DNA from: an uncultured Algibacter sp.
Lineage (GTDB): Bacteria; Bacteroidota; Bacteroidia; Flavobacteriales; Flavobacteriaceae
Reading direction: 5' to 3'
DNA length: 64,000 nt
NCBI RefSeq assembly: GCF_947490405.1
Contig: NZ_CANLGU010000004.1
Span: forward strand, 62,001 to 126,000
Below are positions 1-64,000 of the stretch, piece by piece. The first letter of the stretch is position 1; the number at the start of each line of letters is the position of its first letter. The notes under the pieces are model-generated. The model did not search any database, was not told the origin of the DNA, and worked only from the letters and a program-made list of their open reading frames with translations. The position numbers and the translations under genes were made by a program.

Positions 1-127
1 TTAGGCTTTCATTCAACATCCATTCAATTTGACCATTGGTGCTGCGGAATTCATCCGCAGCCCATTTTTCAATAGCCTTGAGCATTTCTTCGTTTATACG
101 TAATGCAAAAGCCTTTTTTTTTGCCAT
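1..127 (-). CDS. Arc-like ribbon-helix-helix DNA-binding protein (partial, runs off window)
   Basis: The 42 visible codons start at ATG 127 and run off the left edge without a stop. The protein opens with a lysine run, then a strand FALRIN and an amphipathic stretch EEMLKAIEKWAADEFRS followed by NGQIEWMLNESL. This is the layout of Arc/MetJ-type ribbon-helix-helix repressors of about 50 residues, which bind DNA as dimers. It follows the SPFH gene on the same strand with a 44-base gap that holds its own -7 element (162-169). The three 11-bp repeats before the SPFH gene are a plausible operator for it. The family call is from the visible sequence; the autoregulation is inference. Confidence 0.75.
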   Translation of the reverse strand, partial: MAKKKAFALRINEEMLKAIEKWAADEFRSTNGQIEWMLNESL

Positions 128-161
128 TTAGATTTAGGTTATTCAAGTGTGTTTAATATAC

Positions 162-169
162 CAAATATA
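162..169 (-). promoter_or_regulatory. -7 promoter element (TATATTTG) before the Arc-like gene
   Basis: On the minus strand these bases read TATATTTG, an exact match to the Bacteroidota -7 consensus TAnnTTTG, 35 bases upstream of the ATG at 127. It would let the repressor gene be transcribed apart from the SPFH gene. Confidence 0.5.
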
Positions 170-171
170 GC

Positions 172-1032
172 TTATTGATTTAAAGTACCAGTATTTAAAA
201 CAGGGGAGGCATCCTTGTCGCCACATAAAATAACCATAAGGTTGCTCACCATAGCTGCTTTACGTTCTTCATCTAAATCAACTATGTCTTTTTTACTTAG
301 TTCTGCAAGAGCCATTTCTACCATGCTAACAGCACCTTCAACAATTTTGTGTCTTGCGGCTACTATGGCTGTTGCTTGTTGGCGTTTTAACATAGCGTTA
401 GCAATTTCTTGTGCATAAGCTAAATAGCCTATTCTTGCTTCTAATACTTCAATACCAGCTATAGAAAGACGTTCGTGGATTTCTTTTTCTAGGGCTTCAC
501 TCACTTCATTAACGCTAGAGCGTAATGTTATGTCTTCCACATGGCCTTCATCTGCAAAATTATCGTAAGGATACATGCTTGCTAATTTACGAACCGCAGC
601 ATCAGTTTGAACACGAACAAAGTTTTCATAATTATCCACATCAAATGCGGCTTTGTAAGTATCTTGAACGCGCCAAACTAAAATAGTACTTATCATAATT
701 GGGTTACCAAGCTTGTCATTCACTTTTAAGCGTTCGCTATCAAAGTTACTAGCACGTAAGGATATTTTCTTTTTCGTGTAAAATGGTATAACCCAATAGA
801 AACCATTTTTATTTATGGTGCCTAAATACTTTCCAAAAAGTAATAATACTCTTGAGTTATTAGGTTGTACCATAATAAAACCAAAAGCTATAAATATGGC
901 AAAAATTATGGTTATTATAAAGAAAAGGTTTTCTGTTATAATGATGGCAACTATACTTCCTATAAACATAATAAGAAATATAAATAGCATTATATAGCCA
1001 TTAGCTGGTGTGATTATTTTCTCTTCTTTCAT
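172..1032 (-). CDS. SPFH/band 7 domain membrane protein
   Basis: This 286-residue protein has two hydrophobic segments near the N-terminus (about residues 13-34 and 36-55), then an SPFH domain (about 60-230) with the NNSRVLLLFGKYLGT start and the GFYWVIPF motif. An alanine- and glutamate-rich helical region follows. SPFH proteins oligomerise on the inner membrane and scaffold proteases or membrane microdomains. Unlike HflK/HflC there is no adjacent protease gene; the neighbour is a small Arc-like regulator. The three 11-bp GATAT repeats lie just upstream. The fold is clear; its specific client is not. Confidence 0.85.
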   Translation of the reverse strand: MKEEKIITPANGYIMLFIFLIMFIGSIVAIIITENLFFIITIIFAIFIAFGFIMVQPNNSRVLLLFGKYLGTINKNGFYWVIPFYTKKKISLRASNFDSERLKVNDKLGNPIMISTILVWRVQDTYKAAFDVDNYENFVRVQTDAAVRKLASMYPYDNFADEGHVEDITLRSSVNEVSEALEKEIHERLSIAGIEVLEARIGYLAYAQEIANAMLKRQQATAIVAARHKIVEGAVSMVEMALAELSKKDIVDLDEERKAAMVSNLMVILCGDKDASPVLNTGTLNQ

Positions 1033-1050
1033 AATTAAATTAGTTTATAA

Positions 1051-1083
1051 TGATATTAAAATGATATCATAAAGATATAACAA
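1051..1083. promoter_or_regulatory. Three tandem 11-bp GATAT repeats (putative repressor operator)
   Basis: Three consecutive 11-mers share the core GATAT: 1051-1061 (TGATATTAAAA), 1062-1072 (TGATATCATAA) and 1073-1083 (AGATATAACAA). The 11-base period is close to one helical turn, as in operators of ribbon-helix-helix repressors that bind cooperatively side by side. On the minus strand they overlap a TATCTTTA that resembles the -7 element. The likely binder is the Arc-like protein encoded at 1-127; this is inference. Confidence 0.5.
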
Positions 1084-1284
1084 ATATTTTAATATTTGCA
1101 TATAAACTACGAAATGTTTTAAGCCTTGTATTTTAACCATAGCTTAAAAGTTCTTTCTGGTGAAACTCAGTAAATATTAGTATTCAACATCATAGTTTAA
1201 TAATGGTACTGATTATTTACATCTAATGCTCGATTTGTCACAATGTTTTTTTTGAAATGCCATTATATTTGTAAAAAAACAATT

Positions 1285-2418
1285 ATGAGAAAAATGTGGT
1301 TTATTTTATTTTTAGGAATATTAACAATTAATTGCTCAACTTCAAGCGATAGTGGAGATGTTACAAAAATAGAGCAAGAAATTGAAGAGGAAGAAGAAAT
1401 TGAAGAAATAGAAGAGGTTACAGGTGATATTAGGGATATTTCTGCATCAGAATTAGTAGCCGATATGGGGCCTGGTTGGAATTTTGGAAATTCTTTTGAT
1501 GTTAGGGATAATGATAAGACAGCTTGGGGTAACCCTCTGCCAACTACAGGTGTGGTTGACGCTATTTACAACAGAGGATTTAGAACCCTTAGACTTCCTG
1601 TGACATGGGGGTATAATATGGGTGATGCTCCAAATTTTGAAATTGAAAAAAACTATTTTACTAGGGTTGAATCAATTATAGATTATGCTTTAGAAAAAGG
1701 GATGTATGTAATAATCAATATTCATCATGATGATAAATGGATTATACCCACGGTAGCACAAGCAACTTTCACAAAAGATCAATTAGACAAAGTTTGGACA
1801 CAAATAGCTAATAACTTTAAAGATTATAGTGATTATCTAATTTTTGAATTGTTAAACGAACCTAGGCATAAGGATACTCCAGAACAATGGACAGGTGGTA
1901 CTGAAGAAGGGAGAACAGTTTTAAACGATTACTATGTAACAATTTTAGATGCTATAAGGAAAACAGGTGGTAATAATGAGCTCCGTAAAGTTATGGTAGC
2001 GCCTTATGCAGCTTCTGTAGTTCAGAAAACTTGGGATGACTTTGTGATACCAAATAATGATGCTAATGTTATTATTTCAATACATGCCTATGTACCTTTT
2101 AGATTTGCACTAGAAGCCAGTGATCCAGATTGGGGTTCAGATGCTGATAAAGCGGATATAGATGCCCTGATGAATAGGATAGAAGCCAATTTTATATCTA
2201 AAGGATTACCTGTAGTAATGGGTGAATGGGGTAGTATAGGTCTTTTAGCTGATAAATCTGAACGATTAAAACATGCAGATTATTTTGTTGAAGCTTGTAT
2301 GAGTAAAGGTATTGTACCCGTAGTTTGGGATGATGGTGGTGATTTTGGTTTATTAAATAGAAGAAATTTTGTTTGGGACTTTCCTGGAATAGCAGATGCT
2401 GCTGCAAACAAAAATTAA
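1285..2418 (+). CDS. GH5 family endoglucanase lipoprotein
   Basis: This is a secreted beta-glucanase/cellulase of glycoside hydrolase family 5, hydrolysing beta-1,4 linkages with retention. I take ATG 1285 because it begins a proper lipoprotein signal, MRKMWFILFLG followed by LTINC; the upstream ATG 1243 adds only a non-signal leader. An acidic glutamate-rich linker follows the Cys. Family motifs in order: GWNFGNSFD, TAWGNP, FRTLRLPVTW, NIHHD, LNEP (acid/base Glu192 from this start), SIHAYVPF, MGEWG (nucleophile Glu314) and VWDDG. All catalytic residues are present. It stands alone, without a SusC/SusD or other CAZyme neighbour, so its substrate cannot be told from context. Confidence 0.9.
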   Translation: MRKMWFILFLGILTINCSTSSDSGDVTKIEQEIEEEEEIEEIEEVTGDIRDISASELVADMGPGWNFGNSFDVRDNDKTAWGNPLPTTGVVDAIYNRGFRTLRLPVTWGYNMGDAPNFEIEKNYFTRVESIIDYALEKGMYVIINIHHDDKWIIPTVAQATFTKDQLDKVWTQIANNFKDYSDYLIFELLNEPRHKDTPEQWTGGTEEGRTVLNDYYVTILDAIRKTGGNNELRKVMVAPYAASVVQKTWDDFVIPNNDANVIISIHAYVPFRFALEASDPDWGSDADKADIDALMNRIEANFISKGLPVVMGEWGSIGLLADKSERLKHADYFVEACMSKGIVPVVWDDGGDFGLLNRRNFVWDFPGIADAAANKN

Positions 2419-2428
2419 ATATTTAGCC

Positions 2429-2473
2429 TCAGGGGTTAGTTGTTTTTCGATTTTAAAAAAAACTAATCCCTGA
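2429..2473. terminator. Convergent hairpin overlapping the lptB stop
   Basis: Arms 2429-2441 and 2461-2473 form a 13-bp stem with one G-T pair and a 19-base loop holding T and A runs. It lies between the converging GH5 and lptB genes, and the right arm includes the lptB stop codon (2463-2465). It probably ends transcription from both sides. Confidence 0.6.
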
Positions 2474-3203
2474 TTTTCTTTTTACGCAATTCAAAATTCT
2501 GCCCTAAATAGACCTTACGAACCATTTCATCATTTGCAAGATCTTCAGGAATACCATGCTTTAATATACCGCCTTCAAACATTAAGTATGTTCTATCTGT
2601 GATGGCTAATGTTTCTTGTACATTATGGTCAGTAATAAGAATACCGATGTTTTTCTTGGTAAGTTGGGCCACAATACGTTGAATATCTTCCACCGCTACA
2701 GGATCTACACCTGCAAAGGGTTCATCTAAAAGAATAAAATTGGGGTCGGTTGCTAGTGCACGAGCAATCTCTGTACGTCTACGTTCACCACCTGATAATA
2801 AATCACCACGACTTTTACGAATATGCCCTAAACTAAATTCTTCAATAAGCGATTCCATTTTCATGTGTTGCTCTTTTTTACTCAGTTTAGTGAGTTGCAG
2901 TACACTTAGAATGTTATCTTCAATGCTTAGTTTTCTAAATACCGAAGCTTCTTGAGCAAGATATCCAATGCCGTTTTGGGCACGTTTATACATGGGATAT
3001 TTTGTAATCTCAGTATTATCTATGTAAATATGACCACCATTGGGTTTAATTAAACCTACAATCATGTAAAAAGATGTTGTTTTTCCGGCACCATTGGGTC
3101 CTAAAAGACCAACAATTTCCCCTTGCTTAACTTCAAGTGAAACGTCCTTTACTACTTTTCGTCCGCTATAGGACTTCATTAAGTTTTCGGCTCTTAAAAT
3201 CAT
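2463..3203 (-). CDS. lptB: LPS export ABC transporter ATP-binding protein LptB
   Basis: This 246-residue protein is the cytoplasmic ATPase that powers LptFG extraction of lipopolysaccharide from the inner membrane. Walker A GPNGAGKTT lies at residues 35-43, the Q-loop Gln at 84, the signature LSGGE at 136-140, and Walker B FILLDE at 156-161, followed by the Lpt-typical PFAGVDP and a switch His in ITDHN. Its length fits LptB rather than a general importer ATPase. It is the last gene of a kdsD-tatC-lptB run, so Kdo supply and LPS export are encoded together. The bidirectional hairpin at 2429-2473 ends it. Confidence 0.93.
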   Translation of the reverse strand: MILRAENLMKSYSGRKVVKDVSLEVKQGEIVGLLGPNGAGKTTSFYMIVGLIKPNGGHIYIDNTEITKYPMYKRAQNGIGYLAQEASVFRKLSIEDNILSVLQLTKLSKKEQHMKMESLIEEFSLGHIRKSRGDLLSGGERRRTEIARALATDPNFILLDEPFAGVDPVAVEDIQRIVAQLTKKNIGILITDHNVQETLAITDRTYLMFEGGILKHGIPEDLANDEMVRKVYLGQNFELRKKKIRD

Positions 3204-3287
3204 ATTTTATATACTGAACGTTAAAAATAGTGAAATCATATACACTACAATAACGGAATGTTATTTTTCTTATTCTACTTAAATAAT

Positions 3288-4112
3288 TTAAGCAAGCTGT
3301 TTTTCTTTTTTCTTCTGATTTCTTATCACCACTTTAGAAATATAAATGCTTACTTGATATAAAATTAAAATAGGAATTGCTACTATAACCTGACTTGCAA
3401 TGTCTGGAGGTGTTATAACTGCTGAAAGAATCAAAACAATAACAAGGGCATATTTTCTATACTTCCTTAATATTTGTGGGGTTACTAGTCCAATTTTAGT
3501 TAAAAAGTAAATAATTATGGGTAGCTCAAAAATTAATCCTGATGCCAAGGCAGAAGACCTAACCAATGCAATGTATGAGCTAATATCAATTTGATTATCC
3601 ACTTTTGTAGAAATACTATAATTGGCTAAAAAATTTAGTGATAATGGCGTAACAATATAATATCCAAAAAGTACACCTATAAAAAATAGCATAGAAGAAA
3701 TTATAATAAATCCTCTAGAATGCTTGCGTTCGTTTTCATGAAGACCTGGGCTAATAAACTTCCATAATTGATAAATAACGTAGGGAAATGATATTATAAA
3801 ACCACCAAGAATAGCCGTCCAGATATCTGCTGAGAATTGACCTGCCATGGTCCTATTTTGAAGAATCATTGGCATTTCTTCAGCACAAAATGTAGTATTT
3901 ACACCAATAAATTTAGCAGTTTGGCACAACATATTATATGTTGGAAAACTCATATCTAGAGGTGCGAAAATAATTTGATCAAAAACAAATCGACTAAAAA
4001 TAAAAACCAAAGTCGCAACAATAACGACTGCTAAACATATTCTTATTAAATGCCAACGTAAATCTTCAAGATGATCTAAAAAAGACATCTCATTAATATC
4101 CTTTTTTGCCAT
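3288..4112 (-). CDS. tatC: Twin-arginine translocase subunit TatC
   Basis: This 274-residue inner-membrane protein is the signal-peptide receptor of the Tat system, which exports folded proteins. The N-terminal MSFLDHLEDLRWHLIR matches the conserved TatC cytoplasmic start, including the Glu in HLEDLR. Six membrane segments follow, with the conserved FExP-like FELPI in the fourth/fifth region and the VITPPD motif near residue 235. Its start overlaps the kdsD stop by one base (TAATG), so the two are translationally coupled. No tatA/tatB gene is seen in this window. A tatC between kdsD and lptB makes this an envelope-biogenesis operon. Confidence 0.93.
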   Translation of the reverse strand: MAKKDINEMSFLDHLEDLRWHLIRICLAVVIVATLVFIFSRFVFDQIIFAPLDMSFPTYNMLCQTAKFIGVNTTFCAEEMPMILQNRTMAGQFSADIWTAILGGFIISFPYVIYQLWKFISPGLHENERKHSRGFIIISSMLFFIGVLFGYYIVTPLSLNFLANYSISTKVDNQIDISSYIALVRSSALASGLIFELPIIIYFLTKIGLVTPQILRKYRKYALVIVLILSAVITPPDIASQVIVAIPILILYQVSIYISKVVIRNQKKKEKQLA

Positions 4113-5077
4113 TATATAATACCTTCTTTTATTAAATCGTGTAGATGTACAATACCAGCATACTTGCCATTTTCTTCAACCAATAATTGAGATATGCCAT
4201 TGTTTTCCATAACTTCAAGAGCATCAATGGCCATAGCATTAGCTTCAATACGTTTTGGATTAGCACTCATTATATCTTTTGCTGTTAATTTAGAAAAATC
4301 ATCAACTTTGCTTAGCATGCGTCTTAGGTCACCATCTGTAATAATCCCTACTATAGCATTATTTTCAACAACAGCTGTAACACCCAGCATTTTCTCGGTT
4401 ATCTCAACAATAACATTTTTAATACTGGTGTCAAGGTTAACCTTTGGTTTTTCATTTACAGAAGAAATGTCTTGAACACGTAAATACAGCTTCTTTCCTA
4501 AAGCACCACCAGGATGATACTTTGCAAAATCGTTACTTGAAAAACCTCGTAACTCTAATAAGCATACTGCAAGAGCATCACCAATTACCAATTGTGCAGT
4601 GGTACTAGTTGTAGGTGCTAAATTATTAGGGCAAGCTTCTTTTTCAACATAAGCATTAAGAATAAAATCGGCATGCTCTCCTAAAAAAGAATCTTTATTT
4701 CCCGTTATAGCTATCATCTTGTTGTTCGCACTTTTTATTAAAGGAATAAGTACTTTAATTTCGGGTGTGTTTCCACTTTTTGAAATACAAATAACAACAT
4801 CATCTTTAAGAATAAGCCCTAAATCACCATGAATGGCATCTGCGGCGTGCATAAAAACTGAAGGCGTTCCAGTGGAATTTAATGTTGCTACAATTTTGTT
4901 TGCAATAATAGCGCTTTTACCTATACCAGTAATAATAACGCGACCTTTTGAGTTGTAAATAAGCTGTGTAGCTTCGGCAAAATCATTGGTTATTAATTCG
5001 GATAAATTCAAAATGGCCTTACTTTCCATTTCAATGGTATGTCTCGCAATATCAATAATAGAACTTTTGTTTTTCAA
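4112..5077 (-). CDS. kdsD: D-arabinose 5-phosphate isomerase (KpsF/GutQ/KdsD family)
   Basis: This enzyme interconverts D-ribulose 5-phosphate and D-arabinose 5-phosphate, the first step to Kdo for lipopolysaccharide. The 321 residues hold an N-terminal SIS domain (about 35-175, with GKSAIIANK and SKSGNTPE) and two CBS repeats (about 205-320). The conserved HPGGALGKKL joins the domains. That layout and length match the family. It heads the leftward operon with tatC and lptB. A KdsC-like phosphatase of the same pathway lies at 50.3 kb. Confidence 0.93.
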   Translation of the reverse strand: MKNKSSIIDIARHTIEMESKAILNLSELITNDFAEATQLIYNSKGRVIITGIGKSAIIANKIVATLNSTGTPSVFMHAADAIHGDLGLILKDDVVICISKSGNTPEIKVLIPLIKSANNKMIAITGNKDSFLGEHADFILNAYVEKEACPNNLAPTTSTTAQLVIGDALAVCLLELRGFSSNDFAKYHPGGALGKKLYLRVQDISSVNEKPKVNLDTSIKNVIVEITEKMLGVTAVVENNAIVGIITDGDLRRMLSKVDDFSKLTAKDIMSANPKRIEANAMAIDALEVMENNGISQLLVEENGKYAGIVHLHDLIKEGII

Positions 5078-5275
5078 AATTTATTATTTTTGAGTTGATG
5101 TTTAAAGATTTTATTATCTTTAATCATACATCAAAGATTCAAATTTTGTTGTAATTTGAAAATTCGTTACAAAACTAACGAAAAAAATATGAGGGTTCTC
5201 TAAATGCTTAATGAAATTAATCAACCAATATTTAGCAATTTAGAGTTTTAATCAAACAATAATTTTATACAATTC

Positions 5276-7480
5276 ATGTCAATAACAAAAAGTGACTTGC
5301 ATGCTGCTCTTAAAAAATATTTTGGGTTTAATAAATTCAAAGGGCTTCAAGAAGATGTTGTAGAAAGCTTATTATCAGGAAATCACACTTTCGTTATTAT
5401 GCCAACTGGTGGCGGTAAGTCTTTGTGTTACCAACTACCAGCTTTAATGCAAGAAGGTACAGCTATCGTGGTATCGCCTTTAATAGCACTAATGAAAAAT
5501 CAAGTGGATGCCATAAGAGGTGTTTCAAAACATAATGGTGTAGCCCATGTGTTAAATTCTTCATTAAATAAAACTGAAATAAAACAGGTTAAAGAAGATA
5601 TTGTTAGCGGTATTACGAAACTGCTTTATGTAGCACCAGAATCGTTAACCAAAGAGGAAAACGTTGAATTTTTACGTACGGTCAAGATATCGTTTATGGC
5701 TATAGACGAGGCGCATTGTATTAGCGAATGGGGGCATGATTTTAGACCAGAATATAGAAACCTACGTCATATTATCAAACGTATTGGAGACAATATTCCT
5801 ATTATAGGATTAACAGCTACAGCTACACCAAAGGTTCAAGAAGATATTATTAAAAATTTAGGTATAGGCAATGCAACCACCTTTAAAGCATCTTTTAATA
5901 GGCCTAACCTGTATTATGAAGTAAGGCCAAAAACAAAAAATGTAGATGTTGATATCATACGTTTTATAAAACAAAATGATGGTAAATCTGGAATAGTATA
6001 TTGTTTAAGCCGAAAACGTGTTGAAGAGTTAGCACAAGTTCTGCAGGTAAATGGTATTAATGCAGTGCCATATCATGCAGGTTTAGATGCCAAAACGCGT
6101 TCCAGTCATCAAGATAAATTCTTAATGGAAGATGTAGATGTTGTGGTGGCAACCATAGCATTTGGTATGGGAATAGACAAACCCGATGTACGTTTTGTAA
6201 TCCATCATGATATTCCAAAAAGTATAGAAAGTTATTACCAAGAAACAGGTAGGGCAGGTAGAGACGGTGGCGAGGGGCATTGTTTAGCTTTTTACGCCTA
6301 TAAGGATATTGAAAAACTAGAAAAATTCATGTCTGGTAAACCTGTAGCAGAACAAGAAATAGGGCAGGCCTTACTTCAAGAAGTTGTCGCTTTCGCGGAA
6401 ACATCTATCTCCAGAAGGAAGTTTATACTTCACTATTTTGGTGAAGAGTTTGATACTAAAACTGGTGAAGGAGGCGATATGGATGATAATGTAAGGCATC
6501 CAAAAAAGAAAGTGGAAGCCAAAGACAACGTAAAGTTGTTGCTTGAAACTATTGATAATACAAATGAAAAATACAAGTCCAAAGATTTAGTTAATGTGTT
6601 AGTGGGTAAAGAAAACGCTTTAATTAACTCCCATAAAACTAACGAACAACCATTTTTTGGAAAAGGAAAACACCAAGACAATAAATATTGGATGGCCTTA
6701 TTAAGGCAAGTTTTGGTTGCTGGTTACCTTAAAAAAGATATTGAAACTTACGGCGTTATAAAGTTAGTTGAAGACGGTAAAGACTTTATAAAAAACCCGA
6801 AGACTTTTATGATGACCGAAGATCATATTTTTGAGGGCGAGCAAGAAGATGGTACCATAATAACAGCCGAAAAAGGAGGAGGTGCTGTCGCAGACGATGT
6901 GCTTATGGGCATGCTAAAAGATTTGCGTAAAAAGAGTGCTAAAAAACTTGGTGTCCCGCCGTTTGTTATTTTTCAAGACCCGTCTTTAGAAGACATGGCA
7001 CTAAAATACCCAGTAAATCTATCCGAGTTGAGTAATGTACACGGCGTAGGCGAAGGTAAAGCCAAAAAATACGGTAAAGATTTTGTAGCGCTTATAGCAA
7101 AGTATGTTGAAGAAAATGAGATTACCCGTCCAGACGATTTAGTCGTAAAATCTACAGGAAGTAACTCTGCAAATAAATTATACATCATTCAAAATATAGA
7201 TAGAAAACTCCCATTAGATGATATTGCATCTTCCAAAGGCATGGAAATGGATGCCTTCATCAAAGAAATGGAAGTTATCGTCTATTCAGGCACCAAATTA
7301 AATATCGATTATTGGCTGCACGATATTCTGGATGAAGACCAGCAAGAAGAAATCCACGACTATTTTATGGAATCTGAAACTGACGATATTGACGCAGCAA
7401 TAGATGAGTTTGATGGTGATTATGACGATGAAGAACTCCGGCTATACCGAATCAAATTTATCAGCGAAGTAGCCAATTAA
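5276..7480 (+). CDS. recQ: ATP-dependent DNA helicase RecQ
   Basis: This 734-residue 3'-5' helicase acts in recombination and fork repair. Walker A TGGGKS is at residues 44-49, the DEAH box at 144-147, the aromatic-rich loop at HCISEWGHDFRPEY, and motif VI at QETGRAGRDG. An RQC winged helix follows, then an HRDC domain (about 540-620) and an acidic C-terminal extension. The RQC zinc site is missing: where most RecQs have four cysteines, this one reads SISRRKF and then a Gly/Asp-rich EFDTKTGEGGDMDDN. I recall the same loss in related flavobacteria, so the gene is probably functional. It is monocistronic. Confidence 0.95.
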   Translation: MSITKSDLHAALKKYFGFNKFKGLQEDVVESLLSGNHTFVIMPTGGGKSLCYQLPALMQEGTAIVVSPLIALMKNQVDAIRGVSKHNGVAHVLNSSLNKTEIKQVKEDIVSGITKLLYVAPESLTKEENVEFLRTVKISFMAIDEAHCISEWGHDFRPEYRNLRHIIKRIGDNIPIIGLTATATPKVQEDIIKNLGIGNATTFKASFNRPNLYYEVRPKTKNVDVDIIRFIKQNDGKSGIVYCLSRKRVEELAQVLQVNGINAVPYHAGLDAKTRSSHQDKFLMEDVDVVVATIAFGMGIDKPDVRFVIHHDIPKSIESYYQETGRAGRDGGEGHCLAFYAYKDIEKLEKFMSGKPVAEQEIGQALLQEVVAFAETSISRRKFILHYFGEEFDTKTGEGGDMDDNVRHPKKKVEAKDNVKLLLETIDNTNEKYKSKDLVNVLVGKENALINSHKTNEQPFFGKGKHQDNKYWMALLRQVLVAGYLKKDIETYGVIKLVEDGKDFIKNPKTFMMTEDHIFEGEQEDGTIITAEKGGGAVADDVLMGMLKDLRKKSAKKLGVPPFVIFQDPSLEDMALKYPVNLSELSNVHGVGEGKAKKYGKDFVALIAKYVEENEITRPDDLVVKSTGSNSANKLYIIQNIDRKLPLDDIASSKGMEMDAFIKEMEVIVYSGTKLNIDYWLHDILDEDQQEEIHDYFMESETDDIDAAIDEFDGDYDDEELRLYRIKFISEVAN

Positions 7481-7492
7481 CCTAAAAATTAT

Positions 7493-7644
7493 TTGGGCGT
7501 TACCACAAGGGTCGGGCTTTACGTTATATCTTTTTAAAACGTCATTGTGAGGAGCTAGCGACGTCACAATCTGTTAAATTCAAGTTCAAAAGCAAATTTA
7601 TGGCTTACTTTTTTTAAAAAGGATGCCACTATAATCCCTAACGC
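7493..7644 (+). repeat. Dispersed frame repeat, copy R1
   Basis: It begins TTGGGCGTTACCACAAGGG and ends ATCCCTAACGC, the conserved ends of a family with seven copies in this window. Its core carries CGTCATTG...CAATCTG between TCTTTTTAAAA and TTTAAAAAGGA, as in copy R4. It occupies the gap between recQ and the converging accessory cassette. No coding potential is visible. Confidence 0.75.
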
Positions 7645-7712
7645 GGGCTAGTTTGCTAGCTTAATTTCTTGAACTATATTGGTTTTTTTTGGAAGAGTTC
7701 GTTTAACGTGTT

Positions 7713-7823
7713 GGTATATGAAAAGTAGCAGATTTGTATGTGCCATTTTTCGGTTTAGAAACAAAGATAGCAGAAAAGAACCAAACCTTTGCTTAAGCTC
7801 TTAACTGCTATTTTTTATATACC
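7713..7823. repeat. Long imperfect hairpin just past the stop codon of the accessory cassette
   Basis: Arm 7713-7731 (GGTATATGAAAAGTAGCAG) pairs with arm 7805-7823 over 19 bases, the two departures being G-T wobbles, around a 73-base interior. GTTTAAC precedes the left arm and GTGTTGTAGGCAGTAT follows the right arm. The second flank reappears inverted at about 10267-10284, beyond the other side of the cassette. It ends 16 bases before the stop of the 7840-8331 gene. It may be a recombination or transcription-end structure. Confidence 0.6.
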
Positions 7824-7839
7824 GTGTTGTAGGCAGTAT

Positions 7840-8331
7840 TTATTCTTCCGCAACGTAAAAACACCTAACCTCTTTTACAATAATCTCTTTATTTTGTAAT
7901 TCGGTCTTATCAATTAAAAAGATAGTTTTAGCATTATTAATTAATTTTACAGATTCAATATACCCAATTTTTTGCATAAATTCTCCAGTTATAATAATGT
8001 CTTTGTTTTTTTTTAAAAAACTTTTATTTAATCTAAAATAGGGCACAGGATTATCTTTATATTGCTCATCAAAATCGGAATAATGCCAATAAATAAACCT
8101 CATTACTTCACTTTGCAGTGAATAATAGTTTTCTTCTTTAAAGAAGAAATTATATGTTATACTGGCTCTTTTATCTTTAAATTTTTGTGAAATTCGTTTA
8201 GATTGGTAATTGCCATTTGTTCCATTGTGAAGTATAAATAATACTTCACTTTGTTTAATTTTTTCTAAATTTTGAGAATAACAATTAATTGTTAAAGATA
8301 AAACGAGACTTATTATTATCGTTTTTTTCAT
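7840..8331 (-). CDS. Hypothetical exported protein of the accessory cassette
   Basis: No family is recognised. I take ATG 8331, which gives 163 residues opening with a clean signal peptide (MKKTIIISLVLSLTINCYSQ), instead of the longer frame that would start inside the neighbouring gene. The mature part is mixed alpha/beta with many aromatic and basic residues and a stretch on unfolded-looking polar sequence near LNKSFLKKNKD. It begins 10 bases past the stop of the HExxH pseudogene and probably shares its transcript. The pair sits in a hairpin-framed cassette, which suggests horizontal acquisition. A periplasmic location is inferred from the signal. Confidence 0.7.
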   Translation of the reverse strand: MKKTIIISLVLSLTINCYSQNLEKIKQSEVLFILHNGTNGNYQSKRISQKFKDKRASITYNFFFKEENYYSLQSEVMRFIYWHYSDFDEQYKDNPVPYFRLNKSFLKKNKDIIITGEFMQKIGYIESVKLINNAKTIFLIDKTELQNKEIIVKEVRCFYVAEE

Positions 8332-8341
8332 ATTTTGTGTT

Positions 8342-10225
8342 TTAATCATTACATTCATTACTAAATCCAAGTATTCCAATATCTTTATAGCTATTATAGT
8401 TTTCAAATTTACTAGGAGTATTTTCGATATTATTTTTAAAAGCATTAGAATTTTGCAAACCAGCCATACTTAAATATTTGTAAAACTGACTCCAATCCCA
8501 AGGAACTTCTGTTCCAGTTGGATTATTTTCATCAATGAATGTATAATCTTCTTCAGCAGATTGTTGGTGAGATAATGGAATCAAATCATCTTTAATATCT
8601 GCCAAAATTTCAGACATGATTGGCAATAAGGAATCAAACATAAATTCATGGTCGGATTGAGCAGGACAAGCTGTTGAAAAATAAATATTTAGTAATTCGC
8701 TTAGTTCCACATCATCATAACCTTCTAAAGGTGTTCCTTGGTTGCAACCATATTGCTTTACTGTTAGGTAGGCATGGATTGATTCGTGAAGTATCGTTTT
8801 TGCCAACGAGATAGAACTAACGCCCATGTTACTTTTATTGATTTCAATAACAGCATTATATTTTACAATTTCACCAGTTGTAGGATTTACTGATAAAGCC
8901 CGTGTTTTAGTGACTCCATTAGGTTCTGTGGTTGAGGGAGGAGTTGGAGGTATGTTGTCAACAATTTTAAATTGTACATGCATATTTTCACTGTTTCCAA
9001 AAGTATCAACAAACAACTTTTTAAATTTTTAGGATTTTATAAGTTTATTATAAATACACATAAACTTAACTTTTTCAGGTTCAGGATTAAGAACTGTTGG
9101 TCTAACAAGTTCTAAATCTACATTAAAAGGGGATGCAAAACTTTCTTCTAAATCTACTTTTTTGTTTAGAGTTAGGTCTCTGTTAGCATTTTTAACAAAC
9201 TCAACAGCTTCGTGTGGATATTGTGTTAATAATAAGTCTAAATCTCCTGAGTTCATTTGGTTTTCAAGAAATTCAAAAATAGTATTTTGTGTTTCTAAAC
9301 TTAAACTTGAAAATAAGGTAAACTCTTCATCAGTTAACTGAATGCTCGTAAAAGTCTTTTTTCTTTGTTGGTCTAACGGCATTACATAGGGTGCGCTAAT
9401 AGGAGCATCATTATTTATTGTACCTCCACGTCCTCCTGATGAATTGTTTGGGTTACTGGTTGTGGTACTTCCTTCATTTGTTGCTGGTACTTCAGTATTA
9501 CTAGTATCATCATTGTTACTACTTGTTCCACCAGATCCACTACCTCCTCCTGCACAATCAAACTGTGTCCATGTTACATATGAACCTTCCCATCCAGTTG
9601 AAGGGCTTTCATCATATGATCCAGACCAACAAGTTGATGTTTCTACATCTACATAAACTAAGGAATTGAGAATAACGTCTGTGTCGAAGTTTTCAAGATA
9701 TGTCATCGAAGTTTTATCCTCTAGCTCTGAGGAACTCAAATTGTTTATATTCTCTCTTTCAGAAGGCGTTAAATTATAATTGATAACAAACGTATCGTAA
9801 TCACCGTTCGAATCATTGAATGAAAAGAATAGGTTTTGAAACAAATTACTTGTCTCATTATTTATTTTGTATATAGGAAAAGTATAAGAATGATAAGTTC
9901 CATCTGACTCTTCTAAATATTTAGCTTCATCTGTGTCAATGTAGAAATCATATTCAGAAATATAAACTGTCTTTTTTTGGCTTGTTTTTGACGCACTAAT
10001 ATTATTTTGTTCTACGCCTTTTTTTATGGCATTTATTTTACTTAATAAATTTGAATTGTTTGATATTTCGTTAAACTTAACCTTTGTAACTGAATAAGGA
10101 TTTGAATTGGTTTCTTGAATGGGTTGAAGAGTGTCGTTTTCTTTTTCGCAATTGGTGAGAAGTAAAGAAATCCCGAAGATTAGAATTCCAAGTTGGAGTA
10201 GGTTTTGCAGTTTTTGTTTTTTCAT
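8342..10225 (-). pseudogene. HExxH metallopeptidase-like lipoprotein split by one in-frame stop
   Basis: Two reading frames in the same frame (10225 to 9029 and 9028 to 8342) are separated only by a TAA at 9029-9031. The codons on both sides read on smoothly (CIYNKLIKS, stop, KFKKLFVDTFGN). The N-terminal half has a lipoprotein signal with Cys26 (ISLLLTNC), a low-complexity Gly/Ser/Asn linker and no catalytic site. The C-terminal half has HESIH (8774-8788), the zinc-binding HExxH motif. From memory, related flavobacterial proteins carry both parts in one chain, so I call one gene of about 627 codons with a nonsense lesion. Readthrough or a sequencing error remains possible. The C-terminal piece alone lacks a signal. 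Confidence 0.75.
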
Positions 10226-10291
10226 GTGTTCCGTTGTTTAAAATTAGTTAAAAATGTTCAATGTGAGTGCATATTGCCTACAACTATTTCA

Positions 10292-10364
10292 CGGATATGA
10301 AATCGTTTTAATGTTTTATATCCGAAGTTAAACGAAGTTAGCTAATTTTTCTGACAAAATCAAG
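10292..10364 (-). repeat. Upstream block shared with the serine hydrolase cassette (copy 1)
   Basis: This block upstream of the HExxH lipoprotein gene is about nine-tenths identical to 45333-45406, which lies upstream of the unrelated serine hydrolase gene in the same orientation. Both hold an inverted repeat CGGATAT/ATATCCG (here 10292-10298 and 10318-10324, 19-base spacer) and the sequence GTTAAACGAAGTTAG. Confidence 0.7.
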
Positions 10365-10390
10365 TGTTGTGTTAAACTAAAATCTTCAGC

Positions 10391-10828
10391 TTAAAGCGTC
10401 TTAAAAACAACCTCTTGTTTCTTAGCACTTAGAGTTAAAGAGGTAATCTTATTTTTATCAAAATTAGCAACATCGTTTTCCTCAATTTGAAAATCTATGC
10501 GTGTAATAAATCTATTTGATACGTTGGAATAATCAGATTCAAATTCATCCATATCAGATTTTAGTACCAAATCAATCTCAGTTCCTTTTAATGCGAGTTT
10601 AGCACCTTTAATCGTTTTGATTTTAAAACTGCCCACAACTATAGTTATTACATAAAAATAACCTCCTAATTCTGAAGTTTTGGCAAATAGTACATTTTGT
10701 TCAGAAACGGCAAAAGCCTCTTCATCAATGGCGTTAATAATATCTTCGGTATAATTATCAACATGTGTACGCTCCATGGCACGAATATTACCAAAAGCGG
10801 CAAGAATTTTATCTAAGCTAAATTTCAT
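10391..10828 (-). CDS. Hypothetical cytoplasmic protein
   Basis: No family is recognised. ATG 10828 (MKFSLDKILAAFGN) gives 145 residues; the frame stays open upstream, but that leader is a hydrophobic run without a good signal form. The protein has a short helical start followed by alternating strands, with no signal, membrane segment or cysteine cluster. Its C-terminal half (FITRIDFQIEENDV) looks like beta structure. It stands alone, divergent from the PPIase gene. Probably a conserved flavobacterial protein of unknown role. Confidence 0.7.
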   Translation of the reverse strand: MKFSLDKILAAFGNIRAMERTHVDNYTEDIINAIDEEAFAVSEQNVLFAKTSELGGYFYVITIVVGSFKIKTIKGAKLALKGTEIDLVLKSDMDEFESDYSNVSNRFITRIDFQIEENDVANFDKNKITSLTLSAKKQEVVFKTL

Positions 10829-10984
10829 AATAAAGCGTTTTTGTAAAACTAAAATTATAATTATAACCACAAAATTATAATCATAAATCATTTTATATAA
10901 TGGTAGTTATTTTTTTAAAAAGGTACATACAACATACATCTTATGATTTTTTTTCAGTATTCAGTTTTAGTTATCTATGTTTCA

Positions 10985-10992
10985 TATATTTG
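10985..10992 (+). promoter_or_regulatory. -7 promoter element (TATATTTG) of the PPIase gene
   Basis: This is an exact TAnnTTTG match 23 bases before ATG 11016. It lies downstream of ATG 10977, so that earlier start would not be in the transcript; this decides the start. Confidence 0.6.
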
Positions 10993-11015
10993 CAACTTCA
11001 AACAAAATAAGCATC

Positions 11016-11948
11016 ATGCAAGACGGATTATACGCAAAATTTAATACATCAAAAGGCGAAATATTAGTCGCTTTAGAATTCAAAAAAACACCAGGGACAG
11101 TTGGAAACTTTGTAGCTTTAGCTGAAGGAAATTTAGAAAATTCTGTAAAACCACAAGGAGCACCATATTATGATGGTTTAAAATTTCATAGAGTTATACC
11201 AGATTTTATGATTCAAGGTGGTTGTCCGCAAGGTTCAGGAGCTGGAAACCCAGGATATCAGTTTGATGATGAGTTTCATCCAGATTTAAAGCACGACGGG
11301 CCAGGTGTATTATCTATGGCTAATGCAGGACCAGGAACTAACGGAAGTCAGTTTTTTATAACGCACATTGCAACCGATTGGTTGGATAATAAGCACACTG
11401 TTTTTGGAAAGGTTGAACACGGACAAGAAGTTGTTGATGCCATAGCACAAGGTGATAAAATTGAAAGTTTAGAAATTGTAAGAGTAGGTGAAGAGGCCGA
11501 ATCTTTTAATGCTGTTGAGGCATTTAGAACATTTGAAGGTTCTAGAGAAAAAAGACTAGCTGAAGAAAAAGCAAAACACGAAGCAGCTTTAGATAAAGTG
11601 GCAGCAGGTTTTGATAAAACGGAAAGCGGGTTACGTTACCAAATTATCCAAAAAGGAGATGGTGTAAAAGCAGAAAAAGGAAAAACAGTATCTGTACATT
11701 ACAAAGGGCAGTTAATTGATGGAACAGTTTTCGATTCTTCATACAAAAGAAATGAACCTATAGATTTTCCATTAGGAGTTGGACAAGTTATTCCTGGTTG
11801 GGACGAAGGTATTAGTTTATTAAACGTTGGAGACAAAGCACGATTGGTTATTCCTAGTCATTTAGGTTATGGAAGCAGAGGTGCTGGAGGTGTTATTCCT
11901 CCAGATGCTAACTTGATATTCGATGTAGAATTGATGGATGTTAAGTAA
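11016..11948 (+). CDS. Bifunctional cyclophilin-FKBP peptidyl-prolyl isomerase
   Basis: Both halves catalyse cis-trans isomerisation of prolyl bonds and aid folding. Residues 1 to about 150 form a cyclophilin domain ([30 protein letters not shown]). A charged, lysine-rich helical linker follows, then an FKBP domain over about the last 110 residues ([50 protein letters not shown]). The start at 11016 is fixed by the promoter at 10985-10992. There is no signal peptide, so it should be cytoplasmic. A fused cyclophilin-FKBP is unusual among bacteria generally but, to my knowledge, common in this family. Confidence 0.92.
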
Positions 11949-12014
11949 GCAGTGAATAGCTTTTAAAAAAAGCTAGAGAGATTTGATCTCATCCATATTA
12001 AAGATATATTAGAT

Positions 12015-12046
12015 AAAAAGACACCTAACTTAGGTGTCTTTTTTTG
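12015..12046 (+). terminator. Rho-independent terminator after the PPIase gene
   Basis: A perfect stem AAGACACCTAA / TTAGGTGTCTT with a one-base loop is followed by a T run. It lies 67 bases past the stop. Confidence 0.85.
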
Positions 12047-12112
12047 TTTTAGCATCATAACGTTAAATTATTTTATTTATCGAGTTTTTTAAAACCATAT
12101 ATTTTATAGTTA

Positions 12113-12120
12113 TAGTTTTG
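12113..12120 (+). promoter_or_regulatory. -7 promoter element (TAGTTTTG) abutting a start codon
   Basis: This TAnnTTTG match ends only four bases before ATG 12125. Transcription would then begin at about the start codon, giving a leaderless message. Confidence 0.45.
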
Positions 12121-12124
12121 CCTC

Positions 12125-12547
12125 ATGATTAGCGTAAAACAAACCAACTTATACTCCGAAGTTTTAAAAGAACTCAATTATTCTTTTGGAAACGTATTCA
12201 TATTTAATGGATTTATTGTTTCAGAAATGAACCAAGGTATAAATGTTAGTTGGAGTAATCATGCTAAACAGATTGTTGAAGATGTATCTTGTTATTTAGG
12301 TACAGATGGGAGTGATATAATTTATATTTCTAATCGTATAAATTCTTATGCTGTTATGGCTGCAGATTGGCTTAAATTCTTCAAAAGTAACTACTACCTT
12401 AAAGCATACTATATTGTTTCGAATAAGCCGACTAGTAAAATTAATTTTGTAGTTGAAAATTTGTTTTTCAAAAACAAAATCAAAAACTTCAATTCATTAT
12501 ACGAAGCGGTTAATTGGGCTAAAAAAGGGATAGTTGAGGTTGCATAA
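12125..12547 (+). CDS. Hypothetical protein, STAS/SpoIIAA-like size
   Basis: This 140-residue cytoplasmic protein has no signal or membrane segment. It alternates hydrophobic strands (NVFIFNGFIVSEM, DIIYISNRINSYAV, KAYYIVSN) with helices and ends in an amphipathic helix, an alpha/beta pattern like small STAS/SpoIIAA-type domains. I cannot name it with certainty. It is flanked by the PPIase terminator and the DinB gene and may be monocistronic. The promoter abutting the ATG suggests leaderless translation. Confidence 0.7.
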   Translation: MISVKQTNLYSEVLKELNYSFGNVFIFNGFIVSEMNQGINVSWSNHAKQIVEDVSCYLGTDGSDIIYISNRINSYAVMAADWLKFFKSNYYLKAYYIVSNKPTSKINFVVENLFFKNKIKNFNSLYEAVNWAKKGIVEVA

Positions 12548-12592
12548 CCATAAATAATACTTATTTTAGAACCACATTTTAAAATTTATATT

Positions 12593-13138
12593 GTGGATTC
12601 GAAAGCACTAGAGAAATTAAAATATCCTATCGGGCAATTTCAATGTCCTGAAAAAATTACTGAAAAGCATATTGCAGAATGGGTTTCTACTTTAGAAACT
12701 TTTCCAATTCGTTTTGAAGCATTAGTTAAACATCTTTCAAAAGAACAATTAGATACACCTTACAGACCAGATGGGTGGACAATTAGGCAAGTTGTACACC
12801 ACGTTTCTGACAGTCATCATCATAGTTATACACGTTTTAAGTGGGCTTTAACAGAAGATAAACCCTTGATTAAAGCTTATAATGAGGCAGATTGGGCAGA
12901 GTTGAATGATAGTAAATCGGCACCAATACAAATGTCTGTAGAGCATTTAAAAGCCATTCATTACAAACTCGTGAATCTGCTCAAAGGCATGTCAAAAGAA
13001 GATTTTAATAGAAGCTTTATACATCCTGAAACTAATAGTGAAGTACTTTTAAGTTATAATACAGGTAATTATGCATGGCATAGTAACCATCATTATGCGC
13101 ATATTGAAAACATTATGAAGCGCAAAGGTTGGTTGTAA
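12593..13138 (+). CDS. DinB/YfiT-type metal-dependent hydrolase or bacillithiol transferase
   Basis: This 181-residue protein belongs to the YfiT branch of the DinB four-helix family, which includes bacillithiol S-transferase BstA. The start is GTG 12593; no ATG lies nearby. The metal-binding histidines are visible in VVHHVSDSHHH (about residues 67-77) and in SNHHYAH near the C-terminus. Residue ordering LKYPIGQF at the start is also typical of YfiT. The stop is followed at once by the GNAT ATG (TAA-ATG), so the two are co-translated. A thiol-transfer role fits the presence of bshB1 at the far end of this window, but substrate is inference. Confidence 0.88.
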   Translation: MDSKALEKLKYPIGQFQCPEKITEKHIAEWVSTLETFPIRFEALVKHLSKEQLDTPYRPDGWTIRQVVHHVSDSHHHSYTRFKWALTEDKPLIKAYNEADWAELNDSKSAPIQMSVEHLKAIHYKLVNLLKGMSKEDFNRSFIHPETNSEVLLSYNTGNYAWHSNHHYAHIENIMKRKGWL

Positions 13139-13624
13139 ATGATAAGACCGGTACATATAAATGATGCTCAAGCACTATTAGATATTTATAATTACTATGT
13201 GATTAACACAACGGCTAATTTTGATATAGAGCCTTTGACTATTGAAACTTTTACAGAAAAAATAAATAATATTATTCCTAATTACCCATACATTGTTTAC
13301 GAGGAAAATAATAAAATATTAGGGTATGCTTACGGAAGTAGATTTAGACCAAGAGCAGCTTATGATTTTGTAGCAGAATCTACTGTGTATGTAAAACACG
13401 ATGTACATGGAAAGCAGATAGGTACAAAGTTATATACTGAATTAATTAAACAGCTAAAAGCAACAGATTTACATACCGTTCTGGGGGTGTTAACCATCCC
13501 GAATGAGGCGAGTATACAACTTCACGAAAAACTAGGTTTCAAACAAGTGGCTAACTTACGCGAGGTTGGTATGAAGTTTGGCAAATGGCAGCATGTAGGT
13601 ATATGGCAACTAAAACTTAATTAG
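13139..13624 (+). CDS. GNAT family N-acetyltransferase (phosphinothricin acetyltransferase-like)
   Basis: This 161-residue cytoplasmic acetyltransferase uses acetyl-CoA on an amine substrate. The start IRPVHINDAQALLDIYNYYV and FDIEP follow the PAT/Bar subgroup, and GKQIGTKLYTEL is the acetyl-CoA loop, with LHEKLGFKQV near the end. It begins immediately after the DinB stop. Its TAG stop overlaps the TAA of the converging redoxin gene within TTAG. A named substrate (for example methionine sulfoximine) cannot be fixed from sequence. Confidence 0.88.
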   Translation: MIRPVHINDAQALLDIYNYYVINTTANFDIEPLTIETFTEKINNIIPNYPYIVYEENNKILGYAYGSRFRPRAAYDFVAESTVYVKHDVHGKQIGTKLYTELIKQLKATDLHTVLGVLTIPNEASIQLHEKLGFKQVANLREVGMKFGKWQHVGIWQLKLN

Positions 13625-14178
13625 ACTTTCCATTTAATGTTGCAACCAATACTTGGTTTTTGAGTTTCAGTATTTTCTTTGTTTTCTAGTAAACAACCTA
13701 GGGCATGTCTTAAATCTTTTCCAGAAAGCGGTATACTATTTCCAGGTCTAGAATCATCAAGTTGACCTCGGTAAGTAAGTTTTAATTCAGCATTAAAAAG
13801 ATATAAATCTGGTGTGCAAGCTGCATCGTAAGCTTTGGCTACTTCCTGTGTTTCGTCATATAAATAAGGAAACGGATAGCCTTCGTTTTGTGCATGGACT
13901 TTCATTTTATCAGGGCTGTCTTGCGGATAGTTTATCACATCGTTACTTGAAACAGCAATAAAAGAAATACCTTGAGAAGCATACTCATTTGCTATAGCAA
14001 CCAATTCAGAATTTAAATGAATAACGAAAGGGCAGTGGTTACAAATAAACATAATAACCGTTCCTTTTTCACCTTTTAATTCATCTAAGTTTAATGTAGT
14101 ATCTGATACAGTATCTAAAAGCGAAAAATCTGGTGCTTTTGTTCCTAACGGAAGCATATTTGAAGGTGTTCTTGCCAT
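13621..14178 (-). CDS. Thioredoxin-fold redoxin (AhpC/TSA-type)
   Basis: ATG 14178 gives 185 residues starting MARTPSNMLPLGTKAPDFSL; ATG 14196 adds only six residues. The protein has the AhpC/TSA layout, LGTKAPDFSLLD, GTVIMFICNHCPF and YPYLYDETQEVAKAYDA. The active site is a CNHC motif (C-x-x-C), followed by CTPDLYLF. It is likely a thioredoxin-like peroxidase or disulfide reductase of the cytoplasm. It has no signal. It diverges from csaA and converges on the GNAT gene. Confidence 0.88.
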   Translation of the reverse strand: MARTPSNMLPLGTKAPDFSLLDTVSDTTLNLDELKGEKGTVIMFICNHCPFVIHLNSELVAIANEYASQGISFIAVSSNDVINYPQDSPDKMKVHAQNEGYPFPYLYDETQEVAKAYDAACTPDLYLFNAELKLTYRGQLDDSRPGNSIPLSGKDLRHALGCLLENKENTETQKPSIGCNIKWKV

Positions 14179-14224
14179 AATTTTATATTTCCTCAAAGTT
14201 CGTTAAAATTTGTATTTTTAAAAA

Positions 14225-14560
14225 ATGAGGAGTACAATATCTTTTGAAGATTTCACTAAAGTAGATTTAAGAGTTGGAACCATCATTGAAGTTAATGATT
14301 TTCCAGAAGCCAGAAATCCTGCCTATAAGCTTACAATTGATTTTGGAAATTTGGGAATAAAAACCTCTTCTGCACAAATTACCACATTATATTCCAAAGA
14401 CGATTTATTATATAAACAAATTATTGCTGTGGTTAACTTTCCAAAAAAACAGATTGCTAAATTTATGAGTGAATGTTTAGTTTTAGGAGCCGTAAAAGAA
14501 AACGACGTTATACTTTTAAATCCAGAGACTAAAGTTAAAAACGGAACACCTGTAAATTAA
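14225..14560 (+). CDS. csaA: tRNA-binding domain protein CsaA
   Basis: This 111-residue protein is a homodimeric EMAP/tRNA-binding OB-fold, reported as a secretion-related chaperone or tRNA-binding protein. The family sequence FTKVDLRVGTIIEV is at residues 9-22, with SSAQITTLY and ISPECLVLGA-like FMSECLVLGAV in the second half. The length is typical. It is followed three bases later by the decayed symporter gene, so the two once formed an operon. Confidence 0.93.
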   Translation: MRSTISFEDFTKVDLRVGTIIEVNDFPEARNPAYKLTIDFGNLGIKTSSAQITTLYSKDDLLYKQIIAVVNFPKKQIAKFMSECLVLGAVKENDVILLNPETKVKNGTPVN

Positions 14561-14563
14561 TTT

Positions 14564-15130
14564 ATGCAAGAATTAGATAAGGTTCAAATCAACTTTGATA
14601 GCAATGGCTTATGGGTATTAAATGTAGCGCTCGCAATTGTTATGTTTGGAGTGTCTTTAGGAATTACTTTTGATGATCTAGGGCGTTAATAAAACAGCCA
14701 AAGTTAGTTTTAATAGGGGTTTTATCTTAATTTATATTTCTACCATTAGCTACGTTTCTTTTAGTGCTTTTGATAAGGCCTCAACCCAATATTGCTTTGG
14801 GAATGTTTATGGTTGCTGCTTGCCCAGGCGGAAACATCTCAAATTTTATGATGCATTTGGCTAAATGGAATACAGTCTTATCAGTGAGTTTAATTGCTTT
14901 TGCTACGTTTTTAGCGGTCTTTATGACGCCTTTTAGCTTTGGAAATACGCTGTAAAACCTAAAATAATTGAGGTAGAGTTCTTGTCAACATTTCGATTTG
15001 CATTGGTTGTTACTCTTGCTCCTCTTTGGTTAATAATTTGCTTAGGAATAGTAGTAACATGAGATTGAGTCGCGGCATTGGGATATTTACTAACCAGTTT
15101 ATGTATTACCTTATTGGCAGTTAAGGTATA
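14564..15130 (+). pseudogene. Decayed bile acid:sodium symporter family gene
   Basis: The first 40 codons (VQINFDSNGLWVLNVALAIVMFGVSLGI) match the start of SBF-family transporters, then stop at a TAA near 14687. The next piece, in a shifted frame, carries ATFLLVLLIRPQPNIALGMF and the family motif CPGGNISNFM (14764-14955) and stops again. A further fragment (EFLSTFRFALVVTLAPLW) ends with TGA stops. The whole locus is under 600 bases; intact members need about 900. Several deletions and stops make it clearly dead. It follows csaA by three bases. Confidence 0.85.
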
Positions 15131-15133
15131 AAA

Positions 15134-15158
15134 AAACCGTAGTGGTTAACTACGGTTT
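15134..15158. terminator. Bidirectional terminator
   Basis: A 10-bp perfect stem AAACCGTAGT / ACTACGGTTT has a five-base loop GGTTA. It separates the dead symporter gene from the converging DUF3276 gene. Confidence 0.75.
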
Positions 15159-15188
15159 AGATTTTATAATTTTATTGTTAGCTGCTGA

Positions 15189-15563
15189 CTATATATCGTC
15201 AAAATTTACGTCTGTAAAACTATCAGTTGAACCTGTTTTTAAATCAGCTTCAGTAACTCGCGAGCCATCATCATATTCCTTTTTAAAATCTTTTTGATGA
15301 CGCTCACTAATAACTTCATCACCTTTTTCAGCAATGATGTAATTTGTCATTTCAGCCAAAATTTCTTTAAACTCAGTAAAGTCTTCTTTGTAAATGTATA
15401 TTTTGTGTTTTTTGTAATGAAACGATCCATCGTCATTTGTGAATTTTTTACTTTCCGTTATGGTTAAGTAATAATCTTCAGCTTTTGTAGCTCTAACATC
15501 AAAAAAATATGTTCGTCTTCCTGCTCTTAATACTTTTGAAAAAATTTCCTCTTTCTCCATCAT
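15189..15563 (-). CDS. DUF3276 PUR-domain nucleic-acid-binding protein
   Basis: This 124-residue protein has the KxxRAGRRTYFFDV start and LTITESKK pattern of the PUR-alpha-like DUF3276 family, found widely in Bacteroidota and shown in related species to bind single-stranded nucleic acid. Residues 1-80 form the PUR repeat; the C-terminus is acidic and disordered (EADLKTGSTDSF). It has an isolated position between two terminated units. A second Met follows the first immediately, so the start may be 15560. Confidence 0.88.
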   Translation of the reverse strand: MMEKEEIFSKVLRAGRRTYFFDVRATKAEDYYLTITESKKFTNDDGSFHYKKHKIYIYKEDFTEFKEILAEMTNYIIAEKGDEVISERHQKDFKKEYDDGSRVTEADLKTGSTDSFTDVNFDDI

Positions 15564-15716
15564 ATCATTATAATTCTTTAAAATTACTATCTATTTACAG
15601 TATCAAAAATCTAAAAAAAAACGATACTAACCAATAAATTTTAAATTTTCTTTTTAGAATATTAGATTTTGTTGCATTTAATTGAATAAAAGCTCCTAAA
15701 TGTATAAATAAAAACA

Positions 15717-17480
15717 CTAAGTTTTATTAGAAGAAGTTTCGCTTAATTGTTTTAGGTATAACTCTTTATAATAACCTTCGGTATCAATTAGCTTATCATG
15801 AGTGCCTTCTTGAATAATTTCTCCATCTTCTAAAACAATGATTTTATCAGCATTTTTAGCAGATGATACTCTATGACTAACAATGATGGATGTTTTACCT
15901 TGTGATATTTTGCTAAGGTTTTTTAAGATTTTTTCTTCGGTCTCAGTATCTACTGCAGATAAACAATCATCAAATAATAAAATTTTAGGCGATTTTATAA
16001 TGGCTCTAGCTATAGATACGCGTTGCTTTTGCCCTCCAGATAGAGTTATACCACGTTCACCTAAAACGGTGTCGTATCCATTATTGAACTTAATAATGTT
16101 TTTGTGTACTTGAGCATTTTTAGCAGCTTCAATAACTTCTTCATCTGTGGCGTCTTCTTTACCAAATTTTATATTTGTTTTTATGGTATCAGAAAACAGA
16201 AAAGCATCTTGTGGAACATAACCGATGCTGTCTCGTAAGTCGGTTAAATTTAGATTATTAATAAAGGTGTTATTTATTGAGATAGAGCCAGCATCAATAT
16301 CATAAAGTCTACCTATTAAATCTAAAATTGTCGATTTTCCCGACCCTGTTTTTCCTAAAATGGCTAAAGTTTCACCAGCTTTAATGCTAAAACTAACATC
16401 TTTTAACGCTTGAATATTTGTGTCATCATAAGTAAAAGATACATTCTTAAAGGCAATATCGCCTGTAATTTCTGTATGGTTAGCTATGTTGTTCTTAATT
16501 TCAGGTTCTATTTTTAAAAACTCATTAATGCGCTTTTGGGAGGCTTCTGCTTGTTGCACAATAGAAGTAACCCAACCTACGGTGGCTACAGGCCATGTTA
16601 GCATATTTACGTAAATAATAAATTCTGCAATGGTACCAATACTTTCTATTTCACCATTAATATATTGCATACCACCAATATAAATTACAAGGAGGTTGCT
16701 TGTGCCGATTAGCAGAATCATCATGGGGAAAAACCAAGCTTGTACTTTAGTTAAATCAATTTGTTTTTTTTTGCTTTCTGAAGCTAGCGATTTAAAATTA
16801 ACCGACGTTTGCGGTTCAATGCCATAGGCTTTAATTACAGAAATACCACTAAAAGATTCTTGCGTAAAGGTTGAAAGTTTTGATAAATACTCTTGTACTA
16901 TGGTGCTTCGTTTATGTATTTCTTTGCTTAATTTATAAATGATTACAGAGAGGATAGGCAAAGGAACAATGGTGTACAAGGTTAACTTTGGCGATGCATT
17001 AATCATGTAAATAATTACAATAACAAATAGTGCAAGTGTGTTAATGCTGTACATTAAGGCTGGTCCACCATACATTCTAACTCGTGTTACATCTTCGGTA
17101 ATACGGTTCATTAAATCACCTGTTCTATTTTGTTTGTAGAAGTTTAATGAGAGCTTTTGGTATTGGTCATAAATTTCGTTTTTTAAATCGTATTCAATAT
17201 AACGAGATACGTTTATGATGGTTTGCCTCATAAAAAACGTAAGAATAGCAGCAATTACAGCAGCTCCAATAATATAGAGGATGGCTTCTAATAAGTCTGC
17301 TCTAAAGGTGGTTTCGTTTATTGATTTATCAAAATACCGCTCTATGGCTACAAATATTTTTTTTACATAACGTGGTGTGTACAGTAAAAACAAACGTGCC
17401 ACTATGGTAATAATAGAACCAATGATTAGATGTGTTCTATATTTAAAAAAGTATTTATTGAGGTGCCTTAATTCTTTCAT
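15717..17480 (-). CDS. ABC transporter, fused permease and ATPase (MsbA/exporter type)
   Basis: This 587-residue half-transporter is an exporter of the B/C subfamily that works as a homodimer in the inner membrane. Six membrane segments span about residues 18-310. The ATPase follows with Walker A GKTGSGKST (about 374-382), Q-loop GYVPQDAFLF, signature LSGGQKQR, Walker B ILLFDDCLSAVD and the switch His in VSHRVSS. Substrate (lipid, drug or peptide) cannot be read from sequence. A -7 element TATATTTG lies at 17504-17511. Confidence 0.9.
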   Translation of the reverse strand: MKELRHLNKYFFKYRTHLIIGSIITIVARLFLLYTPRYVKKIFVAIERYFDKSINETTFRADLLEAILYIIGAAVIAAILTFFMRQTIINVSRYIEYDLKNEIYDQYQKLSLNFYKQNRTGDLMNRITEDVTRVRMYGGPALMYSINTLALFVIVIIYMINASPKLTLYTIVPLPILSVIIYKLSKEIHKRSTIVQEYLSKLSTFTQESFSGISVIKAYGIEPQTSVNFKSLASESKKKQIDLTKVQAWFFPMMILLIGTSNLLVIYIGGMQYINGEIESIGTIAEFIIYVNMLTWPVATVGWVTSIVQQAEASQKRINEFLKIEPEIKNNIANHTEITGDIAFKNVSFTYDDTNIQALKDVSFSIKAGETLAILGKTGSGKSTILDLIGRLYDIDAGSISINNTFINNLNLTDLRDSIGYVPQDAFLFSDTIKTNIKFGKEDATDEEVIEAAKNAQVHKNIIKFNNGYDTVLGERGITLSGGQKQRVSIARAIIKSPKILLFDDCLSAVDTETEEKILKNLSKISQGKTSIIVSHRVSSAKNADKIIVLEDGEIIQEGTHDKLIDTEGYYKELYLKQLSETSSNKT

Positions 17481-17503
17481 TTATCCAGATAGGAATCGAT
17501 TTG

Positions 17504-17511
17504 CAAATATA
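17504..17511 (-). promoter_or_regulatory. -7 promoter element (TATATTTG) of the ABC exporter gene
   Basis: This is an exact TAnnTTTG match on the minus strand, 23 bases before ATG 17480. Confidence 0.55.
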
Positions 17512-17617
17512 ACTCAATAATAAAGAATAGGTTGATTTATAAGGTTTGCAAAGTGTTAAATATCTTTTAAAAAAGAAATATGCTTTGGTATATGGATTGT
17601 GCTTTGCGGATATGCCT

Positions 17618-17719
17618 GCGTTAGGGATAGTAGTGGAAAGCCCACAGCCCGATCCCGATAACTATCGGGTGAGGTGCGAGGACTTGTAGCGGATAGCCCG
17701 ACCCTTGGGTAACGCCCAA
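17618..17719 (-). repeat. Dispersed frame repeat, copy R2
   Basis: It is in reverse orientation: GCGTTAGGGAT at the left, CCCGACCCTTGGGTAACGCCCAA at the right (shown in two parts of the family ends). The core contains a perfect palindrome CCCGATA-AC-TATCGGG that copies R1 and R4 lack. It sits between the divergent ABC exporter and nusB genes. The remaining gap bases hold only the nusB and exporter promoters. Confidence 0.75.
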
Positions 17720-17758
17720 ATAAGTTTGCTTTTTTTGTTGAGTACTAAAATATAGTGT

Positions 17759-17766
17759 TATTTTTG
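17759..17766 (+). promoter_or_regulatory. -7 promoter element (TATTTTTG) of nusB
   Basis: This TAnnTTTG match lies 51 bases before ATG 17818. A TTG 18 bases upstream (17738-17740) fits the -33 element. Confidence 0.6.
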
Positions 17767-17817
17767 CGGCATTAAAACCATGAAGAGTAATTCTTCTTTT
17801 TCAAAAAGTTCTTTGTA

Positions 17818-18765
17818 ATGATGCTAAATAGAAGACATATACGTGTAAAAGTGATGCAGACAATGTATGCTTTTAAGGGAAGTGAAAGCGATGATTTTTC
17901 TAAAGATCAGAAGTTTTTACTTTTTAGTATTGATAATATGTATAATTTGTATTTGCTATTGATGTCTCTATTGATTGAAGTTCAAAAACGAGCTGAAAGC
18001 GATTTGCAAAAGAAACGAAACAAACATCTTGCCACTAAAGAGGATATAGACCCCAATAAAAAATTTGTAAACAATCAAATATTAAAACTTCTTAGAGAAA
18101 ATACGCAATTAAAAGAGCAATTAGAGGAAAAGAAAATTACCAATTGGGAGTTGGATGATGAATATGTAGATATTATTTTTAAAGACATTATTTCTAGTGA
18201 TTTGTATAATGATTATATGAAAACTAGAGTGTCTGACTTTAAGGAAGACAAGGATTTTATTGTCGATGTTTTTAAAGATATTATTGCTCCCAACGATAAG
18301 CTTTATGATTATATGGAAGATAAAAACCTAACCTGGTTAGATGATCTTCCAACGGTAAACACTACCATTTTGAAATTGCTTAGAAAAGTGAAAGCGAGTG
18401 CTCCTGAAAATTATTTTACACCAAAATTATATAAGGATGTTGAAGATAAGCAGTTTGCTATTGATTTGTTTAAGAAAACACTTTTAAACAGAACTGTTAT
18501 TAATGAGGAGATTGATAAGAAAACAAAAAATTGGGACTCAGACCGTATAGCAAATGTAGACTATGTATTGTTGCAAATGGCTATTTGTGAGTTGAAAAAT
18601 TTCTCGTCAATACCAGTGAAAGTAACAATTAATGAGTATCTAGAAATTTCAAAAGAATATTCTACTCCCAAAAGCAGTATTTTTATTAATGGTATTTTAG
18701 ATAAGTTAGTTAAGGAGTATGAGGCTGAGGGTGTGTTGAATAAAGTAGGTAGGGGATTGATGTAA
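17818..18765 (+). CDS. nusB: Transcription antitermination factor NusB (long Bacteroidota form)
   Basis: NusB binds boxA RNA with S10 in rRNA antitermination. At 315 residues this is about twice the usual length. The N-terminus has NRRHIRVKVMQTMYAF, a middle helical insertion (about 60-200) is specific to Bacteroidota, and the C-terminal NusB core shows KNWDSDRIANVDYVLLQMAICEL and PVKVTINEYLEISKEYSTPKS. A second Met at position 2 could be the true start (17821). The DUF1573 and yajC genes follow on the same strand, with a -7 element in between. Confidence 0.9.
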   Translation: MMLNRRHIRVKVMQTMYAFKGSESDDFSKDQKFLLFSIDNMYNLYLLLMSLLIEVQKRAESDLQKKRNKHLATKEDIDPNKKFVNNQILKLLRENTQLKEQLEEKKITNWELDDEYVDIIFKDIISSDLYNDYMKTRVSDFKEDKDFIVDVFKDIIAPNDKLYDYMEDKNLTWLDDLPTVNTTILKLLRKVKASAPENYFTPKLYKDVEDKQFAIDLFKKTLLNRTVINEEIDKKTKNWDSDRIANVDYVLLQMAICELKNFSSIPVKVTINEYLEISKEYSTPKSSIFINGILDKLVKEYEAEGVLNKVGRGLM

Positions 18766-18830
18766 GTTAAGAATACTCTCAAAGAATTGTTAAGAAGAAT
18801 ACAAAAATTTTCAATCGATTAAATAATTAC

Positions 18831-18838
18831 TATTTTTG
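18831..18838 (+). promoter_or_regulatory. -7 promoter element (TATTTTTG) before the DUF1573 gene
   Basis: This TAnnTTTG match lies 28 bases before ATG 18867 and lets the DUF1573-yajC pair be transcribed apart from nusB. Confidence 0.55.
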
Positions 18839-18866
18839 CTCAACAAAAGTTTTAAAAATATCTATT

Positions 18867-19349
18867 ATGAAGAAAATAATATTAGGCCTTAGTGCTATGT
18901 GTTTAATAGCATTTACCTCTTGTAAAGAGAATGTTGCTAAAAAAATTGAAGAAACTAATATAGCTGCTGCTGCTGAAAGAGATGCTGTAGCATCAAAATT
19001 TCCAGTACTTGAGTTTGATAAGAAAGAACATGACTTTGGTGAAATCGAGGCTAAAACAAAGGTAGAGACTACGTTTAAATACACAAACACAGGTGATGCC
19101 CCTTTAGTAATTACAGATATTAAAAGTTCTTGTGGCTGTACTGTACCGCAAGATTGGAGTAGAGAACCTTTGTTACCAGGTGATAAGGGAGAGTTTACTG
19201 TTAAGTTTAATGGAAGTGGTTCTAATAAAGTATCTAAAACTATCACTGTAACGGCAAATACGGAAAAAGGTTCTGAAATTGTAAAGATTTCAGCATTTGT
19301 AAAACCAGACCCAAATAAAGTTAATAAGCCAGTACCTGCTAAAAGCTAA
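18867..19349 (+). CDS. DUF1573 lipoprotein
   Basis: This 160-residue lipoprotein has a signal ending in LIAFTSC (Cys19) and a single DUF1573 immunoglobulin-like domain with the hallmark FDKKEHDFGEI, FKYTNTGDAPLVI and SSCGCTVP. DUF1573 domains are related to ASH/MSP-like beta sandwiches of the periplasm; their function is unknown. It ends 11 bases before yajC, and the pair is a conserved flavobacterial arrangement as far as I know. Confidence 0.88.
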   Translation: MKKIILGLSAMCLIAFTSCKENVAKKIEETNIAAAAERDAVASKFPVLEFDKKEHDFGEIEAKTKVETTFKYTNTGDAPLVITDIKSSCGCTVPQDWSREPLLPGDKGEFTVKFNGSGSNKVSKTITVTANTEKGSEIVKISAFVKPDPNKVNKPVPAKS

Positions 19350-19360
19350 ATAAATTTATA

Positions 19361-19657
19361 ATGGGAGAAGGAGGATTCGGTAGTTTACTACCATTTGTAT
19401 TAATGTTTGTTGTTGTGTATTTCTTTATGATTGCACCACAAATGAAACGTGCTAAAAAAGAAAAGAAGTTTGCAGCAGAATTGAAACGTGGTGATCGCGT
19501 TATTACTAAAAGTGGTTTACATGGTAAAGTTGCTGAACTGAATGATAAAGATAATAGTTGTGTTATTGAAACTATGGCTGGAAAGTTAAAGTTTGATAGA
19601 TCTGCTATTTCTATGGAAATGAGTACTAAACTTAATGCCCCTGCTAAAGTTAAATAG
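19361..19657 (+). CDS. yajC: Preprotein translocase subunit YajC
   Basis: This 98-residue protein is the small accessory subunit of SecDF-YajC. A single membrane segment (about residues 8-26, LLPFVLMFVVVYFFMIAPQ) is followed by the conserved KRAKKEKKF and the soluble GDRVITKSGLHGKVAEL. Length and order match the family. It is the last gene of the unit ended by the terminator at 19685-19715. Confidence 0.93.
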   Translation: MGEGGFGSLLPFVLMFVVVYFFMIAPQMKRAKKEKKFAAELKRGDRVITKSGLHGKVAELNDKDNSCVIETMAGKLKFDRSAISMEMSTKLNAPAKVK

Positions 19658-19684
19658 ATTAACAATTAGCAGTGATATGATAAT

Positions 19685-19715
19685 AAAAAGCTTCCTACAT
19701 GGGAAGCTTTTTTTT
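19685..19715 (+). terminator. Rho-independent terminator after yajC
   Basis: The stem AAAAGCTTCC / GGAAGCTTTT has a six-base loop TACATG and is followed by a T run. It should work for both converging genes. Confidence 0.85.
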
Positions 19716-19741
19716 GCTTTAAATCTACATGGGTTAAAACT

Positions 19742-20341
19742 TTAGCAGTTTTTATATTTATCATTTAATCCAACACCTTGTAAAATCATAGGTGTAATTT
19801 TCTCTAAACGTGTTTGTTTTGTGGCGTCTCGTTTTGCAGAACTTATATACTCACAATATTCACGTTGTTTATAAGGCGATAAGCTCAGAAAAGCTAATTC
19901 TAGATCTTTGTTGGATTTTAAAACAGCGTTTAATTCATCAGGAATAATGGTTTCTTTTTTCTTTCTATTGGGTTTAATTTCTTTACCCAGTTTTTGATTT
20001 TCAATAGCTTCTTTTATATAACTCAAAACAATGTTTTTATCAATATCCTCAATCGTATTAAAACGCATATGTCTTAAAGCTTTTGTTTTGTTTTCTTGAG
20101 CGTTTACAAGTAAATTAAGTTCGTCTTTCAAGAACACACCATTAAAAAACCAAATACCAAAATGGTTTTTAAAAGCACCTAGCCCTAAAACATTTTTACC
20201 ATTAACCATATAAACAGGGGCACTCCACTTAACTGTTTCTTCTACTTCTGTAGAGTTTATAATATTTCTAAGGATAATTAAGGCTTTACTAAAATTATCA
20301 TGTTCTTCAATATATTCTTCAACCGAATAAATCTTTTTCAT
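19742..20341 (-). CDS. YdeI/DUF1801 family protein with OmdA-type C-terminus
   Basis: This 199-residue cytoplasmic protein has an N-terminal DUF1801 domain (EETVKWSAPVYMVNGKNVLG and FGIWFFNGVFL, residues about 5-110) and a C-terminal bacteriocin-protection/OmdA-like domain (IPDELNAVLKSNKDLELAF and LSPYKQREYCEYISSAK). Proteins of this layout are annotated YdeI family; their biochemical role is not established. It is monocistronic. Confidence 0.85.
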   Translation of the reverse strand: MKKIYSVEEYIEEHDNFSKALIILRNIINSTEVEETVKWSAPVYMVNGKNVLGLGAFKNHFGIWFFNGVFLKDELNLLVNAQENKTKALRHMRFNTIEDIDKNIVLSYIKEAIENQKLGKEIKPNRKKKETIIPDELNAVLKSNKDLELAFLSLSPYKQREYCEYISSAKRDATKQTRLEKITPMILQGVGLNDKYKNC

Positions 20342-20432
20342 GGGTTAGAATTATTTATTTTGAATTTCTAAAGTTATCACCCTGAAAATTAGGAAAAAAA
20401 ATAGTATTTAATAAATTACAATTCTTAAATAA

Positions 20433-20458
20433 AAAACCTCAATTAAAAATTGAGGTTT
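20433..20458. terminator. Terminator hairpin
   Basis: The stem AAACCTCAATT / AATTGAGGTTT has a loop of about four A and is followed by T on the minus strand. It ends the gene at 20483-20845. Confidence 0.75.
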
Positions 20459-20482
20459 TAGGTGTATTAAGTTGTATAAAGC

Positions 20483-20845
20483 TTACATCGTATAGAAAAA
20501 CTGCTCGTTTACAATTTTACCATCATTTACCTCAAACACACAAATCTCTTCCATTTGCTGTCTGCCTCGGTCTTTAAAAGTCACGTCAAAACTCATTTTA
20601 CTAGTAAAGTGGTTATCAGCAACCATGGGGTCGCTAATTTCACTATCATGAAATTCTACAACATTATCCAACCACTGCTTACTTTTATCGTAAACTTGTT
20701 GCTTTCCTGTAAGCACCTCGCCATAAGGCACCCCGGGCATTTCTTTACTCGTTACATTATCGCCGTATAGTTTCTCTATACATTCTAGGTTTTTACCTTC
20801 ACGACACATTTGTGCCCACTTATTTGCTACATCTTGTGTATTCAT
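20483..20845 (-). CDS. SnoaL-like/NTF2-fold protein
   Basis: This 120-residue protein has a cone-shaped NTF2/SnoaL layout: helix WAQMCREGKNLECIEKLYGD, then VTSKEMPGVP, a KQWLDNVVEFHDSEI strand pair and a terminal FEVNDGKIVNEQFFY. Family members bind small hydrophobic ligands or act as cyclases or isomerases; the substrate cannot be assigned. It has no signal and is monocistronic. Confidence 0.82.
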   Translation of the reverse strand: MNTQDVANKWAQMCREGKNLECIEKLYGDNVTSKEMPGVPYGEVLTGKQQVYDKSKQWLDNVVEFHDSEISDPMVADNHFTSKMSFDVTFKDRGRQQMEEICVFEVNDGKIVNEQFFYTM

Positions 20846-21035
20846 AATATTTTAGTTTGTTTGATGAGTTATAAAGATAGAAAAATATAAAAAGCACACT
20901 CTTAATAAAATGTTATCGTTTTATGGTTTTGTTACCAAGGTATTATTTTTCTGAGGTTGTATTGTAACTTAACTATTAAATTACTCTTAACTTGGAATTT
21001 CAAACATAGCAGTTAACGTATAAATACAAGGGTGA

Positions 21036-21081
21036 TTAACTACTAGTATAATTTTGATAGCGTTTTTTAACTAGTTGTTAA
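21036..21081. repeat. Inverted repeat at the 3' end of the photoprotection island
   Basis: Arms 21036-21047 (TTAACTACTAGT) and 21070-21081 (ACTAGTTGTTAA) match at 11 of 12 positions with a 22-base spacer. The right arm overlaps the stop of the photolyase gene. There is no T run, so it is a weak terminator or an mRNA 3' end structure. Confidence 0.45.
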
Positions 21082-22382
21082 TTTAAAGCATTTTTATAAG
21101 TCTCTAAACAACGCTCACGGGCAAATTTATGTTCTACGATTGGTTTTGGGTAAGTGAGTTCTTGAAAATCTGGCACCCATTTTTTAATATAATCTAAGTT
21201 TTTATCAAACTTTTGTATCTGTGTAGTAGGATTAAAAATCCTGAAGTAAGGCGCAGCATCAACACCGCTACCAGCTACCCATTGCCAATTACCAATGTTA
21301 CTAGCCATTTCGTAGTCGTGCAACTTTTCAGCAAAATAGGCTTCGCCCCAACGCCAATCAATAAGTAAATGTTTACATAAAAAGCTCCCCACAAGCATAC
21401 GCACTCTATTGTGCATAAAACCAGTTTCGTTAAGTTGTCGCATGCCAGCATCCACAAATGGATATCCTGTTTTACCTTCACACCATGCTTTAAATTCCTG
21501 TTCATTATTACGCCATTGAATACGATCGTATTTTGCCTTAAAACTAGTATCAGAAGTATGCGGAAAGTGCCAAAGAATTTGCATGAAAAATTCACGCCAA
21601 ATCAATTCTTGCCAGAATATTTCGTTTTTTTCTGAAATTGCTTTTTTTATCATTTCACGAACACTAACGGTGCCAAACCGTAAATGCGGTCCTAATCTTG
21701 AGGTCGAATCTTTTGCAGGGAAATTACGAGTGGCTTCATACTCTTGGATTAAATTAGGAGTAACTATGTAAGATTTAATTTTTTGATTGGATATTTTAAA
21801 ACCAATATCTGATAGGCTTAAATTTGGCAATGACAAATTTTTAACTAAATTACCTAGATAAGATTTAGTTTTGTAAAAATTTAAATCATAAGATTTGAAT
21901 TTTTCTTTCCAAGTTTTCATGTATGGCGTGTATACTACATAAGGATTACCATCAGCTTTTACAACGTCGTCCTTTTCAAAAATAACTTGATCCTTAAAGG
22001 TTTTGAATTCAATATTTTGTTCGTTTAAAAATGCTTTGATTGTATTGTCTCGTTCTTTGGAATAGGGTTCGTAATCATGATTGGTATAAACACAGGTAAT
22101 ATTATAATTTTCAACTAATTTTTTATAAATATCTAGCGGTTTACCATGATATATGCCAATACTACTACCATATTTATCTAGTAGAGCATTACGCATCTCT
22201 TGAAGCGTTTCATGAATAAATGTTACTCGAGCATCATCTTCAGGAAGTTTATCTAGAATTTCGGAATCAAAAATAAAAATAGGAAGTACAGGTGATTCAC
22301 TTTTTAGGGATTCGTAAAAACCTTTGTTGTCGTCTAAACGTAAATCGCGTCTAAACCAAAAAATCGATATGGGTTGTTTCAT
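21078..22382 (-). CDS. Deoxyribodipyrimidine photolyase (CPD photolyase/cryptochrome family)
   Basis: This 434-residue flavoprotein repairs UV-made cyclobutane pyrimidine dimers using blue light. The N-terminal photolyase domain starts ISIFWFRRDLRLDDN. The FAD-binding C-terminal half shows RLGPHLRFGTVS, WQELIWREFFMQI, GYPFVDAGMRQL, MHNRVRMLVGSF and DYEMASNIGNWQWVAGSGVDA-type sequence (cited in shorter form), ending in KWVP. It is the last gene of the folE-containing operon. It looks intact. Confidence 0.93.
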   Translation of the reverse strand: MKQPISIFWFRRDLRLDDNKGFYESLKSESPVLPIFIFDSEILDKLPEDDARVTFIHETLQEMRNALLDKYGSSIGIYHGKPLDIYKKLVENYNITCVYTNHDYEPYSKERDNTIKAFLNEQNIEFKTFKDQVIFEKDDVVKADGNPYVVYTPYMKTWKEKFKSYDLNFYKTKSYLGNLVKNLSLPNLSLSDIGFKISNQKIKSYIVTPNLIQEYEATRNFPAKDSTSRLGPHLRFGTVSVREMIKKAISEKNEIFWQELIWREFFMQILWHFPHTSDTSFKAKYDRIQWRNNEQEFKAWCEGKTGYPFVDAGMRQLNETGFMHNRVRMLVGSFLCKHLLIDWRWGEAYFAEKLHDYEMASNIGNWQWVAGSGVDAAPYFRIFNPTTQIQKFDKNLDYIKKWVPDFQELTYPKPIVEHKFARERCLETYKNALN

Positions 22383-22384
22383 AT

Positions 22385-22846
22385 TTAATATTTACCAAAC
22401 AAGGCTTCCAGCTTTTCCGTTCTATAATTAAAGATTTCTTCTAACTTTGGTTTTACTAAAATAGGATGAACAAGTTGACCAAGCAAACCTAGAGGTACTT
22501 TATAATCAATAATGTCTTCCATTTCAACACCTCCATCAATTTCTTTTATAAAATGTTTATGATGCCACAAAGCATAAGGCCCGAAACGCTGTTCGTCAAC
22601 AAAATATTTCTTATCAACGCAATGTGTAATTTCAGTAACCCACTTGGTTTTTATGCCTAAGACTGGTGTTACAATGTATTGAATAATTTGTCCTGCATAC
22701 ATTTCTCTATCGGCCCCAGATAAAATATTAAAACCCATATAATCTGGTGTTATAGTCTTTAAATTCTTTGGGTCTGATAAAAAATCCCAAGCTTTTTCTA
22801 CAGTTATAGGTAGGTTTTGTTTTTTATGTAATGTATATATTTTCAT
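22385..22846 (-). CDS. SRPBCC family (START-like) protein
   Basis: This 153-residue protein is a helix-grip START/Bet v1-like fold: LPITVEKAWDFLSDPKNLK at the N-terminus, PVLGIKTKWVTEI, and HKHFIKEIDGGVEMEDII with a terminal helix EEIFNYRTEKLEAL. The family binds lipids, and it is often next to photolyases in flavobacteria as far as I recall. Its stop is two bases before the photolyase start, so it is co-transcribed. Its ligand is unknown. Confidence 0.88.
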   Translation of the reverse strand: MKIYTLHKKQNLPITVEKAWDFLSDPKNLKTITPDYMGFNILSGADREMYAGQIIQYIVTPVLGIKTKWVTEITHCVDKKYFVDEQRFGPYALWHHKHFIKEIDGGVEMEDIIDYKVPLGLLGQLVHPILVKPKLEEIFNYRTEKLEALFGKY

Positions 22847-22847
22847 T

Positions 22848-23312
22848 CTAGTTGTTTAATAAAATGTAACCATTAAGTGAAGTAGCAATACACAACCAAA
22901 TTAAATAAGGCATAATTAAAAGGGTTTTGTATTTCAAATCGTTTCTAAAAGAAGTTGCGAATACTGCTACAACAAAAGTTAAAATCAGAATTGTAGTAAA
23001 GCCAATGCCCACTAAATGTTGATTAAAAAATATGTAACCCCACATAACATTAAGTATAAACTGTATTGAAAACAAGCCTAATACTTTACTACTAGGCTTT
23101 AGTTTATACAAATATGCCATATATACAGAGAAGCATACCATAATTGTGGTCCAAGCAGCTCCAAAAACCCAGCCAGGGGGAGTCCAAGGCGCTTGGTTTA
23201 GATTGATGTACCACTCTGTTTTAGGTCCATTATCCATTAACCAATTACCAATGCCCAATGCACCAAAATTTATGATTAAAAATATTAATATGTATTTAAG
23301 CAGCTTCTTCAT
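22848..23312 (-). CDS. TspO/MBR family tryptophan-rich sensory protein
   Basis: This 154-residue inner-membrane protein has five hydrophobic segments and the TspO hallmark PWTPPGWVFGAAWTT with several Trp residues, followed by FSVYMAYLYK and FILNVMWGYIFF. TspO proteins bind porphyrins and related oxidation-sensitive ligands and help regulate photosensitiser turnover. This suits a light-protection island. It overlaps the start of the upstream small gene by 17 bases and leads two bases before the SRPBCC gene. Confidence 0.92.
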   Translation of the reverse strand: MKKLLKYILIFLIINFGALGIGNWLMDNGPKTEWYINLNQAPWTPPGWVFGAAWTTIMVCFSVYMAYLYKLKPSSKVLGLFSIQFILNVMWGYIFFNQHLVGIGFTTILILTFVVAVFATSFRNDLKYKTLLIMPYLIWLCIATSLNGYILLNN

Positions 23313-23475
23313 GTTTGAGTTTGCTAATTAGTTTTGCGATATTTTGAGCTTCGGCATATTTACTATCACTTGCTGCTCTGTTTACTGAGGATAGTGCATG
23401 CCATTCGCGCATCAATTTTTTAAATTTTTCTTCTAACTTTTCTAATTTTGATTTTCTTTTAAATAATCCCAACAT
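23296..23475 (-). CDS. Lacal_2735-type small protein
   Basis: This 59-residue protein starts MLGLFKRKSKLEKLEEKF and continues LMREWHALS, NRAASDSKYAEAQNIAKLI and ends EEAA. The pattern matches the small Lacal_2735 family of flavobacteria as I remember it. It is a basic then helical protein of unknown function with no signal. Its end overlaps the tspO start by 17 bases, and the glutathione peroxidase gene lies 6 bases upstream, so it belongs to the same transcript. Confidence 0.82.
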   Translation of the reverse strand: MLGLFKRKSKLEKLEEKFKKLMREWHALSSVNRAASDSKYAEAQNIAKLISKLKHEEAA

Positions 23476-23481
23476 AGCATT

Positions 23482-24018
23482 TTATTTCAAGTGTTTTGTG
23501 ATTTTAGAACTCAAAGGGTTGGTAGCAGAAAAAAAATAGTCCACCAAAATCCCATCTTTATCTACTAAGTATTTTTGAAAATTCCATTTCACTGACGAAT
23601 TGGAAATACCATTATTAACCTTTTGGGTTAGCCACAGGTATAATGGATGCATCTGATTTCCTTTTACTTTTATTTTTTCAGTAATTAAAAAGGATACTCC
23701 GTAATTAATTTTACAAAATTCAGTAATGGATTCAGCATCTCCGGGTTCTTGATTTCCAAATTGATTACAGGGCACACCTATAACTTGAAGTTTATCTTCA
23801 TATTGCTCATGTAAATCTTGTAGTTTTTTGTATTGAGGTGTAAAACCGCATTTGGATGCAACATTTACGAATAGTAGATGCTTTCCTTTAAATTTGGATA
23901 GGTCTATTGGTTGTCCGTAAAGTGTATTTATTTTTATTTCATAAATGGAGTTTATATTCATTTTCTTTTTAACGGAATTTGAACCAAGCGTAGCAACAAA
24001 TGTTTTTAATATATTCAT
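23482..24018 (-). CDS. Glutathione peroxidase-family thiol peroxidase
   Basis: This 178-residue protein reduces hydroperoxides. The peroxidatic Cys57 lies in NVASKCGFTPQY, the Gln in PCNQFGNQEPG and the Trp in SSVKWNFQKYLVD, the full Cys-Gln-Trp set of GPx. In bacteria of this group the reductant is usually thioredoxin. Start 24018 lies three bases past the SDR gene; Met20 (23961) is an alternative start that drops a 19-residue leader of no clear signal form. Peroxide removal fits a light-stress operon. Confidence 0.9.
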   Translation of the reverse strand: MNILKTFVATLGSNSVKKKMNINSIYEIKINTLYGQPIDLSKFKGKHLLFVNVASKCGFTPQYKKLQDLHEQYEDKLQVIGVPCNQFGNQEPGDAESITEFCKINYGVSFLITEKIKVKGNQMHPLYLWLTQKVNNGISNSSVKWNFQKYLVDKDGILVDYFFSATNPLSSKITKHLK

Positions 24019-24021
24019 AGC

Positions 24022-24705
24022 TTAAATTTTAAAGCTTACAATGCCGCAGTCCATCTCAAAAACCTGACCTGAGATAGATGATGATTTTTTTGACAATAAA
24101 AACTCAGCCATATCTGCAACTTCTTCTGGTGATAGAAATTTTTTAAGAGGGTGACGTTCGGTTATATTTTCTATCATTTTATCATTACGGAGGAGTTTAG
24201 ATGCTAAATCAGTATCCGTAACCGTTGGTGCAATGGCATTTATGCGAAATGTAGGAGCAAGTTCTGCACCCAAAGATTTGACTAACCCTTCCACACCTGA
24301 TTTAGCTACCGCTATACTAGCATGATAGGGCATTCCTAATTTGGCAGCAACTGTACTAAATAAAACTATAGATGGATGGTTTCCATTTTTTAAAATAGGA
24401 AGATATCTCTGAATTACCTTTACAGCTCCAAGCACATTGATTTCAAAATCATTTTTAAAATCATCAATAGTTAAACGTGAGATGGGTTTTAAATTAATGC
24501 TACCTGGGCAGTAAACTAATCCGTCTGCTGTTTCAATATCTGGTAATTCATCTTGTGTAACATCGCATTGGTGGTGAGTCAAATTGCTATGCGACGTTTC
24601 TGGTATACTTCTACTAAAGTTTATAACTTTTGAGTGGGCTAACAGTTTTTCAACTAAAGCTTTTCCAATGCCCTTACTACCACCAACTACAATTATTGTT
24701 TTCAT
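24022..24705 (-). CDS. Short-chain dehydrogenase/reductase
   Basis: This 227-residue Rossmann enzyme has the cofactor motif VVGGSKGIGKAL (about residues 5-16), an NxxG-like VLGAVKVIQRYL, the serine STVAAKLG and a YHASIAVAKSG catalytic Tyr-Lys pair (YxxSIAVAK). SDRs of this size use NAD(P)H on small carbonyls or alcohols; the substrate is unknown. It ends three bases before the peroxidase gene. Place in the operon suggests a role in light or oxidant response, by inference. Confidence 0.9.
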   Translation of the reverse strand: MKTIIVVGGSKGIGKALVEKLLAHSKVINFSRSIPETSHSNLTHHQCDVTQDELPDIETADGLVYCPGSINLKPISRLTIDDFKNDFEINVLGAVKVIQRYLPILKNGNHPSIVLFSTVAAKLGMPYHASIAVAKSGVEGLVKSLGAELAPTFRINAIAPTVTDTDLASKLLRNDKMIENITERHPLKKFLSPEEVADMAEFLLSKKSSSISGQVFEMDCGIVSFKI

Positions 24706-24725
24706 GGGTTTCAGGGCATTAAGTT

Positions 24726-24941
24726 TTATGGCCTGCCCTTTAGCCTTTTTTCTATTTTTTGTTTAATGACGGTTAAACGCTTCATCAAATCCATAATTTC
24801 AGGATCTTTTTCTACTTTGTAGATGTCGTTTAAGCCTAATATTAAACTTTTTACTTCTCTAGATGATTCGATACGTTCACTTGTTGTTTTAAAAGTGTGT
24901 CTACGTTGTTCGAACTCTAAAGCTTTGTCAATAATCTCCAT
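24726..24941 (-). CDS. Small helical protein, paralog A
   Basis: This 71-residue protein is nearly all helix and charged (KALEFEQRRHTFKTTSERIESS, cited partly). It is a close relative of the 73-residue protein at 25098-25319; shared stretches are KALEFEQR, LNDIYKV/LNQIYKV, IMDLMKRLTVIK and EKRLK. I recognise no named family. It sits between paralog B and the SDR gene in the photoprotection operon. A DNA- or protein-binding helical hairpin is possible. Confidence 0.8.
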   Translation of the reverse strand: MEIIDKALEFEQRRHTFKTTSERIESSREVKSLILGLNDIYKVEKDPEIMDLMKRLTVIKQKIEKRLKGRP

Positions 24942-25030
24942 AAATTTTTATTCTTACTATATTTGATATAAATGCACTATTATTTGCACATTTTCGCAAT
25001 ATAATAAAATATGGAAGATTACCTATTTTT

Positions 25031-25067
25031 AACCCTAAATATTAGGTAAAATTTAATATTTAGGGTT
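25031..25067. repeat. Perfect 14-bp hairpin between the two small paralogs
   Basis: Arms 25031-25044 (AACCCTAAATATTA) and 25054-25067 are perfectly complementary with a nine-base loop. It lies in the 156-base gap between paralogs A and B. Read leftwards, the stem is followed by A, not T, so it is more likely a processing or stability hairpin than a terminator. Confidence 0.6.
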
Positions 25068-25097
25068 TTTAACCTCCTGTTTTTGATAACAATATCA

Positions 25098-25319
25098 TTA
25101 GAGACGCATTTTCAACCGCTTTTCAACTTTTCTTTTTATGACGGTTAAACGTTTCATGATATCCATAATTTTATCATCTTTTTTTACCTTATAAATCTGA
25201 TTAAGGTCTAAGATTAAGGCTTTTGCTTCTCTAGATAGTTTAACACGGTCACTTGTAGACAATGATCTCATTTTTCTTTGCTCAAATTCTAAAGCTTTAT
25301 TGATTAATTCAATTTCCAT
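25098..25319 (-). CDS. Small helical protein, paralog B
   Basis: This 73-residue helical protein shares about half its residues with paralog A at 24726-24941 (KALEFEQR, SREAKALILDLNQIYKV, IMDIMKRLTVIKRKVEKRLK). It begins four bases after the folE stop. Two tandem copies imply local duplication. No named family is recognised and function is unknown. Confidence 0.82.
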   Translation of the reverse strand: MEIELINKALEFEQRKMRSLSTSDRVKLSREAKALILDLNQIYKVKKDDKIMDIMKRLTVIKRKVEKRLKMRL

Positions 25320-25323
25320 AATA

Positions 25324-26013
25324 TTACCCGTTTAAATAATTTTGTAGTTCTGTAATTTTTTCTGAAGTATTAAATTCTCCGCCATAATATGCGGTAACCG
25401 TCGATGAGGTATCATCTTTTATACCTCTAGAAGATACGCAAAGGTGTTTAGCATCAATAATCACAGCTACATCTTCAGTATCTAGAATTGTTTTTAATTC
25501 GTTTGCTATTTGATTTGTTAAACGTTCTTGAACTTGCGGACGTTTTGCATAATATTGTACAATTCTATTAAGTTTTGATAGACCAATGACTTTACCAGAT
25601 GATATGTAAGCTACATGGGCTTTTCCTATAATTGGCACAAAATGGTGCTCACAGTTAGAATAAAACGTAATGTTTTTTTCTACCAACATTTGCTTGTATT
25701 GATATTTATTATCAAACAAGGCTACTTTAGGTTTGTTATTTGGATTTAATCCTGAGAATATCTCATCAATATACATTTTAGCCACACGTTTTGGTGTGCC
25801 TTGTAGTGAGTCGTCAGTTAAATCTAACCCCATTACCTCCATGATTTCTTCAAATAAAATTGCAATGCGTTCTTTCTTTTCAGAATCTGTTAGCTTAAAG
25901 GCGTCTTTTCGCATTGGAGTTTCTAAACCCGTATAAAGGTGATCATCTCCAATATCTTCCAAAGAAAAGCCATTCAATTTGTGTCCGTTTGTCTTTAATT
26001 TTTCTAATTGCAT
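25324..26013 (-). CDS. folE: GTP cyclohydrolase I FolE
   Basis: FolE makes 7,8-dihydroneopterin triphosphate from GTP, the entry to folate and pterins. At 229 residues it has the family core: CEHHFVPIIGKAHVAYI (zinc Cys and the HH pair), GLSKLNRIVQYYAKRPQ, and AKHLCVSSRG (second zinc Cys). In a photolyase operon the likely purpose is folate or pterin for the antenna chromophores of the photolyases. It lies directly before paralog B. That purpose is inference from context. Confidence 0.95.
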   Translation of the reverse strand: MQLEKLKTNGHKLNGFSLEDIGDDHLYTGLETPMRKDAFKLTDSEKKERIAILFEEIMEVMGLDLTDDSLQGTPKRVAKMYIDEIFSGLNPNNKPKVALFDNKYQYKQMLVEKNITFYSNCEHHFVPIIGKAHVAYISSGKVIGLSKLNRIVQYYAKRPQVQERLTNQIANELKTILDTEDVAVIIDAKHLCVSSRGIKDDTSSTVTAYYGGEFNTSEKITELQNYLNG

Positions 26014-26061
26014 AATATTTTTTTTGTGTGCTGTCTTAAATATTTAATTAATCAAAGCACG

Positions 26062-26328
26062 TTAACGTTTTGAAATTTTGTTGTGTGTAATTTGTTTTTG
26101 TCGGCTACATTTAAAGCGGCCTTTGTCAAATGATCTCAATTTTTCATGTTTTGTAAATCGACCTTGAACACGTTTTCTCCATAATTTGAAACTACTCGGT
26201 TTCAACTCTCTTCTCATTAATTCAATAACATCTTGTTCTTTCAATCCAAATTGAAATTGAATAGCTTCAAAAGTTGTTCTATCTTCCCAAGCCATTTCTA
26301 TAACTCTATCAATGTCATATATTGTCAT
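26062..26328 (-). CDS. TIGR03643-type conserved protein
   Basis: This 88-residue protein has an acidic helix start (IYDIDRVIEMAWEDRTTF), then FQFGLKEQDVIELMRRELKPSSFKLWRKRV and a basic C-terminus rich in Lys and Arg. The sequence matches the TIGR03643 family as I recall it, which has no assigned function but is often near cryptochrome genes. The helix-turn-like FGLKEQDVIELMRRE suggests nucleic-acid binding, not shown. Its start overlaps the upstream gene's stop by four bases. Confidence 0.85.
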   Translation of the reverse strand: MTIYDIDRVIEMAWEDRTTFEAIQFQFGLKEQDVIELMRRELKPSSFKLWRKRVQGRFTKHEKLRSFDKGRFKCSRQKQITHNKISKR

Positions 26329-26753
26329 ATATTTTGAAAGTTATATTGTTCATCAAATTTTATCTTTTCATCTAACATTTTCTCAAAAAAGCGTTTGTTT
26401 TCTTTAAAAGTTTTATTGTTTTTAAAGTGAATAAATTTCCCTTGTGCATGAATGCTAGTACCATTTGTTTTGTAAATAACCAGTTGGTAATATGGAATAG
26501 CCCAAGTAAAATTTTTAAGCCCCTTGTTGATAAAAATTAAAATCCCATTTTTTCTGAGTTCAATATTAGCATAATTGATATCTGATACTATATTCGTGTA
26601 ACGATTCATATTCGGACTTACTTCACCAACAATCATTCGTTTTGATCCAATCCCTTTCATTTTTAATGATTCTAAAAGCGTAAAAGATCTACCAACCAAA
26701 TTGTATAAAAGTTGTTTGTGCTCTTTATTATGATATGTAGTATCTAGAATCAT
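26325..26753 (-). CDS. Hypothetical protein, first gene of the folE/photolyase operon
   Basis: This 142-residue cytoplasmic protein is not recognised. It has a mixed fold with strands near RMIVGEVSP, ANIELRKNGILIFINKG and ASYYQLVIYKTNG, ending in a helical EKMLDEKIKFDEQY. There is no signal. It begins about 12 bases past the expected transcription start of the inverted-repeat promoter at 26771-26813 and overlaps the TIGR03643 gene by four bases. Position suggests a light-stress role. Confidence 0.75.
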   Translation of the reverse strand: MILDTTYHNKEHKQLLYNLVGRSFTLLESLKMKGIGSKRMIVGEVSPNMNRYTNIVSDINYANIELRKNGILIFINKGLKNFTWAIPYYQLVIYKTNGTSIHAQGKFIHFKNNKTFKENKRFFEKMLDEKIKFDEQYNFQNI

Positions 26754-26775
26754 TTTACTCTTTCTTATTCCAAAT

Positions 26776-26816
26776 ATACAAAATGTTTAACATTTAAATA
26801 AAAAAGTTAAACAAAA
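26776..26816 (-). promoter_or_regulatory. Shared operator/promoter, copy 1 (TGTTTAAC-N14-GTTAAACA)
   Basis: The half-sites are 26784-26791 and 26806-26813. Two flanking 16-mers, ATACAAAATGTTTAAC (26776-26791) and AAAAAGTTAAACAAAA (26801-26816), recur unchanged at 35360-35375 and 35385-35400. On the minus strand a perfect -7 element TATATTTG (26771-26778) lies six bases from the half-site. The repeat is centred near -33, where no -33 TTG is seen. It heads the operon 26753 to 21078. Confidence 0.75.
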
Positions 26817-26884
26817 AAAGATATCAAACTATTGATAAAATTTATTTAAGTTATAAATATTTGACTTTCAGTATTTTATTGTTG

Positions 26885-28357
26885 TTAAAACCTTTTTTTA
26901 AGGGTGTGTTTCCTGAGAATTCTTTTACTTTCCTCTAGCACAGTTTTGTCATTTCTGAGTTTCCAAAGTGTATCACTTGCTTTTTTACGTGAAGTTTCTA
27001 AATCTACAATTGGTTTTGGATAGTCTTTTCCTAGTTTAAAGTTACAGAACTGTTGGTCCATTTCTGTCATTAAATAGGGTTGGTGTATAAATGGCGTGTC
27101 TAGTAATTCTAATTCTGGTACCCATTTTTTTATAAATGAAGCTTCAGGGTCGTGTTCTAAACTATTTTTTACTGGATTATAAATGCGTAGCATATTTGTA
27201 CCTGTCTCTCCTGCTTGCATTTGTAATTGTGGGAAATGTATACCAGGTTCAAAATCTAAAAACATCTGAGACAGATGTGTAGTAGCTTCTTGCCATGGTT
27301 GCCATAGGTTATGTGTAAAAAATGAAACCACTAAGGCACGCATTCTAAAATTTAAATAGCCTGTTTCGTTTAAACATCGCATACATGCATCCACTAGCGG
27401 ATATCCTGTATTTCCAGTTTCCCATGCGGTTTGATATGTTTTTGAGATACTTTTTTTTAGTCTATGGAATCCTTTGTTTACACTTGCTTCTTCCATGGTA
27501 TGTTCCATTTCAAATTTTTGAATAAAATGAGTTTGCCAGCGTAATCTAGACATAAATGCTTCTAAAGCTTTCTTGTGTTTTGAAGTTTCTTTTAAATGAT
27601 AAGCCTCATGATATACTTCTCTAACAGATAGATTTCCCCAAGCAATGTATGGTGAAATTCTACTACAACTTGTTCTTGCTAATTCTGGTTTTGAGATATT
27701 CAGCATGTAATTACCATAGCGCTCTGAAAAAAAAGATTTGAGATATTTTTTTCCAACAGAACGTCCTCCTTTTTGAAAAGCTGAGAATTTAGGAGTAGTT
27801 AAACTTGGTATGTTTAAGTTGTGCTCTATCTGGTTTATGACTTTAACTGAAACCAATTGGTTATCCTTTGGCTGAAAGGGGAGTGGCTCAATGGCATAAA
27901 ATGCATCTACTTTTTCGTTCCAGCTTTCTCTATCTTTTAAACCCCGAATAACTCCGTTATTGATATTTTCATGCCAGTTAATCAAATTGTTTTTACAAAA
28001 GCGTTTGAAGTTTTTATCGCGTTCGTAAGTCACAAGAATGCCTGTTTCTTGGTGAGAATAAATATCCGAAATACGAAAATCTGATTGTAATTGGTTTATC
28101 GCTGCAATAATATCAGATTGTACCACAAGCACTTTAGAATTATAGTGCTGAAGTTCATCGTTTAAATCTACAAGGGACTCTCTTATAAAATTCCAATGAC
28201 GTTCGCTATAATGTGAATCTTCCATCAAAAGTGGCTCGAAGCTATATAGTAACAATACTTGTTTTCCGGCTTTTAATGCATTAAAAATAGCTTCGTTATC
28301 GTGTAAACGCAAATCGCGTTTCAACCACACTACATTTACTTGAGGCTTAGTATTCAT
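26885..28357 (-). CDS. Cryptochrome/photolyase family protein, second copy
   Basis: This 490-residue flavoprotein belongs to the photolyase superfamily but not the CPD class of 21078. The N-terminus NVVWLKRDLRLHDNEAIF gives the Rossmann-like domain; the FAD half shows SCSRISPYIAWGNLSVREVY, RWQTHFIQKFEME, GNTGYPLVDACMRCLNETGYL, and QMQAGETGTNMLRIYNP. It lacks the DASH NDPR motif and iron-sulfur cysteines. Likely a photolyase or a photoreceptor; repair specificity is unknown. I take ATG 28357; the start overlaps the upstream gene's stop by 11 bases. Confidence 0.9.
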   Translation of the reverse strand: MNTKPQVNVVWLKRDLRLHDNEAIFNALKAGKQVLLLYSFEPLLMEDSHYSERHWNFIRESLVDLNDELQHYNSKVLVVQSDIIAAINQLQSDFRISDIYSHQETGILVTYERDKNFKRFCKNNLINWHENINNGVIRGLKDRESWNEKVDAFYAIEPLPFQPKDNQLVSVKVINQIEHNLNIPSLTTPKFSAFQKGGRSVGKKYLKSFFSERYGNYMLNISKPELARTSCSRISPYIAWGNLSVREVYHEAYHLKETSKHKKALEAFMSRLRWQTHFIQKFEMEHTMEEASVNKGFHRLKKSISKTYQTAWETGNTGYPLVDACMRCLNETGYLNFRMRALVVSFFTHNLWQPWQEATTHLSQMFLDFEPGIHFPQLQMQAGETGTNMLRIYNPVKNSLEHDPEASFIKKWVPELELLDTPFIHQPYLMTEMDQQFCNFKLGKDYPKPIVDLETSRKKASDTLWKLRNDKTVLEESKRILRKHTLKKRF

Positions 28358-29879
28358 CTTGATTTGCAATTATATGTTGTGCGCGTTTTTTTAATTTTTG
28401 TAGCTGACCCTGATCCATTTTATCAAGTAAGCTATACATCATACCCATTCTGAAATTATTTCCTAAATACTCGCGCTTTTCGGCAAGGAAATTCCAATAC
28501 AAACTATTAAACGGACAAGCCTCTTCTTCGGTTTTTTTACTTTTGTTGTAATGACAACTGGAACAGTAATTGCTCATTTTGTTGATGTAGGAACCTGAAG
28601 ATACATAAGGCTTAGTTGCTATTTTACCACCATCAGCAAACTGACTCATTCCTCTAGTATTAGTAAGCTGCACCCATTCTACGGCATCAATATAAATACC
28701 CAAATACCATGCATCAACTGCATCAGGATTGGTTAGCGTTAGTAGCGCATAATTCCCGGTAATCATTAGTCGTTGTATGTGGTGGGCATAACTATTATCT
28801 AACGAGTTTGTAATGGTGTGTTTTAAACAATTCATTTTGGTATTACCTGTCCAAAAGAATTCTGGTAGTTTGTTTTGATTATCCAGTGCGTTTAAACTTT
28901 TATATTCTGGCATAAATGCCCAATACATCCCTCGCATATATTCTCGCCATCCTATAATTTGGCGAATGAAACCTTCCACTTGGGATATTTCAATATGTGC
29001 TCCGTGTTTTCTGTAATAGTTCATCACGGTTTTTACAATATCTTTTGGAGAAATCAACTTTAAGTTCATGGCAAAAGATAATCGTGAATGAAACAAATAC
29101 TCCTCATCTGTATGCATTGCATCTTGATAATCACCAAAATGAATAAGCAAATGTTTACAAAAATATTTGAGTTGTTCTAAGGTCTGTATTCTAGAAATAG
29201 GGTAGGAGAATGTTTTGATTTCAAACTTGCCTATAGTTTCTATTTTGGCATTTTCAATATCTTTTACAATTTCAGATACATTATTTTTAAAAAGCTTGTA
29301 GTTTGGGATTTCTACATCACCTTTCCATTTGTTTCTGTTGCTTTTATCATAGTTCCATTTGCCGCCTTCAGGTTGGTTAGCCACCATTAAAATATCATGT
29401 TTTTTGCGCATATCTCTGTAGAAGTTTTCCATGAGATATTGCTTTTTTCCTTTGAAGAAGGTTTTTAAATCGTCTCTTTCGGTATAAAAATGTTCTGCTG
29501 TAATTGCTTTTGCTGAAATTTGAAAATTATCACAAAAGGTTTTTAATTGCTCATCTAATCGATATTCATCAGGAAGGATATACTCAAAATGTTCAATGCT
29601 ATGTTTTTCTATTAACTGCGAAAGATTTTCTGTTAGGTTTTGTGTGTTTTTGGAATCATTGATTTTGTAATAAGTAAGTTGATGGCCTTGAGATTTTAAA
29701 TCTTGATGAAACTGGCGCATTGCAGCAAAAAAACCAATTATTTTTTGGATATGGTGTTTTGCATAGTCTGTTTCTTGGCGCATTTCAAACATACAATACA
29801 AAACGTTATCGTTAGTTTGCTTAAACCACGAGTGTTTTATGTTGAGCTGATCGCCTAATATGAGTCTTAATGTTTTCAT
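28347..29879 (-). CDS. PhrB-type iron-sulfur (6-4) photolyase/cryptochrome-related protein
   Basis: This 510-residue protein belongs to the FeS-BCP group (prokaryotic 6-4 photolyases), with FAD, a lumazine antenna and a [4Fe-4S] cluster. The N-terminal domain begins LRLILGDQLNIKHSWF. Four cysteines match the family's cluster set: Cys351 (in MNCLKHT), Cys439 and Cys442 (in YCSSC) and Cys455 (in ACPFN). The FAD region includes VEGFIRQIIGWREYMRGMYW and MSQFADGG. All conserved positions are present, so it should be active. It is co-transcribed with the DASH gene. Confidence 0.93.
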   Translation of the reverse strand: MKTLRLILGDQLNIKHSWFKQTNDNVLYCMFEMRQETDYAKHHIQKIIGFFAAMRQFHQDLKSQGHQLTYYKINDSKNTQNLTENLSQLIEKHSIEHFEYILPDEYRLDEQLKTFCDNFQISAKAITAEHFYTERDDLKTFFKGKKQYLMENFYRDMRKKHDILMVANQPEGGKWNYDKSNRNKWKGDVEIPNYKLFKNNVSEIVKDIENAKIETIGKFEIKTFSYPISRIQTLEQLKYFCKHLLIHFGDYQDAMHTDEEYLFHSRLSFAMNLKLISPKDIVKTVMNYYRKHGAHIEISQVEGFIRQIIGWREYMRGMYWAFMPEYKSLNALDNQNKLPEFFWTGNTKMNCLKHTITNSLDNSYAHHIQRLMITGNYALLTLTNPDAVDAWYLGIYIDAVEWVQLTNTRGMSQFADGGKIATKPYVSSGSYINKMSNYCSSCHYNKSKKTEEEACPFNSLYWNFLAEKREYLGNNFRMGMMYSLLDKMDQGQLQKLKKRAQHIIANQDEY

Positions 29880-31190
29880 TTAAAATAGTGTAGGTTGCAA
29901 CCATAAATTTTGAAATTTATTATTGGCATCATAGCGTTTTGCTTGTAAATCCACGTTAAATTTTCTGTTTCGAGGATCGTTACCAACACCAGAAACATAC
30001 ATCCAATTGCCATAATTACTATGCACATCGAAGTCTATCAGTAGCGATTCAAAATAGGCTGCACCAATTCTCCAATCTAGTAACATGTTTTTTGAAAAAA
30101 ATGACGCCACGTTTTGCCTACCTCTATTACTCATCCATCCTGTATGTTTTAGTTCTAGTATGTTAGCGTTTACAAATGCTGATTTAGTTTCACCTTCAAT
30201 CCATTTGTTAATTAAAATTTCATCAGTTTTCCATGGATAATCTTTTTTAAGAATACCACTAATTTTGAAGATGTTATTTCCGTATTTTAATGATACGTAT
30301 TTAAAGTAATCTCTCCATATCAATTCAAAAATTAACCAATATGTCGATTGATTTTTATAATGCTCTCTTTCAAATTGTTTAATAGACCAATAGATAGTTC
30401 TTGGTGAAATACTACCGTTTGCTAACCAAGAAGAAAATTTAGAGCTATAGTTTTTACCAATTAAACCATTTCTTGTTTTCTTGTAAAACCCTAATTTTTT
30501 AGTTTGAAAGAAGTAATCATCCAAACGGTTTAAAGCCGAATTTTCTCCTCCTTTAAAAGGAAAGGCAGAATTGGGATGGGTATTGAAATCTTCAAAACCT
30601 AAACTTCTAAGTGTTGGAATTTTAGTGGTATTAGAAATTGTTTTGATAGCTTCTGGAGTTATTGAATAATCCGTTGTCCTTATTGTACTATACTTTTCAA
30701 CTTTTTTCCTGAAATTGGTGAATACCTGAGGGATTTTTTGAAAGTCCATATCAATATCTTCTGGATGAAAAAGAAATTGATTGTAGTATTCATGGAATGA
30801 TATGTTTTCAGGATTATTCTGTTTTAAAGCCACTAAAACTTCAACTTCCTCACTTGTCCATTCTTTCTGAAGATAAATAGATTTAATATTGAATTGCTCT
30901 ACAAGTCTTGGAATGGCGTGTTCTGGTTTTTTATTATAAACAAATAGCTCAATATTTAAGTTGTTAAGATTTTGTTTTAAATCGTTAACAGTTTCAATTA
31001 AAAATTTTGCTCTAAATTTTTCAGTTTTTTTGAATCCAAAATTGTTAACTTGAAAATGTCTTGGATCAAAACAATAAACTGCAATAATATGTTTGTGGTA
31101 CTTTGCGGCTTTATTTAAAACCGTGTTATCATTAACGCGTAAATCGTTTCTAAACCAAACTAAACCAATGTTACTTTTTTTCTCCTGCAT
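29880..31190 (-). CDS. DASH-type cryptochrome
   Basis: This 436-residue protein begins with [16 protein letters not shown] and ends with the DASH signature [15 protein letters not shown]. It also shows [13 protein letters not shown] and [19 protein letters not shown]. CryDASH proteins bind FAD and repair dimers in single-stranded DNA. It is followed by one base and then the iron-sulfur photolyase. Flanking bases upstream (31191-31265) hold no clear promoter, so it may be read from the SDR-like gene. Confidence 0.92.
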
Positions 31191-31265
31191 CTTTCGCTAC
31201 AATATTTAACGCTATTCCAATTGTTTTCCCATTTCTTTCTCCATGAAAAGGGTAAATTGCAAGTT

Positions 31266-32726
31266 TTACAGATTTTCTGTGGTAAGTGTGGCTTTTTGTG
31301 ACTCAACTTCAACTAATTTATTAATCATTCCAGAAAATATAAAACCATGAAAAGGTAAAACGCTGTACCAATATATGCGTCCCCATAATCCTCTGGGTCT
31401 AAATGTTGCGGTTTGTTTTAGTTTATGATCTTCAATTTTAAACTCCAACCAAGCCTCTCCAGGTAAGCGCATTTCTGCATAGAGTAAAAGTTTTTTCTTG
31501 TTTTTGTCTGCAAAAATCACACGCCAAAAATCTAGAGCATCTCCTGCATCCAATTCAGTTGGGCTAGTGCGCCCACGTCTTAAACCAATCCCTCCAAAAA
31601 GTTTGTCTATATAACCTCTAACACGCCAAAGTATAGTTCCGTAGTACCAACCATTTTTACCACCAATACTCCATATTTTTTCTATGGTTTCATTGGTGTC
31701 AACTATGTAACGTTCCTTGTAGTCTTTAAAGCATCCAAATTTTGGTACGTTCACATATTTATGTAATTGTTTTCCCAATCGTCCGCTACTTATCATGGAA
31801 TCTTTCCAGCTAGAAACAATACTATTTTGCTCAATTTTTTCGAACGCTAATGATACAGCTTCTTTATATGTTATGGGTGTTACATCTAAAATTTGATTAA
31901 TATCACTAGACTTACCAATAATTTGAACTCCCATGCTAGCCACAAGCGATGTTGCTAATTTATAAGATGTTGAAGTTACAAAATACAACCAGTATGATGA
32001 TAATTTTGGTGTCATAACAGGTACTGTTAAAATATAACGTTTCAATCCACGCACCTCAGCAAATTGTAACAACATTTCTCTGTATGTTATTGTTTCTGGA
32101 CCAAAAACATCAAAACTTTTATTGTAAACAGCTTCGTTACCAACAGCTCTGGATAAAAATGCTAAAACATCTCTAACAGCTAATGGTTGTGTTTTGGTAT
32201 TTAACCATTTTGGCGCTATCATGAAGGGGAGCTTTTCAACTAAATCCCTTATAATTTCAAATGAAGAACTTCCCGAACCTACTATAATTCCTGCTTTAAA
32301 GATAGTTAATGCATATTGCTCTGAAACTAATATACCTTCTACGTTTTTTCTTGAACGAAGATGTTTAGAAAGTTTATCTTCATTAGTGATACCACTTAAA
32401 TAGATAACCTGATTAACATCGGTGGTTTCTATATATTTTTTGAAGTTTACTGCACATCTTTCTTCTAAAGATTCAAAGTTCTTTGAAGAGTTAGACATGG
32501 AATGTATAAGGTAATAAGCTGCATCAATACTTTTAGGTATATTTTTTAGTGTTTCAGGCTTTAAAAAATCGGCCTCTATAACATACACGTTTTCATCTTC
32601 AGTGTAGCTTTTATCAGCTCTCAATCTATCTCTAACAACACAAATAACAGTATGCCCTTGATTTAATAAAAAGGGGATAAGGCGTTTGCCTATGTAGCCT
32701 GTTGCTCCTGTTACGAGAATTTTCAT
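31266..32726 (-). CDS. NAD(P)-binding SDR-like protein with DUF2867 domain
   Basis: This 486-residue protein joins an atypical extended SDR ([15 protein letters not shown] at residues 5-19, [20 protein letters not shown]) to a C-terminal DUF2867 domain (about 320-480, with [30 protein letters not shown], cited partly). DUF2867-containing oxidoreductases occur with photolyases in flavobacteria. Substrate unknown. It overlaps the flavin reductase gene by four bases (ATGA). Confidence 0.85.
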
Positions 32727-33355
32727 GATAACTCAGCTAAAGTTTTTGGTCTTTGGTATCCAAAGCGTGTTTTGCTTTCTGGTACTACATACCCATCCAA
32801 ACCGTTTATAGCTGCAACTTTGCCTTTAGGTAGGTTAATAAATCCGTCATTTTCAATAAGTTTGTTATCAACATACAATCCAATCACTTTTCCAATAACT
32901 AAAATGGTATTATTAGCTTGTATTAGGTACTCTTCAACATATTGCATTGCTAATTGAATGGGCGCATCTTTTACAAACGGAGCTGCAACTCCTGCTTTAT
33001 ATTCAGCTTTTAGGTTTGTGACTTCAAATTCTGAAATTGAACTATCATATTTTGCTGAGGTATGATGAGCATCTTCCTTAATATTATCGTGTATGTGATT
33101 GATGGTGTAAACACCAGTAGCTTTTAAATTTTCATAAGTGTTTCTAATTACGGTTGTTGGTCGCAAAAAAAAACCTAACATTGCAGGACTCGAACCAATA
33201 TGAGTTACAGAACTAAACACAGCTACATTTTCTACGCCATCTTTTGAAATGGAACCAATCAGGTTAGCAGATTTGTAACCAGAACAACTATTCATCAAAT
33301 TTATTTTATAGATGTGGTCTAAATTTTCAATATCTGATTCACTAAAATATTTCAT
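32723..33355 (-). CDS. Flavin reductase family protein
   Basis: This 210-residue protein has the FMN-binding split-barrel pattern (MNSCSGYKSANLIGSISKDG, VFSSVTHIGSSPAMLGFFL, ATGVYTINHI). It could reduce or bind flavin, perhaps supplying reduced FAD for photolyases, by inference. Its stop overlaps the SDR gene start and its start lies two bases after the AarF gene stop. It has no signal. Confidence 0.88.
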   Translation of the reverse strand: MKYFSESDIENLDHIYKINLMNSCSGYKSANLIGSISKDGVENVAVFSSVTHIGSSPAMLGFFLRPTTVIRNTYENLKATGVYTINHIHDNIKEDAHHTSAKYDSSISEFEVTNLKAEYKAGVAAPFVKDAPIQLAMQYVEEYLIQANNTILVIGKVIGLYVDNKLIENDGFINLPKGKVAAINGLDGYVVPESKTRFGYQRPKTLAELS

Positions 33356-33356
33356 T

Positions 33357-34670
33357 TTATACTAGGCTTAGATAATTGTTAATTTTGATATTTTGAGCTT
33401 TTAGATCAAACATTAAGTTGTAAAGACCAAAAAAGGTTCTGTTGATGTAAATGAAATGTTTAGATCCGCGATTGCCATTCATTTTTTTCAAGTCGGTACT
33501 TTTAGAATAGCGTTCACCCAATTCCGCAATTTTCCCAAAAAATGATTCATCTGAAAAATCAAAACGGTCTTGATGAAAGGGTTGTGTAAACAAGCTTAGC
33601 ATTTCATGAAACATTTCTGTAAAGAAAGAGATCTCTTCTTTAGAGTCATCTTCTCTTAAAATTTCAAGTTCATAGAGTTTTGAAACAAAATAATCTCTAT
33701 TAGTAATATTTTCAGGTAAGGCAAGCTCAAAATAAGGTGTATAAAATTCCTGAGGGATAGATTTCATACACCCGAAATCAAGCGCTATTAATTCTCCTTT
33801 TTTAGAAATTAGGAAATTCCCAGGATGTGGGTCTGCATGTACTTTCTTTAAGTTATGAATTTGATACATGTAAAAATCCCAAAGGGCTTGTCCTAATTTA
33901 TAAGCTTTATGTTGGTCTCTATTATGCCCTGTAAATTCCGAAAGGTGTTCACCTTCCATATAATCCATAGTGATGATACGTTCAGAAGATAAATCCTCGT
34001 AATATTTAGGAAACCTAAGGTTAGGAATGTGCGAGCAGGCATTAGCAATTTCTTTGCTCTGTTCTACTTCTAAAACATAATTGGTTTCCTCAATCAATTT
34101 ATATTCAACTTCCTTAAAATATTTATCAGAATCTTTCCCTTTGATATTAAACATGCTCATAGCTACAGGCTTAACCATAGCTAAATCTGAAGCGATACTC
34201 TCTGCAACTCCTGGATATTGGATTTTCACAGCAAGTTTTTTCCCATTCTTAAAGGCAACATGCACCTGACCGATGCTTGCAGCATTTACAGAAGTTGCAT
34301 TAAAAGTATCAAACAGTTCATTAGGGTGTTTTCCAAAATATTTTTTAAATGTTTTTATAACCAGTGGTGGCGATAATGGCGGTACAGAAAACTGTGCTAA
34401 AGAGAATTTTTCCACGTAAGCTTGTGGTAAAATACTTTTTTCCATACTTAGCATTTGTGCTACTTTAAGGGCACTTCCCTTAAGTTGTTTCAATCCGTCA
34501 TAAATATCTGTAGCATTGTTTTTGTTTAAGCGTTCTTTGGCTACCACTTCATCATTTACTAGTTTGTCGCCATAATACTTTAAATAGTTCACGCCAACTT
34601 TTGCTCCGGTAGATACTAGCTTTGTAGCTCTTTGAATTTTTGATGTAGGTATGTTATCTATAGTCTTCAT
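33357..34670 (-). CDS. ABC1/AarF-family atypical kinase
   Basis: This 437-residue protein is an ADCK/UbiB-type kinase. The KxGQ-like segment LKQLKGSALKVAQMLSME, the A-rich SIGQVHVAFKNGKKLAVKIQYPG lysine loop, and HADPHPGNFLI with LDFGCMK are all present. Members act in quinone/lipid metabolism or oxidative and light stress in plastids. It is second in the TetR-led operon. The client here is unknown. Confidence 0.9.
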   Translation of the reverse strand: MKTIDNIPTSKIQRATKLVSTGAKVGVNYLKYYGDKLVNDEVVAKERLNKNNATDIYDGLKQLKGSALKVAQMLSMEKSILPQAYVEKFSLAQFSVPPLSPPLVIKTFKKYFGKHPNELFDTFNATSVNAASIGQVHVAFKNGKKLAVKIQYPGVAESIASDLAMVKPVAMSMFNIKGKDSDKYFKEVEYKLIEETNYVLEVEQSKEIANACSHIPNLRFPKYYEDLSSERIITMDYMEGEHLSEFTGHNRDQHKAYKLGQALWDFYMYQIHNLKKVHADPHPGNFLISKKGELIALDFGCMKSIPQEFYTPYFELALPENITNRDYFVSKLYELEILREDDSKEEISFFTEMFHEMLSLFTQPFHQDRFDFSDESFFGKIAELGERYSKSTDLKKMNGNRGSKHFIYINRTFFGLYNLMFDLKAQNIKINNYLSLV

Positions 34671-34680
34671 TTTCTTTATC

Positions 34681-35337
34681 TTAATTCATGTGGAATTTTT
34701 CCTTAAATAAAAATTTTCCAAGGTCTAAAACACTTTTTACTGGGGCTATGTCTAAAACATCAAAAGTCGTATTGACTGATTTTTCGATAAAAATATCTGT
34801 CTTTTCGAAAGAAGCAGAAGTATCATCCAACCAAAACTTCATAGTTAATAGCAATTGTAACCATGCTGATTCTTTTAATGCTCTATCCTGAATTTTCTCT
34901 AGTTGTTCTTGTTTTATATCCAGCATTTGGATTCCTAGTTCACTAATGTATATGGTAAAGTGTGTTTTTAAGTTAGAAAGAATTTTTAAACCTTTTAAAT
35001 CGTTTTTATATTTATCTAAAACATGCTTTACATAACTCCTATTTGCAGTAAGATTTTCAAAAAATGTGTAATAGAAGCTCAATAATTTGTTTCTAGCGTC
35101 AAAAATTTTATAATCCTCGTTTTTATACAGAATGTTAACAGAATTTGTAAAAAAAGCTTCAAAAATGCCTTTTTCTATGGCTTCAAAAGAAGCAAAATAT
35201 TTATAGAATAAAGCTTCTTCAAACTTGTGCTGCTTAGCAAATGCAAAAACAGTTTTTGGGTTCTCATCATGCTCTAGTACATAATCCATGTACCAAGTGA
35301 TGATATCGTTTTTTGAAATGTTTTTTTTCTTTGCCAT
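34681..35337 (-). CDS. TetR-family transcriptional regulator
   Basis: This 218-residue protein starts MAKKKNISKNDIITWYMDY and has a predicted helix-turn-helix (FAFAKQHKFEEALFYKYFASFEAIEKGIF, cited partly) followed by an all-helical ligand-binding region. It heads the operon to 26885. The palindromic operator at 35369-35396 lies directly upstream and is repeated before the second operon. I infer it regulates both operons; sequence does not fix whether as repressor or activator. Confidence 0.8.
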   Translation of the reverse strand: MAKKKNISKNDIITWYMDYVLEHDENPKTVFAFAKQHKFEEALFYKYFASFEAIEKGIFEAFFTNSVNILYKNEDYKIFDARNKLLSFYYTFFENLTANRSYVKHVLDKYKNDLKGLKILSNLKTHFTIYISELGIQMLDIKQEQLEKIQDRALKESAWLQLLLTMKFWLDDTSASFEKTDIFIEKSVNTTFDVLDIAPVKSVLDLGKFLFKEKFHMN

Positions 35338-35359
35338 AATTGATTTATTTATGGTAAAG

Positions 35360-35400
35360 ATACAAAATGTTTAACTAATAATAAAAAAAGTTAAACAAAA
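35360..35400 (-). promoter_or_regulatory. Shared operator/promoter, copy 2 (TGTTTAAC-N14-GTTAAACA)
   Basis: Half-sites are at 35368-35375 and 35390-35397, with a 14-base spacer as in copy 1. The -7-like TATCTTTA (35355-35362, minus strand) is at the same distance as in copy 1. It lies upstream of the TetR-family gene, so autoregulation is plausible. Confidence 0.75.
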
Positions 35401-35433
35401 TTAAATTTTGGTTTGAAAAAATACTAATTTATG

Positions 35434-35583
35434 TACACCCCTGTGGTCCCCTCAAGGGGACACTAGCTTACTGGAAAAGGAAAGGGTTTTGTTAAAAAAG
35501 TGTTTACGGTTAAAAATTAATAGAAAGAGATGGTTTTTTAAAGAGTATGAGTGATGTCCCCTTGAGGGGACTTTAGGGGTGTA
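35434..35583. mobile_element. MITE-like element with CCCCTCAAGGGG palindromic ends (left copy)
   Basis: Left end 35434-35462 (TACACCCCTGTGGTCCCCTCA then AGGGGACA, in two parts) and right end 35537-35581 face each other as inverted repeats with a 74-base interior. Each end holds the hairpin GTCCCCT-CA-AGGGGAC. The right end is identical over 45 bases to 36123-36167. Total about 150 bp. It borders the DUF559 pseudogene. Confidence 0.7.
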
Positions 35584-35587
35584 TTGA

Positions 35588-35956
35588 CTATAGATTTAAT
35601 AATTTTTCGCAAGTCTGCTCAATAACTAGCAAAACACTAAACATATTATTCTTTATATCTTCATTTGAAAATCTTAAAAACGTGACACCATAAGCCTCTA
35701 TCTCATCTTGTCTTTTTAAATCATACACATCATTGAAATCATGACTCTGTCCATCAATTTCAATAGCTAATTGTATTTCATGACAATAGAAATCAACAAT
35801 ATAATTTAGCATAGGAACTTGTCTATGAAACTGAACACCAAATGCTCATTGCTTGATTTTTTGCCATAAAAGTACTTCTGGAAGCGTGCTGTTTTTTCTT
35901 AATTGTCTAGCGCGTTCTTTTAGTTTTGGATTGTATGGAATGATTTTGTTTTTCAT
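35588..35956 (-). pseudogene. DUF559 (Vsr-like endonuclease) gene with one in-frame stop
   Basis: The full frame from ATG 35956 would encode 122 residues: KIIPYNPKLKERARQLRKN, LPEVLLWQKIK, then stop, then AFGVQFHRQ, VDFYCHEIQLAIEIDG, DEIEAYGVTFLRFSNEDI. This is the complete DUF559 layout, a PD-(D/E)xK/Vsr-like nuclease domain; the active-site E/D-x-D positions in IEIDG are retained. A TGA at 35846-35848 interrupts it in frame; both sides read on without shift. Either a nonsense mutation or a sequencing error. It lies between two palindrome-ended elements. Confidence 0.8.
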
Positions 35957-35997
35957 TTTTGAAAGATAAACTTTTTCTAAAAAATGAATAAGAATTT

Positions 35998-36167
35998 TAC
36001 ACCCCTAAAGTCCCCTCAAGGGGACATATGCTAACTCAAACGCAAAAGTTAAGATCTAATATTTAGTATGCTTTGCAATATATTTTTTTTGAAATTGTAG
36101 ATTTCTTTTGAAAAACAGTTTGTTTAAAGAGTATGAGTGATGTCCCCTTGAGGGGACTTTAGGGGTG
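35998..36167. mobile_element. MITE-like element with CCCCTCAAGGGG palindromic ends (right copy)
   Basis: Left end 35998-36027 (ACACCCCTAAAGTCCCC...) and right end 36123-36167, identical in the latter to 35537-35581. Interior of about 95 bases is unlike the left copy beyond the first dozen bases (GGACATATGCTAACT versus GGACACTAGCTTACT). Total about 170 bp. Together with the left copy it brackets the DUF559 gene. Confidence 0.7.
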
Positions 36168-36195
36168 CTTTATCCTAGGAAAGTATGTTCAAAAT

Positions 36196-36852
36196 CTAGC
36201 AACATTGCTCATCCTTAACCAATTTACAACTAGAAACAGCGGCAATAGCGCCCAAAATTGGTGCAGTAATGTACAACCATAAATACTGAAAATTTCCGGT
36301 AAAAAGAGCAGGAGCGAAAGAGCGTACAGGATTCATAGATGCTTTTGTCATGGGGCCTGCAAACATAGCTTCCAAGAGAATTACACCACCTACGGCAATG
36401 GCTGCCATGGTGCCTATTTCTTTACTTCCAGTAGAAACATTAATAATCACCACCATTAAAAAGAAGGTTAATAAGAACTCTAAAATAGCAGCTTTATAGG
36501 CAGGAAAACCTTCTGCAGGAGTAGTTTCTCCTAAAAACTGACTTTCAGGAAAGAGAAACCACAATAAGAAAATTGCAAAAACAGCACCTATAGTTTGTGC
36601 TAAAATATATTTGGGTACTTTATTTAAAGGAAATTTTTTTGCAAAGGCAAAACCTATAGTAACTGCTGGATTAAAATGTGCTCCTGATATTTCACCAAAG
36701 GCATAAATCATGGCCATGACTATAAGCCCCCAAGTTGTGGCAACACCTACGTGAGAAATACTTCCACTGGTTATTTCGTTAATGGTCATGGCTCCACAGC
36801 CACAGAATATCATAGTGAATGTGCCTAATGTTTCGGAGATGTATTGTTTCAT
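36196..36852 (-). CDS. Aquaporin/MIP channel protein
   Basis: This 218-residue inner-membrane channel has six hydrophobic segments and two half-helix NPA-type boxes: HFNPAVTIGF (about residues 60-69) and ASMNPVRSFAP (about 172-182; second box is NPV). The order ISGAHFNPA and SMNPVRSF is typical of bacterial AqpZ/GlpF-like proteins. The altered second box (NPV) and a cysteine pair at the C-terminus (EQCC) are notable. Water or small solute passage is expected. Confidence 0.9.
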   Translation of the reverse strand: MKQYISETLGTFTMIFCGCGAMTINEITSGSISHVGVATTWGLIVMAMIYAFGEISGAHFNPAVTIGFAFAKKFPLNKVPKYILAQTIGAVFAIFLLWFLFPESQFLGETTPAEGFPAYKAAILEFLLTFFLMVVIINVSTGSKEIGTMAAIAVGGVILLEAMFAGPMTKASMNPVRSFAPALFTGNFQYLWLYITAPILGAIAAVSSCKLVKDEQCC

Positions 36853-36879
36853 AACTATTAGTTAAATCAAGACGAATTT

Positions 36880-36966
36880 GCGTTAGGGATTGCAGCGACA
36901 TCCTTTTTTGCCATTAAAAGCAAAAAAGATATAGCGTAAAGCCCGACCCTTGCGGTAACGCCCAAA
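36880..36966 (-). repeat. Dispersed frame repeat, copy R3
   Basis: GCGTTAGGGAT at the left and CCCGACCCTTGCGGTAACGC at the right. It is the shortest copy, with an AT-rich core. It lies between the divergent aquaporin and DUF2911 genes. Confidence 0.7.
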
Positions 36967-37077
36967 TTAATTTTGTACAAAGATACAACCTCTTATTTTA
37001 AGCTTTTGTTAACAATAACCCGTTTCAGAATGGTTAATTTTAAGGTCTTAAAAACCTAATAATTAATAACTACTAAC

Positions 37078-37935
37078 ATGAAAAAATTACTATTACTTTG
37101 TATTGCTTTTGCGATGACATATACCGTAAATGCACAAATAGAAACTCCACAACCAAGCCCTAAAGCTAAATTAGAGCAAAAAGTGGGGTTAACAGATATA
37201 ACTATTGAGTATTCAAGACCAGGGGTAAAAGGACGTAAAATATTTGGTGGCCTAGAGCCTTTTGGAACCATTTGGAGAACGGGTGCTAATAAAAACACAG
37301 TTATTACTTTTAGCGACGATGTTAAAATTGCTGGACAGGATGTTAAAGCTGGATCTTACGCTATTTTTACAAAGCTAAACTCGGCAAAACAATGGGATGT
37401 TATGTTCTATAACGATACTAATAACTGGGGAACACCTTCACCAGAAAAATGGGATGATAGTAAAGTAGTTGCTACGGCTAAGGTGGATGTTGAAGAGGTT
37501 CCGTTTAACGTAGAAACGTTTGCTATTGATATTAACAATATTAAAAATGATAGTGCTGTTTTAGAGTTAATTTGGGAGAAATCTTATGCTGCTGTCCCTT
37601 TTACAGTGCCAACAGATGCTAAGGTAAATGCTAATATTAAGAAGGTTATGAATGGGCCTTCTGGTGCCGATTATTATGCGGCGGCTGTTTACAACTTAGA
37701 GTCTGATGGTAATATTGACCAAGCCGTTAAGTGGATTGATAAAGCTGTAGATATGTCTAAAGCGAAGCCTAAGTTTTGGTGGATACATCAACAAGCTTTA
37801 ATTCATGCTAAGTCGGGAGATAAAAAAGGCGCTATTGCTGCTGCAAAGTCATCTTTAGCACTTGCAAAAGAAGCAAAATATGATGCTTACATTAGAAAGA
37901 ACGAGAAAGTATTAAAAGAATGGGGCGCTATGTAA
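37078..37935 (+). CDS. DUF2911 family secreted protein with TPR-like C-terminus
   Basis: This 285-residue protein has a signal peptide (MKKLLLLCIAFAMTYTVNAQ), then a DUF2911 domain (ASPKAKLEQKVGLTDITIEYSRPGVKGR-type text in shortened form, FGTIWRTGANKNT, GSYAIFTKL, LIWEKSYAAVPF; about 25-190). The tail SADYYAAAVYNL... KWIDKAVDMS resembles tetratricopeptide helices. Periplasmic or surface location is expected. Function is not established. Confidence 0.9.
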   Translation: MKKLLLLCIAFAMTYTVNAQIETPQPSPKAKLEQKVGLTDITIEYSRPGVKGRKIFGGLEPFGTIWRTGANKNTVITFSDDVKIAGQDVKAGSYAIFTKLNSAKQWDVMFYNDTNNWGTPSPEKWDDSKVVATAKVDVEEVPFNVETFAIDINNIKNDSAVLELIWEKSYAAVPFTVPTDAKVNANIKKVMNGPSGADYYAAAVYNLESDGNIDQAVKWIDKAVDMSKAKPKFWWIHQQALIHAKSGDKKGAIAAAKSSLALAKEAKYDAYIRKNEKVLKEWGAM

Positions 37936-37956
37936 AATAACCTTCATAAACATATA

Positions 37957-37989
37957 GAAAAGCGTAATCATTAATGGTTGCGCTTTTTT
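37957..37989 (+). terminator. Terminator after the DUF2911 gene
   Basis: The stem AAAGCGTAATCA / TGGTTGCGCTTT (with G-T pairs, loop TTAA) is followed by a T run. Confidence 0.7.
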
Positions 37990-37992
37990 ATT

Positions 37993-38152
37993 TTGGCGTT
38001 ACCCACAAGGGGTCGGGCTATCCGTTATAATCTTTTTAAAACGTCATTGCGAGTAGCGAGCGATGTTGCAATCTGTATAATCTAGTTTCCAAACCTAAAT
38101 TTATAGTTCGTCAATATCTTTAAAAAGGATTTCCTCTGCTATCCCTAACGCG
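37993..38152 (+). repeat. Dispersed frame repeat, copy R4
   Basis: It begins TTGGCGTTACCCACAAGGGG and ends ATCCCTAACGC. The core CGTCATTGCGAGTAG...GCAATCTG between TCTTTTTAAAA and TTTAAAAAGGA is closely like copy R1. It lies between converging DUF2911 and Gfo/Idh genes. Confidence 0.75.
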
Positions 38153-38179
38153 CTTGTTTGCCAAGGTTGTTTTTATAAA

Positions 38180-39160
38180 TTAATAACTCAGGTTTATTTG
38201 GTTTCTAACAGTGTCTAGAATCTTTATTAGTTGTTCGCTAAACCCAAAAGTCATTACATCACTTTCAGTTTTTCCTGCTTTTAGTAGTTTGTTAAAATGT
38301 ATAGCTTCGTAGTTATAGCCAATCGTGCTGTAACCAAAATCTAAAGTTTCCGAATCCCCTGAATTTAAAATAAGTGTTACCGTTGCAGGCGCATGAAACA
38401 TGCTATTAATTTTAATAACACCGTTTTCGCAATAGAAAATAGCTTCCGTAGGCGTATCTTCAATAAGCGAGCTTTTTAAGTACGCTTTAACCGCGTTATC
38501 ATATTCAAAAACCATATCACAAGAAGCGTCTGCACCGTTTTCAAAATAAGTAGCTTCTGCTTCAATATGTTTCGGAATTCCCAACGTAGATAGGGTAACA
38601 AAAATGGGGTAGATGCCAATGTCTAATAAACTTCCACCGCCTAAGGATTTATTGAATAATCTATGCGAATCATCAAAAGCACGGTAAAACCCAAAGTCAG
38701 CTTCAAGCTTTATCAGCTTACCAAATTTGTTTTCATTTAAAGCTTTCAAAACATATTGATAGTGTGGTAAAAAGTACGTCCAAAGTGCTTCCATAAGCAA
38801 TACATTATTTGCTTTTGCTACTGCAATCATTTCTGCAACTTCTTCTGCGTCCATAGCAAAAGGCTTTTCGCATAGTACAGCAATACCATTTTGTAAACAG
38901 AGTAGCGTGTTTTCTTTATGTAAAGCGTGTGGTGTAGCAATATAAACAGCATCTATGTTGGGGTCTTGTGCCAAAGCCTCATAACTATCAAACGCCTTTG
39001 GCGCATTATATTTCAAAGCAAATGCATCTGCTTTGTCTTGATTTCTAGAGGCTACAGCATAGAGTTTAGCATCTCCAATAGTTAATAAATCTGTTGCAAA
39101 TTTGTGTGCGATGTTACCGAGGCCAATAATGCCCCAGTTTATGGTTTTGTTTGTAATCAT
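38180..39160 (-). CDS. Gfo/Idh/MocA family oxidoreductase
   Basis: This 326-residue NAD(P)-dependent dehydrogenase has GIIGLGNIAHKFA (dinucleotide motif, residues about 11-23), the EKPFAMDAEEV motif with its catalytic Lys, and a C-terminal alpha/beta domain. It is last in the PIG-L/small protein/symporter operon, four bases after the symporter stop, so it may act on the transported compound. Substrate (a sugar or its derivative) is unknown. Confidence 0.9.
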   Translation of the reverse strand: MITNKTINWGIIGLGNIAHKFATDLLTIGDAKLYAVASRNQDKADAFALKYNAPKAFDSYEALAQDPNIDAVYIATPHALHKENTLLCLQNGIAVLCEKPFAMDAEEVAEMIAVAKANNVLLMEALWTYFLPHYQYVLKALNENKFGKLIKLEADFGFYRAFDDSHRLFNKSLGGGSLLDIGIYPIFVTLSTLGIPKHIEAEATYFENGADASCDMVFEYDNAVKAYLKSSLIEDTPTEAIFYCENGVIKINSMFHAPATVTLILNSGDSETLDFGYSTIGYNYEAIHFNKLLKAGKTESDVMTFGFSEQLIKILDTVRNQINLSY

Positions 39161-39164
39161 TTAA

Positions 39165-40943
39165 CTAAATCAAATTAGAATTTCTTAATATTAAATAACT
39201 GAGGTAGAGTAGAATAAAAATTAGCAAACCCAGAATACTTCTGTCGGTTTTTGAAATTCTTTTGAAATCTATACCTAAAGCGACTGTAATAACAATAATA
39301 CAGCCAACAAAATTCAACCATAAAAATGGTAGGTTAATATATTCAAACTCGTTTAAAAAATACAGTGTAATAACAAGTACTTGAGTAATTAGTGCAGCAA
39401 TAAATACGGCGTTACCTTTTACAAACTTAAAGAAGAAGGCCAATAAGAAAATCCCTAAAACATTACCGTAAAAAATAGAACCAATAATATTTACCAATTG
39501 AATTAAATTTTCAGCAAGATTAGCAACACAAGCTACACCAATAGCCATAATACCCCATAAAAAAGTAAACCAGCGTGAGGCTTTTACTTTTTCTTCTTCT
39601 GTTTTTTCTCCAGTATTTCGGATGTATAAATCAATAGTTGTTGTAGACCCCAAAGCATTTAATTCACTTGCAGTACTAGACATAGCAGCGCTTAAAATAA
39701 CGGCTAATAATAAGCCAATTAAACCACGTGGGAGATTATTCAGAATAAAATGAATAAATACGTAGTCTTTATCATTACTCTCTACTTTAATATCATTAAG
39801 TTCACTTGCTTTATCTATTAAAACTCTGGCTTCTTGCCTTAATTCCTCATTGGCAGCATTAGCAGCAGTTATATATTTTGCAGTATCTGGATTATCAGAT
39901 TCTATGAAAGCCTCAATAATTTTTTGCTTATCTCTAAAAATTTGTAGTTGCTCTTCTTGTAGTTTTTTATAGTCTTCAGCATATTCAGAATTTAAAACCA
40001 CCTCTGTTGCTGTAGGATTAAAATTTACAGGTGCTTCGTTAAACTGATAAAAGACAAATACCATAACGCCAACCAATAAAATAAAGAACTGCATGGGTAT
40101 TTTTAAAAGGCCATTAAAAATTAAACCAAGTTGCATTTCTCTAACAGATTTTCCAGAAAGGTAACGTTGTACCTGACTTTGGTCTGTCCCGAAATAAGAA
40201 AGCATTAAAAACGTACCACCAATAATACCACTCCAAAAGGTGTAACGATTATTTAAGCTAAACGAAAAATCTAAAACTTCCATTTTACCACTTGCACCAG
40301 CAATCTCCAAGGCTTTTGTAAAGGTGATATCTTGTGGTAGTTTGTCAACTATTAAAAAGAAAGCAACTAGCATACCAATAAAAATAACCACCATTTGATG
40401 TTTTTGCGTTACATTAACAGCTCTGGTGCCACCAGATACCGTATAAAGAATGACTAATAGGCCAATAACAATATTGAGTATGAGTAAATTCCAACCTAAA
40501 ACAACAGACAAGATAATGGCGGGCGCAAAAATGGTGATTCCTGCTGCTAAACCACGCTGAATTAAAAATAAGATGGCCGCTAAGGTTCTGGTTTTTAAAT
40601 CGAATCGGTTTTCTAAAAACTCATAAGCGGTATAGACTTTTAAGCGGTGATAAAGTGGAATAAATACCAAGCATATCACGATCATGGCTATAGGCAATCC
40701 AAAATAAAATTGCACGAAACCCATACCGTCGTTAAACGCTTGTCCTGGTGTAGATAAAAATGTAATAGCACTTGCTTGTGTTGCCATTACTGATAAACCA
40801 ATGGTCCACCATTTTGAGGTGTTTCCACCTCTTAAATAATCCTTTACATTTTTGCTGCCTCGCGTTTGCCATGTACCGTATGACACAATTGCAATGAGCG
40901 TAACAGCAAGTATAGACCAATCTATCCAACTTAACATGTCCAT
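39165..40943 (-). CDS. Sodium:solute symporter (SSS family)
   Basis: This 592-residue inner-membrane protein has about 13-14 hydrophobic segments. It starts LSWIDWSILAVTLIAIVSYGTW and includes GGNTSKWWTIGLSVMATQASAITFLSTPG (cited partly) and DKSLFGGF-like text missing, with a long hydrophilic loop (about 300-385) carrying helices rich in Glu. It imports a solute with Na+. Its start is two bases from the stop of the small membrane protein upstream. Confidence 0.9.
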   Translation of the reverse strand: MDMLSWIDWSILAVTLIAIVSYGTWQTRGSKNVKDYLRGGNTSKWWTIGLSVMATQASAITFLSTPGQAFNDGMGFVQFYFGLPIAMIVICLVFIPLYHRLKVYTAYEFLENRFDLKTRTLAAILFLIQRGLAAGITIFAPAIILSVVLGWNLLILNIVIGLLVILYTVSGGTRAVNVTQKHQMVVIFIGMLVAFFLIVDKLPQDITFTKALEIAGASGKMEVLDFSFSLNNRYTFWSGIIGGTFLMLSYFGTDQSQVQRYLSGKSVREMQLGLIFNGLLKIPMQFFILLVGVMVFVFYQFNEAPVNFNPTATEVVLNSEYAEDYKKLQEEQLQIFRDKQKIIEAFIESDNPDTAKYITAANAANEELRQEARVLIDKASELNDIKVESNDKDYVFIHFILNNLPRGLIGLLLAVILSAAMSSTASELNALGSTTTIDLYIRNTGEKTEEEKVKASRWFTFLWGIMAIGVACVANLAENLIQLVNIIGSIFYGNVLGIFLLAFFFKFVKGNAVFIAALITQVLVITLYFLNEFEYINLPFLWLNFVGCIIVITVALGIDFKRISKTDRSILGLLIFILLYLSYLILRNSNLI

Positions 40944-40945
40944 AG

Positions 40946-41050
40946 TTAAAAGGCTTTTGTAATTACATAAAAGATGATAAAATATAAAGCGTTAGCCACC
41001 AAAACGATAGTGTAAAGCTTATTCCATTTTTGTTTTGGTACGTTTTCCAT
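40946..41050 (-). CDS. Small single-span membrane protein before the symporter
   Basis: ATG 41050 to TAA 40946-40948 encodes 34 residues, MENVPKQKWNKLYTIVLVAN, then LYFIIFYVITKAF. A basic start precedes one long hydrophobic helix (about residues 13-31). It fits neatly between the PIG-L gene (two bases away) and the symporter (two bases away) on one transcript. Small partner subunits occur with SSS transporters. I infer that role. Confidence 0.7.
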   Translation of the reverse strand: MENVPKQKWNKLYTIVLVANALYFIIFYVITKAF

Positions 41051-41052
41051 AA

Positions 41053-43578
41053 TCAATCTTCTAATTTAATAGCGGTTTTAATGTCATCTTTACCCAAAGA
41101 TAGCATGTTAGCGAATAAACGATACGCACCAGAAACCCCAGCAGGAAATTCTCTAAAAAAGCTTAAACCCGTATATATGTAGTAGCCTTTACCATGTTTG
41201 GCAATAAGTAAACTTCCGTTTTTAGGCGTTTCACCTTTATCGTTCATAGAAAAAATGGGTGTAAATTCTTTACCCCAACTATCCGCAAAATACAAACCAC
41301 GTTCTTGCGTCCAACCCTCAAAATCGGTTTGCGTGATTTTATTGGGGAAATTTAAAACCTCGTGATCTGGATTTAAAAAGCGAACTTCTGCATTTTCATC
41401 CGTAACACGGTCTCTAGATAAGTGTAAATCAAAAGGCGCTAATTGTTCAGACTTTAAACGGTAAGATGTACTGTATTGCACAATCATGTTACCGCCATTT
41501 TCAACAAAGTTAAATAACTGTTGTTGTTTAAAATCGATATCCTCTAAGGTGTTATAGGCTCTAATACCAACAACCACTGCATCAAATCTACTTAAGGTTT
41601 CTGGGGTGATTTCATCTAAAGTAATAACACGAACATGGTAACCAATTTGTCGTAGACTTTCTGGAACTACATCTCCTGCACCTTGTATATAAGCTATGTT
41701 TTCACCTCGTTTTTTAATGTCTAAACGCACCACTTTGCTTTCGCTAGGTAGTAATACCGTTTGAAAGGGAATGTGGTCGTAATCTATTTCTATGAGTTCT
41801 TTAGCGTAATCTTTATCTCCAATATGAACAATAGGTCCGATGAATCCTTCGCTTTGATTCGTCGGTGGAATCACGGTAAAAACTAAGGTTTGTTCTTCGC
41901 CTTTATGCGCAATAGCTACCTTTTGCTTTTTAGGATACACTTGCCAATCATTTGGGTGACATACCTCTACATCGCCTTCTAAATGATCGCGTCCAGCTTT
42001 AACAATAACGGTGATATCTTGTTGCTCATTATTTTCAAAAATGAATACGTTTTCCTTAATTTTTGCTGAAGCTTCGGGTATAATTTCAAACGGACGATAC
42101 ATTTCGCCTTTGTCTGGTTTTGAAAAGCGACGAATCACAGGCTTTGAAAATGTTATGGGTGTATTTTCAATAAGCAAATTAAAATCAACTGCATAGCGTC
42201 TTGGTGTTTCGGGTTTTCCAATTAGAGATTTATCATCCACTTGGTACATGCCTAAACTTCCTTTTTTATTCAACCAATATGGTGTTGTGGGTTTTGCTTG
42301 GTTTTCAACTTTAAGTACTTCCTTAAAATTGAATCTTGTATTGTTTCCAAGTACCATCTCTTTTTGAATATTTAAACCACTTGTATTGGTTAAACTTTGT
42401 AAAGTTATTGGTAAGCTACTGCGGTTAAGCACTTCAATATTTAATTTTATGGTTTCGCCTTGAGTTGCCCAATGGGTTTCAGCGGAAGCTTCTAAATACA
42501 AGCCTGCGCACATTTGGATAATTTGTTTTAGCTCATTTGATTTTAGGGTTTTCCAATGTTCATTCTCAATATTTTGCAGCATTCTGTAGGCTTTTAGCAA
42601 ATCGGAAACATGTACAGAAGGGTTTGTAAAATCAAAATTTGCTTCAATAGCATTTAGAATTGCTCCGATAGGTTTACCGCCTTTAATTCGATTCCATGAG
42701 GTATCAATGCCAGCAAAAATATCATTGGCACCATCAAGAGGTGCCCCTTTTAAAAACTCAATATATTCGTCTTGTGTACCACGAGTAGACATACGCCCAA
42801 AACCTTGGCATAAATGCTGACTGCTAGCTATAGACGCCAACTCGTTATTACTCATCCCTTTTAACGGATAATACGTGCCAATATCAAAGCTAATCATATT
42901 GCTTTTATCAACTTTGTCAAATGCTTCTCTGCTACCATAACGCCACCAACTGGTGTTGTAAAACAAACGTTTAGGTTGCCATACTCCTGTATTTTTTATT
43001 AATTCAGGGTAGGCCAATTTGTCGTTAGCAAGATCAAAAGCCTCCATACTTAACATTGCAGAAGCGGTATGATGACCGTGAGTTTGTCCAGCTTTTCGGT
43101 GGTCAAATCTATTGATAATCACATCAGGTTTAAACTGCCTTATGGCTAAAACCACATCGCTTAATACTTGGTCTTTATCCCAAATTTCTAAAGTTTCGTC
43201 TGGGTGTTTCGAGTAGCCAAAATCGTTAGCTCTGGTAAATCGTTGTTCGCCACCATCAACACGTCTCGCGGCAAGTAATTCTTGGGTTCTTATAACGCCT
43301 AAAAGCTCTCTAATTTCAGGACCGATAAGGTTTTGTCCGCCATCACCACGGGTTAACGACAAATAGGCGGTTCGGGCTTTAACATGGTTAGCCATATATG
43401 AAATTAATCGTGTGTTTTCATCATCAGGATGTGCCGCGACATATAATACAGAACCTAAAAAATTTAATTTTTGAATAGATTCGTAAATTTCTGAAGATGA
43501 AGGTGTTTTAGGTTTTTGAGCTTGTGTAGTAGATACTGATATAAGCCCTATAAATAAGTAAAGTAAGCGTTTATGCAT
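41053..43578 (-). CDS. Secreted PIG-L family deacetylase-like protein
   Basis: This 841-residue protein has a signal peptide (MHKRLLYLFIGLISVSTTQA) and a PIG-L/LmbE domain with the zinc motif AHPDDE (residues 49-54), DGGQNLIG and a second histidine set near GQTHGHHTAS (about 160-170). A long C-terminal region adds beta-sandwich-type repeats and a GATase-like end (VVGIRAYNTL, GKGYYIYTGLSFFREF). It probably deacetylates a glycan or amino sugar in the periplasm. A -7 element TATATTTG lies at 43599-43606, giving a promoter 20 bases upstream. Confidence 0.88.
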   Translation of the reverse strand: MHKRLLYLFIGLISVSTTQAQKPKTPSSSEIYESIQKLNFLGSVLYVAAHPDDENTRLISYMANHVKARTAYLSLTRGDGGQNLIGPEIRELLGVIRTQELLAARRVDGGEQRFTRANDFGYSKHPDETLEIWDKDQVLSDVVLAIRQFKPDVIINRFDHRKAGQTHGHHTASAMLSMEAFDLANDKLAYPELIKNTGVWQPKRLFYNTSWWRYGSREAFDKVDKSNMISFDIGTYYPLKGMSNNELASIASSQHLCQGFGRMSTRGTQDEYIEFLKGAPLDGANDIFAGIDTSWNRIKGGKPIGAILNAIEANFDFTNPSVHVSDLLKAYRMLQNIENEHWKTLKSNELKQIIQMCAGLYLEASAETHWATQGETIKLNIEVLNRSSLPITLQSLTNTSGLNIQKEMVLGNNTRFNFKEVLKVENQAKPTTPYWLNKKGSLGMYQVDDKSLIGKPETPRRYAVDFNLLIENTPITFSKPVIRRFSKPDKGEMYRPFEIIPEASAKIKENVFIFENNEQQDITVIVKAGRDHLEGDVEVCHPNDWQVYPKKQKVAIAHKGEEQTLVFTVIPPTNQSEGFIGPIVHIGDKDYAKELIEIDYDHIPFQTVLLPSESKVVRLDIKKRGENIAYIQGAGDVVPESLRQIGYHVRVITLDEITPETLSRFDAVVVGIRAYNTLEDIDFKQQQLFNFVENGGNMIVQYSTSYRLKSEQLAPFDLHLSRDRVTDENAEVRFLNPDHEVLNFPNKITQTDFEGWTQERGLYFADSWGKEFTPIFSMNDKGETPKNGSLLIAKHGKGYYIYTGLSFFREFPAGVSGAYRLFANMLSLGKDDIKTAIKLED

Positions 43579-43598
43579 GATTGAATTTTAGCTAAAAT

Positions 43599-43606
43599 CA
43601 AATATA
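43599..43606 (-). promoter_or_regulatory. -7 promoter element (TATATTTG) of the PIG-L operon
   Basis: This is an exact TAnnTTTG match on the minus strand, 20 bases before ATG 43578. Confidence 0.55.
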
Positions 43607-43674
43607 AAAAAGAAACCAGCGATTATGCTGGTTTTAGTTTTTATTTAACGCTTATTTATATTGTTTAGATGCTA

Positions 43675-43968
43675 TTAAAGTGGCGTCATTTCATTTAGAG
43701 AAAACGATTCTACTGCGCCATCTGTAGCTTTTGCATATTCAGCTAAATGCGTGTTTTTCATATGTGCTTCCCATAACGCTCTGTTTTCCCAGTTTTCATA
43801 AAACAAAAACAGGTTTTCATTGTCGTTATCTTGGTGCAAATCATAGTTAATGCATCCTTTTTCTAATTTTGTGGGTGCTATGAGTTTGATTAATTCATTT
43901 TTAACTAGGTTTCTATGTTCAGGCTTAGCCAAAATTTTAGCTACAATTGTTAATTTTTGGTTGTTCAT
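43675..43968 (-). CDS. Antibiotic biosynthesis monooxygenase (ABM)-type quinol monooxygenase-like protein
   Basis: ATG 43968 gives 97 residues: KLTIVAKILAKPEHRNLVKNEL, CINYDLHQDNDNENLFLFYENWENRALWEAH (partly cited), HMKNTHLAEYAK. This is a ferredoxin-like dimeric ABM fold of YgiN type. The upstream leader to 44067 does not look like the family and is left out. It is monocistronic and cytoplasmic. The substrate is unknown. Confidence 0.88.
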   Translation of the reverse strand: MNNQKLTIVAKILAKPEHRNLVKNELIKLIAPTKLEKGCINYDLHQDNDNENLFLFYENWENRALWEAHMKNTHLAEYAKATDGAVESFSLNEMTPL

Positions 43969-44074
43969 AATTTGGTTTAGCAGGAAGATGGTATTCATGA
44001 ACCAAAAGGGAGGGAGCAACACAGTTTCGGAGCCATTTTGGTCAGCTTTTCGCTGAATGGATTCCATCGTTTAT

Positions 44075-44186
44075 GTATATTAAAAGTTGCGTGTTTGTGC
44101 GCGAGTATTTTCCGAGGGAAAATCAGAAGCTAGCAAACAAAGCAACAAACTTTGGTTTAGGGTAAAACTAGCAATTTTTCATATAA
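44075..44186. repeat. Long imperfect hairpin at the 3' end of the serine hydrolase gene
   Basis: Arm 44075-44090 (GTATATTAAAAGTTGC) pairs with 44171-44186 (GCAATTTTTCATATAA) at 13 of 16 positions around an 80-base interior. It ends four bases before the stop codon region and is followed by GTTGTTAGCGGTAG, resembling GTTGTAGGCAGTAT of the hairpin at 7713-7823. Confidence 0.5.
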
Positions 44187-44190
44187 GTTG

Positions 44191-45300
44191 TTAGCGGTAG
44201 TTTTTTACATATTCGATAACTAATGAATCCGTCTTTTTAACCAAGTCATTGGTAAATAATGTTTTTCGATTCATAAATATTGCTATTGTTAAAGGCTTGT
44301 TTAAATATCTTTTAGTAAATGTATTTGTGCCAAACCAACCTCCTGTATGCGTTGCAGTACTGTCAGTAACACCCCAACCCATTGCATAATAACGTTTAAC
44401 TCCATTATGTTTATTCGTGGAACTAGGTTTAAATATTATTTCGTGAGTTTTTTCAGAAAGAATAGTCTTATTTCTTAAAGCTAGGTCATATTGAAAATAA
44501 TCATTTACACTTGTATATACTCCACCAGCTCCTAAAAGACCATTTAAAAAATGACCATCCATTTTTTTCCAATTACCTAAACTGTCTTTTTCATAACAAA
44601 ATGCTCTTTCTTCAATTTCAATAGGTTTTGTAAGATTGAAAAAATTGGTTTTTTTCATTCCAGCTTTATTGAATATATTTTTCTTTGCAAATTCAGCAAA
44701 TTCTTGTCCACTCACTTTTTCAACAATACAAGGAATGAATTCATATATCCCATTATTGTATTGATATTTTTCTCCTGGTTTTGTGATTGTACGATTTTCA
44801 CTAGAATACCATTCTAAAATATTTTTATTGTTTGCTATCATTGTGGAATCCCATTCTTTAAAAAATGCTTTCTCAGCGTCAGCTTTTCCAGAAGTATGAT
44901 TTATTAATTGCTCGATTGTAGTTCCATCCTTAAAAGTTTCTATTGGAAAAATTGAATAAACAGAATCATTTAATGATATTTTTCCTTCATCAACAAGTTT
45001 TAGTATGGTTAGTGCTGTGAATTGTTTACTGACAGAAGCCATCCTCATATTAGTGCTTTTTGTTATCGGTTGATTTTCTGTCAGATCCCTCATTCCGTAG
45101 CCTTTGCCAATAATCATTTTACCGTTATAAGAAACAAGTATAGCTGCTCCAGGTTCATTTTCTCCGATATTAGAATTAAATAGTGAATCAATACTTGTCC
45201 GCAATTGTTCTAATTCAGTATCCTTTGTTTCGGTTTTCTTGTCGGAAGGTAGTTTACAAGAAACAAAAAGTATTAGAAGCAGTACGATTGTATTTTTCAT
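44191..45300 (-). CDS. Serine hydrolase lipoprotein (beta-lactamase class C fold)
   Basis: This 369-residue lipoprotein has a signal ending in FVSC (Cys15). The penicillin-binding/class C motifs are SVSK (residues 89-92, nucleophile Ser89), YNN (in YQYNNGIYEF) and HTGG (in THTGGWFGT). Members are esterases, D-amino peptidases or beta-lactamases; substrate is unknown. The gene lies between hairpins of the same kind as the HExxH cassette at 7.8-10.4 kb, so I infer gene mobility. Confidence 0.9.
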   Translation of the reverse strand: MKNTIVLLLILFVSCKLPSDKKTETKDTELEQLRTSIDSLFNSNIGENEPGAAILVSYNGKMIIGKGYGMRDLTENQPITKSTNMRMASVSKQFTALTILKLVDEGKISLNDSVYSIFPIETFKDGTTIEQLINHTSGKADAEKAFFKEWDSTMIANNKNILEWYSSENRTITKPGEKYQYNNGIYEFIPCIVEKVSGQEFAEFAKKNIFNKAGMKKTNFFNLTKPIEIEERAFCYEKDSLGNWKKMDGHFLNGLLGAGGVYTSVNDYFQYDLALRNKTILSEKTHEIIFKPSSTNKHNGVKRYYAMGWGVTDSTATHTGGWFGTNTFTKRYLNKPLTIAIFMNRKTLFTNDLVKKTDSLVIEYVKNYR

Positions 45301-45332
45301 ATTGGTTGGTTTTAATTACCGTTAATGTTTCG

Positions 45333-45406
45333 CGGATATGAAATCGTTTTAATGTTTGATATCCGACGTTAAACGAAGTTAGTTGAAATTTTTTACAAAA
45401 TCAAGT
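45333..45406 (-). repeat. Upstream block shared with the HExxH cassette (copy 2)
   Basis: It carries the same CGGATAT/ATATCCG inverted repeat (45333-45339 and 45359-45365) and GTTAAACGAAGTTAG as 10292-10364, about nine-tenths identical over the block, upstream of the serine hydrolase gene. Confidence 0.7.
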
Positions 45407-45462
45407 TGGTGGTTTCTATTATTTAAAAATGAAATTTTAATGTTGAAATATAGTTAGCCTTT

Positions 45463-45619
45463 GCGTTAGGGATTGTAGTGGAAATCCTTTTGCTTTTCTG
45501 TAAATAGATTAGAGACTTTTTGATTAGGCTATGTGTTTGTTAGTGGATTCCTGCCTTCGCAGGAATGACAAAAAGCAAAAGATTGTAGCGGAAAGCCCGA
45601 CCCTTGTGGTAACGCCCAA
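45463..45619 (-). repeat. Dispersed frame repeat, copy R5
   Basis: GCGTTAGGGATTGTAGTGG at the left and CCCGACCCTTGTGGTAACGC then CCAA at the right. The core contains a hairpin TTCCTGCCTTCGCAGGAA, unlike other copies, and repeats TTGTAGCGG. It lies upstream of corA on the same strand side. Confidence 0.75.
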
Positions 45620-45630
45620 GCATTAAAAAA

Positions 45631-46695
45631 TTAAAGCCACTTTTTCTTCCTGAAATAATAGAGCATGCCTAAAAACATGATAATCATGACGCCCCAAAGG
45701 ATGAAGTAAGAGTATTTATAGCGTAGCTCTGGGATGTACTCGAAATTCATACCGTAGATGCCTGCGATGAAGGTGAGCGGGATAAAAATGGATGCCATTA
45801 TGGTGAGGACTTTCATGACTTCGTTCATTTTATTACTGATGGTGGTCATGTACATATCCATTAAACTCCATATCATTTCGCGGTAGATATCGATGTTTTC
45901 TGAAACTTGAATTAAATGGTCGTAAATGTCTCTGTAATACGTAATTGTTTTTTTTTGTATGAGTGGACTTTCGTTTTTCTCTATGCGGTTTATAACTTCG
46001 CGTAGCGGAAATATGGCACGACGTACTCTTAGAATTTCGCGTTTTAGGTTTTGGATTTTTTGACTAACATCATCTTCTATATTACCTGCAAAAATGGCGG
46101 TTTCAAAATCTTCTATTTTATCGCCTAGAATTTCTATAACACTAAAATAATGGTCGACTATGGCATCGATTAAGACGTATAACAGATAGTCTGATTTCAT
46201 GTTGCGTACACGACCTTTGGATTGCCTTAAACGGTTTCTGACTTGATCAAAAACATCGCCTTCGGCTTCTTGGAATGACAGGACATAATTTTTGCCTAAT
46301 ACAAAACTGACTTGTTCTGAAACAATTTGTTGCTCATCATCATAATACAACATTTTTAATGAGACAAATATATAATCATCATACTCATCAATTTTTGGGC
46401 GTTGTGCTATGTTTACAACATCTTCTAATACTAATGGGTGTAATGCGTAGTGTTTACCTAGGGCTTCAATTTGATCAACGTGATTTAAGCCGTTTAAATT
46501 TATCCATGTTACAGAATCGGTATCTTTATACTTAAAACTTTCTTGAACGGATTGCAATTCTTTTTCGGTACAAAAGTCCTTGGTATAATCAAAGGCATCA
46601 ATAAAGAGCTTTTCTTTGGATCGTTCACCTGTGTAAATAACACTTCCAGGAATTTGACCTAACTTTTTTTTTGAACGATAAATTCTTTTTGGCAT
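45631..46695 (-). CDS. corA: CorA-family Mg2+/Co2+ transporter
   Basis: This 354-residue channel has a large cytoplasmic N-terminal domain (KYALHPLVLEDVVNIAQRPK) and two C-terminal membrane helices. The first helix ends in the family's GMN pore motif (GIYGMNFEYIPEL, about residues 313-325). Length and order match CorA. It is the last gene of the 51.6 kb to 45.6 kb run, 34 bases after the MscS gene. Confidence 0.92.
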   Translation of the reverse strand: MPKRIYRSKKKLGQIPGSVIYTGERSKEKLFIDAFDYTKDFCTEKELQSVQESFKYKDTDSVTWINLNGLNHVDQIEALGKHYALHPLVLEDVVNIAQRPKIDEYDDYIFVSLKMLYYDDEQQIVSEQVSFVLGKNYVLSFQEAEGDVFDQVRNRLRQSKGRVRNMKSDYLLYVLIDAIVDHYFSVIEILGDKIEDFETAIFAGNIEDDVSQKIQNLKREILRVRRAIFPLREVINRIEKNESPLIQKKTITYYRDIYDHLIQVSENIDIYREMIWSLMDMYMTTISNKMNEVMKVLTIMASIFIPLTFIAGIYGMNFEYIPELRYKYSYFILWGVMIIMFLGMLYYFRKKKWL

Positions 46696-46729
46696 TATTT
46701 TAAATTTAATTTAAAGATATAGAATATTT

Positions 46730-47275
46730 TTAAACGGCTGGGGCACCATCATCATCATCAATATCATCTATGGCATCTTTTTCTACTAGTTTTACTGGTT
46801 TTTGGAGCATTAGATTGTTGGGGTAGGTAACTAAGTCTCCATTTTCTATTCTTAAATGTAATTGAAAGGCTCTGATGTCTTCTATAATGGCTGTTATTGG
46901 AAAGTCTTTATCTTGAATTTCTATTTTATCACCTACCTTATAAGGAAAATTAAAAAACATGATAATGCCCGAGGTTATATTACTTAAAATAGACCAAATG
47001 GCAAATAGAGCAATACCTATAATTGCAAAAACAGATGAGAAAACAACTGCTAAATCTTCAAATTTGGCTCCAAAAATAAAGGCTTCTATAAGCGCTGCTA
47101 TTAGTAATAAAGTTACTGTTATATAGCGCTTCATTAATCGTATTCTGGCTTCATTTATACCATTCTTTTTTGCGATTTTTGAGATTGTAAAATGGGTGAT
47201 TAATCGAATGATTAATAGTGATAAGAGTACAAATCCAGATATGATTAATTCGTTTTGGTAATTTTCAAAAAACAT
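46730..47275 (-). CDS. Small mechanosensitive channel (MscS family)
   Basis: This 181-residue protein has three hydrophobic segments (about 10-30, 45-70, 75-105) and the MscS pore region SVFAIIGIALFAIWSILSN, then GDKIEIQDKDFPITAIIEDI in the beta domain. It ends in an acidic tail. The protein is short for the family and lacks the C-terminal cage, but that is a known subtype. It relieves osmotic pressure. Confidence 0.88.
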   Translation of the reverse strand: MFFENYQNELIISGFVLLSLLIIRLITHFTISKIAKKNGINEARIRLMKRYITVTLLLIAALIEAFIFGAKFEDLAVVFSSVFAIIGIALFAIWSILSNITSGIIMFFNFPYKVGDKIEIQDKDFPITAIIEDIRAFQLHLRIENGDLVTYPNNLMLQKPVKLVEKDAIDDIDDDDGAPAV

Positions 47276-47326
47276 AATGGCTACTTTAAGGTATAATACA
47301 AATATACACCCAAAAAGGAAACATTA

Positions 47327-48283
47327 TTAATCTAACTGAAGGGTTTCTCTAAGTATCTCGTCTTTGTTACTATTCTTTTGCCAATAGGGCGTTTTTATAG
47401 TTTTAAGTTTTGTTGCTCTGGTTGTTAATGTTTTAGAGTTTGGACCAAAACCGCTTTTAAAGGTTTCTTTCCAAGCTTCAATATCATAGGGGAATTCTGG
47501 ATTGAATGTTATGGATAGTGTTCTGTTTAATTCTGGGTAATTAATAGTGTAAGTGTTGTTACCTAAGGTAGCCCTAGCAGGATACGGTTTAATAGTTTTA
47601 TGTTTTAGGCGCGAATATTCCAACGATGGAATAATTTTTAAGCTTCCTGTTGGTAAAGATTTTGGATCGATTCTGAGTTTGGTCCATAACTCGTTTTCTA
47701 AAATAGCTTTATCGAGTTTAAAATTTTGGTCTGCTTCACCCTCAAAATAGGAATGCGACATAACTTCAAATTGCTTTCTGTTATTGAGTTGAGTATATAC
47801 ATGTCCGCACCATTCTTGCATAGAACTTGATACTTTTATAGCGTGTTTATTGTTTGAAACAGGGTAGAAGGTACTTTGCATAATGGTGTAGGGATATACA
47901 CCAGTATTAAAGTGTTTTGTGGCATTTAATTTTAAAACAGCAATGTTTTTAGCATTTTGATAATCTGCTTTTACTTGTATTTCTGGAAGGAAATCTTCAG
48001 TTACATAGATTAAAACGGCTTTACCTTCTCGAATTTCGCCATAGCGGGCTTGTTCTAATTTATAGGATGAAATTTCGGCTTCTCCAGCGTACCAATAGGC
48101 ATTGAATTCTGGAGATTTTTTAAAAGCTTCAATAGCCTTCTCTTTATCAAGATTTGTATATATGGCTAAATCCTTTTGCTTGTTTTGCTCCTTACAAGAA
48201 GTTATTAGTAATATGATTCCTGCGAATAGCCAAAATAGTATTTGGGCTTTTACGTCTTTTATTAATTTGTATAGCGTATCCAT
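47327..48283 (-). CDS. Hypothetical lipoprotein adjacent to maf
   Basis: This 318-residue protein starts with a hydrophobic stretch containing ILLITSC (Cys30), a lipoprotein signal with a long n-region, so an envelope location is likely. It includes AYWYAGEAEISSYKLEQ, SFYPVSNNKHAIKVSSSMQEWCGHVYTQ (partly cited) and SYFEGEADQNF. I do not recognise a family. It follows maf by 17 bases and leads to mscS by 51 bases. Confidence 0.75.
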   Translation of the reverse strand: MDTLYKLIKDVKAQILFWLFAGIILLITSCKEQNKQKDLAIYTNLDKEKAIEAFKKSPEFNAYWYAGEAEISSYKLEQARYGEIREGKAVLIYVTEDFLPEIQVKADYQNAKNIAVLKLNATKHFNTGVYPYTIMQSTFYPVSNNKHAIKVSSSMQEWCGHVYTQLNNRKQFEVMSHSYFEGEADQNFKLDKAILENELWTKLRIDPKSLPTGSLKIIPSLEYSRLKHKTIKPYPARATLGNNTYTINYPELNRTLSITFNPEFPYDIEAWKETFKSGFGPNSKTLTTRATKLKTIKTPYWQKNSNKDEILRETLQLD

Positions 48284-48300
48284 ACCATAAATTTACAACG

Positions 48301-48894
48301 CTAAGTTGTTTCTGCAATGGTATTTAACGTTTTGTAAACAAGATGAATTGGTAATCCCATAACGTTAAAGTAAGACCCTTCAATTTTTGTAACGCCAATT
48401 TGTCCAATCCATTCTTGAATGCCGTAAGCGCCTGCTTTATCAAAGGGTTTGTAGGTTTTAATATAATAATTTATTTCTTCATATGATAGTGCTTTAAAAG
48501 TCACTTTAGTAATGTTATGAAGTGTTTTTTCAAAAGAAGGGGTCGTAAAACAAACCGAAGTAATCACTTCGTGTGTTACTCCGCTTAACGATTTTAAAAT
48601 ACTGAAAGCCTCATCTGCATCCCGTGGTTTACCTAAAGCTTTATTGTTGTGCCAAACAATGGTATCGCTGGTAATTAGAATATCATTATGTGAAAGTTCT
48701 TTTTTAAAAGGTAAAGCTTTTAATTGAGCGAGATAATTACTGATTTCAAAATGTGTTAATCGTGGTGGATATTCTTCTTTAACGGATTTAACTTGAATTT
48801 TAAAATTGAGGTCTAAATTTTTAAAAAACTCTTGTCTTCTAGGGGAACCTGAGGCGAGGATAATGTTGAAGTCTTTTAGTTTTTCGTTTAGCAT
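48301..48894 (-). CDS. maf: Maf-family nucleoside triphosphate pyrophosphatase
   Basis: This 197-residue enzyme hydrolyses non-canonical or modified NTPs such as dTTP and UTP. Motifs: ILASGSPRRQEFF (residues 12-24), the catalytic Glu in SVKEEYPP, SDTIVWHNNKALGKP, and DKAGAYGIQEW (about 154-164). Length and motif order are standard. It lies 13 bases past the hexamer tandem repeat region, downstream of ubiA. Confidence 0.92.
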   Translation of the reverse strand: MLNEKLKDFNIILASGSPRRQEFFKNLDLNFKIQVKSVKEEYPPRLTHFEISNYLAQLKALPFKKELSHNDILITSDTIVWHNNKALGKPRDADEAFSILKSLSGVTHEVITSVCFTTPSFEKTLHNITKVTFKALSYEEINYYIKTYKPFDKAGAYGIQEWIGQIGVTKIEGSYFNVMGLPIHLVYKTLNTIAETT

Positions 48895-48906
48895 TTTTGT
48901 TTTTTT

Positions 48907-48957
48907 AGTCGCAGTCGCAGTCGCAGTCGCAGTCGCAGTCGCAGTCGCAGTCGCAGT
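48907..48957. repeat. Tandem AGTCGC hexanucleotide, 8.5 copies
   Basis: Eight identical AGTCGC units (48907-48954) plus AGT form a perfect short tandem repeat between ubiA and maf. A hexamer keeps frame, and no real reading frame spans it. Its copy number could vary by slippage. Confidence 0.9.
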
Positions 48958-49062
48958 TTAAACTGTGCATCTTAGCACATTCGCGTGACAAAAAATAGTT
49001 CCACTTATGTGCTTTAAACCTCTGCGATAGCTTATTATAATGATTCTTTACGCGACAAAATC

Positions 49063-49977
49063 TTAACCCAGAATAACATACTTGTATAAAAGTAAGGAAA
49101 GCATCCCGAAAAGCATAATCCATTTATACATATTGCTAATATGTTGCATATCTTTTTTTGTTGAAGCACTAAAGGTTTTTATACTTGTGTAGATAAGTGG
49201 GCCTAAAACAAATAATAAAAAATAACCAACAGCAATGGGCTGTTTATACAAATCTGAAACTACATAAAAAATAATACCAACCAAAGGGATAAAACTCAAT
49301 GTCGTTATTATGTTTTTTGCGCGTTCTCTACCAATAGCTATGGGTAAGGTATTCATACCCGCTTTATAATCACCATCAATATCTTCAATATCTTTTGCTA
49401 TTTCCCGTAATATATTTATAGAAAAAGCAAATAAAGCATAATCAAAAATAACTTTAAAAAATACGATCTGGGTAGATTGGTTTGTTGTTGTTATTGCTGG
49501 TATTAATTCAAACATTCCAACAATAATTAAACTTAAAGCTACAAGTACAGAAATAATAATATTGCCAACTAAAAGTGTACGTTTTAAATAAGAAGCATAT
49601 ACATAAAGTAAAATAGAAATAACAACAAATATGGAGAAAAAAGACGCTCTATCAACCAAATGAGATACATAAAAGCCAATGGCTACACCTGCTAAATTTA
49701 ATCCTATAAATAAATTATAAGCTGTTTTTTCTGAAATAGACTTATTAATAATAACCTTGTTTGGCTTGTTTACTAAATCTGTTTCAACATCATAAATATC
49801 ATTAATAATATAACCAGCAGCAGCAATACAAATGGTAGCTGTAACTAAAAGTAAAATACCTAAACCATCCAAAGTAGTTTGTACGCCAAAAGGTTCTAGA
49901 AGTGCATATTTAATAAGTAACTGCATAAGAGCAATCATTAATAAGTTTTTCCAGCGTATAAGGTTTAATAAATCCAA
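49063..49977 (-). CDS. UbiA-family prenyltransferase (geranylgeranylglycerol-phosphate transferase-like)
   Basis: This 304-residue protein has about eight membrane segments and the first aspartate motif NDIYDVETD (residues 59-67) and the second DIEDIDGD (about 200-207), which bind prenyl diphosphate with Mg2+. Bacteroidota members are often annotated geranylgeranylglycerol-phosphate geranylgeranyltransferase; a quinone or other lipid acceptor is possible. It lies three bases downstream of the 105-residue gene at 49981-50298. Confidence 0.88.
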   Translation of the reverse strand: MDLLNLIRWKNLLMIALMQLLIKYALLEPFGVQTTLDGLGILLLVTATICIAAAGYIINDIYDVETDLVNKPNKVIINKSISEKTAYNLFIGLNLAGVAIGFYVSHLVDRASFFSIFVVISILLYVYASYLKRTLLVGNIIISVLVALSLIIVGMFELIPAITTTNQSTQIVFFKVIFDYALFAFSINILREIAKDIEDIDGDYKAGMNTLPIAIGRERAKNIITTLSFIPLVGIIFYVVSDLYKQPIAVGYFLLFVLGPLIYTSIKTFSASTKKDMQHISNMYKWIMLFGMLSLLLYKYVILG

Positions 49978-49980
49978 GAG

Positions 49981-50298
49981 TTACATGTTTGATGCTAGTT
50001 TGCTAATTAAAAATTTTATAAAGAAAAATATAGGAATAGCTAGAGCAATAAAGGCAGCTATGGTTTTTTGAAACTTAATTTTCTCTTGTTTTTTTATCCG
50101 TTCTTTGATAGCGTTCTTTTCAGTTTTGCTAAGTTTTTTATGAAGAAAATCTACTTTATAGTGATAATGCGTTTCACTGTTAAGTTTTTCTTTTAAAGTT
50201 GAAAATGCTTTTTTTGTAGATTGATTAAAAACGTTTTGATTATTGCCAAAACCAATATACCCAAAACCCGTACTATGTCTTCTTCTATTTCTAGCCAA
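49981..50298 (-). CDS. Hypothetical protein with one C-terminal membrane helix
   Basis: This 105-residue protein has a basic, disordered start (ARNRRRHSTGFGYIGFGN), a coiled helical middle (LHKKLSKTEKNAIKERIKKQEK) and one C-terminal hydrophobic segment (residues about 83-102, TIAAFIALAIPIFFFIKFL). It is not recognised. Tail-anchored location is likely. It lies between the KdsC-like and UbiA genes with tight spacing. Confidence 0.75.
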   Translation of the reverse strand: MARNRRRHSTGFGYIGFGNNQNVFNQSTKKAFSTLKEKLNSETHYHYKVDFLHKKLSKTEKNAIKERIKKQEKIKFQKTIAAFIALAIPIFFFIKFLISKLASNM

Positions 50299-50306
50299 AG
50301 TTTTTT

Positions 50307-50837
50307 TTAATCGTATTTAGCACCAAAATTACCGTTCCATTTGTCTTGAACTTTTAAAACTTGCTCAATCACATCGCGTACAGCACCTTTACCACCTTTT
50401 TTATGAGAAATATATTTTGAAATGCTCTTAATTTCAGGAACTGCATCCTGCGGGCAACAAGGTAAGCCAATACCTTTCATTACAGGGTAATCAGGAATAT
50501 CATCACCCATATAAAGCACATGTTCAGATTGCACACCTTTTTTGGAAAAATAATCATCAAGCTGTTCAATTTTGTTATGCGCACCTAAATAAATATCGGT
50601 AATCCCTAAGCCTTTTAAGCGTATCCGAACTCCTTCATTAGATCCGCCAGAAATAATACACACATTAAAACCAGCATCAACAGCTGTTTTTAAGGCGTAA
50701 CCATCTTTTATATTCATGGTTCTTAACATCTCGCCAGAAGAAGTTATCATTACCGATCCATCGGTTAATACACCATCAACATCAAAAATAAATGTGGTAA
50801 TATGCTCTAGGTATTCTTTATAGCTTTTTGCTTCCAT
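50307..50837 (-). CDS. kdsC: KdsC-like HAD phosphatase (Kdo 8-phosphate phosphatase)
   Basis: This HAD-family hydrolase removes phosphate from Kdo 8-phosphate. I take ATG 50837 (MEAKSYKEYLEHITTFIFDV); it overlaps the DUF2520 stop by 20 bases. The catalytic DxDG lies in FDVDGVLTDGS. SGGSNEGVRIR, YMGDDIPDYPVM and HKKGGKGAVRDVIEQ follow the tetrameric C0-cap-less subfamily. Its partner enzyme KdsD is at 4.1-5.1 kb. Confidence 0.88.
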   Translation of the reverse strand: MEAKSYKEYLEHITTFIFDVDGVLTDGSVMITSSGEMLRTMNIKDGYALKTAVDAGFNVCIISGGSNEGVRIRLKGLGITDIYLGAHNKIEQLDDYFSKKGVQSEHVLYMGDDIPDYPVMKGIGLPCCPQDAVPEIKSISKYISHKKGGKGAVRDVIEQVLKVQDKWNGNFGAKYD

Positions 50838-51585
50838 GGGTTTGTTGAATAGATTTTGTAAGTAATTCATAAATAGCTTTATGTTGCTCACGCTCTAGGG
50901 TTTTTAAATGCTTTTTTAGCGTCTTTTTGTCGTTTCGCAATGCAGGACCTGTTTGTGCTTTGTAAGGCGATAGTTCTTGTACTTTTTTTGCAGTTTCTAA
51001 AATAAGTGGTTTCAATAAATCAAATTCTGCCCCTTCACTTTCTGTAATCTCGTGGCCAACTCTATACAACTGATTAGTAAAATTATTCACAAAAACAGCC
51101 GCTAGGTGCAGCACACGCCTTTGGTCGCTGTTTATACGTTTTGTTGGGCTTCCCAAACTAAGGGCCACCTTTTTTAATAACGGGTAACTCTTTTTATCAA
51201 TTGTCTCAATACAAATTGGCACGTTAGCAAAATCCATTTTGGCGGTCTTACTAAAACTTTGTAGTGGATACAAAACGCCTCGTTTGTGTTTCATATCCAA
51301 ATCATAAATATTGGCACTACCAGATGTATGTGCTACCAACCTACCCTCAAAAGGCAGTTGGCTAGACAACTCCGGAATCACATCATCACTTACCGCTAAA
51401 ATATAAATATCAGCATCTTTTAAAGCCTGTAAATCATTCGTAATATCAACCACATTCTTATATGGTTGAATAGTAGGTAAACTCCTGTTATACCATTGAA
51501 TAACAGAAATATCCTCTGCCTTACTAAACCCTTTAAATAAATGTGTGCCAACATTACCCGCACCAAGAATCACAACTGAAATCAT
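50818..51585 (-). CDS. Rossmann-fold/DUF2520 protein
   Basis: This 255-residue protein joins an NAD(P)-binding Rossmann domain (VVILGAGNVGTHLFKGF, residues 4-20; LAVSDDVIPELSS) to a C-terminal helical DUF2520 domain (LAAVFVNNFTNQLYRVGHEI, GPALRNDKKTLKKHL). The layout resembles 6-phosphogluconate dehydrogenase-type or pyrroline reductase folds. Its exact reaction is unknown. It leads the operon to corA. Confidence 0.88.
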   Translation of the reverse strand: MISVVILGAGNVGTHLFKGFSKAEDISVIQWYNRSLPTIQPYKNVVDITNDLQALKDADIYILAVSDDVIPELSSQLPFEGRLVAHTSGSANIYDLDMKHKRGVLYPLQSFSKTAKMDFANVPICIETIDKKSYPLLKKVALSLGSPTKRINSDQRRVLHLAAVFVNNFTNQLYRVGHEITESEGAEFDLLKPLILETAKKVQELSPYKAQTGPALRNDKKTLKKHLKTLEREQHKAIYELLTKSIQQTHGSKKL

Positions 51586-51636
51586 ATGGCTAAAATACTA
51601 ATGAAATATGAATTAAAACTATAGAATTATTAATTT

Positions 51637-51733
51637 TTGGGCGCATCCCAAAAGGGTCGGGCTATCCGTTGCAAGTCCTCGCAAGCCCACTAAGGTGTGC
51701 TTACTGTGGGCTTTCCTCTACTATCCCTTGCGC
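51637..51733 (+). repeat. Dispersed frame repeat, copy R6
   Basis: TTGGGCGCATCCCAAAAGGG at the left and ATCCCTTGCGC at the right. The core includes GCCCAC...GTGGGC. The copy is more diverged than R1-R5 and lies between divergent DUF2520 and truncated-hemoglobin genes. Confidence 0.65.
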
Positions 51734-51802
51734 ACCCAATTGCAGCAACGGTTTGTGCAGTTTATGTTAGTATAAACCCCTTAAAAAGTTATTTAAATAA
51801 AC

Positions 51803-51810
51803 TAATTTTG
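51803..51810 (+). promoter_or_regulatory. -7 promoter element (TAATTTTG) abutting the hemoglobin start
   Basis: This TAnnTTTG match ends six bases before ATG 51817, so transcription would begin at or next to the ATG. Confidence 0.5.
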
Positions 51811-51816
51811 TAAAAG

Positions 51817-52215
51817 ATGAAGTATGATATTCAAACCAGAGCAGATGTACATTTATTAGTATCATCATTTTACAAAAAAGTAAGGAAAGATAAGGTACTT
51901 GGACCTTTTTTTAATGATGTTATTAAAGATTGGGATGCGCATTTGGAAAAACTAACTACATTCTGGGAAACCAGTTTGTTCATGACACGCAAATTAGAGC
52001 ACAAATACCAAGGAGACCCTCTAGAAGCACATGTAAAAGTCGATAAAGAAAACAACAATAGCCTTACAGAGTTACACTTTGGGTTGTGGCTAAATCTTTG
52101 GTTTGAAACTATCGAAGAACTTTTTAAAGGCGAACATGCCGAAAACGCCAAACGACGCGCCAGAAAAATGGGAACGTTTATATACCTAAAAATTTTCGAA
52201 GCAAGGTCTAAGTAA
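51817..52215 (+). CDS. Group III truncated hemoglobin
   Basis: This 132-residue globin starts MKYDIQTRADVHLLVSSFY and has DVIKDWDAHLEKLTTFWE and the proximal-histidine region LTELHFGLWLNLWFETIEEL with His84 or so (the H in ELHF). Group III members bind O2 or other ligands and serve in stress or peroxide handling. It is alone and has a promoter directly before it. Confidence 0.9.
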   Translation: MKYDIQTRADVHLLVSSFYKKVRKDKVLGPFFNDVIKDWDAHLEKLTTFWETSLFMTRKLEHKYQGDPLEAHVKVDKENNNSLTELHFGLWLNLWFETIEELFKGEHAENAKRRARKMGTFIYLKIFEARSK

Positions 52216-52310
52216 AAGCACAATCATTAACCGTTTTCAATCTTTATACATCTTACTTGAACCTTCTAACTTTTACAACACTTTAACACTTCCAAATAAA
52301 CATTAATCAT

Positions 52311-52318
52311 TAAATTTG
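52311..52318 (+). promoter_or_regulatory. -7 promoter element (TAAATTTG) of the ResB-CcsA gene
   Basis: This TAnnTTTG match ends 26 bases before ATG 52345. Confidence 0.55.
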
Positions 52319-52344
52319 CAAAACCTTTTAAAAGGCTTCAAATT

Positions 52345-55300
52345 ATGCAAAAAAAGCTCGCTAATATTTTCTTTTCTACTAAACTTACTTCTGTCTTATT
52401 TATACTTTTTGCTGTTGCTATGGCAACAGGAACATTTTTAGACGCAGGACAAGATACATCGCCAACACCGTACACTAGAAACCTAATTTATAACGCGTGG
52501 TGGTTTGAAGCTATCATGGTATTTTTTATTATTAATTTCACAGGAAATATTTTCAGATACAGACTGTACAAAAAAGAAAAGTGGGCAACTTTTATTTTGC
52601 ATTTAGCTTTCATTTTTATTTTATTAGGTGCTTTCATCACTCGGTATGCTAGTTTTGAAGGCATGATGGCTATTAGAGAAGGTGCGACAGAAAATTCATT
52701 TCTTTCACAAAAAACATACATCACAGCTTTTATTGATGGCGATTACCAGATTAATGGACAAGTGCAACAACGTTTTATAGAAAGCGAAGTAGATTTTTCT
52801 GGACGGTTAGAAAACGATTTTTCATTGAACACCGAGTATGGAGACCAACCAGTTACCATTACATTAGAAAAATTTATTGTAGGTGCAGAGGAAGATATTA
52901 TTCCAGATAACAATGGTGAAGAATATTTAAAAATAGTGGAAGCCGGATCAGGTGGGGCTCATAATCATTTTTTAAAAGTAGGTCAAGTATCTAGTATTCA
53001 TAACATTCTTTTTGCCTTAAATAAACCAACAGACGGGGCTATAAATATTACATTTCAAGGTGATTCTTTAAATATAAAGTCTCCCTTTGAAGGTAGTTAC
53101 ATGACTATGGCCACTAAAGCACAAGGGACACTTTACAAAGACAGTTTGCAACCTCTAGCATTACGCTCGCTTTATAAAATTGGGAATATGCAAATGGTAT
53201 TTCCTAAACCCGTAGTAAAAGGTGTTTTTGATGTGGTTCAAAAATCACAACTTCTTAAAAACGATGAAGACGGTGTGGTGTTAAATGTAACTACAAATGG
53301 AGAAACACAGCGTGTCGGACTTTTAGGCGGAAAAGGAACCAATAGTAATTTTAAAATCGTTAAAATTGGTGGTTTAGATTTTGCCTTCAAATACGGCTCA
53401 AAAGTTTTAGAGTTGCCTTTTTCTTTAAAATTAAACGATTTTGAAGCAGAACGCTACCCGGGAACAGAGCGCGGGTATTCTGCTTATTCAAGTGAAGTGA
53501 CAGTTTTAGATGATAGGTTTGAAGATTATGATTATAAAATTTATATGAATAATATTTTAGACCATGATGGCTATCGCTTCTTTCAATCAGGGTTTGACCC
53601 TGATGAAAAAGGCACTATACTCTCTGTTAATCATGATTACTGGGGGACCTTAATCACTTATATAGGCTATTTTATGCTATATTTTGGACTTATGGCTATT
53701 CTGTTTTCTAAACATTCTAGATTTGGAGATTTAAAACGCTATTTGGAAAAAGTGAAAGCTAAAAAAGCTAAGTTGCTTAGCGTTATGGTGTTGTGTTTTG
53801 GATTACATGGTTTTGCTCAAGAACACTATGAAGGTGATGGGCATAACCACTCGCAACCTACAAAAGCACAAATTGATTCCATTTTAAAAGCGAATGTAGC
53901 TCCTAAAGAACACGCTGATAAATTTGGACGATTAGTTATCCAAGATTTAAGTGGGCGAATGATGCCTGTAAATACATATGCATCTGAAATGCTTCGTAAG
54001 TTAAGTAAACATGATACTTACGAGGGTTTTGATGCTAATCAAGTATTTTTATCTATTCAGGAAAGTCCGCAACTATGGTATAATGTTCCTATTATTTATT
54101 TAAGACCTATGGAAACCGACTCGTTACGGACCATAATTGGCGTAAAAAAGAAAGGTAAACTGTTTGCGTTAACTGATTTTATAAACCCCGATGGAACCTA
54201 TAAACTAAGCCCATATTTGGATGATGCTTACAGTGTAACTGTCCCTAATGGTTATCAGAAAAAAATTAAGGAAGCCGATCAACGCGTAAGTTTATTATTT
54301 AATACTATTGAGGGACGCTCATTAAAAGTTTTTCCAATTCCAAATGACGATAATAACAAGTGGATTTCTTATAATGATTACAGAGAAAACCCGACAGTGA
54401 TAAAAGATTCATTGTATTCAAGTTTTGTTAAAAATGGATTTAGAGCTTATTTATACACTTTAAATCAAGCGAAACAAACAGGTAATTTCGATGAAGCCGA
54501 AAAGCTCTTAGAAGCTTTCAAAAAAACACAACACAAATATGGTGGTGATGTTATGCTTAGCGATGATAAAGTGAGAACAGAAGTACTTTATAACAAATAT
54601 GACATTTTCAAGAAGCTCTATAAATGGTACATGTATACTGGAGCCTTATTTTTTATATTGTTAATTGCTCAAATATTTAACGATAAGCGCAAATTTGTAA
54701 ATGTTTCTGTAACAGTATTAAAATTTGTTATTATTGGCTTGTTTTTACTGCATACTTCTGGATTGATTGTCCGTTGGTATATCTCTGGACATGCACCTTG
54801 GAGTGATGCTTACGAATCTATGATTTACGTAGCTTGGTCAACCATGTTATTTGGCTTGATTACTGGTATAAGTAAGAGCGATAAAAAAGAGTTAATAGGA
54901 GAATCTCCATCATTTTCATCAAAGTTATCTGGTTTCTTTAACTTGAAATCTTCAAATTTAACTATAGCAGCAGCAGCATTTGTAACGTCTATGATTTTAA
55001 TGATAGCACATTGGAATTGGATGGACCCTGCTATTGCTAACCTACAGCCTGTTTTAAACAGTTATTGGCTCATGATACATGTAGCAGTAATTGTAGCAAG
55101 TTACGGTCCGTTTGCCTTAGGGATGATTTTAGGCATCGTATCTCTAATTCTTATGATTTTTACTACTAAGGCTAATAAAGTTAAAATGGATTTGAATATC
55201 AAGGAGTTAACTACTATTAACGAAATGGCTCTAACGGTTGGTTTAGTGATGCTTACCATTGGAAATTTTTTAGGTGGTATGTGGGCTAATGAGAGTTGGG

Positions 55301-55608
55301 GACGTTATTGGGGTTGGGATCCAAAAGAAACTTGGGCGCTTATTAGTATTATGGTTTATGCTTTTGTAATCCATATGCGATTGGTTCCCGGATTACGTGG
55401 GCGTTGGTTTTTTAACTTGATGTCTATTGTGGCATTTGCCAGTATTTTAATGACATATTTTGGTGTTAATTTTTACTTAGCTGGTTTACATAGTTATGCT
55501 AGTGGTGACCAAATTATCAGTATTAAGTTTATTATTATTGCTTTTGCTATAATTGCGGTTTTAGGGCTTTTTGCGTATCGTGGGTATGCAAGGTATTATA
55601 AAAAGTAG
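52345..55608 (+). CDS. ResB-CcsA fusion, cytochrome c biogenesis protein
   Basis: This 1087-residue inner-membrane protein assembles c-type cytochromes by system II. The N-terminal half is ResB-like (membrane segments near 15-105 and 440-460 flanking a periplasmic domain). Residues about 475-490 (MVLCFGLHGFAQEHYEG) look like a former signal peptide, so two chains appear fused. The C-terminal half (about 770-1085) is CcsA-like with the heme-handling WGRYWGWDPKETW motif (about 983-995) and conserved His. Monocistronic or leading to the DinB gene. Confidence 0.93.
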   Translation: MQKKLANIFFSTKLTSVLFILFAVAMATGTFLDAGQDTSPTPYTRNLIYNAWWFEAIMVFFIINFTGNIFRYRLYKKEKWATFILHLAFIFILLGAFITRYASFEGMMAIREGATENSFLSQKTYITAFIDGDYQINGQVQQRFIESEVDFSGRLENDFSLNTEYGDQPVTITLEKFIVGAEEDIIPDNNGEEYLKIVEAGSGGAHNHFLKVGQVSSIHNILFALNKPTDGAINITFQGDSLNIKSPFEGSYMTMATKAQGTLYKDSLQPLALRSLYKIGNMQMVFPKPVVKGVFDVVQKSQLLKNDEDGVVLNVTTNGETQRVGLLGGKGTNSNFKIVKIGGLDFAFKYGSKVLELPFSLKLNDFEAERYPGTERGYSAYSSEVTVLDDRFEDYDYKIYMNNILDHDGYRFFQSGFDPDEKGTILSVNHDYWGTLITYIGYFMLYFGLMAILFSKHSRFGDLKRYLEKVKAKKAKLLSVMVLCFGLHGFAQEHYEGDGHNHSQPTKAQIDSILKANVAPKEHADKFGRLVIQDLSGRMMPVNTYASEMLRKLSKHDTYEGFDANQVFLSIQESPQLWYNVPIIYLRPMETDSLRTIIGVKKKGKLFALTDFINPDGTYKLSPYLDDAYSVTVPNGYQKKIKEADQRVSLLFNTIEGRSLKVFPIPNDDNNKWISYNDYRENPTVIKDSLYSSFVKNGFRAYLYTLNQAKQTGNFDEAEKLLEAFKKTQHKYGGDVMLSDDKVRTEVLYNKYDIFKKLYKWYMYTGALFFILLIAQIFNDKRKFVNVSVTVLKFVIIGLFLLHTSGLIVRWYISGHAPWSDAYESMIYVAWSTMLFGLITGISKSDKKELIGESPSFSSKLSGFFNLKSSNLTIAAAAFVTSMILMIAHWNWMDPAIANLQPVLNSYWLMIHVAVIVASYGPFALGMILGIVSLILMIFTTKANKVKMDLNIKELTTINEMALTVGLVMLTIGNFLGGMWANESWGRYWGWDPKETWALISIMVYAFVIHMRLVPGLRGRWFFNLMSIVAFASILMTYFGVNFYLAGLHSYASGDQIISIKFIIIAFAIIAVLGLFAYRGYARYYKK

Positions 55609-55621
55609 TTAACAAATTTAT

Positions 55622-56065
55622 ATGAAAGTATTGGAACATAAGTTGCAGCAATTACTCCAAAAAGGATGTATGTGTATTTTAGAATATTCCGATTCTGAAT
55701 TACTTTTTAAAGCATCTCCTGATAAATGGTCTAAAAAAGAAATTTTAGGACACTTAATAGATTCTGGTATAAATAATTTGCAACGTTTTACTGAAATTCA
55801 ATTTAAAGAAAAGCCCTATAGTTTTGAAAGTTATAGCCAAAATGAATTAGTTAAGGCTAATGGATATCAAAATGCTTCTATAAAAGAACTATTAGATTTT
55901 TGGAAATCAATTAATAATAGAATTCTTTATTTGTTTAGTATTCAGAACGAGGAAACTCTAAGTTTTAAAATTATTCTTGATACTGGTGATAGTTTTGATT
56001 TAAGGTTTTTAATGGAAGATTATGTTAGTCATCTTGAGTATCATTTAAATCAGATTTTTGCTTAG
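55622..56065 (+). CDS. DinB-like four-helix protein
   Basis: This 147-residue protein lies 13 bases past the ResB-CcsA gene. It has the DinB layout ASPDKWSKKEILGHLIDSGINNLQRF (partly cited), then DFWKSINNRILYLF and YVSHLEYHLNQI. The first His in GHLID and the final His in SHLEYH match metal ligands of the DinB superfamily. Function (thiol transferase or hydrolase) is unknown. Confidence 0.85.
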   Translation: MKVLEHKLQQLLQKGCMCILEYSDSELLFKASPDKWSKKEILGHLIDSGINNLQRFTEIQFKEKPYSFESYSQNELVKANGYQNASIKELLDFWKSINNRILYLFSIQNEETLSFKIILDTGDSFDLRFLMEDYVSHLEYHLNQIFA

Positions 56066-56145
56066 TATTTCTTCCATTATTATTTGTATTGTATTAACTC
56101 GCTTTTTGTATTGTGTAACCTAATAGCTCGAAATAGGAATTCTAA

Positions 56146-56226
56146 GGACTTGTAGCGAAATACATAAATTCAAAAAAATAAAACAGAAATGTATGAATAA
56201 AAGCTCCAAGCCTTCATAACGCCCAA
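56146..56226 (-). repeat. Degenerate dispersed frame repeat, copy R7
   Basis: GGACTTGTAGCG at the left and ATAACGCCCAA at the right match the family right end and inner motif. The core is AT-rich and not like the others. It lies between the converging DinB and DUF3307 genes. Confidence 0.5.
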
Positions 56227-56227
56227 A

Positions 56228-56950
56228 TTATTGTTCTATTAAACTTGAAATGTACTCGTAACCTAAGCCAAATGAGATGGCTAAGCCAAAGCTGATTAAA
56301 GTGCCAATTAAGATGTACTCGGTGAGTTTACGGTCTTTGGCTTTAGATAAATCGCTGAAGCGGAAAACGGATTTAGCGGTTATTAGAAAACCTACGCCTT
56401 CCCAATGATTTGTGATGATGAACATGAACACAAAAAGACGCTCTAGTATGCCAATATAAGCACCGGCATCTTCGAGGGTGGTGTCTTTGTTGTATTCTGA
56501 TAAATCCCATTTTGATATAATGGTTCGCATGATTATGGACGAGGCTTTTGTAACGCCTAATATACAGGTTAAAAATAGTAGAGTTTTGGGGGTGAAAAGT
56601 TGTGTGATACTAACGGTGTAAGGCTGATAAATTTTGACAACTAAAGCAATAATGATGAGGTGTGCGAGTTGATCAAGTCCAAATAATAACCGAGGATTCA
56701 TTCGTGTGTTTAAATGTAGTTTTACTACATCGATAATATAATGTGAAACAGGTATTATGATTAATAGCAACCAGTATTGAAAATTGAACTGCAATACTAC
56801 AACAAGCGCCACAATGTGTATTAAAATATGCCAATACAGGTACTTGGATTTATGTTTATGGGTTTCTTTGTGTTGTACCCATGTGTAGGGTTGAAACAAA
56901 AAATCGCCTATGGTGTGGGCAAGTACAAGTTTTATAGCTAAAGCTAACAT
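56228..56950 (-). CDS. DUF3307 membrane protein
   Basis: This 240-residue inner-membrane protein has the DUF3307 core: HTIGDFLFQPYTWVQHKETHKHKSKYLYWHILIH (partly cited), FNFQYWLLLIIIPVSHYIID, and RLLFGLDQLAHLIII. About six membrane helices are seen. It overlaps the SatD gene by seven bases. The SatD/DUF3307 pairing recurs in several phyla; the function is unknown. Confidence 0.88.
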   Translation of the reverse strand: MLALAIKLVLAHTIGDFLFQPYTWVQHKETHKHKSKYLYWHILIHIVALVVVLQFNFQYWLLLIIIPVSHYIIDVVKLHLNTRMNPRLLFGLDQLAHLIIIALVVKIYQPYTVSITQLFTPKTLLFLTCILGVTKASSIIMRTIISKWDLSEYNKDTTLEDAGAYIGILERLFVFMFIITNHWEGVGFLITAKSVFRFSDLSKAKDRKLTEYILIGTLISFGLAISFGLGYEYISSLIEQ

Positions 56951-57546
56951 AAGGATTGTATTTGGGTTTGATAATAGTGTAATAATTTTGTTATCTCATC
57001 ATAACCAGCTCTTTTTAAACCTTGGCTAATGTTACCTTGTGTACGATTTAAAATTTCTGCTATTTGGTTTTGCTTTAAATCGGGGTTTTCTAATGTTGTT
57101 TTCACTAAAATTGCAGATTTACTAGACCAATTGTTTATAGTTAATTGCGCTAAGTCTAGCATGATGTTTATAGCGGTATCAAACGGCTCAAAAGATGATT
57201 TTATAGCTAGTGTTGTTTTGTCAAGATTTTCAAAACACTCGCCAGAATTTACAAACGCACTTCCGTTTGATTCTGTAATATTTTCAGATTGGTATGTTTT
57301 TTCACCAATACCAATAGCTAAACGCACATCTAAATCGTTAAAACGTTTTATAGTTGCTTTTATTAGTAGGCATGTAAGTAATGCTTGCTCTGGTGTGACT
57401 TCTAGTTGAAAACTATCGCCTCTATACACTTCCCATGTTTGTGGGGTTTTCCCAAAACTATTAAGCACAGACTTTAATGCCTCTAACCAATGTTTTGGAG
57501 AGCTTTTTTTAGAGTTTATAATATCACCTGTGATGATGCTTGTCAT
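56944..57546 (-). CDS. SatD family regulator-like protein
   Basis: This 200-residue protein has a nucleotidyl-cyclase-like region (SIITGDIINSKKSS, EVYRGDSFQLEV, DVRLAIGIGEK; residues 2-115) and a C-terminal helix-turn-helix (LKQNQIAEILNRTQGNISQGLKRAGYDEI, partly cited; about 155-185). SatD proteins occur with DUF3307 partners and may sense a ligand. The presence of a DNA-binding tail suggests autoregulation. Confidence 0.85.
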   Translation of the reverse strand: MTSIITGDIINSKKSSPKHWLEALKSVLNSFGKTPQTWEVYRGDSFQLEVTPEQALLTCLLIKATIKRFNDLDVRLAIGIGEKTYQSENITESNGSAFVNSGECFENLDKTTLAIKSSFEPFDTAINIMLDLAQLTINNWSSKSAILVKTTLENPDLKQNQIAEILNRTQGNISQGLKRAGYDEITKLLHYYQTQIQSLC

Positions 57547-57775
57547 ACTATTACGTAAAATATAACATCAAATGTATAGATATTTATCTAAAACACCAAA
57601 AATATTAACTAAAAAGCTAATAATTAAAAATATTAGTTAATTGAATAATAATGTATAATATTAGTATTTAAGATAATAATTTTATTTATTATTGAATGTA
57701 ATGATAATGTTTATTGTAGATAAAACTTTTTTCTGCAGGAAGCCAGTTATACATAGTATTTCAATACAATATCTT

Positions 57776-57783
57776 TACATTTG
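57776..57783 (+). promoter_or_regulatory. -7 promoter element (TACATTTG) of mscL
   Basis: This TAnnTTTG match ends 22 bases before ATG 57806. The remaining 57547-57775 gap is AT-rich, with repeated ATTAGTATT-type words, and holds no gene. Confidence 0.55.
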
Positions 57784-57805
57784 AAAAACATAAATACTGA
57801 TAGCA

Positions 57806-58249
57806 ATGAAATTATTTAAAGAGTTTAAAGAATTTGCCGTAAAAGGAAATATGATGGATATGGCAATAGGTATTATTATTGGTGCAGCATTCAATAAAGT
57901 TATTGATGTTTTAGTAAAAAAAGTGATGCTGCCGCCATTGTCTTTACTTACGGATGGGGTAAATTTTCAGAATAAGAAAATAATTTTGCAAGAAGCCACC
58001 AAACAAACCGATGGTTCCATTCTTACTGAAGAAGTTGCCATCGGTTATGGGGCACTAGCTGAAGCGTTTTTAGATTTTATGATTATTGGTTTAACCGTAT
58101 TTATTGTAGTTAAGTTTATGAATAGGCTTAAGAAAAAAGCACAAGATACAAACGACGTTACCGTTGCAACACCTAAGGATATTGAATTACTATCACAGCT
58201 TACAGAACTAATGGAAGAACAAAATGCCTTACTTAAAGCAAAACAATAA
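57806..58249 (+). CDS. mscL: Large-conductance mechanosensitive channel MscL
   Basis: This 147-residue inner-membrane channel opens at high turgor. The N-terminal helix FKEFKEFAVKGNMMDMAIGIIIGAAFNKVIDVL (partly cited) is the pore-lining TM1, followed by a periplasmic loop with PLSLLTDGVNFQ, and TM2 (FLDFMIIGLTVFIVVKF). The C-terminal helix ends in LTELMEEQNALLKAK. Length and order match the family. The small basic gene follows by two bases. Confidence 0.93.
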   Translation: MKLFKEFKEFAVKGNMMDMAIGIIIGAAFNKVIDVLVKKVMLPPLSLLTDGVNFQNKKIILQEATKQTDGSILTEEVAIGYGALAEAFLDFMIIGLTVFIVVKFMNRLKKKAQDTNDVTVATPKDIELLSQLTELMEEQNALLKAKQ

Positions 58250-58251
58250 AT

Positions 58252-58407
58252 ATGGCAAAAAAAGGTAGGGAAAAAAACACGAAAAATAAGGCGAAGCATT
58301 CTAAACTAATGGCACAGAAGAAGAATAAAAAGAAATCTGATGTTGCACTTAGGAAGAAGAGATTGAAGCAGATTATAGAAAAAATGAAAGAAAATACAGG
58401 TGATTAA
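58252..58407 (+). CDS. Small highly basic protein after mscL
   Basis: ATG 58252 to TAA 58405-58407 encodes 51 residues, MAKKGREKNTKNKAKHSKLM followed by AQKKNKKKSDVALRKKRLKQ and IIEKMKENTGD. About 40 percent of residues are Lys or Arg. The ATG lies two bases past the mscL stop, so it is co-transcribed. It resembles nucleic-acid- or ribosome-binding small proteins, but no family is recognised. Confidence 0.7.
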   Translation: MAKKGREKNTKNKAKHSKLMAQKKNKKKSDVALRKKRLKQIIEKMKENTGD

Positions 58408-58456
58408 AAATAAAAAGTATTTTTAGCATTACAAACCATAACTAATTATACTCAAA

Positions 58457-59356
58457 ATGATGAATAAAATTACTCTAGCGCTATTATTGTTTTTTTCTAT
58501 TCAAATAAATGCGCAACAAGAAACGGATACTTTATCCTTTGATTTAGAAACCTACCAAAAAGCTTTAGATAGCATTAATAATACATTTACTTATCAACGT
58601 GGGGAAGTAAACCTTCATAATGGTTTAGCTACCCTTCATGTACCAGAGGGATTTAAGTTTTTGGATAGTGAGCAAAGTAAATATGTATTAACTGATTTAT
58701 GGGGAAACCCACCAAGTGAGACAATTGGATTATTATTCCCAGAGGATATGACGCCAATGCATGATAATTTTACTTATGCTGTTGAAATTGAATATTCTGA
58801 AGAAGGTTATATTGAAGACGAAGATGCAGAAGATTTAGATTATGATGACTTGCTAGAGGAGATGCAGGGAGATATTAAAGCATCTAACCCAGAGCGCTCA
58901 GCTCAAGGTTATCCAACTATGGAGTTGGTAGGTTGGGCATCGCAACCCTATTATGATCAGGAGAATAAAAAGCTACACTGGGCTAAGGAATTGAAGTTTG
59001 AGGATACAGAGATAAATACGCTTAACTATAACATTCGTGTACTTGGGCGAAAAGGATATTTGAATTTAAATGCTATTGGAGATATAAATATGTTAAGCAC
59101 ATTTAATGCCGACAGAGATAATATTTTACATAGTGTAGAATTTACTCCAGGAAACCGTTATTCTGATTTTAATCCAGATATTGATAAAGTAGCAGCTTAT
59201 GGAATAGGGGGATTAATAGCAGGGAAAATTTTAGCTAAAGCTGGCTTTTTTGCTTTAATTTTAAAATTCTGGAAGTTTATTGCTATTGGGGCTGTAGCTT
59301 TATTTAGTGGCTTTAGAAAGAAACTGTTTGGAGGTGACAAGAGTGATGATGCTTAA
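58457..59356 (+). CDS. DUF2167 membrane protein
   Basis: This 299-residue protein has a signal peptide (MMNKITLALLLFFSIQINAQ), then a DUF2167 region (TYQRGEVNLHNGLATLHVPEGFKFLD in part, VLTDLWGNPP, TLGLLFPEDM-like GLLFPED, EIEYSEEGYIEDEDAEDLDYDDL partly cited). A hydrophobic segment near residues 245-282 gives a C-terminal membrane anchor. Periplasmic or membrane location is expected; function is unknown. Confidence 0.9.
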   Translation: MMNKITLALLLFFSIQINAQQETDTLSFDLETYQKALDSINNTFTYQRGEVNLHNGLATLHVPEGFKFLDSEQSKYVLTDLWGNPPSETIGLLFPEDMTPMHDNFTYAVEIEYSEEGYIEDEDAEDLDYDDLLEEMQGDIKASNPERSAQGYPTMELVGWASQPYYDQENKKLHWAKELKFEDTEINTLNYNIRVLGRKGYLNLNAIGDINMLSTFNADRDNILHSVEFTPGNRYSDFNPDIDKVAAYGIGGLIAGKILAKAGFFALILKFWKFIAIGAVALFSGFRKKLFGGDKSDDA

Positions 59357-59373
59357 GTATAATACAACTTAAA

Positions 59374-59413
59374 AAATTAAAAAAGGAATGTGAAAACGTA
59401 CCTTTTTTAATTT
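59374..59413. terminator. Bidirectional terminator overlapping the HAD stop
   Basis: A 13-bp stem AAATTAAAAAAGG / CCTTTTTTAATTT with a 14-base loop ends the DUF2167 and HAD genes. It overlaps the HAD stop at 59407-59409. Confidence 0.75.
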
Positions 59414-60066
59414 AAAAGATTAACCGCTTTATCAAAGTAAATATCTTTAAAATCTGTAATAACAGTATTCGCTTTTGAGTAGTCTTGGTTCTTTGAATGA
59501 AAACTATCAAACCCCACACAATAAATGCCTGCAGCCTTCGCAGCTTCAACACCATTTGTTGAGTCTTCGATAACGATACACTCTTCTTTTGAAAAACCAG
59601 TAGCTTCAGCAGCTTTAATAAAAATTTCTGGATGAGGTTTTGATTGCTTTAAATCGCCACCACTTAATTTTGCTACAAAATATTGGTTTAAATCAAAACG
59701 ATCAAAAATTTGATTGATACTGGTCATAGCAGCTGAAGAGGCAAGTACTAATGTTAATCCGTTATTATAATAGTTTTTTATCAAATCTAGTACACCATCA
59801 ATAAGCCCTAAATCAGAATTGCTATCAAAAAATTGTTTGTAATGCTTACGTTTTAAAGCTACTAAAGTTTCAGGTGCTTCCTTAAGATCAAAATGGTCAC
59901 ATAAGCGTTTGCAAATATTTATGGTGGATTGCCCTGTGAAAGATTCGTAAAGTTCTGAAGAAACGTCAATACCAACTTCATCAAACATATCATGGTAGGC
60001 TTTATTGTGCATAGGTTCACTATCAATAATAACACCATCCATATCAAAAATAACCGCTTTTAGCAT
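59407..60066 (-). CDS. HAD-family beta-phosphoglucomutase-like hydrolase
   Basis: This 219-residue HAD phosphatase/phosphomutase has the DxDG nucleophile pair in VIFDMDGVIIDSEPMH, the cap helix, SSAAMTSINQIF (motif II), and KPHPEIFIKAAEATG with IVIEDSTNGVEAAKAAG (motif III/IV). The order follows beta-phosphoglucomutase-like subgroup. Substrate is not fixed by sequence. Confidence 0.92.
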   Translation of the reverse strand: MLKAVIFDMDGVIIDSEPMHNKAYHDMFDEVGIDVSSELYESFTGQSTINICKRLCDHFDLKEAPETLVALKRKHYKQFFDSNSDLGLIDGVLDLIKNYYNNGLTLVLASSAAMTSINQIFDRFDLNQYFVAKLSGGDLKQSKPHPEIFIKAAEATGFSKEECIVIEDSTNGVEAAKAAGIYCVGFDSFHSKNQDYSKANTVITDFKDIYFDKAVNLLN

Positions 60067-60125
60067 TTGTAATTTTTTTTGCGAATATATAAGAATTGAA
60101 AGAAACGTACTAAAAATCTATTTTG

Positions 60126-60133
60126 TAGTTTTG
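60126..60133 (+). promoter_or_regulatory. -7 promoter element (TAGTTTTG) of rlmF
   Basis: This TAnnTTTG match sits 25 bases before ATT 60159. Transcription would begin at about 60139-60141, just before the AAAGGA at 60144-60149. Confidence 0.55.
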
Positions 60134-60158
60134 AATACTTATTAAAGGATTTAAAAAA

Positions 60159-61037
60159 ATTAAAACACATACAAGTTTCCATCCAAATAACAAGCATAAA
60201 TCAGGATATGATTTAGATACTTTGTGTAGCGTATTTACAGATTTAATACCTTTTGTTTTTGAAAATAAATACGAAACAAAAACGATTGATTTTGCTAACC
60301 CCAAAGCTGTTAAAGCACTAAACACAGCTTTGTTGTTTAAAGATTATAATATTAAGTTTTGGGAGTTTCCAGATGCTAATTTATGTCCGCCAATCCCAGG
60401 GCGTGTAGATTATATTCATCATGTAGCTGATTTGCTAAAGACGTCAAAAATTACAGATAATTTAAATGTTTTAGACGTTGGTACGGGGGCAAGTTGTATC
60501 TATCCTATTTTAGGAGTATCAGAATATAATTGGCGTTTTGTTGCAACCGATATTGATAAAACCTCATTAAAATCTGCTCAGAAAATCATCGATAAAAACA
60601 ACTTAAAGAATCGTATTGAATTACGCCATCAAAAAGAGCTGTCTCAAATTTTTAAAGGTGTTTTAAATCAAGAAGATTGTTTTTCGGTGTCTATTTGTAA
60701 CCCACCATTTTATAAATCAGAGGCTGATGCTTTAGAAGCGACGACTAGAAAGTTAAAAGGTCTAAATAAGGCAAGTTATAAATTGGTTAGAAACTTCTCT
60801 GGAACTCAAAATGAATTATGGTATAAAGGTGGAGAAAAAGCATTTATTCATAATTACCTTTATGAAAGCTCATTATTTAAGGAGCAATGTGTTTGGTTTA
60901 CAATCTTAGTTTCAAAAAAAGATTTGGTAAAAGGTATGTACACGTCTTTGAAGAAATTAGGAGCGACAAGTATTAAGACTATTAATATGGGGCAAGGGAA
61001 TAAAGTGTCAAGAATTATAGCTTGGTCTTTTCAATGA
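60159..61037 (+). CDS. rlmF: 23S rRNA (adenine(1618)-N(6))-methyltransferase RlmF
   Basis: RlmF methylates A1618 of 23S rRNA with SAM. The frame extends upstream of TTG 60222 through FHPNNKHKSGYDLDTLC, which is the conserved RlmF N-terminus, up to an ATT codon at 60159 with AAAGGA nine bases before it. No ATG exists in this stretch. Downstream are DFANPKAVKALNTALL, CPPIPGRVDYIHH, LDVGTGASCIYPIL (SAM), ATDID and the CNPPFYKS motif. A TTG start would cut the conserved part. I therefore give an ATT start (292 residues), moderate confidence. Confidence 0.85.
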   Translation: MKTHTSFHPNNKHKSGYDLDTLCSVFTDLIPFVFENKYETKTIDFANPKAVKALNTALLFKDYNIKFWEFPDANLCPPIPGRVDYIHHVADLLKTSKITDNLNVLDVGTGASCIYPILGVSEYNWRFVATDIDKTSLKSAQKIIDKNNLKNRIELRHQKELSQIFKGVLNQEDCFSVSICNPPFYKSEADALEATTRKLKGLNKASYKLVRNFSGTQNELWYKGGEKAFIHNYLYESSLFKEQCVWFTILVSKKDLVKGMYTSLKKLGATSIKTINMGQGNKVSRIIAWSFQ

Positions 61038-61038
61038 A

Positions 61039-61077
61039 AAAGTGCTAAAACTACATTATTTGTAGCTTTCGCACTTT
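61039..61077. terminator. Terminator hairpin after rlmF
   Basis: AAAGTGC / GCACTTT forms the outer stem, and CTACA / TGTAG the inner stem, with internal bulges. It lies between converging rlmF and DUF2490 genes. Confidence 0.6.
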
Positions 61078-61103
61078 CTCTAGTAAACATAACAAACAAA
61101 CTA

Positions 61104-61790
61104 CTAATTTTCTTTTTTCTTTCTTAAATCCATTTTATAAAACAAACCTAGTTGCAGCCTATGAAGACTTAGTTTTTTTATAGCTCTGTTCAGATAACCA
61201 ACTTGAATATTTACAGATTTTGAAGCATTAATACCCAAAGCAGTATAAAAACGATTCTCTGAAAAGGCATCTACTTTTTTAGATCCAATAGTTGTGAGGT
61301 ACTCATTGTGAATACGTAAGAATAGGGTTTTATTAAGCTCTATTTTAGTGCCAAGTCTATAACGTAGTCTATTGTGTGTAACATCAGGACCTGATTTATT
61401 GAGGAAACGTTGCTCAATTCTAAACCTATGATCAATTGGAAGTTTAAATAGCTTATGCTTATATCCAACCTGCTCAGATAAACGATTTTCAAAAGTATGT
61501 GGTTTATTGGTTTCAAAACCACTATCAATATCTGCAAATCCGTAAGCTATTGAAGTCGTTACTTTAGGTGTAAGCTTATAGTTTAATGACAGGTTGTATA
61601 AAATGAAGTTAAAATTATCTGCTACTTCGTAGTCCCAAGCTTGAACTAAAGTACTAAAACTAACTTTGTCAGAAACTTTGTGGTTGCCAACAAAAGTGAA
61701 CCAAGACCCTAATTTATCCTCTACTGGAGCCTGAGAAAATGATGTGTTGATATTAATAACTAAGATTAATATTATAATGTAATATTTCAT
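61104..61790 (-). CDS. DUF2490 outer-membrane-like protein
   Basis: This 228-residue protein has a signal peptide (MKYYIIILILVININTSFS) and repeated amphipathic beta-strands (FNFILYNLSLNYKLTPKVTTS in part, HRFRIEQRFLNKSG, LRYRLGTKIELNKTLFLRIHNEY in part), ending in RLQLGLFYKMD, as in outer-membrane beta-barrels. DUF2490 proteins have no assigned activity. It is monocistronic or follows the SLC13 gene. Confidence 0.88.
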   Translation of the reverse strand: MKYYIIILILVININTSFSQAPVEDKLGSWFTFVGNHKVSDKVSFSTLVQAWDYEVADNFNFILYNLSLNYKLTPKVTTSIAYGFADIDSGFETNKPHTFENRLSEQVGYKHKLFKLPIDHRFRIEQRFLNKSGPDVTHNRLRYRLGTKIELNKTLFLRIHNEYLTTIGSKKVDAFSENRFYTALGINASKSVNIQVGYLNRAIKKLSLHRLQLGLFYKMDLRKKKEN

Positions 61791-61835
61791 TTGTAGGTAA
61801 TTTTAAAGTAGTAAAACCTTCTTTTTTAATCTTAT

Positions 61836-63677
61836 TTAAAATGGCCAAATTATAGGTACAAGTATTAATGTAATAATGAAAAACAAGAGTAAAAGAGGTG
61901 CACCTACTTTTAAGTAGTTCATAAATTTATATCCCCCGGCCGTCATAACCATTGCATTTGTAGTAGTGCCAATAGGCGTTAAAAATGCTGTTGATGCACT
62001 AATAGCAACTACAATCATAAATGGAGCAGGAGACAGGTTGAGTGAGTTAGCTGCAAGAATTGCAATTGGAGCCATTAACACAGCTGTGGCAGAGTTGTTA
62101 ATAACCTGACTAAATGTTGTAGTTAATAAAAACACGCAACCCAATAATAAAATGGGGTGTATAGCGCCTAAATAATCAACCAATGCATTTGCTATAAGTT
62201 GTGCAGTTCCTGTTTTTTGGAGTGCAATACCCATAGGTATCATTGCTGCTATCATAACAACGCTTGTCCAACTAATCCCTTTATAAGCTTTAGAAATTGG
62301 AACACAACCTGTTAGTAATACAACACCAGCAGAAATTAAAGCAGCCATAGCACCAGGGACAATTTTGAAAACCATAAAGATTATCATTAAAATCAATGCT
62401 CCTAGTGCGATAAATGATTTATAACTGAGATTTTCAACATTCTTAGCCATTCCTTCAGGACTACCAATAATCACTAAATTTTCATGTTGTTTTTTTAAGT
62501 CTTCAATATCTTCCCAAGTACCTCTTATTAGAAAAGCATCTCCGGATTTTACAGTAATTTCTTTATCTAATATGGGCTGTCTATTTCTAGAGGCTGCTAA
62601 TAGTTGTATGCCAAATCGTTTAAAGTAATCACCTAGTTTGTAATGCCTTCCTACTAGCATAGAGTTGGGGTTAACAATAACTTCGGTCATACCCACCTCT
62701 TGATTAATAAGATTGTTTTTGAGCTCATCTGCAATAGGTTCTAGAGGTAAAAGACCTAGCCTGAATGTTATCATCATTTTATTAATGGCTTCTGTATCTC
62801 CTTTTACTGTGATAATATCATGGTATAAAAACTCAGTATTTGGGTCAGGAAACTCTATAAAACTGGGGACTTTTTTCAATAAACTAGGATGCCTTCTTCT
62901 TATACGTATAATAGAAATATCATATTTTTTCTCAAACTGCCATTTTTGAATTTTTGTATTTAAGAGTGGAGAAATTGAACGCACACGTAATCGATAGTAA
63001 CCACTATCTACTTTATAAGCTTCAATCCAATTATGCAGAGTAGATTCAATATTTACAGGTTTGTTATTAGTTTTGTTTTTTGGTAAAAGTTTATAACCAA
63101 TATATCTAAAGTATAGTAATGCAATTATAAGTAACGGCAAACCAATTAAAGCAAATTCAAAGAATGAAAACCCTTCAAAACCAGCTTCAACTAAAGCATT
63201 ACTAGCAATAATATTTGGAGGTGTTCCGGTAAGGGTTAGAAGGCCACCAGTATTAGAACCAAAAGCAACAGGCATTAGCATTTTAGAAGGCAATGTGCCT
63301 ATACTCCAAGCAGATGAAATGGTTAGTGGCATAAGTGTAGCTACAGTACCAGTATTACTTACAAAACCAGATAAAATACCAGCGCCAAAAGTAATAATTA
63401 CAAGTAGCTTGGGTACACTTTTACCTGCCCATTCTACAAATTTCTTACCAGCAAGTGCTGTCCAACCTGTTTGTGCTATGCCTTCACCTATAATAAATAA
63501 AGCGGCAATCATAATCACAGTTGGGTTACTAAAACCACTTAAAGTTTCAGTAGCATCTAAAATCCCTGTTAAGAATAAACTCAACATAGAAATAAGGGCA
63601 ACAATATCAGGTGTAAACTTTCCCCAAACAAAGAGACCAATGGTAATAACTAAAATGGTTAGCATTAAATAGATCAT
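61836..63677 (-). CDS. SLC13/DASS-type anion transporter with RCK_C domains
   Basis: This 613-residue inner-membrane protein has two sets of membrane helices (about 1-200 and 425-612) split by two TrkA-C/RCK_C domains (about 215-400), seen in SPLLNTKIQKWQFEKKYDISI and VGRHYKLGDYFKRFGIQLLAASRN (both partly cited). The SNTGTVATLMPLTIS and SATAVLMAPIAILAAN motifs are the DASS SNT-like helices. It imports a dicarboxylate, sulfate or citrate-like anion. The substrate is unknown. Confidence 0.9.
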   Translation of the reverse strand: MIYLMLTILVITIGLFVWGKFTPDIVALISMLSLFLTGILDATETLSGFSNPTVIMIAALFIIGEGIAQTGWTALAGKKFVEWAGKSVPKLLVIITFGAGILSGFVSNTGTVATLMPLTISSAWSIGTLPSKMLMPVAFGSNTGGLLTLTGTPPNIIASNALVEAGFEGFSFFEFALIGLPLLIIALLYFRYIGYKLLPKNKTNNKPVNIESTLHNWIEAYKVDSGYYRLRVRSISPLLNTKIQKWQFEKKYDISIIRIRRRHPSLLKKVPSFIEFPDPNTEFLYHDIITVKGDTEAINKMMITFRLGLLPLEPIADELKNNLINQEVGMTEVIVNPNSMLVGRHYKLGDYFKRFGIQLLAASRNRQPILDKEITVKSGDAFLIRGTWEDIEDLKKQHENLVIIGSPEGMAKNVENLSYKSFIALGALILMIIFMVFKIVPGAMAALISAGVVLLTGCVPISKAYKGISWTSVVMIAAMIPMGIALQKTGTAQLIANALVDYLGAIHPILLLGCVFLLTTTFSQVINNSATAVLMAPIAILAANSLNLSPAPFMIVVAISASTAFLTPIGTTTNAMVMTAGGYKFMNYLKVGAPLLLLFFIITLILVPIIWPF

Positions 63678-63952
63678 ATCTTGTAATTCTTTAGTAGCTT
63701 TAGCACAATGTTTACTATGCTTGTTAATTATGATGTAAAATTACCGTTGAATACTGCTAATTATTATGACGAAAGTCATGCTTTAAATTAATGCTTGATT
63801 TTTCAAGAATTATTATATTTAATAGGTGAAAAATGAAGAATGTTTCAGCGAATACGTTTTCGTTGTATGAAGTTTTAAGGTATTCTATATTTTGAATGAA
63901 TTGTGTAGTTTATTTTTTGTGTAAATCATTAATAAAAAATTAAAATTATTGT

Positions 63953-64000
63953 ATGAAATTAGATGTTTTAGCTTTTGGAGCACACCCTGATGATGTTGAA
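63953..64000 (+). CDS. bshB1: BshB1 N-acetylglucosaminyl-malate deacetylase (partial, runs off window)
   Basis: Only 16 codons are visible: MKLDVLAFGAHPDDVE. The AHPDD zinc motif right after KLDVLAFG is the exact start of bacillithiol-synthesis deacetylase BshB1. This enzyme removes acetate from GlcNAc-malate. It makes bacillithiol a likely thiol of the organism and agrees with the YfiT/BstA-like gene at 12.6 kb. The gene continues past the window, so completeness is unknown. Confidence 0.88.
   Translation, partial: MKLDVLAFGAHPDDVE

Follow-up and report, generated by a model that had tools for sequence, protein, structure and literature searches.

The question raised by this locus is what kind of genetic unit places a small nuclease gene between two short elements that end in inverted copies of one palindrome. 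The locus lies at positions 35434-36167 of a 64,000-nucleotide stretch of DNA from an uncultured Algibacter sp., the whole of which is referred to here as the window. It is probably a decayed copy of a mobile-element family that combines triplex-type ends with a DUF559 nuclease of the Vsr/I-Bth0305I fold. More broadly, and more tentatively, DUF559 proteins, including YcjD of Escherichia coli, may supply the mobility enzyme that the BoxC/triplex-motif repeats have so far lacked. The repeats would then form a class of mobile element present in several phyla: a Vsr-like nuclease would read the DNA triplex or hairpin end, and break repair would spread the units, in some cases in frame across conserved host genes.

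Two short units and four palindromes

The palindrome CCCCTCAAGGGG, of the form GTCCCCT-NN-AGGGGAC, occurs as four exact copies in the window (at 35448, 35558, 36012 and 36144), where 0.05 copies are expected by chance in 64 kb; four copies were reached in none of 100 shuffles. Searches of the 3.69-Mb genome with CCCCTCAAGGGG, and also with GTCCCCTNNAGGGGAC, found no exact copies beyond these four. The ends that carry them are intergenic in the window, and the locus is laid out as follows.

35434-35462, minus strand: left short unit, outer triplex-type end (third block, 3 nt, hairpin; the purine strand is the minus strand); third block 6/6
35463-35554, no strand: left short gene-less unit, 92-nt core (inter-arm distance); the whole unit folds with z -6.7
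35555-35583, plus strand: left unit, gene-facing triplex-type end; third block 6/6
35588-35956, minus strand: DUF559 (PF04480) nuclease gene, broken by an in-frame TGA at 35846-35848; an intact relative occupies the same site in G009, of the same genus
35998-36027, minus strand: right short unit, gene-facing triplex-type end, the perfect inverse of 35554-35583; third block 6/6
36028-36139, no strand: right short gene-less unit, 112-nt core (inter-arm distance)
36140-36167, plus strand: right unit, outer triplex-type end, with 45 nt identical to the left unit's gene-facing end; third block 6/6

An earlier note on this DNA had described two elements with inverted palindromic ends that share 45 identical bases, and this description was borne out. 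Positions 35534-35581 and 36120-36167 agree at 98% of 48 nt, the last 45 being identical, and over 30 nt the arms at 35554-35583 and 35998-36027 complement each other without a mismatch. As single-stranded DNA, both units are predicted to fold strongly (z -6.7 for 35434-35583 and z -6.2 for 36010-36157), none of 200 shuffles being as good in either case.

The DUF559 nuclease

A Vsr/DUF559 nuclease gene had also been placed between the two elements. The assignment stands, with a match to PF04480 of 1.5e-29 over profile positions 2-108 of 109, but the gene is not intact, since a single in-frame TGA interrupts it. The Pfam entry for DUF559 gives its function as unknown. An AlphaFold2 model of a Winogradskyella copy, built on an alignment of 55 rows, reached a pLDDT of 91.8, and its top matches among solved structures were 3hrl, an endonuclease-like protein, and 3r3p, the homing endonuclease I-Bth0305I. 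Both were also recovered by a profile search, and Vsr (1vsr) was a weaker fold match (E 0.13). The catalytic fold is held in common with I-Bth0305I (Vsr/EDxHD homing endonuclease). Residues D55, E66, D68 and H72 are invariant across 55 DUF559 proteins and, by analogy with the superfamily, are the putative catalytic residues.

Comparison of coding sequences indicates that the nuclease is under purifying selection, with a median dN/dS of 0.06 and a maximum of 0.13 among the 46 of 77 pairs with finite dS, pairs that are not independent. VsrA of Caulobacter, which contains a DUF559 domain, is reported to trigger an SOS response in a methyltransferase mutant (PMC12907096); a member of the DUF559 family can thus harm DNA in vivo. 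A role as defence gene was considered and rejected, the PADLOC matches being weak only (best E 0.001).

Association of hairpins with DUF559 genes

The earlier note proposed a nuclease-associated repeat family analogous to RAYT/REP, and hairpins were indeed found to adjoin DUF559 genes in the genus, in the family and in other phyla. Ten DUF559 matches occur in the genus, in 4 of 10 genomes, and all ten genes have hairpins, nine of them on both sides. A larger set consisted of the best 79 matches from genome contigs, among which close relatives dominate; seven with less than 600 bp of flank were left out, and 72 loci were counted. At 65 of these 72 loci one or both sides of DUF559 had a hairpin no more than 500 bp away, compared with 11 of 272 control placements, and both sides had one at 35 of 72, compared with 0 of 272. 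No perfect-stem hairpin was seen on at least one side at 37 of the 72, and on both sides at 7; the perfect-stem scan overlooks degenerate ends, the one in E. coli included, and all these hairpin counts are therefore lower bounds. Around these genes, hairpin density fell from 4.1 and 2.9 per kb in the two 250-bp bins next to the gene to 0.15 or less at distances above 1 kb. In the family, 5 of the 30 best-scoring loci were without a hairpin or too short, and 1 of the 30 was left out as too short.

At the level of whole genomes, 17 of the 66 family genomes that have DUF559 contained GTCCCCTNNAGGGGAC, compared with 3 of the 133 that lack it (p 7e-7), G022, whose best DUF559 match has an E of 2.3e-10, being counted among the latter. 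The reversed pattern, used as a control, occurred in 2 of 199 genomes, as against 20 of 199 for the true pattern. Distances from palindrome to DUF559, which had been suggested as a check, agree with the proposed association: all 4 palindromes of this genome lie within 1.5 kb of a DUF559 gene, as do 14 of the 21 found in the genus and, among the 78 places listed for the family sample, 21, with about 0.002 expected by chance per place. The other 57 of the 78 listed are far from DUF559, as expected of dispersed copies. Palindromes also occur without a full DUF559 gene in G165 (ten copies) and G007 (one copy), as would be expected if the nuclease dies before its repeats.

A third block and the layout of triplex motifs

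The ends had been taken for hairpins; the palindromes and the strong folding agree with this, but plain hairpins they are not. About three bases beyond each window hairpin stands a further block that mirrors the purine arm (AGGGGAC-TTT-AGGGGTG). Scored over six positions for G*G, A*A and T*A triads, this third block reached 6/6 in all four window ends. The DUF559 genes of the best 79 relatives have 162 hairpins at distances of up to 500 bp, of which 144 scored 6/6, compared with 3.2% after shuffling of the flanks; for hairpins more than 1 kb from DUF559 the count was 9 of 18. The block was likewise found in 24 of 31 hairpins of the genus set (1.6% in shuffles), in 27 of 57 hairpins of the family loci (5.6% in shuffles) and in 23 of 31 hairpins of the plasmid panel described below.

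To judge from their sequence, the ends carry the layout of the intrastrand-triplex motifs known as BoxC, PIT or TM. All four window ends have three consecutive triad-capable blocks, a stem of 6-15 and loops of 1-6, as triplex motifs are defined in the sections of PMC4666352 drawn on here; in those sections, triplex formation in vitro, as single-stranded DNA, is reported for the E. coli sequence only. The third block, the break in the gene and the published names BoxC, PIT and TM had all escaped the earlier note.

The orientation of the third block differs among sets of loci. In copies inside LeuRS, MetH and RecG it points away from the gene (15 ends vs 0, 16 loci), in free-standing DUF559 genes it mostly faces the gene (67 vs 20 ends, 71 loci), and in an N-terminally fused set it always does so (13 vs 0 ends, 8 loci). 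The gene-facing and outward layouts are circular permutations of one repeat array, and both are seen, at their published positions, in the E. coli TMECO pairs 1+2 and 17+18. A variant end was also observed, in which a second hairpin (GATTTC...GAAATC or AATTCC...GGAATT) separates the purine arm from the mirrored third block (L006, 1405-1465; L007, 1307-1375 and 1859-1924).

Arm class and nuclease lineage

The sequence of the arm varies by lineage, with GTCCCCT, CCCCCTT, CCTCCCT, CCCCTCT and CTCCCCT as examples. On a nuclease tree of 66 labelled rows, which has few columns and many open forks, the distribution of ten arm classes needed 16 changes, compared with a mean of 32 (minimum 27) when the arm labels were shuffled and 25 (minimum 22) when they were shuffled within families. 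The rows derive from the best 79 relatives, after 4 of 79 with short frames and then 9 of 75 unlabelled ones were left out. As far as the alignment resolves it, arm class tracks the nuclease tree. Inheritance of the locus as a whole would give the same trend, and the match is thus read as co-inheritance and not as recognition.

Occupied and empty sites

Empty sites, a further check that had been suggested, turned up both for the unit at the window locus and for one in recG. At the former site G000 and G009 carry the unit, and G002, G004 and G007 have the empty site. In G009 (L008, 1185-2440) the unit there has expanded into a hairpin array with a spacing of about 188 bp, on one side of the intact DUF559 gene. 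In recG, a DUF559 unit of about 450 bp is present in G003 and G004, and the gene is uninterrupted in 8 of 10 genomes.

At the E. coli sites, where the direction of gain or loss is not readable, the hrpB-mrcB pair is missing in both genomes compared, with about 14 bases there instead. The lldD-trmL pair is absent in one strain and a remnant is kept in another. At alx-sstT, L197 is without one hairpin of the pair, and in L198 (E. coli COL60J) the place of the K-12 TMECO pair is taken by some 300 bp of unrelated DNA that includes a hypothetical gene; the lldD-trmL and alx-sstT alignments do not read as clean insertions. Loss as well as gain shapes these sites, as the hairpin missing from L197 indicates and as Holder et al. 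hold.

No target-site duplication, as looked for in insertion sequences and MITEs, was evident at the two readable junctions, recG and E. coli hrpB-mrcB, where bases were replaced instead (about ten empty-site bases in recG, by eye); the window site is too diverged for this comparison. The replacement of some ten to fifteen target bases, with no clean duplication, is easier to reconcile with break repair or template switching than with a cut-and-paste transposase.

Copies in frame within host genes

In the family sample, 31 of 98 DUF559 matches (E <1e-21) lie within open frames of at least 300 aa. From their flanks, the 30 best-scoring family loci were read as LeuRS (11), HemD (5), MetH (3), HisD (1) and free-standing (10); the eleven LeuRS cases occupy one place and need not be independent. 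Pfam confirmed six host proteins, namely one each of LeuRS, HemD, MetH and HisD, together with RecG and a PLP-dependent protein that we read as threonine-dehydratase-like. The ends are found in frame within recG and LeuRS of relatives, whereas E. coli TMECOs are said, in the sections of PMC4666352 used here, to be always intergenic.

Other phyla and Escherichia coli

A plasmid panel was made up of 13 of the 43 records that match E. coli YcjD, one per genus, leaving out records of Klebsiella, Neisseria, Pseudomonas, Lelliottia and E. coli and three unlisted ones. A pyrimidine-armed hairpin stood within 300 bp of DUF559 at 12 of the 13 loci, compared with 3 of 26 shifted controls. The positive genera were Azospirillum, Sphingomonas, Shinella, Sinorhizobium, Methylobacterium, Sphingobium, Qipengyuania, Photobacterium, Picosynechococcus, Synechocystis, Pseudanabaena and Deinococcus; the Thermoactinomyces locus had no such hairpin within 300 bp. 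On plasmid pGJ3-1 of Photobacterium sp. GJ3 (L186), 13 more pyrimidine-armed hairpins were seen in 5.4 kb outside the near flanks, and this DUF559 locus may lie within a dense hairpin array.

In E. coli K-12, the DUF559 gene ycjD occupies 1351407-1351760, and TMECO no. 9 is placed at 1351204-1351239 by the published table (PMC4666352), the gap between them being 168 bp. By eye, what looks like a degenerate inverted partner of TMECO 9 overlaps the end of ycjD. The chance that a given gene adjoins a TMECO is below 1% (18 regions with two neighbours each, about 4,300 genes), ycjD having been compared with TMECO 9 only. Sequence similar to the ycjD-side motif is present in 5375 of 5426 E. coli genomes, at a median of 18 places.

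A possible mechanism and its alternatives

In the mobile family proposed here, each end would consist of a pyrimidine arm, a short loop, a purine arm, about three bases and a mirroring purine block, often in inverted pairs some 100-200 bp apart, and the short non-autonomous copies would be pairs of ends without the gene. Recognition of the end, cutting by DUF559, the copying step and spread driven by the nuclease are steps that we infer. The nuclease would recognise the end once it has folded, which would be simplest where replication leaves a strand unpaired, and nick beside it; break repair would then carry a copy of the pair of ends elsewhere, either alone or together with the gene. Where the gene dies, as at the window locus, the repeats would persist as orphans.

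It might be argued that DUF559 is a passenger carried between repeats that owe their spread to another enzyme, or whose origin and variation reflect replication errors at triplex motifs. The distant majority of the listed palindromes (57 of 78), the orphan copies of G007 and G165 and the instability to which Holder et al. tie the motifs (PMC4666352) speak for this reading; it is nevertheless unlikely, given that DUF559 is the regular partner in several phyla, that arm class tracks the nuclease tree, that the nuclease is under purifying selection and that the one Y1 transposase match in the genome is a broken copy located on a different contig. As sources of the palindromes, chance and ordinary transcription terminators can be dismissed almost entirely. 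One terminator-like site was scored (36145-36165), but shuffles yield 0.4 such sites, chance predicts the 0.05 palindromes given above, the motif stands within translated recG and LeuRS frames, which disposes of the terminator alternative raised by the earlier note, and the E. coli motif is without terminator activity according to the introduction of PMC4666352.

Two further readings give the nuclease another task. DUF559 could be a Vsr-type repair enzyme acting on T:G mismatches after cytosine methylation, with the repeats as by-products of cutting or local instability. The SOS response caused by Caulobacter VsrA in the methyltransferase mutant (PMC12907096) and the weaker fold match to Vsr (1vsr) favour such a role, which we consider very unlikely because it leaves unexplained the lineage-matched inverted ends on both sides, the in-frame copies inside other genes and the patchy presence in 4 of 10 genomes of one genus. 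Alternatively, DUF559 could be a homing endonuclease that cuts alleles lacking the unit and gains entry to them through homologous repair, the repeats serving only to mask the site or bind the enzyme. I-Bth0305I is the one named and characterised enzyme of the two closest solved matches, and the fixed-place in-frame copies in LeuRS and recG resemble homing sites; homing seems highly improbable all the same, as the units are found at many unrelated and mostly intergenic places, the gene-less copies are dispersed, unlike site-specific homing, and no intron or intein was identified (a gathering-level Rfam search of the window returned Flavo-1 only, with no Rfam family at the unit ends).

Relation to known systems

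BoxC/PIT/TM motifs share with the present units three blocks in a row, inverted pairs and several copies per genome (PMC4666352, sections used here), and E. coli TMECO 9 itself adjoins a DUF559 gene. They differ in that no partner gene is named in those sections, where mobility genes are stated never to have been found beside triplex motifs, while DUF559 is the partner here, and in that the DUF559 units are found in frame as well as between genes. As in REP/REPIN-RAYT systems, short palindromic ends in inverted pairs flank a nuclease gene, gene-less copies occur and the arm is tied to the gene lineage; however, the DUF559 enzyme is PD-(D/E)XK/Vsr-like, whereas RAYT is HUH/Y1, and the DUF559 ends have a third, mirrored block. 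A RAYT/HUH partner was rejected for the window locus, the partner there being DUF559 and the only Y1_Tnp match of the genome being broken and elsewhere.

I-Bth0305I (3r3p) is alike in fold and has remote sequence similarity, but the DUF559 units have triplex-type ends and lie at many unrelated sites without an identified intron or intein. Rickettsia palindromic elements also occur as palindromic units in frame in protein genes; no nuclease is named for them in the available part of PMC3733652, whereas the DUF559 units carry one. Caulobacter VsrA likewise belongs to DUF559 and elicits a DNA-damage response in vivo, and it differs in having been proposed as a mismatch-repair enzyme (PMC12907096). 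DUF559 beside repeats is announced in no title or abstract opening of papers naming DUF559, a survey of mainly open literature that does not establish absence from print.

The origin of the E. coli motifs was called unclear in PMC4666352. A regular partner gene, of which ycjD of E. coli K-12 is one copy, makes the origin of triplex motifs directly testable in a laboratory strain, and it suggests a cause, itself open to test, for the spread of repeats for which none had been available. If the proposed reading is true, DUF559 would gain a role, and there would be a route by which conserved proteins acquire in-frame nuclease inserts.

Flavo-1 (RF01705) matches four times in the 64 kb, at 7506-7653 and 38007-38158 on the minus strand and at 36875-36952 and 45452-45606 on the plus strand. 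Two of the four are less than 2 kb from the DUF559 unit, and Flavo-1 itself has the look of a dispersed repeat.
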